Of a stretch of 42,836 bases of DNA, positions 1 to 42,836 are shown in pieces. The position numbers and the translations under genes are program-made. The notes under the pieces are model-generated. The model was not told the origin of the DNA. It ran no database searches and saw only the letters and a list, made by a program, of their open reading frames with translations. Position 1 is the first letter of the stretch. Each line of letters begins with the position of its first letter. This DNA comes from Burkholderiales bacterium (lineage in GTDB: Bacteria > Pseudomonadota > Gammaproteobacteria > Burkholderiales > SG8-39). The stretch lies in contig JAOAEA010000032.1 of the NCBI GenBank assembly GCA_026417035.1, forward strand, positions 1 to 42,836, written 5' to 3'.

Positions 1-9
1 AAGAGACAG
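1..9. other. Nextera adapter remnant (artefact)
   Basis: The bases AAGAGACAG are the last nine bases of the 19-base Nextera/Tn5 mosaic end, and the full mosaic end is present in reverse orientation at the other end of the contig. Read through the icmF frame, these bases give Cys-Leu where the family is expected to continue with Glu, so they are not genomic. Confidence 0.9.
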
Positions 10-2234
10 GTGGAGAAGATGCAGGTGTTCTGCCCCTGGTCCTCCTTGAGGATGTCGGCCTGCACCGTGCCGCGCACGGTCTCGAGCGTCCACTCGCGGA
101 TCTTCTCGGCCTCGTCCTCGGTCGGGTCGCGCCCGTTCTCGGCGCGGAACTTGTCGATCTGCTGGTCGATCGCGGTGTTCATGAACATCGCGAGGATGGT
201 CGGCGCCGGGCCGTTGATGGTCATCGACACCGAGGTGTCGGGGCTGCAGAGGTCGAAGCCCGAGTAGAGCACCTTCATGTCGTCGAGCGTCGCGATCGAG
301 ACGCCCGAGTTGCCCACCTTGCCGTAGATGTCGGGGCGCCGGTCGGGGTCGAAGCCGTACAGCGTCACCGAGTCGAACGCCGTCGACAGCCGCTTCGCCG
401 GCATGTCCTTCGAGAGCAGGTGGAAGCGGCGGTTGGTGCGGAAGGCGTCGCCCTCGCCGGCGAACATGCGCGTCGGGTCCTCGTTCTCGCGCTTGAAGGC
501 GAAGACGCCGGCGGTGAAGGGGAACGACCCCGGCACGTTCTCGAGCAGCAGCCACTTGAGGAGCTCGCCCTGGTCCTCGTAGCGCGGCAGCACCACCTTG
601 CGGACCTTGGTGCCGGAGAGCGAGGTGTGGACGAGCTTCGTGCGCACCTCGCGGTCGCGGATCTTCACCACGTACTCGTCGCCGGCGTAGGCCTTCTGCA
701 TCGACGGCCACATGTCGAGCAGCTTCTTCGCGCGCGCGTCGAGCTTCCCGTCGCGGTCGCGCACCAGCGCGTCGAGGTTCGCGTTCTCCTCGCGGCACTC
801 GGCCGCGAGCGCCGCCTTCGCCAGGGCGAGCGCCTGCCGCTCGCGCGCGAGGCGGGCCTGCTCGACGGCGTGGCGCTTGTAGCCGCGCACCGTCTCGGCG
901 ATCTCGGCGAGGTAGCGCGCGCGCGCCGGCGGCACGATCACCGTCTGCTGCGACGAGGCGCGCACGTCCACCTTCGGCAAGCGCCCGCCCTGCCTCGCGA
1001 GCCCCGCCTCGGCGAGGCGCGGCAGCATCGCCTGGTAGAGCGCGGTGACGCCGTCGTCGTTGAAGCGGCTCGCCATGGTGCCGAACACCGGCATGGCCTC
1101 CGCCGGCTCCGAGAAGCGCTGGCGGTTGCGCTGCACGGTCTTCCTCACGTCGCGCAACGCGTCGGCCGCGCCGCGGCGGTCGAACTTGTTGATCGCGACG
1201 AAGTCGGCGAAGTCGAGCATGTCGATCTTCTCGAGCTGGCTCGCGGCGCCGAACTCGGGCGTCATGACGTAGAGCGACACGTCCACCAGCGGCACGATCG
1301 CGGCGTCGCCCTGGCCGATGCCGGAGGTCTCCACCACCACGAGGTCGAACCCCGCGACGCGGCAGGCGGCGATGGCGTCGCCGAGCGCCGCCGAGACCTC
1401 GGTCCCGGTCTCGCGCGTGGCGAGCGAGCGCATGAAGACGTTCGGGTGACCGATCGCGTTCATGCGGATGCGGTCGCCGAGGAGCGCGCCCCCGGTCTTG
1501 CGCCGCGACGGGTCGACCGCGAGCACCGCGATCTTCAGCGCGTCGTCGAAGTCGAGCCGGAAGCGGCGCACGAGCTCGTCGGTGAGCGAGCTCTTTCCCG
1601 CGCCGCCGGTGCCGGTCACGCCGAGCGCGGGCACGCGCGCGGCCTGCGCCTCGGTGAGGAGCTCGTCGCGCAGGCGCGCGTCGACCGCGCCGGCCTCGAG
1701 CCCGGTGATGAGCCGCGCGAGCGCGCGCCGGTCGCCCTTGCGCACCGCCGCGAGGTCCCGGGGCGCCTGCCGCGAGAGGTCCTCGTCGCAGCGCATGACC
1801 ATGTCGTTGATCATGCCCTGCAGGCCCATGCGCGCGCCGTCCTCGGGCGAGTAGATGCGCGCCACGCCGTACTCGTGGAGCTCGCGGATCTCGGCGGGGA
1901 CGATCACGCCGCCGCCGCCGCCGAACACCTTGATGTTCGCGCCGCCGCGTTCGCGCAGGCAGTCGACCATGTACTTGAAGTACTCGATGTGTCCGCCCTG
2001 GTAGGAGGACACCGCGATGCCCTGCACGTCCTCCTCGAGCGCCGCGGTGACGACCTCCTCCACCGAGCGGTTGTGGCCGAGGTGGATGACCTCGCAGCCG
2101 GTGGCCTGCAGGATGCGCCGCATGATGTTGATCGACGCGTCGTGCCCGTCGAACAGGCTGGCCGCGGTGACGAAGCGCACCTTGTTCTTCGGCTTGTAGG
2201 CGGTGAGCTGGTGGGTGACGGAGAGGTCGGTCAT
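10..2234 (-). CDS. icmF: Fused isobutyryl-CoA mutase IcmF, N-terminal two thirds (3' end off contig)
   Basis: Adenosylcobalamin-dependent acyl-CoA mutase fused to its own G-protein chaperone; it interconverts isobutyryl-CoA and n-butyryl-CoA (some members act on pivalyl- or isovaleryl-CoA). About 741 residues are visible of a family length near 1,090. Order: B12-binding domain at about 18-140, with the cobalt-ligand His31 in FDGHDAS; MeaB-like GTPase with Walker A GVTGTGGAGKSS at 205-216, a later ETSGIGQGD switch and NKFD; then a linker and the start of the mutase barrel (RRPDIYGKVGNSGVS, NGPAPTILAMF, EDQGQNTCIFST). The barrel is cut at the adapter junction. Start ATG at 2234 has GGAG about 7 bases upstream and lies 14 bases after the vapC stop, so it may be co-transcribed with the toxin-antitoxin pair or have its own promoter inside vapC. 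The fused order separates it from ordinary methylmalonyl-CoA mutase. Confidence 0.95.
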
Positions 2235-2248
2235 CGGCGGGCTCCGGG

Positions 2249-2641
2249 TCAGGTCCGCGGCTTGCGCGCGGGCTTGCCGAGGTATTCGACGCTGGGCAGG
2301 TTCTGGAAGTGGGCATCGCTCGTGACGAGGCGCGCGTCGTGCGCCTGCGCGCAGGCGTAGACGATGGCGTCGGCCATCGGCAGGCGGTGCTGCACGGCGG
2401 TCTCGGCCGCCGCGATCGCGCGCGTGGTGTCGAGCGGCTCGACCCGCGCCTGCGCGGTGAAGCCCACGATGGTGAGCGCCGCGGCTTCGTCGCGCTCGCG
2501 CGCCGCCCACTTGTAGAGCTCGTATTGGACGAGGGTCGGCACGACCACCTCGTCGAGGCGCTCCAGGTAGGGGGCGACTTTCTCCGCGAGCGGCGAGTCG
2601 GTCAGCCACTCGACCCAGGCGGAAGTGTCCACCACGACCAT
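2249..2641 (-). CDS. PIN-domain ribonuclease toxin (VapC-like)
   Basis: 130-residue PIN-domain protein, the usual VapC length. The acidic metal-binding residues expected of a PIN nuclease are present: Asp5 (VVDTSAW), Glu41 (VQYELYK), Asp91 (MADAIVYA) and Asp109 (VTSDAHF). VapC toxins are Mg2+-dependent endoribonucleases, often cutting initiator tRNA or rRNA; the target here cannot be told from sequence. Its ATG overlaps the antitoxin stop (TGATG, one shared base), which indicates translational coupling with the antitoxin made first. All acidic residues are intact, so it is probably functional. Confidence 0.9.
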   Translation of the reverse strand: MVVVDTSAWVEWLTDSPLAEKVAPYLERLDEVVVPTLVQYELYKWAARERDEAAALTIVGFTAQARVEPLDTTRAIAAAETAVQHRLPMADAIVYACAQAHDARLVTSDAHFQNLPSVEYLGKPARKPRT

Positions 2642-2850
2642 CAGGCGCGCTCCTTGCGGTCGCGCAGATCGCCCGTCCGCGCTCCCTTCATGATGCCGCG
2701 GACCTCGTCGGCGGTGCGCTTGGGCACGAGCGTGATCGTGTCGCCTTTGGTCACGAAGACGAACTGCTGCCCGGCGCGCAGCCGCAGGCGCTCGCGGATC
2801 GCCTTGGGGATCGAGAGCTGGAACTTCCCGGAGAGGGTGGCATGGGTCAT
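2641..2850 (-). CDS. AbrB/MazE-type antitoxin (VapB-like)
   Basis: 69-residue protein with an N-terminal swapped-hairpin AbrB fold at about 1-47 (LSGKFQLSIPKAIRERLRL, then an AGQQFVFVTKGDTITLVP strand pair) and a charged C-terminal tail (about 50-69) that would wrap the toxin. It should neutralise the downstream PIN toxin and bind its own promoter. The ATG at 2850 was chosen because a longer in-frame reading upstream runs through the promoter/operator and loses family similarity. A nine-base inverted repeat ends immediately upstream of this start. The Shine-Dalgarno is poor. Confidence 0.88.
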   Translation of the reverse strand: MTHATLSGKFQLSIPKAIRERLRLRAGQQFVFVTKGDTITLVPKRTADEVRGIMKGARTGDLRDRKERA

Positions 2851-2911
2851 CTTACGGATGCGCGATCGATCGGGGATCCGTAAGACTAGCAGCGCGCGCC
2901 GGCCCGGGCAA
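2851..2911 (-). promoter_or_regulatory. Promoter and operator of the vapBC-like operon
   Basis: Perfect 9-base inverted repeat, CTTACGGAT at 2851-2859 and ATCCGTAAG at 2876-2884, with a GATCGATC palindrome between. On the minus strand a sigma70-like promoter reads TTGCCC (2911-2906), 17 bases, TAGTCT (2888-2883). The distal arm overlaps the -10 hexamer and the proximal arm abuts the antitoxin start codon, the arrangement expected for autorepression by the VapBC complex. Regulation is inferred; the repeat is direct observation. Confidence 0.75.
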
Positions 2912-2986
2912 CCGCGGGGGCGATGGCGTGTCTGCCGCGCTGCGGAGTAGGCTGGCGGGCGAGGCAACCAGAAAGGGGATTCCGCC

Positions 2987-3490
2987 ATGCTCACGCACAC
3001 CGTCGGCGACGTCGTCGCCAGCAAGAAGCTGCAGGAGATCGTCTCGGTGCCGGCGGCGGCCACGGCCGCCGAGGCCGCCGCGCTCATGAGCGAAAAAGAG
3101 ATCGGCGCCGTCGTCGTGCGCGGCGCCGGCGGCGCGATCGAGGGCATCTTCACCGAGCGCGACGTGCTGCGCCGGATCGTCGCCGACGGGCGCGACCCGA
3201 AGGCGACGAGGATCGCGGAGGTGATGAGCCGCAACGTCCGTTCGGTCGCCTCCACGCTCACCGTGGCCGAGGCCCTGCAGCAGATGGTGATGTACCGCTA
3301 CCGCCACCTGCTCGTGCAGGACGGCGCGGAGGTGAAGGGCCTCGTCTCGATCCGCGACCTCATGGTCTGGTTCATCATGCCGGACACGCCGATGGCCCAC
3401 GAAGGGCGCTACGGGCACATCCTCTCGCGCACGCAGGAAGCCGTGCGCGCGATGCAGTCGATCAAACCCGGGAGCGGCCCGCGGAGCTAG
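2987..3490 (+). CDS. CBS-domain pair protein
   Basis: 167-residue cytoplasmic protein made almost entirely of two CBS domains (about 8-65 and 77-132), with characteristic segments such as IEGIFTERDVLRRI and VKGLVSIRDLMVW. Such Bateman modules bind adenine nucleotides (AMP, ATP, NADH) and act as stand-alone energy sensors; no catalytic domain is attached. The start is an ATG preceded by AAAGGGG; a TAGGCT -10-like hexamer at 2948-2953 would give a leader of about 27 bases. It is monocistronic and divergent from the toxin-antitoxin operon. The partner protein is unknown. Confidence 0.88.
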   Translation: MLTHTVGDVVASKKLQEIVSVPAAATAAEAAALMSEKEIGAVVVRGAGGAIEGIFTERDVLRRIVADGRDPKATRIAEVMSRNVRSVASTLTVAEALQQMVMYRYRHLLVQDGAEVKGLVSIRDLMVWFIMPDTPMAHEGRYGHILSRTQEAVRAMQSIKPGSGPRS

Positions 3491-3584
3491 CCCCGCCGCG
3501 CGGCGGCCCGCCACGGGCCGCCAGCCGGCTCCGCCCGGGACCGCGCGCTGAGGTGTGGCGCGGCCGCGCTATCCTTCGCGCCCC

Positions 3585-4253
3585 ATGCGCATCCTCCTCG
3601 TCGAAGACGACCCGATGATCGGCGAGGCCGTGCGCGAAGGCCTGCGCCTCGAGGGCTACGCGGTGGACTGGGTGCGCGACGGCCGCGCGGCCGAGTCGGC
3701 GCTCGCCACCGAGGCGTTCGCCGCGGTGCTCCTCGACCTCGGCCTGCCGAAGAAGGACGGCATGGCGCTCCTGCGGTCGCTGCGCGAGCGGAAGGCCTCC
3801 GTGCCGGTGCTCGTCATCACCGCCCGCGACACCGTAGCCGACCGCGTCGCCGGGCTCGATGCCGGCGCCGACGACTACCTCGTGAAGCCCTTCGACCTCG
3901 ACGAGCTCGCCGCGCGCGTGCGGGCGCTCGTGCGGCGCGCGGCCGGCCGGCCCGAGCCACTCATCACGCGCGGCGCGATCACCATCAACCCGGCGACGCG
4001 CGAGGTGACGGTCGCAGGCAAGCCCGTGCCGCTCTCGGCCAGGGAATACGCGCTCCTCATGGCGCTCGCGGAACGGCCGGGCATCGTCCTCTCCCGCGGC
4101 CAGATCGAGAACCGCATCTACGGCTGGGGCGAGGAGGTCGGCTCCAACGCCGTCGAGGTGCACGTGCACAACCTGCGGCGCAAGCTCGGCGAGGACGCGA
4201 TCCGCACCGTGCGCGGCGTCGGCTACACCCTCGCCCCGAACACCCGCGCATGA
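3585..4253 (+). CDS. OmpR-family response regulator (QseB/TctD type)
   Basis: 222 residues. Receiver domain at 1-115 with acidic pocket Glu7-Asp8-Asp9, phosphoacceptor Asp51 ([13 protein letters not shown]), Thr79 and Lys101 ([10 protein letters not shown]), then a winged-helix DNA-binding domain at about 125-220 ([30 protein letters not shown]). ATG 3585 was preferred to an in-frame GTG at 3555 because MRILLVEDD is the usual family start. A TATCCT -10-like hexamer ends only nine bases before this ATG, so the message may be nearly leaderless. The stop overlaps the kinase start (ATGA), so the pair is translationally coupled. Target genes are unknown. Confidence 0.93.
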
Positions 4254-5566
4254 GCTCGCTGCGCACCCGGCTCATCGTCGCGCTCGCCGGCGCGGTGCTC
4301 GCGGTCGGCCTCGTCGCGAGCGCAGCGACCTACTTCGCGGCGCGCGCCGAGATCGACGTGCTGCTCGACGAGGAGCTGCGCCAGGTGGCGCTCTCCCTGC
4401 GCGACCACGCGCGCCTCGACCTCGCGACGCTCGGCCGGGCCGCGGATCCCGGCCACCGCGTCGTCGTCCAGATCTGGGATCCGACCGGCGGCGCGGTGTA
4501 CTCGTCCGACCCGACGCCGCCGCTGCCGCTCACGCGCGCGCCGGGCTTCTCCACGATCGCGCACGCCGGGCGCAGCTGGCGCATGTACACCACGGTCGTG
4601 GGGCTGCGCACGATCCAGGTCGCCCAGCCCTCGGCGCTGCGCGCGGAGCTCGCCGCGAACGTGGCGCTGCGCATCCTCGTGCCGATCCTCGCGTCGCTGC
4701 CGCTCCTCGCGCTGCTCGTCTGGTTCGTCGTCGGCCGCGGGCTCGCGCCGATCGCGCGCCTCGCGCGCACCATCGCCGCGCGCAGCCCCGCGTCGCTCGA
4801 GCCCTTGCCGCACGACCGCCTGCCCGACGAGGTGCGCCCGCTCGTCGGCGCGCTGAACGGGCTGCTCGGCCGCCTCGAGGGTGCGCTGGCGATGCAGCGC
4901 CGCTTCGCCGCCGACGCCGCGCACGAGCTGCGCACGCCGCTCACCGCGCTCGGGCTGCAGATCCAGCTCGTGGAGCGCGCCCGCGACGACGCCGAGCGCG
5001 CCGCCGCGATCGACCGCCTGCGCCACGGCGTGAAGCGCGCGACGCGCCTCGTCGAGCAGCTCCTGACGCTCGCCCGGCTCGAGCCCGACGCGACGGCGCG
5101 GCCCTCCTCGCGCGTGGCGCTCGATGCCCTCGTGCGCTCGGTCGTGGCCGACCTCGCGTCGCTCGCCGAAGCGAAACCGGTCGCGCTCGCCCTCGCGCGC
5201 GCCGAGCCGGTGGCGGTGCCGGGCGCCGAGGACGCGCTGCGGATCCTCGTCTCGAACCTCGTCGACAATGCGATCCGCTACACGCCGGCCGCGGGGCGGG
5301 TCGAGATCCGCGTTTTCGGCGTCGGCGACCGCGCGGTGCTCGAGGTCGCGGACACGGGCCCCGGGATCCCGCCCGAGGAACGCCAACGCGTGTTCGACCG
5401 GTTCTACCGCGGCCGCGGCGCGGCGCCGGGCGGGTCGGGCCTCGGCCTCGCGATCGTGCGCGCCTACGCGCGCATCATGGGCGCGACCGTGACGATCGCG
5501 AGCGCGCCGCCGCAGCCGGGGACGACGGTGACGGTGCGCTTCGCCGCCGCGCGCCCGGCCCCCTGA
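4250..5566 (+). CDS. Sensor histidine kinase, partner of the upstream regulator (QseC/TctE type)
   Basis: 438 residues. Membrane segment at about 7-30, a periplasmic sensor of about 110 residues, a second membrane segment at 142-162, a HAMP-like linker, then the dimerisation/phosphoacceptor helix with His225 ([15 protein letters not shown]). The ATPase domain has an N box ([10 protein letters not shown]), G1 (DTGPGIP) and G2 (GGSGLGLAI). All boxes are intact, so autokinase and probably phosphatase activity is expected. The periplasmic domain suggests a 2CSK/TctE-like sensor; the ligand cannot be inferred. Its last 92 bases overlap, antisense, the 3' end of the DUF72 gene. Confidence 0.93.
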
Positions 5567-6320
5567 GCATCGCCGCGAGCCGCGCCGCGTCGCGCGGCGC
5601 GTGGCCGGCATCGGTGTTGTCGAAATAGACGGCCACGTCCCGGCCCTCTGCGAGCCAGCGCCGGATGCGCGCCGCCCACCCGGCGAGCGCGGCGTCGGAG
5701 TAGGCGGACCAGTAGGTGGCGTCGTGCCCGTGCAGGCGCACGTAGGCGAGGTCGGTCGTCACCTCGTCCCAGCGGGGCCAGTCGGCGGCGTCGGAGATCA
5801 CGCTGGCGACGCGTCCACGCGCGAGGAGCTCAGCCACCTCGGGCGCGAACCACGACGCGTGGCGGAACTCGATCGCGTGGCGCGGGCCCCGCCACGCGGC
5901 GAGCGCGGCGACGAAACCGGCGAGGAGGTCGTCGTGGCGGTGCAGCCCGGCCGGGAGCTGCCACAGCACGGCGAAGAGCTTGTCACCGAGCCGTGAGGCG
6001 GCTGCGCGCTGGCGTGCGACCGGTTCCGCCGGGTCGTGGAGCTTGCGCACGTGGGTCACGTAGCGGCTGCCCTTCACCGCGAAGCGGAAGCCGGGCGGCG
6101 TCTGCTCGCGCCAGGCCGCGTAGGTCGAAGGCGCGAGCGAGTGGTAGAAGCTCGCGTTCACCTCGACCGAGTCGAAGAGGCTCGCGTAGTGCGCGAGCCA
6201 GCGCGCGCGCGGCACGCCCGCGTAGAGGCCGGCGCGCCAGCCTTCGTAGCTCCAGCCGCTCGTGCCGACGAGCGCGCGCGGCGGGCGGTGCGTGGGCCGG
6301 CCTGCCGGGCGCGGCGTCAC
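5475..6320 (-). CDS. DUF72 family TIM-barrel protein
   Basis: 281 residues from a GTG at 6320 whose last two bases overlap the TGA of the DUF302 gene (GTGA), indicating coupling. The family signature is clear: [11 protein letters not shown] near the N-terminus, then [30 protein letters not shown] and [17 protein letters not shown] near the end. DUF72 (YecE-like) proteins form a TIM barrel with no settled biochemical role. The last 30 or so residues are a low-complexity Arg/Ser/Pro tail encoded opposite the histidine kinase, so the natural stop has probably been lost and the tail added by read-through. It is the last gene of the long minus-strand train. Confidence 0.9.
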
Positions 6321-6706
6321 ACCGCGTTCATCACCTTCACGAGGCGGGCGCGCACCTCGGAGGCGATCTCGCGCACCTCGGGTCGGCCGACGAGGTCCAT
6401 CACCGCGCCCGGGTCCATGAACTCGACGTGGGTGGCGCCGTCGGCGTCCTGCCGTACGACGACGTTGCACGGCAACAGCGCCCCGATCTGCGGCTCGGCC
6501 GAGATCGCGCGGTTCGCGTAGCCGGGGTTGCAGGCGCCCAGGATGCGGTAGGGCGGCATGTCGCGGCCGAGCTTGTTCTTGAGCGTCCCCGCGACGTCGA
6601 TCTCGGTGAGGACGCCGAAGCCTTCGCCCGCGAGCGCGTCGGCGACGCGCCGGCAGGCCTCGTCGAAGGGGAGGTTCACGGTCTTGCCGAAGACGTAGTT
6701 GCCCAT
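6317..6706 (-). CDS. DUF302 domain protein
   Basis: 129 residues, one DUF302 domain across most of the chain (FDEACRRVADALAGEGFGVL; YRILGACNPGYANRAI; IGALLPCNVVVRQ). No signal peptide is seen, so it is probably cytoplasmic. The fold is known but no activity is established; Cys residues in ILGACNP and LLPCNV are positions often kept in the family. GGAG lies about nine bases upstream of the ATG. It is coupled to the downstream DUF72 gene by a GTGA overlap and separated from the upstream unknown gene by 79 bases. Confidence 0.9.
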   Translation of the reverse strand: MGNYVFGKTVNLPFDEACRRVADALAGEGFGVLTEIDVAGTLKNKLGRDMPPYRILGACNPGYANRAISAEPQIGALLPCNVVVRQDADGATHVEFMDPGAVMDLVGRPEVREIASEVRARLVKVMNAV

Positions 6707-6785
6707 GGCGGTCTGCTCCGTGTCCGGGGAGCGGATTCTGCCCGAGGCGCGCGACCGCGGCGAATCGAGCCTGCTGATGGCGGCC

Positions 6786-7334
6786 TCAGCCCTCGCGCCG
6801 GTAGTCGAGCGGCCAGCGGCCCGCGAGGAAGTCGAGCACCTGCAGGTCGAAGTCCTGGGTGCGCTCGACGCGCACGCCGTCGGCCGGCGCGAGCCGCCCG
6901 AGGCGCCTGGCGCGGATGTTGAGCGGCTTCACCGGGAGCTTCAGCGCGCGGTAGGCCTCGGCCTCGGCGCCGGCGTCCGGATCGGCGGCGAAGAAGAGCC
7001 ACTCGCGCGCGAAGAAATCCTGGATGCGGTCGAGCTCGCGCGCGGCGTCCTCGGGCAGCGGCGGCGGGGGATCGACGCGGTGAGCCTTCGGCCGCCCGTG
7101 CTCGAGCGTCACCGCGAGCCAATCGCCGTGCACGTCGTCGGCGGCGGAGAGGAAGGTCGCCGTCTCGGTGGCGCCGTAGAAGCCGTCGAGCCAGAAGTAG
7201 CGCGCGACGAAGCCCTCCCCGGCGGCGCCCGCGAACCATCCGGCGACGCTGTTGGCGACGGGGAAGTAGAACATCGCGACGAGCACGCCGCGCGCCTCGG
7301 GTTCGGCCGCGAGGTAAGCCCTGGGTTCGATCAT
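6786..7334 (-). CDS. Uncharacterised 182-residue protein downstream of the acyl carrier protein
   Basis: Not recognised. Visible features: a hydrophobic patch near residues 18-35 (LVAMFYFPVANSVAGWFAG), too short and polar to be a confident membrane span; an aromatic-rich stretch (YFWLDGFYGATETATF); an acidic middle (DPDAGAEAEAYRAL); and a basic C-terminal segment ending DFLAGRWPLDYRREG. The ATG at 7334 follows the ACP stop by 13 bases, so it is co-transcribed with the dehydrogenase genes. The close spacing suggests work on the ACP-bound or E2 product, but that is context only. Codon use matches the neighbours and shadow frames lack this continuity, so it is a real gene. Confidence 0.75.
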   Translation of the reverse strand: MIEPRAYLAAEPEARGVLVAMFYFPVANSVAGWFAGAAGEGFVARYFWLDGFYGATETATFLSAADDVHGDWLAVTLEHGRPKAHRVDPPPPLPEDAARELDRIQDFFAREWLFFAADPDAGAEAEAYRALKLPVKPLNIRARRLGRLAPADGVRVERTQDFDLQVLDFLAGRWPLDYRREG

Positions 7335-7347
7335 CGTCCGCTCCGCT

Positions 7348-7596
7348 TCAGCCCTTCGCCCGGCCGGCGAGGTACGCCACCAGGCTGTCGAGCGTGTACA
7401 GGTGCCGGTAGTCGGTCTCGGGGATGTCCACCCCGAAGGTCTTCGCCAGGCCGACCACGATGTTGAGGAAATCGACCGAGTCGATGTCGAGCTGGTCGCG
7501 CAGGCTCTTGTCCGGCGCGAGCTCGGCCGGTTCGAGCTCCGGCACCACCGCGGCGAGCACGCCCAGCGCTTTGGTCCTGATCTCTTCCTTGTTCAT
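7348..7596 (-). CDS. Acyl carrier protein
   Basis: 82-residue carrier protein. Ser40 in DIDSVDFLN is the phosphopantetheine attachment site (DSL-like motif with Val for Leu), followed by the helix [12 protein letters not shown] and the closing helix [12 protein letters not shown]. The start overlaps the E2 stop (ATGA), so it is translated with the dehydrogenase acyltransferase. It is not next to fab genes, so it is probably a dedicated carrier rather than the housekeeping AcpP. The cargo is unknown; the ligase at 11704-13452 or the E2 could supply acyl groups. Confidence 0.9.
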
Positions 7597-8816
7597 AGCT
7601 TCTCCGGTTCCTGCAGAAGTCTCGCGACCGCGTCGAGGTAGAGCGCGCCGCGGTGGCCATCGGTCGCGCGGTGATCGCCCGAGAGCGTGGCGGTGACCAC
7701 CGGGCGTACGACGACCGTGCCGTCCACCGCCCACGGCCGCTCCACGATCTTGCCGAAACCGACGAGCGCGAGCTGCGGCGGATAGATCACGCCGTAGACC
7801 GCTTCGACGCCGCGCTCGCCGAGGCTGGTGATGGTGCCTGTCGGGTCGGTCATCTCGGAGCTCTTCAGCGAGCCGGCGCGGGCGCGCGCGACGAGGTCGG
7901 TGAGCCGCTGCGAGAGCGCCGCCAGGGTGAGCTTGTCCGCGTCGTGGATCGCCGGCGCGACCAGGCCGCCGCCGCGCAGCGAGATCGCGATGCCCGCGTG
8001 GATCGATGCGCTCGCCTGCGCGCGGCCGTCGATCCAGAAGCCGTTCAACTCCGGCACCTCGCGCAGCGCGAGCGCGGCGGCCTTGACGAGCAGCACGCCG
8101 GCGAGCAGCCGCTCCGTGACCGGCAGCTTCGCGTTCGCTGTGGCGAGCCAGGCGAGCGCCCGCGACATGTCGATGGTGGTGCCGAGGTAGTAGTGCGGGA
8201 TCTCGCGCTTCGAGCGCGCCATCGCCGCGGCGATCGCGTCGCGCATCCGCTGGCGCTTGTCCGCGGCGGGAGCGGCCGGCGCTGCGGCGGGGCGCTCGCG
8301 CGCGGCGCGCTCGACGTCCTCGAGCGTGATGCGGCCGCCCGGGCCCGTGCCGCGAACCGATGCGAGATCGACGCCGAGTTCGCCCGCACGCTTGCGCGCG
8401 ATCGGCGAGACCGGGACGCGCTCGCCCCCGGCGGCCGGTGCCGCGGCCGGAAGCGGTGCGCGCGGTGGCGGCGCGCCCGGCGCCACGTCCGGAGGGGGCG
8501 GCTGCCGGGGCACGGTGACCGGCGCCGCCGCGGCGGGCGCTGCCGCGAACGCGGGCGGGGCGCCGGCCTCGGCGCCGGCTTCGGCCGCGATCACCGCGAG
8601 CGGCGTGCCCACGGGCAGCCAGTCGCCGCCGGGCTCGACGAGGATCTTCTCGAGCGTCCCGGCGACCCACGACTCGACGTCCACGTTGGCCTTGTCGGTT
8701 TCGACCACGGCGATCACCTCGCCGCGGGCGATGCGCTCGCCGGGCTTCTTCAGCCACTCGACCAGCCGGCCCCGCGTCATGTCGGCGCCGAGCTTGGGCA
8801 TCAGGAAGTCGGTCAT
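7593..8816 (-). CDS. Dihydrolipoamide acyltransferase (E2) of a 2-oxoacid/acetoin dehydrogenase complex
   Basis: 407 residues. N-terminal lipoyl domain at 1-78 with lipoylated Lys42 ([13 protein letters not shown]), an Ala/Pro-rich linker at about 80-135, a peripheral subunit-binding domain at about 136-175 ([25 protein letters not shown]) and a catalytic acyltransferase domain ending in the active-site DHRATDG with His382 and Asp386. It accepts the acyl group made by E1 and passes it to CoA. No E3 (dihydrolipoamide dehydrogenase) lies in the window; a housekeeping E3 would be shared. A 203-base gap separates it from E1 beta, while the downstream ACP overlaps by four bases. The substrate (pyruvate, acetoin or branched-chain oxoacid) is not decided by sequence alone. 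Confidence 0.92.
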
Positions 8817-9019
8817 CGTTCGGCTACGGCATCGACGCGCCGGGGCGCAGAGGACGCCCGGGGCCGCGGAAACCGTGCGCGCGCGCGGCGGCGCCCACCC
8901 CGCGGAGCCTGCCGCTTCGCGCCGTGCGGGTCACGTCCTGGCACCCGATCGCTCCCGGCCCGTGAAACCGGCCTCGCTCGCATCGCTCTGCGCTCTCCGC
9001 ATCCTCGGCGTTGGACTGC
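8817..9019. repeat. Intergenic gap with diverged CTCTGCG-type repeat
   Basis: 203-base gap between the E1 beta and E2 genes. It contains GCGCAGAGGACGC near 8838-8850 and, in the opposite sense, a tract at 8980-9014 built of CTCTGCG, CTCTCCGC and TCCTCGGCGTT units. The same unit type recurs in at least four other gaps of the window. No open frame or promoter is convincing here. Confidence 0.5.
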
Positions 9020-9988
9020 CTACAGCAATCCCTTCGCCGCGGTGACGATCTGGCCCGCCTGCGGCAGCGCCGCTTCCTCGAGGTGCTTCGCATAGGGCAT
9101 CGGCACTTCGCGCGAGCAGACCCGCGCCACCGGGGCGTCGAGCTCGTCGAATGCGCGCTCCATGATCTGCGCCATCACTTCGGCAGCGAAGCTCCCCGTC
9201 TTCCACATCTCGTCGACGACCACCGCCCGGTGCGTCTTCGCCACCGAGGCGAGCACGGTGTCGATGTCGAGCGGACGCAGCGTGCGCAGGTCGATGACCT
9301 CGGCCTCGATTCCTTCCTTCGCGAGCGCGTCGGCCGCCGCGAGCGTCTTCGGCAGCGATCCGCCGTAGGTGACGAGCGTCACGTGCTGACCCGGGCGCCG
9401 CACGGCAGCGAGCCCGATCTGCATCGGTTCATCGGGCGTGTCGTCGCCCTCCAGGGGATAGAGCGTCGCGTGCTCGAGGATCACCACCGGGTCGGGCTCC
9501 GTGAGCGCCGCCAGCAGCAGGCCCTTCGCGTCGGCGACGGTGGCCGGGGTGACGACCTTGATCCCGGGGACGTGCGCGTACCAGCCTTCGAACGAGTGCG
9601 AATGCTGCGCGGCGAGGCTGCGCCCGCCGCCCGAGGCCATGCGCACCACGAGCGGCACGCTGAACTGGCCGCCCGACATGTGACGCAGCGTCGCGGCGTT
9701 GTTCACGAGCTGGTCGAGCGAGAGGAGCGAGAAGTTGACCGTCATGATCTCCACGATCGGCCGCATGCCGCCCAGCGCCGCCCCGATGCCCGCGCCCAGG
9801 AACCCCGATTCCGAGAGCGGCGTGTCGCGGATGCGCTCGGGGCCGAACTCGTCGAGGAGCCCGAGGCTCACCGCGAACGCGCCGCCGTAGCGCCCGACGT
9901 CCTCGCCCATCAGGAAGACGCGCGGATCGGCGCGCATCGCCTCGCGCAACGCCGCGCGGACCGCTTCGCGATAGGTGGTCTTCGCCAC
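9020..9988 (-). CDS. 2-oxoacid/acetoin dehydrogenase E1 component, beta subunit
   Basis: 322 residues, the usual length of heterotetrameric E1 beta. Start GTG 9988 is preceded by GGGAGG at good spacing; the longer in-frame reading runs back into the flavodoxin gene. Family motifs include [57 protein letters not shown] and [13 protein letters not shown]. With E1 alpha it forms the thiamine-diphosphate enzyme that decarboxylates the oxoacid and reductively acylates the lipoyl arm of E2. The gene order alpha, flavodoxin, beta, E2 is unusual, since alpha and beta are normally adjacent. Confidence 0.93.
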
Positions 9989-10005
9989 GCTGCCTCCCGC
10001 GCGCT

Positions 10006-10515
10006 TCAATCCGCCCCGGGCCGGCGTCCGCGCGCCCCGCCTCGGCCCGCGCCGAGGGCGCGCGCGAAGCGGTCGAGCGCCTTTGCGGACCCGGCATCGA
10101 TCCGGGCGTCGGTGAGCGCGAGCGTCGCCACCGGCTTCTTGCCGGCGAGCCGCGCGAGGTCGGCGAAGACGCGCTCGGCGCCCGAGCTCCCCATCGTGCA
10201 GAAGAAGGCGACGCGCGCGAAGCGGCGGCGCTCTTCGAGCACGTAGCCGCGCACCGGGCTCGCCAGGCTCCAGAACCACACCGGCGTGCCGATCACCACC
10301 AGGCGATAAGCCGCGGGGTCGTGCCGCGGCGGCATCGTCGAGGCGGGCAGCTCGGCGATCGCCTCGAGCGCCGAGCGGACGTAGCCGAGCGGCCCTTCAC
10401 GGTCGCGCGTCGGCGCGATCGCTTCGAGATCGGCGCCGAGGCGCCGGGCGAGGGGCTCGGCGACCCGGCGCGTATGGCCCGAGCGGCTGTAGAAGGCGAT
10501 GAGGGTCGAGGGCAT
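10006..10515 (-). CDS. Flavodoxin-like protein
   Basis: 169 residues. The N-terminal [20 protein letters not shown] is a flavodoxin FMN phosphate-binding loop (SRSGHT), followed by [19 protein letters not shown] and FFCTMGSSG, which contact the isoalloxazine ring in this fold. It resembles the short flavodoxin/NAD(P)H-quinone-reductase-like proteins more than long-chain electron-transfer flavodoxins. It is inserted between the E1 alpha (14-base gap) and E1 beta (17-base gap) genes, so it is co-transcribed and made with the complex. It could carry electrons away from oxoacid oxidation when NAD+ is limiting, but no partner is proven. Confidence 0.85.
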
Positions 10516-10529
10516 CGTTCGCTCGCTCA

Positions 10530-11525
10530 CTAGCGCGGGGTGTACACGTCGCGTTCGAGGTCCTCGACCGGCTCCCACTCGCCGCGCTCGGCCTCGTCCA
10601 CGGCCCAGTCGACCTCGCGCCAGGCCTCGGCCTCGAGGGCCTGGAGCTCGGCGCCGGTCAGCATCCCGTCGGCCGCGAGCCGTGCGGCGAACGTCGGGAT
10701 CGGATCGCGCTTCTTCCACTCGGCGACCTCCTCCCGGGTCCGGTAGAGCTCGGGGTCGGCCATCGAGTGGGCGCGGAAGCGGAAGGTGCGCAGCTCCAGG
10801 AAATACGGCCCGTCGCCGCGGCGCACGCTCGCCGCGGCGCGCGCGACCGCCGCCTCGACGGCGAGGACGTCCATCCCGTCCACCCACTCCGATTGCACCC
10901 GGTAGTTCTGCGCCTTGAGGTGGATGTCGGTCTCCGACTCCGAGCGCGCGAGCGCGGTGCCCATCGCGTAGAGGTTGTTCTCGCAGAGGAACAGCACCGG
11001 CAGGCGCCACAGCGCCGCGAGGTTGACCGACTCGTGGAACTCGCCCTCGGCGACCGCGCCCTCGCCGAAGAAGCACGCGGTGACGCGGTGCCGTCCCTGC
11101 ATCCTGTCGGCGAGCGCGAGGCCCACGGCCACCGGCAGGCCGCCGGCGACGATCGCATACCCGCCGTAGAAGCGCCGCGTCGCGTCGAACATGTGCATCG
11201 AGCCGCCGCGCCCGCGCGAGCAGCCGTTGGCCTTGCCGTACATCTCCGCCATCACCGCCGCGGCCGGGATGCCGCGCGCGAGCGCCTGCCCGTGCTCGCG
11301 GTAGGTGGCGACGATCGCGTCCTCGGGGGCGAGCGCCGCCATCGCCCCGACGGCGACCGCCTCCTCGCCGATGTAGAGGTGCAGGAACCCGCGGATCTTG
11401 CCCGCCGCGTAGAGCTCCGCGGCTTTCTCCTCGAAGTGGCGGATGACGAGCATCTGGCGCAGGAGCTCGTGCGCGTGCTCGCGCTCGAGCGCGATCTCGT
11501 GGGGCGGGCGGTGGGCGATGGACAT
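10530..11525 (-). CDS. 2-oxoacid/acetoin dehydrogenase E1 component, alpha subunit
   Basis: 331 residues from ATG 11525. The thiamine-diphosphate motif is [15 protein letters not shown] (154-168) closing at ENN (182-184); [11 protein letters not shown] and [15 protein letters not shown] are typical of E1 alpha. It pairs with the E1 beta encoded at 9020-9988. The heterotetrameric type is used by acetoin, branched-chain oxoacid and Gram-positive-style pyruvate dehydrogenases rather than the homodimeric AceE usual in proteobacteria. The start is not certain: neither ATG 11525 nor the in-frame GTG at 11570 has a strong ribosome site, and the region between them is repeat-like. Confidence 0.92.
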
Positions 11526-11703
11526 GCTCAGAACCGCAAAAGCGCAGCGGGCGCGCAGCGACGCAAACACGGGTCCTCTGCCATCGCGGCCGAACGGACG
11601 GCATCGGTCCCCGCCAGCCTCCCGCCATCGTCCGGCTGGCCCATGCTGGTCTCGATCATCTGCCTGGCGCTCCTTCGCGTTCCTCGGGCTCGGGCGGTTC
11701 TGC
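11526..11703. repeat. Intergenic gap with two diverged CTTTGCG/CTTCGCG-type repeats
   Basis: 178-base gap between the ligase and E1 alpha genes. Bases 11527-11575 contain GAACCGCAAAAGCGC and GCAGCGACGCAAA units; 11666-11700 contain CTCCTTCGCGTTCCTCGG and GGGCGGTTCTG. These are the two orientations of the same diverged short-unit repeat seen at 8817-9019, 27533-27592 and 41096-41150. They would be transcribed if the operon is read from the promoter at 13515-13555. Confidence 0.5.
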
Positions 11704-13452
<1,749 letters not shown>

Positions 13453-13514
13453 GCGATCCGCTTTCCGCCTGCGAGTCCGCGGGCGCGACGCGCCCCGCGT
13501 TGCGCCTGCCTACA

Positions 13515-13555
13515 ACGCTAGACCGGGGCCGGGCGGCGGCGTTGAGATAGATCAA
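13515..13555 (-). promoter_or_regulatory. FNR/ANR-like box with class II promoter for the ligase-E1-E2 operon
   Basis: TTGAG-ATAG-ATCAA at 13542-13555 matches the TTGAT-N4-ATCAA box with one mismatch on this strand; read on the minus strand it is TTGAT-CTAT-CTCAA. On the minus strand 21 bases separate it from TAGCGT (13520-13515), which keeps the TAnnnT skeleton of a -10 hexamer. This gives a box centred near -41 and a leader of about 55 bases before the ligase ATG. The same 21-base spacing recurs at three other boxes in the window. Confidence 0.7.
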
Positions 13556-13627
13556 TCCCGGGTCCGCCCCGCCGCGGTGCGCGCCGCCCCGCTTTGGTGA
13601 GGCGGGCCGGCGGCGACGGCCTTCGGC

Positions 13628-13633
13628 TAGAAT
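13628..13633 (+). promoter_or_regulatory. Likely -10 hexamer of the glycogen phosphorylase promoter
   Basis: TAGAAT, five of six matches to TATAAT, in the 324-base divergent gap. No good -35 lies 17 bases upstream. Transcription from here would give a leader of about 137 bases that contains the whole two-hairpin repeat at 13651-13735. Confidence 0.45.
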
Positions 13634-13650
13634 CGTTCGCAGTCCGTCGG

Positions 13651-13735
13651 GGAAGCACCGATGCATTCGCGAGGTGCGACGGCGCTTCCTCCGGCGGAGC
13701 GGGTCGGCAGGGGACGTCTCCCCTTCGATCGGACA
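13651..13735 (+). repeat. Two-hairpin extragenic repeat, copy 1
   Basis: Begins GGAAGCACCGATGCATTCG and closes a first hairpin with GCTTCC at 13684-13689. A second hairpin is GGGGACGTCTCCCC at 13710-13723, followed by TTCGATCGGACA. Related copies with the same ends and length lie at 21121, 21350 and 25380, all in the same orientation. This copy ends 41 bases before the glgP start codon. Confidence 0.7.
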
Positions 13736-13776
13736 GAGCCCAGCGCGAGCGCCGCAGGCAGAACAAGGGGAGCGCG

Positions 13777-16335
13777 ATGCAGCCCGGCACGGTTTTCACT
13801 CTCGAGGTCAATCCCAAGATTCCGCGCCGCCTCGCGCGGCTCGAGGAGCTGGCGAACAACCTCTGGTACAGCTGGGACCGGCCGACGCGCGAACTGTTCG
13901 CGCGCCTGCACCCGCACCTGTGGGATGCCGTCGGCCACAGCCCGAAGGCGTTCCTGAAGTCGGTGGACGAACGCCGCCTCGTGGAGGCGGCGGCGGACCC
14001 GGTGTTCCTCGCGAACTACAACCGGGTGCTGTCGTCTTACGACTCCTACCACAGCGAGCCGATGCGGCGCAACGGCTCCGAATCGCTGCGGCAGTCCGAC
14101 CTCGTCGCCTACTTCAGCTTCGAGTACGGCTTCCACGAGAGCCTGCCCATCTACTCCGGGGGCCTGGGCATCCTCGCCGGCGACCACTGCAAGTCGGCCT
14201 CCGACATGCGCCTGCCGTTCGTCGGCGTCGGCCTCCTCTACCGGCAGGGCTACTTCCACCAGTCGATCGACAAGGACGGCAACCAGCACGCGGTCTACCG
14301 CGACGCGGACTTCGACGACCTGCCGGTCACGCCGGTCGCGCGCGAGGACGGGCGCGACCTCACGGTGACCGTGCGGCTGCCGGGGCGCGACGTCGCCGCC
14401 AAGGTCTGGCAGGTGCGCGTCGGGCACGTGCTCCTCTTCCTCCTCGACACCGACATCGCGGCGAACGCCGAGCACGACCGCTACATCACCCACCGCCTCT
14501 ACGGCGGCGACCGCGCGATGCGCATCGAGCAGGAGATCCTGCTCGGCATCGGCGGGGTGCGCGCGCTCGCGGAGATGGGCGTGAAGCCCACGGTGTGGCA
14601 CGTGAACGAGGGCCACCCGGCATTCCTCATCCTCGAGCGCATCCGGCAGGTGATGCGGCACGGCGTCGACTTCGCCACCGCGCTCGAGGCGGTCGCGGCG
14701 AGCACGGTGTTCACCACGCACACCGCGGTCCCGGCGGGGCACGACCACTTCGACGAGGGCATGATGCGCGCCTACTTCGAGGAGTGGGCGCGCGACGGCG
14801 GCGTCGCGATCGAGGACGTGCTCGCGCTCGGGCGCACGCCCACCTCGAGCGACTTCAACATGACGGCGCTCGCGATCCGCGGCTCGCGGTTCCACAACGG
14901 CGTCTCGAAGATCCACGAGGGCGTCTCGTCGCGGCTGCTCGCGGAGCTCTGGCCGCAGGTGCCCGCCGACGAGAACCCGATCGACCACGTCACCAACGGC
15001 GTGCACGTGCCGACGTTCCTCGCGCCCGAGTGGGCCGACATCTTCGACCGTTCGCTCGGCTTCGGCTGGTCGGGGCGGCTCCTCGACACGGCGCTGTGGG
15101 AGAAGGTCGCCGATCTGCCCGACCACATCTTCTGGAGCGTGCGCCAGTACCTGAAGTCGCAGATGCTCCACCTGGTGCGCTTTCGGCTCGCGCGGCAGAA
15201 CGCGCGCAACCAGGGCAGCGACGCGCACCTCGAGCGGCTGCTCAGGTTCGCCGACCCGGCGAACCCGAACGTGCTCACCATCGGCTTCGGCCGTCGCTTC
15301 GCCACCTACAAGCGCGCGACCCTGCTCTTCGAGAACCTCGACTGGCTGCGGCAGCTGCTCTCCGATACGGAGCGGCCGATCCTCTTCATCTTCGCCGGCA
15401 AGGCGCACCCCGCGGACCGCCCGGGGCAGGATCTCATCCGCCACATCGCCGAAGTCGCGCGCATGCCGGAGTTCGAGGGGAAGATCCTGCTGGTCGAGGG
15501 CTACGACCTGCGGCTCGGGCGGCGGCTCGTCTCCGGCGTGGACGTCTGGCTGAACAACCCGGTCTATCCGCTGGAGGCGTCCGGCACCTCGGGCATGAAG
15601 GCCGGCATCAACGGCGTGGTCAACCTCTCGGTGCTCGACGGCTGGTGGGGCGAGGGCTTTACCGGCGACAACGGCTTCGCGATCAAGCCCGCTTCGGACG
15701 TCGCGGACGAGTACCGGCGCAACCGCGAGGAGGCGCGCACCCTCTACGAGATCCTGCAGGACCAGGTGATCCCGATGTATTACGCGCGCGGCCCGATGGG
15801 CTTCTCGCCCGACTGGATCCGCCTCGCGAAGCGCTCGATCGCAACCATCCTGCCGCGCTTCAGCTCGGCGCGAATGGTCGGCGACTACGTGCGCAAGTTC
15901 TACCTGCCGGCCTCCCAGCAGGGGCGCCGCTACGCGGAGTCGAAGCTCGAGCGCGCGCGCGAGGTGGCCGGCTGGAAGGCGCGGGTGCGCGCCGCCTGGC
16001 ACGGCGTGCACATCCGCCGCATCGACCCGCCCCGGAAGGCGATCCAGTTCGGCGAGTCGGTCGCCCTCGAGGTGGCCGTCGCGCTGAACGGGCTCGCGCC
16101 GGAGGACGTGGTGGTCGAGCTGCTGCTCAACCGCAAGCTCGGCGACAGCGTGCGCGAGGAGCAGCTCAGGTTCTCGTTCGCCGCCGACGGCACGCGCACG
16201 CCCGAGGGCGAGCACCGCTTCCGCCTCGAGCTCGAGCCGGAGTACTGCGGCAAGCTCGAGTACCACATCCGGGCTTATCCCTGCCGCGAGTTCCTCACCC
16301 ATCCGCTCGAGATGGGGCTGATGATCTGGGTGTGA
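13777..16335 (+). CDS. glgP: Glycogen/alpha-glucan phosphorylase (GT35, short-type)
   Basis: 852 residues. Releases glucose-1-phosphate from the non-reducing ends of glycogen with phosphate, using pyridoxal phosphate. The N-terminal LARLEELANNLWYSWDRP is the DUF3417 segment of the alpha-glucan phosphorylases related to the archaeal and Thermus enzymes, not E. coli GlgP. The core has SGGLGILAGDH, TIGFGRRFATYKRA and EASGTSGMKAGINGVVNLS with the cofactor Lys608. ATG 13777 follows AAGGGGAG; a longer in-frame reading would start inside the repeat and is rejected. It is divergent from the ligase operon and monocistronic, with a repeat-type tract just after the stop. With glgA, glgC and GH57 it completes a glycogen cycle. 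Confidence 0.95.
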   Translation: MQPGTVFTLEVNPKIPRRLARLEELANNLWYSWDRPTRELFARLHPHLWDAVGHSPKAFLKSVDERRLVEAAADPVFLANYNRVLSSYDSYHSEPMRRNGSESLRQSDLVAYFSFEYGFHESLPIYSGGLGILAGDHCKSASDMRLPFVGVGLLYRQGYFHQSIDKDGNQHAVYRDADFDDLPVTPVAREDGRDLTVTVRLPGRDVAAKVWQVRVGHVLLFLLDTDIAANAEHDRYITHRLYGGDRAMRIEQEILLGIGGVRALAEMGVKPTVWHVNEGHPAFLILERIRQVMRHGVDFATALEAVAASTVFTTHTAVPAGHDHFDEGMMRAYFEEWARDGGVAIEDVLALGRTPTSSDFNMTALAIRGSRFHNGVSKIHEGVSSRLLAELWPQVPADENPIDHVTNGVHVPTFLAPEWADIFDRSLGFGWSGRLLDTALWEKVADLPDHIFWSVRQYLKSQMLHLVRFRLARQNARNQGSDAHLERLLRFADPANPNVLTIGFGRRFATYKRATLLFENLDWLRQLLSDTERPILFIFAGKAHPADRPGQDLIRHIAEVARMPEFEGKILLVEGYDLRLGRRLVSGVDVWLNNPVYPLEASGTSGMKAGINGVVNLSVLDGWWGEGFTGDNGFAIKPASDVADEYRRNREEARTLYEILQDQVIPMYYARGPMGFSPDWIRLAKRSIATILPRFSSARMVGDYVRKFYLPASQQGRRYAESKLERAREVAGWKARVRAAWHGVHIRRIDPPRKAIQFGESVALEVAVALNGLAPEDVVVELLLNRKLGDSVREEQLRFSFAADGTRTPEGEHRFRLELEPEYCGKLEYHIRAYPCREFLTHPLEMGLMIWV

Positions 16336-16340
16336 GGGGC

Positions 16341-16377
16341 AGGATCCAGGAATCGGGATCGAGGATCGAGAGTCGAG
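16341..16377. repeat. Short degenerate GGATCCAGG/GGATCGAG tract
   Basis: Imperfect 7-9 base units (AGGATCCAGGAATCGGGATC, then GAGGATCGAGAGTCGAG) between the convergent glgP and GGDEF-EAL genes. A longer tract of the same kind is at 40968-41029. Confidence 0.55.
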
Positions 16378-16401
16378 TCTCTCTCCTCTGTCCTCCGCCC
16401 G

Positions 16402-17742
16402 TCACCCCGCCCTGCGGGCGAGGTAGCGGTAGGCGTCGTCGGCCGCGAGCGGGCGGCTGAAGAGGAACCCCTGCATCACGTGGCAGCCGAGGCGCCGCAG
16501 CGAGCGCACCTGGTCGATCTCCTCGACCCCCTCGGCGATCAGGCGCAGCCCCATGCCGCGCGCGAGCGCGATCACCGCGGCGACGATCGAGTCGCTCGAG
16601 CTCGAGTAGCCGATGTCGCGCACGAAGCTGCGGTCCACTTTGATGGTGTTCACCGGCAGGCGCTGCAGGTAGGCGAGCGACGCGTACTTGGTGCCGAAGT
16701 CGTCGATCGAGAGCTTCACGCCGTACTCCCCGAGGGCCACGGCACGCGCGGCGGCGTCGGGATCCTCGAACAGGCTGTGCTCGGTCACCTCGATCTCGAG
16801 CGCGTCCGGCGGCAGCGCGTGCCGCGCGAGCGTGTCGGTCACGAACTCGACGAAGTCGGGCCGCTCGAAGTCGCGCGCCGAGAGGTTCACCGACACGCCT
16901 GCGAGCGGCAGGCCCTCGGCGCGCCACAGCGCGAGCTGCGCGCACGCGCCCTCGAGGACGCGCTCGCCGAGCGAGCGCACGAGTCCGGTCTCCTCCGCCA
17001 TCGGGATGAAGCGGTCGGGCGGCAGCAGCCCGAGCAGCGGGTGGCGCCAGCGCACGAGCGTCTCGACCGAATCCACGCGGCCGGAGCCGAGGTCGTGGAC
17101 CGGCTGGAAGCGCAGCTCCAGTTCGCTGCGCGCCAGGCCGAGGCGCAGGTCGTGCTCGAGGTCGAGGGCGTGGCCGCGCACGTCGCCGAGCGCGCTCGAG
17201 TACAGGCGCACGCCGTCGCGGCCGCGGCGCTTCGCGTCCGCGAGCGCGCGGTCGGCGGCGCGGATCAGGCCGTGCTCGTCGGCGCCGTGGTCGGGGAAAA
17301 GCGCGATGCCGACGCTCGCCGTGGTGGAGAAGGTGTCGGCGCCGATCGCGAACGGCGCGCGCATCGCGTCGAGGACCTTGCGCGCGACCGCCGCGGCGCC
17401 CTCGCCGCCGGGGACGCCCGGCGTGAGCGCGGCGAACTGGTCGCCGCCGAGCCGGGTGAGGACATCGGTGCCGCGCAGCGTGCGGCGCAGGCGCAGCGCC
17501 ACCTCCTTCAGCACACGGTCGCCGGCGAGGTGGCCCCAGCGTTCGTTGACGAGCCGGAAGCGGTCGAGGTCCACCACGAACACGGCGATCCGGTCACCGG
17601 CGCGGCGGGCTGCGCCCATCGCGTCGCGGAGCCGCTCGATGAACGCGGCGCGGCCGATGAATCCGGAGGCTTGGTCGGCACGCGCCGCATCGCGCGGCGG
17701 CAGGCTGTTCGAGATCGCTTGAATGCCTTCGGCGAGCTGCAT
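16402..17742 (-). CDS. GGDEF-EAL cyclic-di-GMP signalling protein with degenerate GGDEF
   Basis: 446 residues from ATG 17742. The GGDEF domain at about 25-185 has the signature changed to GGDQF (TRLGGDQFAALT), so cyclase activity is doubtful. The EAL domain at about 200-440 reads ETLVRWRHP in place of EALVRW, but keeps the catalytic set: SVNLSARDF, EVTEHSLFED, LSIDDFGTKYASL (Lys for the usual Gly), KVDRSFVRDI and LIAEGVEE. Best guess: a c-di-GMP phosphodiesterase whose GGDEF half regulates it. No membrane span or PAS domain is seen, so it is cytoplasmic. A good promoter lies at 17857-17885; its start point falls near 17850, which argues against the longer reading from 17847. Confidence 0.9.
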   Translation of the reverse strand: MQLAEGIQAISNSLPPRDAARADQASGFIGRAAFIERLRDAMGAARRAGDRIAVFVVDLDRFRLVNERWGHLAGDRVLKEVALRLRRTLRGTDVLTRLGGDQFAALTPGVPGGEGAAAVARKVLDAMRAPFAIGADTFSTTASVGIALFPDHGADEHGLIRAADRALADAKRRGRDGVRLYSSALGDVRGHALDLEHDLRLGLARSELELRFQPVHDLGSGRVDSVETLVRWRHPLLGLLPPDRFIPMAEETGLVRSLGERVLEGACAQLALWRAEGLPLAGVSVNLSARDFERPDFVEFVTDTLARHALPPDALEIEVTEHSLFEDPDAAARAVALGEYGVKLSIDDFGTKYASLAYLQRLPVNTIKVDRSFVRDIGYSSSSDSIVAAVIALARGMGLRLIAEGVEEIDQVRSLRRLGCHVMQGFLFSRPLAADDAYRYLARRAG

Positions 17743-17856
17743 CGCCCCTCGTCGGCCGGTTGGCCGCTCCGAACGGCCCCGGCGCTCCTTTCCACTCGTT
17801 CTTCCGGGCTCGTGCCCCGCCGGACGCCCAAGGGGCAGCCGACGCACGTCGGGGCT

Positions 17857-17885
17857 AAAGTAACCGATCAGGTTCCGCGTGTAAA
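17857..17885 (-). promoter_or_regulatory. Sigma70-type promoter of the GGDEF-EAL gene
   Basis: On the minus strand TTTACA (17885-17880), a 17-base spacer, then TACTTT (17862-17857). It sits in the most AT-rich patch of the window (about 17855-17912). The leader would be about 108 bases. Confidence 0.65.
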
Positions 17886-18092
17886 CATATGATCTGAAAA
17901 ATTTGATCTTGCGGAGATCGTCGGGCTGGGACGACAGCGCGGGGCGCGGCGGGAGCTGCTGGCCGGCCGGCTACCCGGAGGGCGCGAAGGCGGCGCGCGG
18001 AGCATCCAGCGCGCGACGCGCCCGCGCCGGTGCGGGGATCCGCTTCGTGGGAAGGCGCCGCGCCCTTCCGGGCGCGGCGATCCCGCTTTCTA
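17886..18092. other. Intergenic region between the GGDEF-EAL promoter and the DUF945 gene
   Basis: About 207 bases with no credible gene on either strand. It starts AT-rich (the upstream flank of the promoter at 17857) and becomes GC-rich; the only structure seen is the strong hairpin at 18056-18079. Confidence 0.6.
18056..18079 (-). terminator. Hairpin downstream of the DUF945 gene
   Basis: Perfect 10-base stem CGCCGCGCCC/GGGCGCGGCG with a four-base loop, 14 bases past the DUF945 stop on its strand. No T-run follows, so it would be a GC-stem terminator or a 3'-end stabiliser rather than a canonical intrinsic terminator. Confidence 0.5.
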
Positions 18093-19487
18093 TCAGCGTG
18101 GCGCGAGCGCCGCGGAAATCGCGGACGCAGGGCGCCCGTTGACGGACAGCTCGCCGCGCTCCCAGCGGGCTTCGACCGCATAGCCGCCGTCGAGAGGCTC
18201 GAGCAGCCCGGCGCTCACGAGCTCGCCGAGCCGCTCCCTGCCAAGCTCGTCGGCGACGAGCCGCACGTTGCGCGCGTTGGCTTCGTGGCCCTGCTCGACG
18301 AGCAGCGCGGCGGCCTCGGCCGCGAGGCGCTCGCGCGAGGCGAGCACGGCGAGCGTTTCGGAAAATCGCGCCGATCCCCTCGCCGTGAGGCGCTGCGACA
18401 GCGCCTCGGGCGCGGCGCTTCGCGCGAGCCCTCTGCCGTCGAATGAAGCCGTGAGCTGGGCCGAGAAATCGCCCGCGGACGACCTGAAGCCGGCCCGCTT
18501 CACGGCGAGTGTCGGCGTGCCCGCGGCGAGGTCGAGCAACAGGCGCTGCACGGCCGCCGCGGCGAGCTCGGCCCGATCCGCCGTTTGCGGAAGCCGGCCG
18601 ATCGCCGCGATGGCGTCGAGATAACGGGCGAGCGCGGGTTTGTCCAACCCGGCGAGCTCCACGTCGAGCGCGGCCGCGGTCGCTTCGACGCCGCCCTCGC
18701 CCGGGCTCGCAGCGCGGAGCGCCGCGGCCTCGAGAACGAGCCCGAGGGCGACCGTCGCGCCGTCGCCGCGCTGCGTTGCCTTGGCCGAGAAGCCGCTCAG
18801 CGCGAGCGTCGCGTCCGGCGCCGTGCCGGAAACGTTGGCGATCGCGAGCCGCGTCTCGCCGGTCCAGTCCACCTGTGGGCCGGCGACCCGCCAATCGCCG
18901 TCGAGCGCGAGGCGCCCCATCTCCAGCGAATAGCCCATGCCCGAGAGGCCGACGCGCGGCAGCTCGCCCGAGAAGCGCACGCGCCCGTCGGGGGAGAGCG
19001 TCGCGGCGAGGCGCGCGCCGCCCCAGCGGATCCACGCGCCGGGAAGCGAGTGCAACGGCCTCTCGGAAGCCGGGGAGGTGAGCGTCGCCTCGACCGTCCC
19101 GTCGAAGCGCGCGACGGATTCGACGGCGAAGGCGGGCTGCGAGGCGAAGTAGTACTCGGCGATCGTCCGCCCCGCCGCGTCCCAGCGCGGGACCGTGCGC
19201 GCGGCGAGCCAGCCGACCCCGGGGCGCGGCCCGTGGCGGATCTCGCTCTCGAGGGCGAACGTCATCGCCGGGTCGCCGCGCAGCGTGACGCGCGTCACCG
19301 CGCTCGCCGAGAGCCAGCCGCGGTCGTAGCGCTCGAGGGCGAGGGTGACGGGGCTCGCCGGATCGGCGTTCTCGCGCTCGACGTGCGCGCGGATGCGCCG
19401 CTCGGCGTCGTGGCCGGCGTACCAGGGGAGGAGAGCGGCGCCGGCCGCCGCGGCGGCGAGCAATCCGGGGACGAGGAATCTCTTCAT
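18093..19487 (-). CDS. DUF945 (YdgA-like) protein
   Basis: 464 residues. The N-terminal MKRFLVPGLLAAAAAGAALL is a signal peptide or anchor, so the rest is probably periplasmic. Family features follow: YDRGWLSASAVTRV near 53-66, the long beta-rich middle with IRHGPRPG, then repeated short-strand segments with few motifs. DUF945 proteins are AsmA/YdgA-like in general shape and are thought to act at the envelope, possibly in lipid or polysaccharide handling; no biochemical role is settled. It lies 116 bases downstream of glgA on the same strand, so co-transcription is possible. Confidence 0.8.
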   Translation of the reverse strand: MKRFLVPGLLAAAAAGAALLPWYAGHDAERRIRAHVERENADPASPVTLALERYDRGWLSASAVTRVTLRGDPAMTFALESEIRHGPRPGVGWLAARTVPRWDAAGRTIAEYYFASQPAFAVESVARFDGTVEATLTSPASERPLHSLPGAWIRWGGARLAATLSPDGRVRFSGELPRVGLSGMGYSLEMGRLALDGDWRVAGPQVDWTGETRLAIANVSGTAPDATLALSGFSAKATQRGDGATVALGLVLEAAALRAASPGEGGVEATAAALDVELAGLDKPALARYLDAIAAIGRLPQTADRAELAAAAVQRLLLDLAAGTPTLAVKRAGFRSSAGDFSAQLTASFDGRGLARSAAPEALSQRLTARGSARFSETLAVLASRERLAAEAAALLVEQGHEANARNVRLVADELGRERLGELVSAGLLEPLDGGYAVEARWERGELSVNGRPASAISAALAPR

Positions 19488-19603
19488 GTGCGCCTTCTGC
19501 GCGCGTTGCCGGCGCGCCTCGCGCGATCATCGCAACCGGGGGATCCGTGGACAACACGGACCTGCGCCGCGCCGTGACGCACTGCCCCCGCGACGCGCGG
19601 GCG

Positions 19604-21064
19604 TCAGGCGCGCGCGGATCGGACGAGCTCGCGGTAGAGGTCGAGATAGCGCCGCGCGCTCGCGCCCCAGCTGAAGTCGCGCGCCATGCCGTTGCGCTGC
19701 AGGCGCGCCCACAGCTCGGGATGGCCCCACGCGTGCACCGCGCGGCGCACGGCGGTGAAGAAGTCCGCGGCCGTGGGCCGCGCAAACACGAAGCCGGTCG
19801 CGGTGCCCGCCGCGAGCGTGGCCGGCGTCGTGTCGGTCACCGAGTCGGCGAGGCCGCCGGTCGCGTGCACCACCGGCACGGTGCCGTAGCGCTGGCTGAA
19901 CATCTGGTTCATGCCGCAGGGCTCGAAGCGCGACGGCATCAGGAAGATGTCGGCACCCGCCTCGGCGAGATGCGCGAGCGGCTCGTCGAAGCCGATCGCG
20001 ACGCCCATGCGCCCGCGGTTCCTCTTCGCGAGCGTCGCGAGCAGCCGCTCGTACTGCGGCTCGCCGGTGCCGACCACCACGAGCTGCGCGGGCAGCGCGA
20101 GGATGTCGCGCGCGCGCTCCAGGAGCAGGTCGACGCCCTTCTGGTCGGTGAGGCGGCTCACCATCGCCGCGAGCGGCACCGCCAGGTCGTCGAGCGCGAA
20201 CCGCCGGCGCAGCGCGACCTTGTTCCCGGCCTTCGCCTCGAGCCGCGCCGCGCTGTAGTGCGCCGGGATGAGCGGGTCGCGCTCCGGGTCCCAGGCTTCG
20301 GTGTCGATGCCGTTCAGGATGCCGTGCAGCACGTCGCGGCGCCCGGCGAGCAGGCCCTGCAGGCCGAATCCGAGCGGCTCGCCCTGGATCTCGCGCGCGT
20401 AGGTCGGGCTCACCGTCGTGATCGCGTCCGCGTAGTAGAGGCCCGCCTTGAGGAACGAGACCTGCCCGTAGTATTCGACGCCGTCGATCGAGAAGCTCTG
20501 TGGCGGAAGCCCGAGCGGCGCGAGCACCGCGGGCGGGAAGATGCCCTGGAACGCGAGGTTGTGGATCGTGACGATGCTCTTCGCCGCGGCGTCCGGCGCA
20601 TGGCGGAGGTACGCCGGCGCGAGGCCGGTCTGCCAGTCGTTGGCGTGGACGACGTCGGCGCGCCAGCCGATCGGGCTCGCATCGGTGCCGATCGCGGCGG
20701 CGACGCGGGAGAGGAGCCCGAAGCGGAAGGCGTTGTCGGCGTGATCGGCGCCGCGCTCGTCCTGGTAGGGGCCGCCGGGCCGGTCGAAATACGCCGGGCA
20801 GTCGAGGAGGAGCACCGGAACGCCGTTCGGCGCCGTGCCGGCCACGAGGCGCGCCGGCGGCGTTCCCGCGAGCGGGGCGACCTCGCGTGCCGATGCGAGT
20901 TTCGCCGCGGCGCCGCGATACGCGGGCAGGAGCAGCCGCACGTCCGCGCCGAGCGCCGCAAGCGCGGCGGGCAGCGCGCCGGCGACGTCGCCAAGGCCGC
21001 CCGTCTTGACGAAGGGGGCGGCCTCGGGCGTGGCGAACAGGACGCGTAGCGGCGGAGAGCTCAT
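19604..21064 (-). CDS. glgA: Glycogen synthase (ADP-glucose, GT5)
   Basis: 486 residues against about 477 for E. coli GlgA. It elongates alpha-1,4-glucan from ADP-glucose. The ADP-glucose-binding KTGGL motif is at 20-24 (PFVKTGGLGDVAGALP); other family segments are DVVHANDWQTGLAP, TIHNLAFQG, GILNGIDTEAWDP, SRLTDQKGVDLL and, with the catalytic Glu, PSRFEPCGMNQM. ATG 21064 was chosen because family similarity begins there. The minus strand has TAGTAT at 21119-21114 as a possible -10, giving a short leader. It is separated from glgC (plus strand, 25873), so the pathway is split between two transcription units. Confidence 0.95.
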   Translation of the reverse strand: MSSPPLRVLFATPEAAPFVKTGGLGDVAGALPAALAALGADVRLLLPAYRGAAAKLASAREVAPLAGTPPARLVAGTAPNGVPVLLLDCPAYFDRPGGPYQDERGADHADNAFRFGLLSRVAAAIGTDASPIGWRADVVHANDWQTGLAPAYLRHAPDAAAKSIVTIHNLAFQGIFPPAVLAPLGLPPQSFSIDGVEYYGQVSFLKAGLYYADAITTVSPTYAREIQGEPLGFGLQGLLAGRRDVLHGILNGIDTEAWDPERDPLIPAHYSAARLEAKAGNKVALRRRFALDDLAVPLAAMVSRLTDQKGVDLLLERARDILALPAQLVVVGTGEPQYERLLATLAKRNRGRMGVAIGFDEPLAHLAEAGADIFLMPSRFEPCGMNQMFSQRYGTVPVVHATGGLADSVTDTTPATLAAGTATGFVFARPTAADFFTAVRRAVHAWGHPELWARLQRNGMARDFSWGASARRYLDLYRELVRSARA

Positions 21065-21120
21065 GCGCGGGGCGGGCGCGGGACGCGGACGGTCCGGGCA
21101 CAGCGCGCGTAGGATACTAG

Positions 21121-21208
21121 GGAAGCGCCGATCCATTCGCCGAATGGATCAAGGTTTTCCCTGACATCGGGGATCCAAGGGGGACGTGTCCCCCTTCGTT
21201 CAGACATT
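21121..21208 (+). repeat. Two-hairpin extragenic repeat, copy 2
   Basis: GGAAGCGCCGATCCATTCG start; first hairpin contains a perfect inverted repeat GATCCATTCG/CGAATGGATC at 21130-21150 inside GGGAA..TTCCC. Second hairpin GGGGGACGTGTCCCCC at 21179-21194, then CTTCGTTCAGACATTC. It is the best-preserved copy. Confidence 0.75.
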
Positions 21209-21349
21209 CCTCAACAGCGTGATGCGAAACGCCGGCGTGACAGCGACGAGGTCCTTGCCGGAAACCCTCCCGGCAGCGAGGGGCGCGTTCTGCGTCACTC
21301 GTCTTGGCGATCCGATCGGGGGTGTGGCCCCTCTTGCACCGACTTGCAC

Positions 21350-21440
21350 GGAAGCTCCGATGCATTCGCCGGGTGGCTCGCAGCTTCCTCCGATATCGGC
21401 GCGGAACGGAGGGCGTGTCCCCCTTGGTCTATCGGGCGAT
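21350..21440 (+). repeat. Two-hairpin extragenic repeat, copy 3
   Basis: GGAAGCTCCGATGCATTCGC at 21350, closing GCTTCC at 21383-21388, second arm GGGCGTGTCCCCCTTGG near 21411. Same orientation as the other copies; ends about 41 bases before the start of the ACP-ligase-acyltransferase fusion. Confidence 0.65.
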
Positions 21441-21481
21441 GGACCGGGCACCGCGACCGGCAACGCACTTTGAGACGTCCG

Positions 21482-24328
21482 ATGGCCACCGAACCCGCGC
21501 CTGGAGCGCCCGGCCCCGAAGATCCCGCCGCCCTGGTGCTCGCGGTGGTGCGCGAGCTCGTGGCGCAGTCGCAGCCCGAGCTCGCGGCGCGCGGGCGCAT
21601 CGCGCTCGACTCGCGGCTCGAGCGCGACCTCGCGCTCGACAGTCTGGCGCGCGTGGAGCTCGCGCTGCGCATCGAGAGAGCGATCGGCGCGCGCCTGCCG
21701 CAGAACGCCGCCGCGGAAGCCGAGACGCCGGCCGACTTCGTCGCCGCGATCGCGCGGGCGTTGCCGGCCGCGCCGGGGCGCGCGCCGGTCGAACGGGCGC
21801 CACGCGCGGCCGAGGCGGTCGAAGGCCGCCCCGACGAGGCCGCGACGCTCATCGACGTGCTCGAGTGGTATGCCGAGCGCTACCCCGGGCGCCGTCACGT
21901 CACCTTCCTCGTCGATGAGGAGGCCACCGAGACGCTGACCTACGGCGAGCTGCGCACGCGCGCGCGCCGCGTCGCCGCGGCCCTGCAGCGCGCGGGCCTC
22001 GTGCCGCGCGAGTCGGTGGCGATCATGCTGCCGTCGGGGCTCGAGTTCTTCGCGGTCTACTACGGCATCCTCATCGCGGGCGGCGTGCCGGTGCCGATCT
22101 ATCCGCCGTTCCGCATGGCGACCGTCGAGGACCATCTGCGGCGCCAGGCGGGAATCCTCGCCAATGCGCAGGCGCAGCTCCTCGTCACCGTGCCGGAGGC
22201 GAAGCTCATCGCGCGCTTCCTGCACGCCGACGTGCCGACGTTGCGGGACGTCCTCACCGCGCGGGAGCTCGAGCGCGAGACGGCGGAGCCCGTGCCCTAC
22301 GCGGCGAGCCCGCAGGACATCGCCTTCCTGCAGTACACCTCGGGATCGACCGGCTCGCCGAAGGGCGTGATCCTCACGCACGCGAACCTGCTCGCGAACC
22401 TGCGCGCGATGGGGCGGGCGGCGGAGGCCGGACCCGACGACGTGTTCCTGTCGTGGCTGCCGCTCTATCACGACATGGGGCTCATCGGCGCCTGGATGGG
22501 CAGCCTCTACTTCACGGTGCACCTCGTGCTCATGTCGCCGCTCGCGTTCCTCTCGCGGCCGTCGCGCTGGATGCGCGAGATCCACCGCTGGCGCGCCACG
22601 ATCTGCGCGGCGCCGAACTTCGCCTACGAGCTCCTCGCGAGCCGCGTCGACGCCGCCGAGCTCGAGGGGCTGGACCTCTCGTCCGTGCGCTGGGCCTTCA
22701 ACGGCGCCGAGCCGGTGAGCGCGGACACGCTCGAGCGCTTCGCGGCGCGGTTCGCGCGCCACGGCCTCGACCCGCGCGCGATCGCGCCGGTGTACGGCCT
22801 CGCCGAGTGCGCGCTCGACCTCGCCTTCCCGCCCTCGCGCCGCGGTGCGCTCGTCGATCACATCGACCGCGAGGCGCTCGCGCACACCGGGCGTGCGGTG
22901 CCGGTCGCGCCCGGCTCGCCGAACGCGATGAAGGTCGTCGCCAACGGCCGGGCGCTGCCGGGTTACGAGATCCGCATCGCCGACCGCGCCGGGCGCACGC
23001 TCGCCGAGCGCACCGAGGGCCGGATCGAGTTCCGCGGGCCGTCGGCGACCGCCGGCTATTACCGCAATCCCGAGGCGACGCGGGCGCTCTTCGACGGCGA
23101 CTGGCTCGACACCGGCGACCTCGGCTATCTCGCCGAGGGCGAGCTCTACGTCACCGGCCGCGCCAAGGACGTCATCATCCGCGGCGGGCACAACATCTAT
23201 CCCTACGAGCTCGAGGAGGCCGTCGGGAAGCTCCCCGGGATCCGCCGCGGCTGCGTCGCGGTGTTCGGCGCGAAGTCCGGCGACGGCGCCACCGAGCGCG
23301 TCGTCGTGCTCGCGGAAACGCGCGCGACCGACCCCGCGGAGCGCGAGCGGCTGCGCGCCGCCGTGAACAACCTCGCCGTGGACCTCATCGGCGGCCCCGC
23401 CGACGAAGTGGTGCTCGCGCCGCCGCACGCGGTGCTCAAGACCTCGAGCGGCAAGATCCGCCGCGCGGCGACGCGCGAGGCGTGGGAGCAGGGCCTCGTC
23501 GGGCGGCCGGCGGCCGCGGCGTGGGCGCAGATCGCCCGGCTCGCGCTGCGCGGCACCGTGGCCCGAGCGCGGCACGCCCTTGGCGCGGCCGTCCGCTTCG
23601 CCTACGGCCTCTGGGCATGGGCGATGTTCGGGCTCGCGTTCGTTGCCGGTTTCGCGGGCGTCTTCGCGATCCCGGGGGTCGCGCGCCGCCAGCGGCTCGC
23701 GCACCGCCTCGCGCGCGCGCTCGCCGCGGCCCTCGGCGTGCGCATCACCGTCGAGGGCCTCGAGCGGCTGCCGGGCGGCCCGTTCACGCTCGTCGCCAAC
23801 CACGCGAGCTACATCGATCCGTTTGTCCTGATCGCCGCGATCCCCCGCGAGATCGCCTTCGTCGCCAAGGGCGAGCTCGCGACGCACTGGCTCCTCGGCC
23901 CGGCGCTCGCGCGCGCCGGCACGCGGTTCGTCGAGCGCTTCGACGTGGAGCGCTCGGTCGAGGACGCGCGCGCGCTCGCGGCGGCGGCCGGCGCGGGGCA
24001 GTCGCTCGTCTTTTTCCCCGAGGGAACCCTGCGCCGCGCGCCGGGGCTCCTCGCCTTCCGCACCGGCGCCTTCCTGGTCGCCGCGGCGAACGGGCTGCCG
24101 GTGGTGCCGGCGACGCTCGTCGGCACGCGCGCGCTGCTTCCCGACCGGACGTGGATGCCGCGCCCGGGCCCGTTGCGGGTCGTGCTGGACGCGCCGCTCG
24201 TGCCGCGGGGCGAGGGCTGGGACGAGGCCATCCGGCTGCGCAATGCGGCGCGCGCGGCGATCCTCGCGCGTTGCGGCGAGCCCGACGCGGCTGCCGAAGT
24301 CGCGCCCGTCTTCGCGGCGGCCCGATGA
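21482..24328 (+). CDS. Three-domain fusion: acyl carrier protein, fatty acyl-AMP ligase-like, PlsC-type acyltransferase
   Basis: 948 residues. ACP domain at 1-95 with phosphopantetheine Ser54 (ERDLALDSLARVEL). Adenylation domain at about 115-680: YTSGSTGSPKGVILTH from 285, PLYHDMGLIG, APNFAYELL, AFNGAEPVS, YGLAECAL, DTGDLGYL and LKTSSGKIRR; these are typical of FAAL-type ligases, which make acyl-AMP for a carrier rather than CoA. Hydrophobic segment at about 705-735, then a PlsC acyltransferase with NHASYID (His774, Asp779, the HX4D box) and FFPEGT. Likely role: activate a free fatty acid, load the cis ACP and transfer it to a lysophospholipid or similar acceptor at the membrane. The order differs from E. 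coli Aas, which is acyltransferase first. The stop overlaps the glucokinase start (ATGA). Acceptor and chain length are unknown. Confidence 0.9.
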   Translation: MATEPAPGAPGPEDPAALVLAVVRELVAQSQPELAARGRIALDSRLERDLALDSLARVELALRIERAIGARLPQNAAAEAETPADFVAAIARALPAAPGRAPVERAPRAAEAVEGRPDEAATLIDVLEWYAERYPGRRHVTFLVDEEATETLTYGELRTRARRVAAALQRAGLVPRESVAIMLPSGLEFFAVYYGILIAGGVPVPIYPPFRMATVEDHLRRQAGILANAQAQLLVTVPEAKLIARFLHADVPTLRDVLTARELERETAEPVPYAASPQDIAFLQYTSGSTGSPKGVILTHANLLANLRAMGRAAEAGPDDVFLSWLPLYHDMGLIGAWMGSLYFTVHLVLMSPLAFLSRPSRWMREIHRWRATICAAPNFAYELLASRVDAAELEGLDLSSVRWAFNGAEPVSADTLERFAARFARHGLDPRAIAPVYGLAECALDLAFPPSRRGALVDHIDREALAHTGRAVPVAPGSPNAMKVVANGRALPGYEIRIADRAGRTLAERTEGRIEFRGPSATAGYYRNPEATRALFDGDWLDTGDLGYLAEGELYVTGRAKDVIIRGGHNIYPYELEEAVGKLPGIRRGCVAVFGAKSGDGATERVVVLAETRATDPAERERLRAAVNNLAVDLIGGPADEVVLAPPHAVLKTSSGKIRRAATREAWEQGLVGRPAAAAWAQIARLALRGTVARARHALGAAVRFAYGLWAWAMFGLAFVAGFAGVFAIPGVARRQRLAHRLARALAAALGVRITVEGLERLPGGPFTLVANHASYIDPFVLIAAIPREIAFVAKGELATHWLLGPALARAGTRFVERFDVERSVEDARALAAAAGAGQSLVFFPEGTLRRAPGLLAFRTGAFLVAAANGLPVVPATLVGTRALLPDRTWMPRPGPLRVVLDAPLVPRGEGWDEAIRLRNAARAAILARCGEPDAAAEVAPVFAAAR

Positions 24329-25308
24329 TCCTCGCGGCCGACGTCGGCGGCACCAAGACGCTGCTCGCGCTGTGCGAGGCGGGCGAGCGCTCGCGGATCG
24401 TCGTGCGCTTCGAGCGGCGCTACGAGAACGACGCGCACGGCGGGTTCACGCCCCTCTTGGAGCAGTTCCTCGCCGAAAGCGCGAGGGCGTTGGGCGGCGC
24501 GCCGGCGATCGCCGCGGCCGGTTTCGCCGTCGCCGGGCCGGTCGCAGGCGGCCGCGCGCGCCTCACGAACCGCGAATGGGAGATCGACGGCGCGCGGCTC
24601 GCCGCGCGGCTCGGCGTGCCGCGTGCCGTGGTCGTCAACGACTTCGCGGCGACCGCGCTCGGCATCGAAGCGCTCGCGGCGGAAGAGTTCGTCACGCTGC
24701 AGGCGGGCGAGCCGGTCGCGCGTGCGCCGCGCGTGGTGGTGGGCGCCGGAACCGGCTTCGGCGTCGCCCATCTCTTCTGGGACGGGACGCGCTACCGCGA
24801 GGTCCCGGGGGAGGGCGGACACGCCGGCTTCGCGCCCGCCGACCGCGAGCAGGCCGCGCTCTGGGACTCGATCTTCGCCGAGAAGGGCCGCGTCGAGGTC
24901 GAGGACGTCGTGTCCGGCCCCGGGCTCGAGCGCATCCGTGCCTTCGTCGCGGAGGGCGGCCCGCCGGCCGGCCACCTCCTGCGTGCGCCCGAGGTCGCGG
25001 CGGGGGCGCTCGCGGGCACCGACTACGCGAGCGTGCGCGCGCTCGACCTCTTCATCGCCGCCTACGGCGCGGTCGCCGGCGACCTCGCCCTGGGCGTGCT
25101 CGCCCGCGGCGGCGTCTTCGTCGCGGGGGGCATCGCGGCACGGATCCTGCCGCGGCTCCGTGCCCCGGGCTTCCTCGAAGCCTTCAACGCGAAAGGCCGG
25201 TTCGCGCCGGTGGCGCGGCGCATGCCGGTCCATGTCGTGGCGAGCGAACGGGTCGCACTGTTCGGCGCCGCGATCGCCGCGCACCGACACCCGTCTTCCG
25301 GGGAATAG
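24325..25308 (+). CDS. glk: Glucokinase (ROK-independent, Glk/hexokinase fold)
   Basis: 327 residues, close to the proteobacterial Glk length. Phosphorylates glucose with ATP. Motifs: ADVGGTKT at 5-12 (ATP phosphate 1), the glucose-binding segment VVVNDFAATALG with the catalytic Asp, GAGTGFGVA (phosphate 2), EGGHAGFAP and FVAGGIAARI. ATG 24325 overlaps the TGA of the upstream fusion by four bases, so the two are translationally coupled although functionally unrelated. With glgP and the GH57 enzyme nearby it feeds glucose from glycogen back into glucose-6-phosphate. Confidence 0.94.
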   Translation: MILAADVGGTKTLLALCEAGERSRIVVRFERRYENDAHGGFTPLLEQFLAESARALGGAPAIAAAGFAVAGPVAGGRARLTNREWEIDGARLAARLGVPRAVVVNDFAATALGIEALAAEEFVTLQAGEPVARAPRVVVGAGTGFGVAHLFWDGTRYREVPGEGGHAGFAPADREQAALWDSIFAEKGRVEVEDVVSGPGLERIRAFVAEGGPPAGHLLRAPEVAAGALAGTDYASVRALDLFIAAYGAVAGDLALGVLARGGVFVAGGIAARILPRLRAPGFLEAFNAKGRFAPVARRMPVHVVASERVALFGAAIAAHRHPSSGE

Positions 25309-25337
25309 CGCGCGGCGGAACTACCGCCCCGATGTCG

Positions 25338-25365
25338 TTGTCCTGAAACGCAAGGCGGCTACGCT
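25338..25365 (+). promoter_or_regulatory. Possible promoter of the DUF2934-glgC unit
   Basis: TTGTCC at 25338-25343, 16 bases, TACGCT at 25360-25365. The start point would fall just before the two-hairpin repeat at 25380, placing that repeat in the leader. Confidence 0.45.
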
Positions 25366-25379
25366 GGCCCTCTGTCGAG

Positions 25380-25465
25380 GGAAGCTCTGGCGGGTTCGTG
25401 GAAGTCGGGGCTTCGTCCAATGCAGGGGGTCAGAGGGGGAGCGCTTCCCCCTTCATCCAGACATT
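25380..25465 (+). repeat. Two-hairpin extragenic repeat, copy 4
   Basis: GGAAGCTCTGGCGGGTTCG start, second hairpin GGGGGAGCGCTTCCCCC at 25435-25451, end CTTCATCCAGACATTC, nearly the same end as copy 2. It ends 18 bases before the DUF2934 start; the Shine-Dalgarno GAGGAGGAG begins right after it. Confidence 0.7.
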
Positions 25466-25483
25466 CTCGAGGAGGAGACCGAC

Positions 25484-25756
25484 ATGCCCGTGCGCCAAAG
25501 AGACGCCGCCCGCGCGGCGGCCACCCATCCCGCCGCTGCCGAAGACCCGATCGCCCGGGCTGCGGAGAGCGCCACGGAGATCGCCGACGTCGCGACGCTC
25601 GTGCCGCCCGAGGTGCGGGAACGCATGGTCCGCGAGGCGGCCTACTACCGCGCCGAGCGCCGCGGCTTCGCGGCCGGGCACGAGCTCGAGGACTGGCTCT
25701 CGGCCGAGGCCGACATCGACCGCCTGCTCGCGCTCGAGACGCGAATCGCCTCCTGA
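25484..25756 (+). CDS. Small DUF2934 protein
   Basis: 90 residues. A disordered Ala-rich N-terminus (1-45) precedes the DUF2934 helix pair [33 protein letters not shown]. The family is common in proteobacteria, often beside stress or glycogen genes, and has no assigned activity. It has a strong GAGGAGGAG ribosome site directly after the repeat. It precedes glgC by 116 bases on the same strand, so it is probably in the glgC unit. Confidence 0.85.
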
Positions 25757-25872
25757 CCCGAGGCCGGGCCGGTGCTCCGCAGGCCCGCGCCGCGGGCTGC
25801 GCCGGCGGTGTGGCAAACTCGCCCCAACGTTCGGTGCGGCCCGCGGCGGGGCTGCGTCTCTCTGGAGGAAGC

Positions 25873-27195
25873 ATGGCGGGGGCTCAGGAGTGCGCGCATC
25901 TCGGCTACTGTCCGTACAAGGACGAGGCCGTCGGGCCGCTCGCGCCGCGCCTGGCGCGCGACACGCTCGCGATCGTGCTCGCCGGCGGCCGCGGCTCGCG
26001 CCTCGGCCCGCTCACGGACTGGCGGGCGAAGCCCGCGGTGCCGTTCGGCGGCAAGTTCCGCATCATCGACTTCACGCTCTCGAACTGCGTCAACTCCGGG
26101 ATCCGGCGCGTGGGCGTGGCCACGCAGTACAAGGCGCAGACGCTGATCCGCCACATCCAGCGCGGCTGGTCCTTCCTCGACGGCCGCTTCAACGAGTTCG
26201 TCGAGCTGCTGCCGGCGCAACAGCGCATCACCGCCGCCTGGTACCAGGGCACTGCGGACGCCGTGTACCAGAACCTCGACATCCTGCGGCGCCACGCGCC
26301 GCGGTTCGTGCTGATCCTCGCGGGCGATCACGTCTACAAGATGGACTACGGCAAGATGCTCGCCGAGCACGTGGCGCGCCAGGCCGACATGACCGTGGGC
26401 TGCATGGAGGTGCCGGTCGCCGACGCGACGCAGCTCGGCGTGATGCAGGTCGACGACGCCTGGCGCGTGGTCGGCTTCGAGGAGAAGCCGCGGGAGCCGA
26501 AGCCGATCCCGGGCCACCCGGACACCGCGCTCGGCTCGATGGGCATCTACGTCTTCAACGCGCCGTTCCTCTACGAGCAGCTCATCCGCGACGCCGACGA
26601 CCGCAAGAGCTCGCACGACTTCGGCAAGGACATCATCCCCTACCTGGTCGCGCGCGGCTACCGCATCTTCGCGCACCGGTTCGCCGACTCGTGCGTGAAC
26701 ATGGCGGAGGGCAAGCCCTATTGGCGCGACGTCGGGACGATCGACGCCTACTGGGAGGCGAACCTCGAGCTCACGAAGGTGACGCCCGACCTCAACATGT
26801 ACGACGAGGAGTGGCCGATCTGGACCTACCAGGAGCAGCTGCCGCCCGCGAAGTTCGTGTTCGACGAGGAGGACCGGCGCGGCGAGGCGATCGATTCGCT
26901 CGTCTCCGGCGGCTGCATCATCTCCGGCTCGCGCGTGCGCCGGTCGCTCCTGTTCTCCAACGTGCGCGTCAACAGCTACTGCCGCGTCGAGGAGGCGGTC
27001 GTGCTGCCCAACGTCGAGATCGGCCGCAACTGCGTGCTGAACCGCGTCGTGATCGACAAGCACTGCCGCATCCCGGCGGGAACCGAGATCGGCGTGGACC
27101 CCGAGGCCGACCGCGAGCGCTTCTTCGTCACCGAGCGCGGCGTCACGCTGGTGACCCCGGAGATGCTCGGGCAGCAGGTGCACCACCTGCGCTGA
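25873..27195 (+). CDS. glgC: Glucose-1-phosphate adenylyltransferase (ADP-glucose pyrophosphorylase)
   Basis: 440 residues. Makes ADP-glucose from glucose-1-phosphate and ATP, the committed step of glycogen synthesis. Nucleotidyltransferase domain: [20 protein letters not shown] (pyrophosphorylase loop), [40 protein letters not shown] (sugar-phosphate contact) and a left-handed beta-helix at about 300-430 ([30 protein letters not shown]). Allosteric regulation by fructose-1,6-bisphosphate or similar is usual for the family. ATG follows GGAGGAAGC. It works with GlgA (19604-21064). Confidence 0.96.
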
Positions 27196-27602
27196 CGCCG
27201 GCCCGCGACCGCCGACGCGGAGGGCGTGGCCGAGAGCAGAGGGCCCTGCAGGACGAAGCGGGCCGAACCGCGCGCCGCGCGTCGGGAGGCGCGCGGCGCC
27301 GGATCGGAGGCTCGCTGCGGGTAAGATAGCCTCCTCCGCGTCTCCTTGGCCCTCCCATACCGATGCCCTGCGTCGAATCGCCCCTGGGGAATCGACACGC
27401 ACGCATCCCGCGTGCGGCCCGGACGAGAGCCTCCGGCGCACGGGTCGCGGGAGAGGCAGAGGGGTGCAGAGGCAGGAGCCGGAGCGCCGGCCCCTCGCCA
27501 ACGCCGGCGGCGGCGCGCTCCCGGATGGCGAAGGCCTCGCTCTGCGACCCTCTGCGTCCCCTGCGTTGAAGCCTCCGCGTTGAAGCCTTCCTGCACGCCG
27601 CC
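27196..27602. other. Intergenic region before the GH57 gene: hairpin, possible promoter, repeat
   Basis: 407 bases with no convincing gene. It holds the glgC 3' hairpin (27272-27299), a -10-like TAAGAT at 27322-27327, and a diverged short-unit repeat at 27533-27592 (CTCTGCGACCCTCTGCGTCC, then two GCGTTGAAGCCT units) that ends 10 bases before the GTG. Confidence 0.6.
27272..27299 (+). terminator. GC hairpin downstream of glgC
   Basis: GCGCCGCGC (27272-27280) pairs perfectly with GCGCGGCGC (27291-27299) around a loop of about 10 bases; the closing G-C extends the stem to 10. It is 76 bases past the stop and no T-run follows, so it is terminator-like only. Confidence 0.4.
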
Positions 27603-29330
27603 GTGACCCGCCCCCTCGACCTCGTCCTCGTCTGGCACATGCACCAGCCGGACTACCGCGACCGCGCGAGCGGCGAGTTCCGCGAGCCGTGGGTCTACCT
27701 GCACGCGCTCAAGGACTACAGCGACATGGCCTGGCACCTCGAGCGCCACGAGGGCATGCGCGCGGTGGTCAATTTCACGCCGGTGCTGCTCGATCAGCTC
27801 GAGGACTACGCGGGCCAATTCGCGAGCGGCCGCCTCGCCGACCCCCTGCTCGGCCTGCTCGCGCGCCGCGCGGCCACGCCGCTCACGCCCGCCGAGCGCG
27901 CGTTCGCGATCGACCGCTGCTTCCGCGCGAACCACGTCAACATGATCCGTCCGTTCGCCGCGTATGGCCGGCTGCACGAGATCTTCGAGAAGGTCGACGG
28001 CTTCGGCGCCGAAGCACTCGACTGGCTGTCGGACGGCTATCTCTACGATCTCGTCACCTGGTATCACCTCGCGTGGACCGGCGAGACGGTCCGGCGCGAG
28101 TCGGCGCTCGTGGCGCGGCTCATGTCGCAGGGCTGCCGCTTCACCGAGGCCGATCGGCTGGCGCTCTTCGCGCTCGTGGGCGAGGTCGTGCGCGGTATCG
28201 TCCCGCGCTGGCGCGCCCTCGCCGCGGACGGTCGCGTCGAGCTCTCCACCACGCCGCACTACCACCCGATCGCGCCGCTGCTCATCGACCTCGCGGCAGG
28301 ACGCGAGACCGAGCCGCGCGCGCCGCTCCCCGCCGCCCCCGCGTATCCGGGCGGGCGCGAGCGCGCCGACTGGCAGCTGCGCTCCGCGATCGAGAGCCAC
28401 GCGCGCCGCTTCGGCGAAGTGCCCGAGGGGCTGTGGCCCGCCGAGGGCGCGCTCTCGGCGCCGTTCCTGCGCCTCATCGGCAGCCGCGGGCTCGCGTGGA
28501 CCGCGACCGGCGAGGGCGTGCTCGCGGCGAGCCTGCGCGCGTTCGCGGGCCGCGGCCTCGACCGTGCCCGCGACCTGTACCGGCCCTGGCGCCTGCCCAA
28601 GCTCGCGCCCGAGCTCGCGGTCTTCTTCCGCGACGACCGGCTCTCCGATCTCATCGGCTTCGAGTACCAGCGCTGGGTCGGGCCGGACGCCGCGGCGAAT
28701 TTCGTCGCGGAGCTCCGCGCGATCGCCGCGGCGGCGCCCGAGGGCGAGCGGCCGGTCGTGAGCGTCATCCTCGACGGCGAGAACCCGTGGGAGTACTACC
28801 CGTACAACGGCTGGTATTTCCTGGACGCGCTCTACGAGCGCCTCGCGTCCGACCCCGCGATCCGGCCGACGACCTACCGCGAGTACCTGGCGCGGCGCCG
28901 CGAGGCCGCGAGCGACGCGCCGCCGCCTGCCGCGTTCGGCGAGCTCGCGGGCCTCACCGCCGGCAGCTGGGTGTACGGGAACCTGGCGACGTGGATCGGC
29001 TCCGCGGACAAGAACCGCGCGTGGGACCTGCTCGTGGCGGCGAAGCAGAGCTACGACCTCGTGGCCGGCAGCGGGCGGCTCGACGAGGCCGCGCGCGCGG
29101 CCGCGGCGCAGGCGCTCGGTGACTGCGAGGGATCGGACTGGTTCTGGTGGTTCGGCGACTACAACCCGGCCCAGGCGGTGGCGAGCTTCGACCGGCTCTA
29201 TCGTGCGAAGCTCGCGCACCTCTATCGCATCCTCGGCCTGCCGGTACCGGCCGCGCTCGACGTCCCGGTCAGCCGCGGCGCGGGACACCCCGAGGCCGGC
29301 GGCACGATGCGCCGCTCCGCCAGCGCCTGA
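27603..29330 (+). CDS. GH57 family glycosidase (alpha-amylase/4-alpha-glucanotransferase type)
   Basis: 575 residues from GTG 27603. GH57 motifs: LVWHMHQPDYRD near residue 9 (His-Gln-Pro), LPEGLWPAEGALS-like segment GLWPAEGALS with the nucleophile Glu281, and ILDGENPWEYYPYNG with acid/base Asp391. It acts on alpha-1,4- or alpha-1,6-glucan; amylase, amylopullulanase and transferase or branching activities are all found in the family and cannot be separated here. No signal peptide, so it is cytoplasmic and works on glycogen. It follows glgC after a 407-base gap. A true branching enzyme (GlgB) is not in the window, so this enzyme may supply that role. Confidence 0.9.
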   Translation: MTRPLDLVLVWHMHQPDYRDRASGEFREPWVYLHALKDYSDMAWHLERHEGMRAVVNFTPVLLDQLEDYAGQFASGRLADPLLGLLARRAATPLTPAERAFAIDRCFRANHVNMIRPFAAYGRLHEIFEKVDGFGAEALDWLSDGYLYDLVTWYHLAWTGETVRRESALVARLMSQGCRFTEADRLALFALVGEVVRGIVPRWRALAADGRVELSTTPHYHPIAPLLIDLAAGRETEPRAPLPAAPAYPGGRERADWQLRSAIESHARRFGEVPEGLWPAEGALSAPFLRLIGSRGLAWTATGEGVLAASLRAFAGRGLDRARDLYRPWRLPKLAPELAVFFRDDRLSDLIGFEYQRWVGPDAAANFVAELRAIAAAAPEGERPVVSVILDGENPWEYYPYNGWYFLDALYERLASDPAIRPTTYREYLARRREAASDAPPPAAFGELAGLTAGSWVYGNLATWIGSADKNRAWDLLVAAKQSYDLVAGSGRLDEAARAAAAQALGDCEGSDWFWWFGDYNPAQAVASFDRLYRAKLAHLYRILGLPVPAALDVPVSRGAGHPEAGGTMRRSASA

Positions 29331-29681
29331 GCGTCGCAGCCGGGCGACACCCGCGCCGCGGACCGCGAACGCGGTTGACCGGCATCAAAACGCGCCGGGC
29401 GCCCCGCCGCATACTGCCTGCCAAGAAAGGCCCGGAAGCGCCGCAGAAGCGGCGCGCGCGTTCGCGCGCTCGCGCGTCGTATGGAGAGCGCGCCCGCCGG
29501 GCGCACCGGGTTTGTGCAACGGGCGACGCGCCGCGATGCCGGTGGCGCGCGCATCCTCTGCGGCGATGAATACGCGGCCATGGCATTGCGATCGGGGCAC
29601 GAGTCGAGCCGGGTCATCCCGTTCGACCGGCCGAGGGCCGTGGACGGCCGCGCTGCGCCGCCGGCGCGCGCCGCGGGCGCC
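29331..29681. other. Leader region of the rtcA operon
   Basis: 351 bases. It contains an FNR-like box and -10 (29375-29415), then a hairpin GCGCCGC-AGAA-GCGGCGC at about 29437-29454 in the expected transcript. From ATG 29481 an open frame runs without a stop into rtcA, adding 67 residues (starts MESAPAGRTGFVQRATRR); no ribosome site precedes it and no family is recognised. It is either an N-terminal extension or untranslated leader. Confidence 0.55.
29375..29415 (+). promoter_or_regulatory. FNR/ANR-like box with class II promoter for the RNA-repair operon
   Basis: TTGAC-CGGC-ATCAA at 29375-29388 (one mismatch to TTGAT-N4-ATCAA), then 21 bases, then CATACT at 29410-29415 (four of six to TATAAT). 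Same spacing as the other three boxes. The start point would be near 29422, about 60 bases before ATG 29481 and 260 before ATG 29682. Confidence 0.6.
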
Positions 29682-30734
29682 ATGATGCTCGCGGCGCACG
29701 ACGTCGTCGAGATCGACGGCGCCCACGGCGAGGGCGGCGGCCAGCTCGTGCGCATCGCGGTCGCGCTCGCGGCGATCACCGGCACGCGCGTCCGCGTCAC
29801 GAACATCCGCGCGAAACGCGACAAGCCGGGCCTCGCCGCGCAGCACGTCGCGGCGATCCGCGCCGTGGCGGGGCTCTGCTCGGCGGAGGTGGAGGGGCTC
29901 GCCATCGGCGCCGAAGCGATCGGTTTCGCCCCGCGGCCGCTCGCGGGCGGAGAGTTCCGCTTCGATGTCGGCACCGCGGGCAGCGTCTCGCTCGTGGCGC
30001 AGGCGCTGCTGCCCGTGATGGTCGCCGCGAACGCGCCCTGCCGGGTGCACATCACCGGCGGGACCGACGTGCGCCAGGCGCCGCCGGTCGATTACCTCCG
30101 CCACGTGCTCTTCCCGCTCCTCGCGCACCTGGGCGTGCGCGCTTCGCTCGAGGTGGTGCGGCGCGGCTATTACCCGCGCGGTGGCGGCGAGGTCGCGCTC
30201 GCGGTCGCGCCGGCGACGCTGCGCCCGGCGATCTTCGGCGTACCCGGGGCCGAGCGCCGCGTGCGCGGCATCGCCCACGTCGCGAACCTCGACGAGCGGA
30301 TCGCGGCGCGCATGCGCAAGGGCGCGGTGGAGCGGCTCGCGCTCGCGGGCGTGCGCGACGCGGAGATCGAGACGCGTGTCCTCGGGCCGCTCGACGCCAA
30401 GGGGCAGGGCGGCGCGATCGTCCTCTGGGCACCCTCCGACGCCACGGTGCTCGGGGCGGCGCGGGTGGCCGAGCGCGGCGTCCGCGCCGAGGACCTCGGC
30501 CACGCCGTCGCGACCGAGCTCGCCGTGGACATCCTGAACGGCGCGGCGCTCGACGTGCACGCGGCCGACCAGGTGCTCCCGTACCTCGCGCTCGCCGGCG
30601 GCGGCGGCTTCACCACGCGCACCTTCTCGAGCCACGCGCACACCGCGAGCTGGCTCGTCGAGCGCTTCCTGCCGGTGCGCTGCGCGGTCGAGGAGCGTGG
30701 CGGCCTCGCGCGCGTGACCGTCGCCCCGCGCTGA
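29682..30734 (+). CDS. rtcA: RNA 3'-terminal phosphate cyclase
   Basis: 350 residues against about 338 for E. coli RtcA. It converts an RNA 3'-phosphate to a 2',3'-cyclic phosphate with ATP, through a covalent His-AMP. Close family similarity starts at residue 9: IDGAHGEGGGQLVRIAVAL, RDKPGLAAQH, TAGSVSLVAQ, ITGGTDVRQAPPVDYLRHV, GYYPRGGGEV. The catalytic His aligned with E. coli His309 is His318 in FSSHAHTASWLVERFLPVR. The start is ambiguous: ATG 29682 or 29685 fits the family, but neither has a Shine-Dalgarno and the frame is open back to 29481. First gene of a five-gene operon; the partner ligase RtcB and regulator RtcR are absent from the window. Confidence 0.93.
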   Translation: MMLAAHDVVEIDGAHGEGGGQLVRIAVALAAITGTRVRVTNIRAKRDKPGLAAQHVAAIRAVAGLCSAEVEGLAIGAEAIGFAPRPLAGGEFRFDVGTAGSVSLVAQALLPVMVAANAPCRVHITGGTDVRQAPPVDYLRHVLFPLLAHLGVRASLEVVRRGYYPRGGGEVALAVAPATLRPAIFGVPGAERRVRGIAHVANLDERIAARMRKGAVERLALAGVRDAEIETRVLGPLDAKGQGGAIVLWAPSDATVLGAARVAERGVRAEDLGHAVATELAVDILNGAALDVHAADQVLPYLALAGGGGFTTRTFSSHAHTASWLVERFLPVRCAVEERGGLARVTVAPR

Positions 30735-30770
30735 AGGGGCGGCCGACCTCCGGCGCCCCGCCGGCATCCG

Positions 30771-31040
30771 ATGATCCCGATCCGCACGGTGATCGACCGC
30801 ATCCGCTGGGATCCCGAGTTCGGGCGCGGCGAGTTCGTGCTCGGCTACTGGGATCGCGTCGCGAAGCGCATCGTGCGCGTCCCCTTGAGGCGGGTGAGCT
30901 TCGCGCCCGGCGAGCACTTCTGGTTCGAGGCGGTGGGGGAAGACGGCGCGGTGCACGAAGTGCCGTTGCACCGGGTGCGCGAAGTGTGGCGCGACGGCGA
31001 GCTCGTCTGGGAGCGGCGCGTGCCGGAGGACGCGCATTGA
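30771..31040 (+). CDS. MJ1316/DUF504 domain protein (predicted RNA cyclic-phosphate end recognition)
   Basis: 89 residues, a single small domain: IRTVIDRIRWDPEFGRGEFV, GYWDRVAKRIVRVPLRRV, then VHEVPLHRVREVWRDGELVW. This pattern (RI-WD start, GY-DR, closing P-HR--E-W--G--VW) is that of the former DUF504, named for MJ1316 and predicted to recognise RNA 2',3'-cyclic phosphate ends. Its position 36 bases after rtcA, whose product makes exactly such ends, supports the assignment. The stop overlaps the following TTG start (TTGA). Biochemical function is prediction from the family, not shown here. Confidence 0.82.
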   Translation: MIPIRTVIDRIRWDPEFGRGEFVLGYWDRVAKRIVRVPLRRVSFAPGEHFWFEAVGEDGAVHEVPLHRVREVWRDGELVWERRVPEDAH

Positions 31041-31933
31041 GCGAGGCGGCGGCGGCGCGCCTCGCCGGGCACGTCGCGAAGCTCGCGGGCGAGATCGGCG
31101 AGCGCCACGTGCGGCGGCCGCGGGCGCTCGCCGCCGCGGCGCGCTACATCGAGCGTGAGCTCGCGGCGCTCGGCTACGCGGTGCGGCGGCAGACCTACGA
31201 CGCCGGGGGCGTGCCCTCCTCGAACCTCGAGGTGGAGATCCCGGGAGCCGGGGCGGCCGGCGAGATCGTGCTCGCGGGTGCGCACTACGACACCGTGCCG
31301 GGCTCGCCCGGGGCCGACGACAACGCGAGCGGCGTCGCCGCGCTGATCGAGCTCGCGCGCGCGTTCACGGACCTGCGGCCTGCGCGCACGCTGCGCCTGG
31401 TCGCGTTCGTGAACGAGGAGCCGCCGTTCTTCTACTTCGGCGAGATGGGGAGCAAAGTGTATGCGCGCGCGGCGCGCGCGCGGGGCGATGACATCCGCGT
31501 GATGCTCTCCCTCGAGATGCTCGGCTGCTACTCCGACCGCCCCGGCAGCCAGGCGTATCCGCCGTTCCTGCGGTGGTTCTATCCCGACCGCGGCGACTTC
31601 ATCGGCTTCGTCTCGAACCTGCGCTCGCGCGGCGCGCTCGGGGCGCTGGCCCGGGCGTTCCGCGAGAGCTCGGATTTCCCGATGGAGCGCCTCGCCGCCC
31701 CGGCCCTGGTCCCGGGGGTCGCCCTGTCGGACCAGATTTCCTTCTGGAAACAGGGGTATCCGGCGGTGATGGTCACCGATACCGCGTTCTACCGCTACAG
31801 GCATTACCATCGGGCCACGGACACGCCGGAGCAGCTCGACTACGCCCGCATGGCGCGGGTGGTGGCGGGGCTCGCCGGGGCGCTGGCGCGCCTCGCCGGC
31901 GCGCACGGCTCGCTGGGAGGAGGAGATGGCTGA
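31037..31933 (+). CDS. M28-family zinc metallopeptidase
   Basis: 298 residues from TTG 31037, which overlaps the upstream stop (TTGA). Two-zinc M28 signature: LAGAHYDTVPGSPGADDNASG (first metal ligands, bridging Asp), FVNEEPPFFYF (catalytic Glu pair), LEMLGCYSD and, near the end, YRHYHRATDTPEQLDY (last His). No signal peptide or membrane span is visible, so it is cytosolic, unlike many secreted M28 aminopeptidases. It acts as an aminopeptidase or cyclase-like enzyme; the substrate is unknown. It sits inside the rtcA operon and overlaps the next gene by eight bases. Confidence 0.87.
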   Translation: MSEAAAARLAGHVAKLAGEIGERHVRRPRALAAAARYIERELAALGYAVRRQTYDAGGVPSSNLEVEIPGAGAAGEIVLAGAHYDTVPGSPGADDNASGVAALIELARAFTDLRPARTLRLVAFVNEEPPFFYFGEMGSKVYARAARARGDDIRVMLSLEMLGCYSDRPGSQAYPPFLRWFYPDRGDFIGFVSNLRSRGALGALARAFRESSDFPMERLAAPALVPGVALSDQISFWKQGYPAVMVTDTAFYRYRHYHRATDTPEQLDYARMARVVAGLAGALARLAGAHGSLGGGDG

Positions 31934-32651
31934 GAACGGAGAGATCGAGAACGAGATCCGCGCGGCGCTCGAGCACGGGGCGCGCCTCGACCCGCGCGCG
32001 TGGCCGCTGCGGGTCGAGGTGGCGGGGGCCAGGGTGACGCTCGAAGGCGAGGTCCCCGACATCGTCGCGAAGCGGCGCGCGGTCGAGGCGGCGGCGAAGG
32101 TGCCAGGGGTGAACGGCGTGGTCGACCGGCTGCGCCTGCGGCCGGTCGAGCGGCGCGGCGACGGCGAGATCGCGGCCTCGCTCGCGGAGCTCCTCACCGG
32201 CGACCGGGAGCTCGTCAATGTCACCGTGCGCAGGCTCGAGGGCGGAAAGGCGCACCTCCTGCACGACGCGGGCGCCGACGGCGCGGGCGCGATCGACTAC
32301 GAGGTGCGCGACGGGGTGGTGACGCTCACCGGCCGCGTGATCAGCCTCTCGCACAAGCGCATCGCCGGCGTGATGGCGTGGTGGGTGCCCGGGAGCGTCG
32401 AGGTGGTGAACGCGATCGAGGTCGTCCCCGCCGAGCAGGACAACGACGACGAGATCATCGACGCGCTGCGGCTCGTGCTCGAGACCGACCCGTTCGTGCC
32501 CGCGGACCAGATCCGCGTCTTCGCGCGCGACGGCGTGGTGCGCCTCGAGGGCTACGTGGCGAACGACCAGGACCGCGAGCTCGCCGAGCACGACGCCTGG
32601 TACACGCTCGGCGTGCGCGGCGTGGTGAACAACATCAAGGTCGCTTCCTGA
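31926..32651 (+). CDS. Triple BON-domain protein, cytoplasmic
   Basis: 241 residues arranged as three BON-like units at about 8-72, 80-165 and 172-240, each with the G-V-x-L-x-G-x-V core (ARVTLEGEVPD, GVVTLTGRVISLSHK, GVVRLEGYVANDQD) and a closing GVxxVVNxIxV strand. BON domains usually bind phospholipid or membrane and occur in periplasmic OsmY, but no signal peptide is visible (MAENGEIENEIRAALEHG), so this one is probably cytosolic. Starts inside the M28 gene (eight-base overlap), so it is translationally coupled. Function in an RNA-repair operon is not known. Confidence 0.85.
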   Translation: MAENGEIENEIRAALEHGARLDPRAWPLRVEVAGARVTLEGEVPDIVAKRRAVEAAAKVPGVNGVVDRLRLRPVERRGDGEIAASLAELLTGDRELVNVTVRRLEGGKAHLLHDAGADGAGAIDYEVRDGVVTLTGRVISLSHKRIAGVMAWWVPGSVEVVNAIEVVPAEQDNDDEIIDALRLVLETDPFVPADQIRVFARDGVVRLEGYVANDQDRELAEHDAWYTLGVRGVVNNIKVAS

Positions 32652-32667
32652 GCCGGGCGCGGACCCG

Positions 32668-33654
32668 ATGACGCGCGGCGCCCTCGCGCTCTTCGCGCTC
32701 GGCGCGACCCGGGCGTTCGGCGAAGCGGTCGCCGCGCGGCTCGGGCTCGCGCTCGCGCCGCACGAGGAGCGCGAGTTCGAGGACGGCGAGCACAAGGCGC
32801 GGCCGCTCGCGAGCGTGCGTGACGCCGACGCCTACGTGCTGCACGCCCTGCACGGGACGCCCGGGGCGGGCGCCGGCGACAAGCTCGTGCGCCTCGCGTT
32901 CTTCGCGCAGTGCCTCAAGGACGCCGGCGCGGCGCGCGTCACCGCCGTCGCGCCCTATCTTTGCTACGCGCGCAAGGACCGGCGGACGCAGCCGCGCGAC
33001 CCGGTGACGACGCGCTACGTGGCGCAGGTGCTCGAGGCCTGCGGCGCCGACCGCGTGGTGACCCTCGATGTCCACAACCTCGCCGCGTTCCAGAACGCGT
33101 TCCGCCGCGAGACGGTGCACCTCGAGGCGCGGCCGCTGTTCGTCGCGCATTTCGCCGGGCGCGTCGGCCGCGAGGCGCTGGTGGTCGTCTCCCCGGACGC
33201 CGGCGGCGTGAAGCGCGCCGAGCGCTTCCGCGCGAGCCTCGCGGCGGCGCTCGGCCGGCCGCTCGCGAACGCGTTCGTCGAGAAGTACCGCGAGCAGGGC
33301 GTCGTCTCGGGCGAGGCGGTGGTCGGCGACGTGCGGGGCAAGGCGGCGATCCTCCTCGACGACCTCGTCAGCACCGGCGGCACGCTGCTGCGCGCCGCCC
33401 GGGCGTGCCGCGCGCGCGGCGCGACCGCGGTGCACGCGGCCGCGACCCACGGCATCTTCTCCGCGAACGCCGCGGAGGTGATCGCGGACGCGGCGCTCGA
33501 CTCGATGGTGGTCACCAACTCCGTCACGCCGCTCGCGCTCGCGCCCGCGGCCTTCGGCGGGAAGCTCGTCGTCCTCGACGTCGCGCCGCTGGTCGCCGAC
33601 GCGATCCGCCGGCTGCACGAGGGCGGTTCGGTCGGCGAGCTCTACGGCGAGTGA
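32668..33654 (+). CDS. Divergent ribose-phosphate pyrophosphokinase (PRPP synthetase) paralogue
   Basis: 328 residues, two phosphoribosyltransferase folds. Recognisable Prs segments: REFEDGEHKARPL, APYLCYARKDRRTQPRDPVTTRYVA, TLDVHN, VVSPDAGGVKRAE and the PRPP loop ILLDDLVSTGGT. It makes PRPP from ribose-5-phosphate and ATP. It differs from housekeeping Prs in many positions and begins MTRGALALFALG instead of the usual start, so it is a paralogue. It ends the rtcA operon (16-base gap from the BON gene). Two phosphoribosyltransferases at 40310-41719 could use its product. Confidence 0.88.
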   Translation: MTRGALALFALGATRAFGEAVAARLGLALAPHEEREFEDGEHKARPLASVRDADAYVLHALHGTPGAGAGDKLVRLAFFAQCLKDAGAARVTAVAPYLCYARKDRRTQPRDPVTTRYVAQVLEACGADRVVTLDVHNLAAFQNAFRRETVHLEARPLFVAHFAGRVGREALVVVSPDAGGVKRAERFRASLAAALGRPLANAFVEKYREQGVVSGEAVVGDVRGKAAILLDDLVSTGGTLLRAARACRARGATAVHAAATHGIFSANAAEVIADAALDSMVVTNSVTPLALAPAAFGGKLVVLDVAPLVADAIRRLHEGGSVGELYGE

Positions 33655-33667
33655 GCCGTGCCGCGGG

Positions 33668-34705
33668 CTATCCCGCCCGCGCGAGATGGCGCTCGGCGAG
33701 CGCCAGGTACTCTTCCGCGCGCTGCGTCCACCGGTCCCGCTCGGCGCCCGCGGCGTCGTGGGTGCGCCATGCCGCGATCCTGGCGCGGGTGAAGCCCCGC
33801 GTGGCGAAGTAGAAGTCGGCGAGCCGCGGCGGGATCGCGTCGGCCGCGGCGTGCGCATAGGCCGCGAGGATCGCGCCGCCGGCGTCGGGATGGCCGAGCC
33901 GTTCGCACTCGAGCGCGAGGAAGGCGAGGTCCTCCGCGGCGTCCAGGGTGCGGAACGCCTGGTTGAACTCGACGCAATCGATGATCGCCGGTTCGGCGAG
34001 GAGGCACACGTGCTCGGGCCGCAGGTCGCCGTGGCCCTCCACGACTCTTCCCGCGCGCTCGCGGAACGCGACGAGCGCGGCTTCGCGCGCCAGGAAATCG
34101 AGCATGCGGCCGGCGAGAGCGTGCGCGCGGTGCCCGTCGAGGGCGTACTCGGCGCGATCGATCTCGGCCGCGCAGGCGGCGACGTCACGCTCGAGCCGCC
34201 CGCGCAGCCCGTCGGGCGCGAGCGTCGCGGGCGGCAGCGCGCGATAGAAGCGGCCGAGCCGCTCGCCGACACGCGCGAGGTCCGCGCTCGTCGCCGTGCC
34301 GTCGGCGAGCGCGCGGTCGAGCATGCGGCCACGCGGCAGCCGGCGCATCCGCACCAGCCAGTCCGAGGCCGGGCCGGCGCCGCCGAGCGCGAGGCGGCCG
34401 CCGGCCTCCACGGTGAGCGCGACGACCCCGAGGTACACACCGGGCGCGAGCCGCCGGTTGAGGCGTACCTCCTCTTCGCAATCGGCGCGGCGCAGCTCCA
34501 GGGTGGAGAAGTCGAGGAAATCGTGGCGCACCGGCTTCTTGAGCTTGTAGGCGCAATCGCCGGCGAGGAACACCCACGACATGTGCGTTTCGATGGCCTC
34601 GACGCAGCCGGGATGCTCCGGAAAGCTCTCCGGCCGGCGCAGGAAAGCGACCTTCTCGTCGAGCGGTACCGACCCCGCGTCGCGGGGATTGCCTTGCCGC
34701 GCCAT
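33668..34705 (-). CDS. APH-like kinase-fold protein
   Basis: 345 residues from ATG 34705. N-terminal lobe with FLAGDCAYKLKKPVRHDFL (ATP-binding Lys), then catalytic-loop segment VVEGHGDLRPEHVCLL and metal-binding IIDCVEFN. In most relatives this domain is fused to a P-loop kinase domain (APH followed by AAA_33); here that second domain is missing. The substrate of this family is unknown and it is not a drug-resistance call. The -10-like TATGGT ends six bases before the ATG, so the transcript would be leaderless. Tail-to-tail with the PRPP synthetase gene (13-base gap). Confidence 0.8.
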   Translation of the reverse strand: MARQGNPRDAGSVPLDEKVAFLRRPESFPEHPGCVEAIETHMSWVFLAGDCAYKLKKPVRHDFLDFSTLELRRADCEEEVRLNRRLAPGVYLGVVALTVEAGGRLALGGAGPASDWLVRMRRLPRGRMLDRALADGTATSADLARVGERLGRFYRALPPATLAPDGLRGRLERDVAACAAEIDRAEYALDGHRAHALAGRMLDFLAREAALVAFRERAGRVVEGHGDLRPEHVCLLAEPAIIDCVEFNQAFRTLDAAEDLAFLALECERLGHPDAGGAILAAYAHAAADAIPPRLADFYFATRGFTRARIAAWRTHDAAGAERDRWTQRAEEYLALAERHLARAG

Positions 34706-34711
34706 GCGGAC

Positions 34712-34741
34712 ACCATAAGGCCTCGTCCCGCGACGAGACAA
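34712..34741 (-). promoter_or_regulatory. Sigma70-type promoter giving a probably leaderless transcript
   Basis: Minus strand TTGTCT (34741-34736), 18 bases, TATGGT (34717-34712), then six bases and the ATG at 34705. The predicted start point is at or beside the start codon. Confidence 0.55.
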
Positions 34742-34821
34742 GTGCCGGCCGCTCGGCCCGGGCGGGGCGTAGACTGGACGTCGAGGTGTTGGGCTTCGCG
34801 CCCGTGCGCCCGCCTTGGTAC

Positions 34822-34908
34822 GGAAGCGATGCTGCAGGCATCGCTTCCCCCGGATTCGGGGAGCACGAGGGGGCGCCGCGCAGCGGCCTTGCCCTCTCGT
34901 AGCGTTGA
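34822..34908 (+). repeat. Hairpin plus first copy of a 75-base direct repeat
   Basis: GGAAGCGATGC and GGCATCGCTTCC form an 11-base stem at 34822-34848, the right arm being the start of repeat copy A (34834-34908). Inside copy A are a CTTCCCC/GGGGAG hairpin and a GAGGGGGC..GCCCTC hairpin. Copy B lies 97 bases further on. Confidence 0.75.
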
Positions 34909-34930
34909 GGACCATGATGGAACCGATGGC

Positions 34931-35005
34931 GCAGGCATCGCTTCCCCTGGATTCGGGGAGCACGAGGGGGCGCCGCGAAGCGGCTTTGCCCTCTCGTAGC
35001 GTTGA
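34931..35005 (+). repeat. Second copy of the 75-base direct repeat
   Basis: Three mismatches against 34834-34908 by direct comparison, same orientation. It ends eight bases before ATG 35014 of the hydrolase gene, so that gene lacks a normal ribosome site and may be read through the repeat. Confidence 0.8.
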
Positions 35006-35013
35006 CTGCTGAC

Positions 35014-36117
35014 ATGCCGGTCCCGCTTCAGCCGACTGCCGCGCCGCCGTGGGAGATGCTCGCGGCACTCGACGACGTGCGGCGCGCGCAGGGGGCGTTG
35101 CTCGACGCCGTCGGCCTCGGGCCCCTCGAGAGGCCGCACGCGACCGTGTTCGAGGCGCCCGGCGTCGCGCTGCGGCGCTATGGAACGGGCCGCGAGCCCG
35201 GCGCGCGGCTGCTGCTCGTGCCCGCGCCGATCAAGCGCCCTTACATCTGGGACCTCGCGCCCGGGGCGAGCGTGGTGGAAGCGTGCCTCGCGGCGCGTGC
35301 GCGCGTCTTCCTGGTCGATTGGCGGCCCGCGCCGGCCGGGTTCGGGCTCGCCGATTACGCCGACCGCCTGATCGGCGCGTGCCTCGACGCGGCGGGCGAG
35401 GGCGAAACGGTCCTCGTCGCGCACTCGCTCGGCGGGCTCTTCGCGGCGACGTACGCGGCCCTGCATCCGGAGCGGGTGCGCGCCCTGGTGCTGCTCGCGG
35501 CGCCGCTTCATTTCGGGGGCGGCGCCGGCATCTTCGACGCGATGGTGGCCGCGCTCGACCTCGGGACGCTGCCGCCGTCGATCCCGGGCTCGTTCCTGTC
35601 GCTCGCGAGCTTCCAGGCCTCGCCCGCGACCTTCGGCCTGGAACGCGGGCTCGACTTCGCCGCCAGCCTCGCGCGTCCGGACGCGCTCGCGAGCCACCTG
35701 CGGGTCGAGCGCTGGACGCTCGACGAGTTCGCGCTGCCGCGCCGCCTGGTCGCCGACCTCGCCACCCTCGCGCGCGAGGACCGCCTGGTGCGGGGCGAGC
35801 TCGCCGTGGGCGCGCGCATCGCCGCGCCGCGGAACGTCACGGCGCCGCTCCTCTGCGTGGTCGACCCGCGCTGCCGCGTGGTGCCGCCCGAAGCGGTGCT
35901 GCCCTTCGTCGCCGCGGCGGCGAGCGCCGACAAGCGGGTGCTCCACTACGGGGGCGACGTCGGCGTCTCGCTACAACACGTCGGCATGCTCGTCGGCGCG
36001 AGCGCACACGCGCGCCTCTGGCCGGAGATCCTGCGCTGGATCGCCGCGCACGCGGGCGGCGGCAGGCCGCGGCGCCGCGGCGCGGCGCGCGAGCCGGGCG
36101 GTCGCGATGCGGCGTGA
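35014..36117 (+). CDS. Alpha/beta hydrolase related to class III PHA synthase, Ser in place of Cys
   Basis: 367 residues from ATG 35014 (TTG 35002 is a possible earlier start). The N-terminal region reads like PhaC: VPAPIKRPYIWDLAPGASVV and VFLVDWRPAP. The nucleophile box is VAHSLGGLF with Ser138, whereas class III PHA synthases have Cys; the other triad members fit VVDPRCRVVPPEA (Asp) and LQHVGMLVG (His). With Ser it may be a PHA depolymerase, thioesterase or other esterase rather than a polymerase. Length matches PhaC (about 355) plus a short basic tail. No PhaE, phasin or PhaA/B lies in the window. Confidence 0.8.
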   Translation: MPVPLQPTAAPPWEMLAALDDVRRAQGALLDAVGLGPLERPHATVFEAPGVALRRYGTGREPGARLLLVPAPIKRPYIWDLAPGASVVEACLAARARVFLVDWRPAPAGFGLADYADRLIGACLDAAGEGETVLVAHSLGGLFAATYAALHPERVRALVLLAAPLHFGGGAGIFDAMVAALDLGTLPPSIPGSFLSLASFQASPATFGLERGLDFAASLARPDALASHLRVERWTLDEFALPRRLVADLATLAREDRLVRGELAVGARIAAPRNVTAPLLCVVDPRCRVVPPEAVLPFVAAAASADKRVLHYGGDVGVSLQHVGMLVGASAHARLWPEILRWIAAHAGGGRPRRRGAAREPGGRDAA

Positions 36118-36127
36118 GCGGCGCGGC

Positions 36128-36355
36128 TCACTCCTGGCCGCGGCGGAAGGCGGCGATGTCCCATTCGCCGGTGGCCTCGTCGTGACGCAGGATGTAGGTG
36201 TCGCCGTCGTCGGCGGCACAGCGGAAATGGCGCGTGCCGGGCGAGATCCAGCGATCGACGATGGCGTTCACGACGAGGCGGCGCTCGCCGAGCCAGAAGG
36301 CGCGCGGCTCCTGCTCGCCGCGGTGCCCCGCGTAGCATTCGACGCGAAGACCCAT
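36128..36355 (-). CDS. Small conserved protein of unknown function
   Basis: 75 residues, beginning MGLRVECYAGHRGEQEPRAF and carrying RLVVNAIVDRWISPG, then DDGDTYILRHDEATGEWDI. I recognise the pattern (VECY-G..R, DRW, DDG-TYILRHD) from a small beta-rich family of proteobacterial hypothetical proteins but cannot name it securely. No signal peptide or membrane span. A TAGACT -10-like hexamer (36367-36362) ends six bases before the ATG, so the message could be leaderless. Convergent with the hydrolase gene (10-base gap). Confidence 0.7.
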   Translation of the reverse strand: MGLRVECYAGHRGEQEPRAFWLGERRLVVNAIVDRWISPGTRHFRCAADDGDTYILRHDEATGEWDIAAFRRGQE

Positions 36356-36556
36356 GGGCGGAGTCTACGCGAGCGGCCGCGGGCAAGGCAGCCCGCGGCG
36401 AAGGCGATCGACGCGGAGGCCGCAGCGGACGCGGAGAGCCGCGGCGGGGAGGGGCGTTCTTCCGGTTCGCGGCGGGCGCATTCGGCGGGCACGTCTCCCG
36501 GAGCGCCCGCACCGGTTCCGCTAGGATTCGACGGGCCGCGCCCGCGACCGCAACCC

Positions 36557-37561
36557 ATGCGCCCGATCCTCGACGCACGTCTCGTCAACGACGCCTTCGG
36601 CGACCCGGGCGTCTACGTCGATTTCCGCTTCGAGAAGCGCGCGCTCGCGTTCGACCTCGGCGACAACGCCGCGCTCGCGCCGCGCCACCTGCTGCGCCTC
36701 ACCCACGTGTTCGTCTCGCACACGCACATGGACCACTTCATCGGCTTCGACCGGCTGGTGCGCATCTGCGTCGGGCGCCACGCGGGCATGCGGCTCTTCG
36801 GGCCGCCGGGATTCGTCGATCAGGTGGAGCGTCGGCTCAACTCCTACACCTGGGACCGGGTGGACCGCTACGACGTCGAGCTCGCGCTGACGGTGACGGA
36901 GGTGGACGAGCGCGGCGCCACCGCCAGCGCGCGCTTTCGCACGCGCACCGGGTTCGCGCGCGAGCCGCTGCCGGCGGGCATCGCGCCCGGCGGGCTCCTG
37001 GCCGACGAGGGGACCTTCCGCGTGCGCTGCGCGATGCTCGACCACCGCACGCCCTGCCTCGGCTTCGCGCTCGAGGAAAAGACGCACGTCAACGTCTGGA
37101 AGAACCGGCTCGAGGCGATGGGGCTCAAAGTCGGCCCCTGGGTCGGCGAGCTGAAGCGCGCGGCGCTCGCCGGCGCGCCCGGGGACACGCCGATCGAGGC
37201 GCGCTGGCGGGACGCCTCGGGGCAGGTGTCGCGCACGCTCGCGCTCGCGGAGCTCGAGGCCGCGCTCGAGTTCGTGCCCGGGCAGCGCATCGCCTACGTC
37301 ACCGACGTCGTCTTCCACGAGGCGAACGTCGCGCGCATCGTCGATCTCGCGCGCGACGCCGACCTCCTCTTCATCGAGAGCGTGTTCCTCGACGCCGACG
37401 GCGCGCACGCGGCGCAGAAGCAGCACCTCACCGCGCGCCAGGCGGGCACGATCGCGCGGCTCGCGGGCGCGCGCAACGTGGTGCCGTTCCACTTCTCGCC
37501 GCGCTACGCGGAGCGCGAGCAGGAGGTGCGCGCCGAGCTCGAGTCCGCCTGGCGCGGCTAG
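36557..37561 (+). CDS. RNase Z-like metallo-beta-lactamase-fold hydrolase
   Basis: 334 residues. Metal motif SHTHMDHF gives His55, His57, Asp59 and His60; later ligands fit MLDHRTPCLGF and the His of NVVPFHFSPRY. VTDVVFHEAN supplies the bridging Asp. RNase Z (ELAC) enzymes cut precursor tRNA 3' trailers; this protein keeps the general layout but its flexible-arm region is unlike the canonical enzyme, so an RNA phosphodiesterase role is inference. ATG 36557 fits the family start; a TAGGAT -10-like hexamer at 36522-36527 gives a short leader. An in-frame reading back to 36107 is rejected. A GCCGCGGGC/GCCCGCGGC hairpin lies at 36376-36399 upstream. Confidence 0.83.
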   Translation: MRPILDARLVNDAFGDPGVYVDFRFEKRALAFDLGDNAALAPRHLLRLTHVFVSHTHMDHFIGFDRLVRICVGRHAGMRLFGPPGFVDQVERRLNSYTWDRVDRYDVELALTVTEVDERGATASARFRTRTGFAREPLPAGIAPGGLLADEGTFRVRCAMLDHRTPCLGFALEEKTHVNVWKNRLEAMGLKVGPWVGELKRAALAGAPGDTPIEARWRDASGQVSRTLALAELEAALEFVPGQRIAYVTDVVFHEANVARIVDLARDADLLFIESVFLDADGAHAAQKQHLTARQAGTIARLAGARNVVPFHFSPRYAEREQEVRAELESAWRG

Positions 37562-37595
37562 CCCCGGCCAGCGCCGCGCCGCGGGACGGCCGGGG
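37562..37595. terminator. Inverted repeat between convergent genes
   Basis: CCCCGGCC (37562-37569) and GGCCGGGG (37588-37595) starting one base after the MBL-fold gene stop, with an 18-base GC-rich loop. No T-run; bidirectional terminator-like. Confidence 0.45.
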
Positions 37596-37634
37596 CGGAG
37601 GGGGAGCGGACGCGCCGCGCCCGCGGGGGAGCGG

Positions 37635-37814
37635 TCAGCTCTCGCGAGCGGGCGCCTCGCCCGGGTCGACGCTCTCGACCTTGGGAATGTCGCGCTGCGG
37701 ATGCTGCTTCACGATGCGTTTGAGCTGCTCCTGGCGGGCGATGCTGCGCGCACCGCTCGCCTGGACATCGACGTCGTCGAACCACTCGGGAGTCCCGCTC
37801 GGTTGCAGTGGCAT
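37635..37814 (-). CDS. 59-residue protein of unknown function
   Basis: Begins MPLQPSGTPEWFDDVDVQAS, then a basic helix GARSIARQEQLKRIVKQHPQ and an acidic tail. No family recognised; no signal peptide or membrane span. Support for a real gene: GGAGGAAGCC directly before the ATG, the best ribosome site in this part of the window, and a position 53 bases after the THUMP gene on the same strand, so it is probably co-transcribed. Confidence 0.65.
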   Translation of the reverse strand: MPLQPSGTPEWFDDVDVQASGARSIARQEQLKRIVKQHPQRDIPKVESVDPGEAPARES

Positions 37815-37867
37815 GGCTTCCTCCGGGTTGGCGGGGCGGCCGGGCGGCGCGCCCCGGTTGAAGTCGC

Positions 37868-38407
37868 TCAGCGCAGCTGGAGGAAAGGATACCGTGACCT
37901 GAGCGCGCGGGGGATGAGCATTACGCCGCACTCGCCCCCGAGCGTCTCGGCCGCGATCAGGAAATCCGGATCCTCGAGGGCCGTCCGCAGCAGCACCCCG
38001 CGCGCTTCCGCGAGCGCAGCAATGTGATCGGCCACTTCGCGCTCGATCCGCGGCGTATCGAGCGCTCCCGCCATGCCGCGGCGCTCCACCCGGACGCAGA
38101 ACGTGCCGCTCGCGAGGCGCTCGGCGAACGGCGCGACGGCCGCTTTGAGCTCGTCGGCGAACGACTCCGGGGTGAACGCAAAGGTCCGCTCGACCGGAAT
38201 GACGCGCCCGATCTCCCCGGCCCAGGGCTCGCCCGCCTCGCGCGCAGCCCGGATCGCCTCGAGAAACGCGACGGGATCCTCGACGCGCCCGGCGCAGACC
38301 CCTTTGAACGCCGTGCGATGGAAGCGGCCGAACCGGGCGAGCGCCCCGAGCGCGTCGCGCTCGTGATGCGGCCCGGGCGTGACGGTGACGATCGCGTTCC
38401 AGTCCAC
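37868..38407 (-). CDS. THUMP-domain protein (predicted RNA binding)
   Basis: 179 residues from GTG 38407. The C-terminal half carries the THUMP pattern: TFCVRVERRGMAGALDTPRI, EREVADHIAALAEARG, then DPDFLIAAETLGGECGVML and RYPFLQLR. THUMP domains bind tRNA or other structured RNA, commonly next to an acetyl- or methyltransferase or deaminase domain; here no catalytic domain is attached, as in TAN1-like adaptors. The start has no clear Shine-Dalgarno. An FNR-like box lies 58 bases upstream, shared with the divergent zinc-protein gene. Role as a specificity factor is inference. Confidence 0.8.
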   Translation of the reverse strand: MDWNAIVTVTPGPHHERDALGALARFGRFHRTAFKGVCAGRVEDPVAFLEAIRAAREAGEPWAGEIGRVIPVERTFAFTPESFADELKAAVAPFAERLASGTFCVRVERRGMAGALDTPRIEREVADHIAALAEARGVLLRTALEDPDFLIAAETLGGECGVMLIPRALRSRYPFLQLR

Positions 38408-38464
38408 GGCTCTCGCTCGGCGATGCGGGCGGGTTCAATGTCGTCTCCGCGCGGGGCGGGGTGT

Positions 38465-38505
38465 TTGATCTCCATCAATCCGGGGCCGGTCGCACGGCCT
38501 AGGCT
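38465..38505 (+). promoter_or_regulatory. Perfect FNR/ANR-like box with class II promoter
   Basis: TTGAT-CTCC-ATCAA at 38465-38478 matches the consensus with no mismatch. A 21-base spacer leads to TAGGCT at 38500-38505 (TAnnnT). Start point near 38512, leader about 52 bases before ATG 38564. On the other strand a weaker GACATT lies at comparable distance toward the THUMP gene, so activation could be bidirectional. Confidence 0.8.
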
Positions 38506-38563
38506 GGAATCAAGGCCCCGATTCTTCGCAAGCGATGGGGCGCATGTCCGCAAGGAGTCCCAC

Positions 38564-39061
38564 ATGAAAACGAACCGTGGCGGGTGGCGCATGCTCCGTC
38601 GCGAGCAGCTGATGGACACCGTCCGGCACGACCCGTACCAGGCGAAGGTGAAGCCGCCCGAGCCCACGCGCTGCCCGGGCTGCGGCGCGGTGTTCCAGAA
38701 AGGGCGCTGGACCTGGGGCACGGCCCCGGCGGGCGCGCACGAGGAGCTTTGCCCGGCCTGCCGGCGCATCCGTGAGAAACTGCCCGCGGGCTACGTGACC
38801 CTCGCCGGCGCTTTCCTGGCCGCGCACCGCGACGAGATCCTGAATCGGGTGCGCAGCGTCGAGGCGCGCGAGAAGGGCGAGCACCCGCTCGAGCGCATCG
38901 TCGCCGTGGCGGACCAGGGGGCCGAAGTGCTGGTGACGACGACCTCGGCGCACCTCGCGCGGGCGATCGGCGAGGCGCTCGAGGACGCCTGGAAGGGCGA
39001 GCTCGAGTACCACTACAACGACGAGGACAGCATGCTGCGCGTGCGCTGGGCGCGCGAATGA
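38564..39061 (+). CDS. BCAM0308-family zinc-ribbon protein
   Basis: 165 residues. MKTNRGGWRMLRREQLMDTV and the zinc ribbon RCPGCGAVFQKGRW with a second CPAC pair (EELCPACRRIREKL) define the BCAM0308-type family; a C-terminal domain (GAEVLVTTTSAHLARAIGEA, LEYHYNDEDSMLRVRW) resembles NMD3-like ribosome-associated modules. Function is not established. A strong AAGGAG ribosome site precedes the ATG. It is directly downstream of a perfect FNR-like box and 43 bases ahead of the hibernation-factor fusion, so the two are probably co-expressed under low oxygen. Confidence 0.85.
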   Translation: MKTNRGGWRMLRREQLMDTVRHDPYQAKVKPPEPTRCPGCGAVFQKGRWTWGTAPAGAHEELCPACRRIREKLPAGYVTLAGAFLAAHRDEILNRVRSVEAREKGEHPLERIVAVADQGAEVLVTTTSAHLARAIGEALEDAWKGELEYHYNDEDSMLRVRWARE

Positions 39062-39104
39062 GCGGGCGCGGCGCCCCGCGCGGCTGCCAGGCAAGGGGAC
39101 GAAG

Positions 39105-39650
39105 ATGCAACTGCCACTCCAGATCACCTATCGGCACATCGACCGCTCGGAGGCGCTCGACGCCGCCATCCGCGAGAAGGCCGCGAAGCTCTCCGAGTTC
39201 TACCCGAACATCACCAGCTGCCGCGTCACCGTCGAGGAGGAGCGGCTGCACAAGCACCAGGGTCACCTCTTCAGCGTGCACGTGGACGTGCGCATCCCGA
39301 ACCACGAGTTCATGGTGAAGCGCGACAAGCACGAGGACGTGTTCGTGGCGCTGCGCGACGCCTTCGACGCGGCGAAGCGCAAGCTCGAGGACGAGGTCCG
39401 GCTGCAGCGCGGCGACGTGAAGACGCACCCGGTCGAGAACCGCGGCCGCGTCGCGCGGATCATGCGCGACGCCGGCTACGGCTTCATCGAGACCGCCGAC
39501 GGGCGCGAGTTCTACTTCTCCGCCGACAACGTGGTGACCGCCGACTTCGACGCCATCGAGGTGGGCGCCGAGGCGCGGTTCATCGAGGACGTGGCCGGCG
39601 AGGGCCTGCAGGCGAAGCGCGTCTCGATCGTGAAGCGCCACGCGGCCTGA
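39105..39650 (+). CDS. HPF/RaiA ribosome hibernation factor fused to a cold-shock-type domain
   Basis: 181 residues. N-terminal HPF/RaiA domain at 1-100 (LQITYRHIDRSEALDAAIRE, VTVEEERLHKHQGHLFSVHV, DVFVALRDAFDAAKRKLE), which binds the 30S decoding centre and keeps ribosomes idle. C-terminal cold-shock-like OB domain at about 115-180 (GRVARIMRDAGYGFIETADG, FYFSADNVV), expected to bind RNA. This fused type differs from long HPF, whose C-terminus is a dimerisation domain. ATG follows AAGGGGACGAAG. Convergent with the next gene through a palindrome that contains both stop codons. Confidence 0.88.
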   Translation: MQLPLQITYRHIDRSEALDAAIREKAAKLSEFYPNITSCRVTVEEERLHKHQGHLFSVHVDVRIPNHEFMVKRDKHEDVFVALRDAFDAAKRKLEDEVRLQRGDVKTHPVENRGRVARIMRDAGYGFIETADGREFYFSADNVVTADFDAIEVGAEARFIEDVAGEGLQAKRVSIVKRHAA

Positions 39651-39664
39651 CCGCGGTCAGGCCG
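39643..39664. terminator. 22-base perfect palindrome holding both convergent stop codons
   Basis: The core GGCCTGACCGCGGTCAGGCC (39644-39663) is perfectly self-complementary and one further C-G pair extends it. The TGA stops of the HPF gene (39648-39650) and of the hydrolase gene (minus, 39659-39657) are both inside. A bidirectional terminator is likely although no T-run follows. Confidence 0.6.
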
Positions 39665-40313
39665 GCCGCGCGCCGGCGAGGTGCCGGGTGAACCAGGCGG
39701 CCGCGAGCCGCGCGACCTCTTCGAGCGTGCCCGGCTCCTCGAAGAGATGGGTCGCGCCGGGAACGATGGCCAGTTCCTTCGCGCACGCGAGCCGGGCGTG
39801 CGCGGCCTCGTTGAGCTCGATCACGCCGTAGTCCTCGCCGCCGACGATGAGGAGCGTCGGCGCGCGCACCCTGGCGAGCGCCTCGGCGCCGGCGAGGTCC
39901 GGCCGCCCGCCGCGCGAAACCACCGCGCCGATCTCCCCGGGCAGCGCCGCCGCGACCTGCAGCGCCGCCGCCGCGCCGGTACTCGCGCCGAAGAGCCCGA
40001 ACGGCAGCGTCCCGGCCATCGTGTCGCCGCGCAGCCAGCGCACGGCGTCCGCGAGCCGCTCCGTGAGCAGGGCGATGTCGAAACGCGTGCGGTAGGCGCG
40101 GTCCTCCTCGGCGGTGAGCAGGTCCATGAGGAGCGTCGCGAGCCCGGCGGCGCGCAGCTCGCCGGCGACGAAGTTGTTGCGCGGCGAGAGGCGCGAGGAG
40201 CCGCTGCCGTGCGCGAAGAGCACGACGCCCGATGCCGCGGGCGGCGCTTCGAGCATCCCTTCGAGGCGCGCGTGGCCGGAGGGGATGTGGACGAGCCGGC
40301 TCGCGGCGCTCAT
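39657..40313 (-). CDS. Dienelactone-hydrolase-like alpha/beta hydrolase
   Basis: 218 residues. Nucleophile box FGLFGASTGAAAAL (Ser in GAST), acid Asp in LIVGGEDYGVIELN and His in PGATHLFEE complete a triad. The N-terminal HAHGSGSSRLSPRNN-like stretch (FAHGSGSSRLSPRNN) is typical of the stand-alone members found beside phosphoribosyltransferases. The start overlaps the stop of that upstream gene (ATGA). The substrate is unknown; the name describes fold only. Confidence 0.85.
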   Translation of the reverse strand: MSAASRLVHIPSGHARLEGMLEAPPAASGVVLFAHGSGSSRLSPRNNFVAGELRAAGLATLLMDLLTAEEDRAYRTRFDIALLTERLADAVRWLRGDTMAGTLPFGLFGASTGAAAALQVAAALPGEIGAVVSRGGRPDLAGAEALARVRAPTLLIVGGEDYGVIELNEAAHARLACAKELAIVPGATHLFEEPGTLEEVARLAAAWFTRHLAGARPA

Positions 40314-40957
40314 TGCGCGCCCTTCCCGCCCGCGCCCGGCTTCGCCAGCAGCGCGATCACCTCGTCGTCCTCGACCTGCCGGAACTCGGCGTAGAACTGC
40401 CCCACGGCGTAGAAGGGTTCCGGCGCCTCGAGGCAGACGACCTCGTCGGCGTAGGGGCGCACTGTTGCGAGGCTGTCGGGCGCGGCCACGGGCACGGCGC
40501 AGACGAGCTTCGCCGGCTTCCTCGCGCGCACCGCGTGCAGCGCCGCGATCATGGTCGCGCCGGTCGCGAGCCCGTCGTCCACCACGATGGCGATACGCCC
40601 GGCGGGGTCGATCGGCGGCCGCGCGGGCGTGTACTCACGGCGGCGGCGCTGCAGCGTGTCGAGCTGCACCGCCTTCTCGCGTTCGAGGTAGCGGTCGTCG
40701 GCGCCGGCGCTCGCCGCGTGCGGAGCGATGTAGGCCCAGCCGGTCTCGTCCATCGCGCCGACGGCGAACTCGGGCGAGAACGGCGAGCGCAGCTTGCGCA
40801 CCAGGACGACGTCGAGCTCGCCGCCGAGCCGGTCGGCGAGCACGCGGCCCATCTCGACCGCGCCGCGCGGGATGGCGAGCACCAGCGGGTTCTGGCCTTT
40901 GTAGCGGGCGAGCGCTGCGGCGAGCCGCTCGGCGGCATCGATGCGGTTGCGGAACAT
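40310..40957 (-). CDS. Type I phosphoribosyltransferase
   Basis: 215 residues. PRPP-binding loop AIVVDDGLATGATM, with LAIPRGAVEMGRVLADRLG and DVVLVRKLRSPFSPEFAVGA typical of the phosphoribosyltransferases that accompany dienelactone-hydrolase-like genes, where the two are sometimes fused. The acceptor base is unknown. ATG 40957 is the first in frame. Coupled to the hydrolase by a four-base overlap; 195 bases of repeat-rich DNA separate it from the PyrR-like gene upstream. Confidence 0.87.
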   Translation of the reverse strand: MFRNRIDAAERLAAALARYKGQNPLVLAIPRGAVEMGRVLADRLGGELDVVLVRKLRSPFSPEFAVGAMDETGWAYIAPHAASAGADDRYLEREKAVQLDTLQRRRREYTPARPPIDPAGRIAIVVDDGLATGATMIAALHAVRARKPAKLVCAVPVAAPDSLATVRPYADEVVCLEAPEPFYAVGQFYAEFRQVEDDEVIALLAKPGAGGKGAQ

Positions 40958-40967
40958 GCGGAGGCGG

Positions 40968-41150
40968 GGTTCAGGATTCGGGATTCAGGATTCGGGACTC
41001 AGGATCGAGGATCGGGCATCGGGCGTCCAGCAGCGACGGTCCGGCGCACGCACGGGCGTCGCGCCGGCGCGGACGCGCGGCCTGCGGCGGCCGCCGGTTC
41101 GCATCCTCACACTTCGCCGTTCGTCGCGTCCTTCGCGTCGGATCCTTTTC
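40968..41150. repeat. GGATTCG tract followed by CTTCGCG-type repeat
   Basis: 40968-41029 is a degenerate array of GGATTCGGGATTCAGGATTC-like 7-8 base units. 41096-41150 contains CACTTCGCCGTTCGTCGCG and TCCTTCGCGTCGG units, the same diverged family seen in four other gaps. No gene is visible in this gap of 195 bases. Confidence 0.6.
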
Positions 41151-41152
41151 TC

Positions 41153-41719
41153 TCATCCGCGGCCCTCGGGCTGGCACAGGTCGATCCGGAACTCGGGCTC
41201 GTAGGGCGGCACGTTGCACTCGATGATGTCGCCGGGGGCGACATCGAGGCGCGCCCCGACGATGTCGGTGCGCACCGGCAGCCGCGCGACGTCGCGGTCG
41301 ACCAGCACCACCGTGCGGATCACGGCAGGCGACCGGCGCGCCACCCACTCGACCGCGCGCAGCATCGAGTGGCCCTGGTACATGACGTCGTCCACCACCA
41401 TCACCGTGCGGCCCGCGAGGTCGAGCGCCGCGTGCGCGGGATCCTCGACGAGCCGGGTTTCCGGGTAGAGCAGCGTGAGGTCGTCCGCGTAGCGGCTGAT
41501 CGCGAGCTCGAGGCGCGGGATCGGCCCGAGGCCGAAGCGCTCCGCGAGGCGGCGCTCGAGCATGGCGGCGATAGGGACGCCACGGCGGCGGATGCCCACG
41601 AGGACCACGCCGGGCTCACCCGTGAGGAGACCCGCCGCCTTGCGCGCCATGCGATCCAGGATGCCGTCGAGCTGCCGTGCGTCGTAGAGGCAGACGCGCC
41701 TTCCCGCGGGGCGTTCCAT
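41153..41719 (-). CDS. PyrR-like phosphoribosyltransferase
   Basis: 188 residues. PRPP loop VMVVDDVMYQGHSM departs from the PyrR form (DDVLYTGRT) by ending in His-Ser. RRGVPIAAMLERRL, PRLELAISRYADDL and VLVDRDVARLPVRTDIVG fit the PyrR/uracil phosphoribosyltransferase layout. Start ATG 41719 is chosen over GTG 41725 because GGAGG lies six bases before it. Whether it regulates pyrimidine genes or acts as an enzyme is unknown; no pyr operon is nearby. An FNR-like box and -10 lie upstream (41802-41762). Confidence 0.82.
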   Translation of the reverse strand: MERPAGRRVCLYDARQLDGILDRMARKAAGLLTGEPGVVLVGIRRRGVPIAAMLERRLAERFGLGPIPRLELAISRYADDLTLLYPETRLVEDPAHAALDLAGRTVMVVDDVMYQGHSMLRAVEWVARRSPAVIRTVVLVDRDVARLPVRTDIVGARLDVAPGDIIECNVPPYEPEFRIDLCQPEGRG

Positions 41720-41761
41720 TGCCACCCTCCCCCTCGCCGCGAGCGGACCCTCTCAAGATCC

Positions 41762-41802
41762 ACGATAGCGGGGGCGGCGAGCCCCCGCTTGCGCCAGATC
41801 AA
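41762..41802 (-). promoter_or_regulatory. FNR/ANR-like box with class II promoter for the phosphoribosyltransferase operon
   Basis: Minus strand TTGAT-CTGG-CGCAA (41802-41789), one good and one degenerate half-site, then 21 bases, then TATCGT (41767-41762), four of six to TATAAT. Start point near 41755, leader about 36 bases. The same box is 41 bases from GATAAT on the other strand, a class I-like distance for fbp. Confidence 0.6.
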
Positions 41803-41843
41803 ACCGCACGTGCCGCGCCGCTGCGCCGGCGCGTGGCGGCGGC

Positions 41844-41849
41844 GATAAT
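41844..41849 (+). promoter_or_regulatory. -10 hexamer of the fbp promoter
   Basis: GATAAT, five of six matches. No -35 of quality is present 17 bases upstream. The FNR-like box ends 41 bases upstream, near the position expected for a class I site (about -61). Leader about 33 bases. Confidence 0.5.
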
Positions 41850-41888
41850 CCGGGGCGACGCGAAACCGCGCCGGACCCTGGAGGACCC

Positions 41889-42712
41889 ATGCGCCGCATC
41901 ACCCTCACCCAGTATCTCCTCGAGCAGCAGCGCGACGCCGGCATCATCGCCGCGGACTTGCGGCTGCTCATCGAGGTGGTGGCGCGCGCTTGCAAGGCGA
42001 TCTCGGTGGCGGTGTCGAAGGGCGCCCTCGGGGGCGTCCTCGGGGCGGCGGGCACCGACAACGTCCAGGGCGAGGCGCAAAAGAAACTGGACGTGCTCTC
42101 GAACGAGATCCTCATCGAAGCCAACGAATGGGGCGGCCACCTCGCCGCCATGGCCTCGGAGGAGATGGAGGGGCCGCACGCGATCCCCCACCGGTATCCG
42201 CGCGGTGAGTACCTGCTGCTCTTCGACCCGCTCGACGGCTCCTCGAACATCGACGTGAACGTGTCGATCGGCACGATCTTCTCGGTGCTGCGCGCGCCCG
42301 AGGGCGCAGGCGCCGTGGACGAGCGCGCGTTCCTGCAGCGCGGGCGCGACCAGGTCGCGGCCGGATTCGCGCTCTACGGCCCGACGACCATCCTCGTGCT
42401 CACCGTCGGCAACGGCACGGTCGGCTTCACGCTCGACCGCGAGCTCGGCAGCTTCGTCATGACCGCGCCGGACATCCGCATCCCGCCCGACACCGCCGAG
42501 TTCGCGATCAACATGTCGAACATGCGCAACTGGGGCGCGCCGGTGCGCCGCTACATCGACGAGTGCCTGGCCGGCAAGGACGGACCCCGGGGCAAGGACT
42601 TCAACATGCGCTGGGTCGCCTCGATGGTCGCCGACTGCTACCGGATCCTCTCGCGCGGCGGGGTGTTCATGTACCCGCGGGATGCGAAGCACAAGGAGGG
42701 GCGGCTGCGGCT
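41889..42712 (+). CDS. fbp: Class I fructose-1,6-bisphosphatase, C-terminus lost to the contig end
   Basis: About 274 residues of an expected 330-336. Hydrolyses fructose-1,6-bisphosphate to fructose-6-phosphate, needed for gluconeogenesis and for carbon flow to glycogen. Family motifs: [48 protein letters not shown] (metal and phosphate site), [20 protein letters not shown] and [19 protein letters not shown]. The family continues after GRLRL with a segment like LYEANP; here the reading changes to [11 protein letters not shown], so homology stops at about 42712. ATG follows TGGAGGACCC. The truncation is technical, not biological. Confidence 0.93.
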
Positions 42713-42817
42713 ATTTTCGGCAGACGGCAATGCAACACCCGCACCCATCTGCCGAGACTGGGTCAGCCCAGGCCGCAACCTTGATTATGTTCAGACATCA
42801 TAGCAAGCTGTTGGGGG
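42713..42817. other. Non-homologous tail, probable chimeric read sequence
   Basis: These 105 bases are visibly less GC-rich than the rest of the window and do not encode the fbp C-terminus; the frame closes with TAG at 42801 after residues with no family resemblance. Position just inside the adapter points to a chimeric read end or misassembly. Origin unknown. Confidence 0.75.
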
Positions 42818-42836
42818 CTGTCTCTTATACACATCT
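42818..42836. other. Nextera transposase mosaic-end adapter (artefact)
   Basis: CTGTCTCTTATACACATCT is the complete 19-base Nextera/Tn5 mosaic end in read-through orientation. It is a library adapter, not a transposon of this organism. Confidence 0.98.

Follow-up and report, generated by a model that had tools for sequence, protein, structure and literature searches.

Does the run of five closely spaced genes headed by rtcA in a Burkholderiales bacterium form a single RNA-repair system, and how does it relate to the systems already described? Most of what is known about RNA repair in bacteria comes from the enterobacterial rtcBA operon, which in E. coli and Salmonella is controlled by RtcR and sigma-54. 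RtcA produces 2',3'-cyclic phosphate RNA ends, while RtcB with archease seals cyclic- or 3'-phosphate ends onto 5'-OH ends. The whole stretch of DNA analysed here, referred to as the window, is 42,836 nucleotides long, and a sequence-only reading of it had put forward all five genes as an undescribed, oxygen-regulated system. The evidence below is best read as an RNA-repair pathway that does without RtcR and is likely tied to the storage of ribosomes.

The gene run and its RtcA–MJ1316 pair

The window holds all five genes intact, on the forward strand. The first, rtcA (29682..30734), matches the profiles of both the RTC domain (PF01137, 254.9 bits, cut-off 27) and the RTC insert (PF05189, 61.8 bits, cut-off 23) above the curated cut-offs. 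After a 36-base gap comes the gene for an 89-aa MJ1316 protein (30771..31040; PF04457, 82.5 bits against a cut-off of 26.3), predicted to recognise RNA cyclic ends. Its stop is overlapped, by 4 bases, by the TTG start of a gene for a 298-aa M28-family peptidase (31037..31933; PF04389, 99.5 bits), and this overlaps by 8 bases a gene for a 241-aa triple-BON protein with three PF04972 stretches (31926..32651). A divergent ribose-phosphate pyrophosphokinase (Prs) gene (32668..33654; TIGR01251, 248.7 bits, cut-off 113) follows after 16 bases. These junctions bear out the tight packing first described (overlaps, or gaps of at most 36 bases), but the start then given to the block, 29375, belongs to a regulatory box and not to a gene, as rtcA begins about 307 bases past it.

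RtcA and MJ1316 are already known families. In RtcA, His318 aligns with His328 of chain 3kgd, and the histidine matching the E. coli catalytic histidine is retained; H308A is a catalytic mutant of RtcA (PMC5175333), and we read His328 of 3kgd and H308 as one residue, with the numbering offset by 20 from a tag. The MJ1316 protein carries the conserved H-x-VP-x-HR-x-R core, has no solved-structure relative by sequence, and is encoded by the sole copy detected in its own assembly (89.6% complete, about 10% of the genome missing). Burroughs and Aravind are said to have predicted in 2016 (cited in PMC6514570) that MJ1316/DUF504 is an RNA cyclic-end recognition domain. The window protein is a member of this family (PF04457), and the end-recognition role considered here is that same prediction; in contrast to the eukaryotic fusions, as far as the available text on them goes, it is a free-standing protein in an rtcA–M28 operon. 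No literature joining MJ1316 with RtcA, or DUF504 with RNA repair, was found in a search that covered mostly open papers, and an earlier description of some of these operons is possible.

That rtcA and the MJ1316 gene make a coherent pair is supported, as the two adjoin in many lineages and co-occur strongly. Of 80 MJ1316 loci, 22 have RtcA within 5 kb, near full length in 17 and short, cut or masked in the others (L031, L039, L042, L056, L060); it is upstream on the same strand in 19, downstream on the same strand in two and upstream on the opposite strand in one. Co-occurrence was assessed by Fisher tests, which ignore kinship, across 369 sampled genomes of the class, less the window's own (n=368). 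RtcA is present in 14/19 MJ1316 genomes against 23/349 others (p 7e-12, kinship uncorrected); it is missing from 5/20 MJ1316 genomes when the window's own is included. The full order rtcA–MJ1316–M28 recurs in Nitrosomonas, at six loci, while two other lineages have MJ1316–M28 but no rtcA before it. Nitrosomonas communis is one carrier of the full order, and Methylobacter tundripaludum has rtcA–MJ1316. Closer to home the gene is sparse: MJ1316 occurs in 4/31 genomes of the family, own included, most relatives being without it, and it was not found in the genus's only other genome (76% complete).

RtcB elsewhere in the genome, and the M28 peptidase

RtcB had been reported as absent, which holds within the window, but not for the genome. 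A single rtcB lies on contig C134 and the single rtcA on C173, so that the two are not adjacent, and this second locus (L105) reads archease–rtcB–HPF–groEL. Here archease (6084-6503; PF01951, 112.8 bits) directly precedes an RtcB of the long type (6573-8006; PF01139, 556.3 bits). The long, archease-type RtcB is found in 18/19 MJ1316 genomes against 53/349 others (p 3e-13; n=368, kinship uncorrected) and short-only RtcB in 0/19 against 56/349 (p 0.09, n=368), and RtcB with archease lies within 5 kb of MJ1316 in 4/80 loci. The claim that RtcR is missing extends beyond the window: no match was found in the 89.6%-complete own assembly, with a positive E. coli control, and none of 20 MJ1316 genomes has a match above the cut-off, with one weak sub-threshold match in G122.

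The arrangement can be set beside two known operons. With rtcBA of E. coli and Salmonella it shares an RtcA of the same family and RNA-end repair with RtcB, but here rtcA stands apart from rtcB, the RtcB is of the long archease-linked type, RtcR was not found in the genome, and MJ1316 and M28 are added. With the archease-RtcB operon (Desai et al., 2014; PMC3973293), so far as the accessible part of that paper describes it, the genome shares an archease gene beside a long-type rtcB, and differs in that this is a second locus continuing into HPF and GroEL genes, with a separate rtcA–MJ1316–M28 locus.

The M28 peptidase had been described as having no known link to RNA repair. Such a link now shows in several gene arrangements and in co-occurrence at genome level, although many relatives stand alone. 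An M28 gene lies within 5 kb of MJ1316 in 10/80 loci: directly 3' of it in seven Nitrosomonas loci and in L026, and nearby in L042 and L072. The order MJ1316–M28 is also seen in G411 (L184), and in G132 (L107) the M28 relative comes first in the order M28–archease–RtcB. Genomes with this M28 carry RtcA more often than others (14/47 against 23/321, p 3e-5) and likewise long RtcB (21/47 against 50/321, p 1.6e-5; both n=368, kinship uncorrected). The M28 tree places all 13 linked rows inside one 20-row clade (support 88/96, drawn open), and 0/16 other rows are linked. However, 11 of these 13 rows, the window included, entered via MJ1316 searches and are therefore linked by choice, so that the unbiased rate is that of the M28-based sample, 2/24. 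In that sample (27 regions annotated, of which three had no labelled M28, leaving 24), a core repair gene is found within 5 kb of M28 only in L107 and L158, and 22/24 are unlinked; by eye, the M28 gene of L158 is surrounded by genes resembling hydrogenase maturation. The H, D, EE and D/E positions of the window protein align with those of a Streptomyces aminopeptidase (1cp7), residues that we take to be metal ligands, so that the first ligand positions look retained; the last ligand His was read from the sequence outside that alignment. Among the matches listed, from mostly open papers, no literature ties peptidase M28 to RtcA or RtcB. M28 is a candidate new component of RNA repair.

Neighbouring genes, regulators and the tail of the run

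Many genes of the window have relatives that elsewhere neighbour MJ1316, RtcA or RtcB, namely those for HPF, CBS, DUF72, NMD3-like, RNase Z-like and c8 proteins. The last is a small conserved protein without a Pfam match (36128..36355, reverse strand), with relatives within 5 kb of MJ1316 in 8/80 loci. The RNase Z-like metallo-hydrolase (PRK02126 type; 36557..37561, forward) has relatives that immediately precede MJ1316 in three Geobacter-type loci. A THUMP-domain gene (37868..38407, reverse) is divergent from the NMD3-like gene (38564..39061, forward), whose product falls below the Pfam cut-off, although its L025 relative is above it; NMD3-like relatives are within 5 kb of MJ1316 in 4/80 loci. 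Next is the HPF/RaiA-type ribosome hibernation protein (39105..39650, forward), with a C-terminal cold-shock match below cut-off. HPF lies within 5 kb of MJ1316 in 13/80 loci, five of which have one common gene order (L027, L033, L036, L041, L044). Taken from the other side, 6/46 HPF genes have MJ1316, RtcA or RtcB within 10 kb, where 0.70 would be expected (p 9e-5, own genome left out); one set of core loci had been partly picked for nearby HPF, and those core counts are left out of the evidence. In 40 random 20-kb control stretches (729 genes, from seven MJ1316 genomes, two stretches overlapping), HPF, PCMT, CheR-like, DJ-1-like, MOSC and APH-AAA genes occurred once each, and CBS, Prim-Pol, PolX, M28 and c8 genes not at all.

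The two genes at the end of the run fare differently from M28. Checking neighbour conservation over the 80 MJ1316 loci, M28 recurs in ten, whereas a triple-BON gene is near MJ1316 in one (L023, 3 kb away) and Prs in none. A conserved, undescribed five-gene system is therefore rejected, because BON and Prs are not kept beside MJ1316. Both genes are likely local additions behind the repair module, and the triple-BON gene is likely a local passenger or a stress-island gene; OsmY is a BON protein as well. A second Prs is encoded in the genome (35% identity to that of the window), and another Prs-like gene (29-32% identity to the window Prs) follows archease-RtcB in L158 and L174. After it, in both, comes a phosphoribosyltransferase 63% identical to that encoded at 40310..40957 (reverse) in the window, a hint from sequence of a nucleotide link and not of an orthologous Prs. 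Genes for RaiA/HPF, OsmY and RtcB also occur near Balon genes, as the accessible portion of one report has it (PMC10901736); the present case differs in that HPF is linked with RtcA, MJ1316 and archease-RtcB, and no Balon gene is among the window proteins scanned, part of the 41 called.

The FNR-like box said to sit at the head of the operon is present in the sequence: TTGACCGGCATCAA (29375..29388, forward), with one mismatch to TTGAT-N4-ATCAA, is followed at class II-like spacing by a putative -10-like hexamer, CATACT (29410..29415, forward). A perfect FNR/Dnr-type box, TTGATCTCCATCAA (38465..38478, forward), lies 99 bases before the NMD3-like gene, and the window holds four boxes with 0 or 1 mismatch against 0.1 expected from 20 simulated first-order Markov windows. 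As a general site of MJ1316 operons the box is a weak proposal, being upstream of only 4/70 operon heads (L036, L052, L070 and the window; 0.5 expected), and in the second locus of the genome the nearest one is between HPF and groEL, not ahead of archease. The genome has seven HTH_Crp_2 matches, one of them below cut-off and GntR-like, and the FNR cysteine motif (C-x2-C-x5-C type) was found in none of the seven in this 89.6%-complete assembly; in L246 a cysteine cluster of another kind stands far upstream in the open frame, probably before the start. Control by FNR itself is thus unsupported so far as this assembly shows, given that none of its proteins was seen to have the motif and that few MJ1316 operon heads have the box upstream. 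Judging by their sequences, two Dnr/NnrR-like proteins could be readers of the box.

Weighing the explanations

We consider it probable, on gene order and co-occurrence, that rtcA, MJ1316 and M28 form a repair module working with the archease-RtcB of the other contig, with BON and Prs likely local additions. In this module RtcA would form 2',3'-cyclic ends on broken RNA, MJ1316 would hold or hand over the cyclic end, taking the place of the CARF sensor found in RtcR-type systems, and archease-RtcB from the second locus would join the ends. The substrates may be tRNA or rRNA broken during translation shutdown, M28 may clear peptides left from aborted translation, and a Dnr/NnrR- or FNR-type regulator may induce the operon when oxygen is low or under nitrosative stress. 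A fuller version proposes a second, RtcR-less bacterial pathway with MJ1316 as its cyclic-phosphate receptor: MJ1316 would take ends made or reset by RtcA and pass them to archease-RtcB while M28 clears the stalled peptide, and hibernating ribosomes and tRNAs would thus be repaired ahead of regrowth. This version is speculative and, as a whole, unlikely.

It is possible, if doubtful, that only rtcA and MJ1316 are a real pair and that the genes for M28, BON and Prs serve general stress functions, without a step in RNA repair, in a low-oxygen or dormancy island with glycogen genes, HPF, CBS, DUF72, NMD3-like and PhaC-like genes. The crowding of the window with genes whose relatives adjoin MJ1316, RtcA or RtcB elsewhere, the lack of conservation of BON and Prs and the 22/24 unlinked M28 relatives of the M28-based sample would suit such an island, but M28 directly follows MJ1316 in L026 and G411 as well as in Nitrosomonas, precedes archease-RtcB in G132, and co-occurs genome-wide with RtcA and long RtcB. 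An improbable alternative would have RtcA cap 3' ends as cyclic phosphates that MJ1316 then holds, without ligation, so that stored RNA is shielded from 3' exonucleases or damage is signalled. The separate contigs of the rtcA–MJ1316 pair and rtcB and the nearby HPF genes for ribosome storage are consistent with this, as is the statement, in the part of the source available, that 2',3'-cyclic ends are not PNPase substrates (PMC7790460); long-type RtcB in 18/19 MJ1316 genomes, and archease-RtcB beside MJ1316 in 4/80 loci, argue for ligation instead.

M28 enzymes may resemble peptidyl-tRNA hydrolase in fold, and it is conceivable, though very unlikely, that the peptidase cleaves the peptidyl or aminoacyl esters on broken tRNA and so opens the RNA to the action of RtcA and RtcB. 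The model for this analogy is PrfH-RtcB of other bacteria (PMC6514570, PMC9223846), where, in the accessible portions of PMC6514570, RNA repair goes together with a hydrolase whose proposed targets are translation products, and peptide release is proposed to be coupled to the repair; the hydrolase here is an M28 peptidase and not a release factor, and the parallel is our own. In its favour, the first metal-ligand positions look retained, but the solved-structure relatives by sequence are mostly named aminopeptidases.

Returning to the repair module, the locus matters because the M28 peptidase may be an unrecognised partner in RNA repair. It marks out an RNA-repair make-up different from that of enterobacteria, with RtcA, MJ1316 and archease-type RtcB and with RtcR not found, in many families of the class. 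MJ1316 thereby gains a concrete bacterial setting for its predicted end-binding, and M28 and HPF are named as candidate partners, which would link RNA repair to stored ribosomes.

The rtcA block and its putative control region

Positions 29682-33654 of the window hold five intact, closely spaced genes on the forward strand, so the tight packing proposed in the sequence-only reading, with its small overlaps and gaps, is borne out. The rtcA gene (29682-30734) encodes a 350-aa protein with RTC and RTC-insert domains, in which a histidine is kept at the position aligned with the E. coli catalytic histidine. It is followed by the MJ1316 gene (30771-31040), a single copy of which was detected in the assembly and whose 89-aa product reaches 82.5 bits (cut-off 26.3). 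The M28 peptidase gene (31037-31933) starts with TTG, has a 4-base overlap with the MJ1316 stop and shares 8 bases with the triple BON gene (31926-32651), which is separated by 16 bases from the Prs gene (32668-33654).

The FNR-like box with class II -10 spacing proposed for the head of the block is also present: the sequence at 29375 differs from TTGAT-N4-ATCAA at a single position and is followed, at a class II-like distance, by the -10-like hexamer CATACT. Boxes that deviate from this pattern at no more than one position number four in the window (214, 13542, 29375 and 38465) vs 0.1 expected, and the perfect box at 38465 precedes an NMD3-like gene and a ribosome hibernation (HPF) gene. None of the seven HTH_Crp_2 matches of the genome (89.6% complete) carries an FNR-type cysteine motif; one of them (L246) has a different cysteine cluster, far upstream within the open frame, and two loci, L243 and L245, look Dnr/NnrR-like, with an E-x-x-S-R recognition helix. 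Hence, a Dnr-kind low-oxygen or NO regulator is at least as likely as FNR to control the box.

Two further boxes have neighbours of their own. The one-mismatch FNR-type box at 13542-13555 lies ahead of a glycogen (carbohydrate) phosphorylase gene, and therefore glycogen use may be under the same control as the boxed operon. At 37868-39650, a THUMP protein gene is divergent from the NMD3-like gene and HPF (weak cold-shock match), with the perfect FNR-type box between.

RNA-repair genes across the class

According to the respective papers, RtcA makes cyclic RNA ends (PMC7790460), RtcB with archease ligates 5'-OH ends to cyclic- or 3'-phosphate ends (PMC3973293), E. coli without RtcB has less 16S rRNA in ribosome fractions (PMC5175333), and MJ1316 is described as a cyclic-end recogniser on the basis of Burroughs and Aravind 2016 (PMC6514570). 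The joining step would be the capture by MJ1316 of an RNA end for RtcA or RtcB, and M28 may take part in RNA repair.

Among 369 genomes of Gammaproteobacteria, MJ1316 was over the cut-off in 20, RtcA was found in 38 and RtcB in 128 at E 0.001 (127 over the cut-off). RtcB scores form two groups, and matches >540 bits, which are full-length to the model and ~480 aa where seen, were taken as the long, archease-linked type (72 genomes). With the window's own genome left out and kinship ignored, RtcA was found in 14/19 genomes with MJ1316 vs 23/349 without (p 7e-12), long RtcB in 18/19 vs 53/349 (p 3e-13), and short-only RtcB in 0/19 vs 56/349 (p 0.09). MJ1316 is present without RtcA in five genomes (G021, G082, G099, G126, G249), and the sole MJ1316 genome without long RtcB (G337) is 75% complete. 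Among genomes with RtcA, MJ1316 was found in 13/25 with long RtcB vs 1/12 without (p 0.013, kinship ignored). M28 relatives (E 1e-20) occur in 48 genomes of the sample; again with the own genome left out and kinship ignored, RtcA was found in 14/47 of these vs 23/321 others and long RtcB in 21/47 vs 50/321. M28 relatives did not co-occur with short-only RtcB in the class sample (p 0.67, kinship ignored).

A single RtcB, belonging to the long type, is encoded in the window's own genome (3.77 Mb, 89.6% complete); it sits on a different contig, in the order archease-RtcB-HPF-GroEL (L105). RtcB had been read as absent because only the window was visible, which does not hold for the genome. RtcR gave no match in this 89.6% complete genome, with the E. 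coli control detected; of the 20 genomes in the class sample that carry MJ1316, none had RtcR above the cut-off, and one (G122) had a weak match. The rtcA-MJ1316-M28 module likely belongs to an RtcR-independent RNA-repair make-up.

Conservation of the M28 neighbour

The genome_contigs collection was scanned with a 37-protein MJ1316 alignment, and the best 80 of 83 loci (78 genomes by record name) were compared. Neighbour counts are lower bounds because many flanks end at contig ends, and related species are entered separately (seven Nitrosomonas for M28, five same-order loci for HPF). Within 5 kb of MJ1316 in these best 80 of 83 loci were found RtcA (22/80; 17 near full length, three arrangements), HPF (13/80), CBS (12/80), M28 (10/80), Prim-Pol (5/80, one a fusion), RtcB with archease (4/80; L064, L082, L085, L099), NMD3-like (4/80), an RNase Z-like protein (3/80), triple BON (1/80) and Prs (0/80). 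Conservation of the proposed neighbours is therefore seen for M28, and not for BON or Prs. We conclude that rtcA, MJ1316 and M28 form a genuine module that recurs as a set of three, and that the less-conserved BON and Prs genes downstream of it are likely local additions.

The window M28 shares 67-73% identity with MJ1316-near copies in the seven Nitrosomonas loci, L026 and L042, and the rtcA-MJ1316-M28 order is kept in 6/7 Nitrosomonas loci, rtcA being a fragment in L039. In G132 an M28 relative leads M28-archease-RtcB ~12 kb from rtcA-MJ1316 (L107, L108), and in G411 one comes after MJ1316 (L184). In a 36-protein M28 tree, all 13 rows linked to a core RNA-repair gene within 5 kb fall inside one 20-row clade (support 88/96, drawn open), vs 0/16 outside it, and the linked label requires 4 changes; 11 of the 13, window included, entered through MJ1316 searches, and linked relatives were 2/24 in an M28-based sample.

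Ribosome hibernation and the possible mobility of MJ1316

HPF is present in 20/20 MJ1316 genomes (48 HPF genes). Outside the own genome, 6/46 have MJ1316, RtcA or RtcB no more than 10 kb away vs 0.70 expected (p 9e-5), and 4/46 have one of them within 2 kb vs 0.17 expected (p 3e-5); forty random 20-kb control stretches (two overlapping) from seven MJ1316 genomes held 1 HPF in 729 genes. Neighbours of Balon genes include RaiA, OsmY and RtcB, as one paper reports (PMC10901736), and thus a wider RtcB-hibernation link is already known; no earlier description of a link with RtcA and MJ1316 was found in the literature searched.

Several other arrangements were observed. At L054:10001-10963 (= L186:8926, G392), the MJ1316 domain is in frame with a Prim-Pol/PriCT-type region lacking its first part, and stand-alone Prim-Pol genes lie near MJ1316 or RtcA in L022, L023, L025, L029, L112 and L123. 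In several genomes archease-RtcB adjoins a gene for DNA polymerase X, with HHH, thumb and PHP domains (L085, L183, L199 and L200), and such a gene is also near it in L107 and L111. Two genomes share the order archease-RtcB-Prs-like-phosphoribosyltransferase (L158:10173-13644 and L174:4141-7559), the phosphoribosyltransferase having 63% identity to window 40310-40957. A small conserved protein at window 36128-36355, with no Pfam match, has relatives within 5 kb of MJ1316 in 8/80 (best 80 of 83) loci and is a candidate unknown partner.

In the window's family, MJ1316 occurs in 4/31 genomes, own included, in four differing settings: rtcA-MJ1316-M28 in the own genome, MJ1316-archease-RtcB in G371, an MJ1316-Prim-Pol fusion adjoining a chaperonin gene in G392, and a setting in G383 without rtcA, M28, archease-RtcB, Prim-Pol or chaperonin partners. 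Judging from these differing settings, MJ1316 genes resemble a cassette subject to gain, loss and rearrangement.
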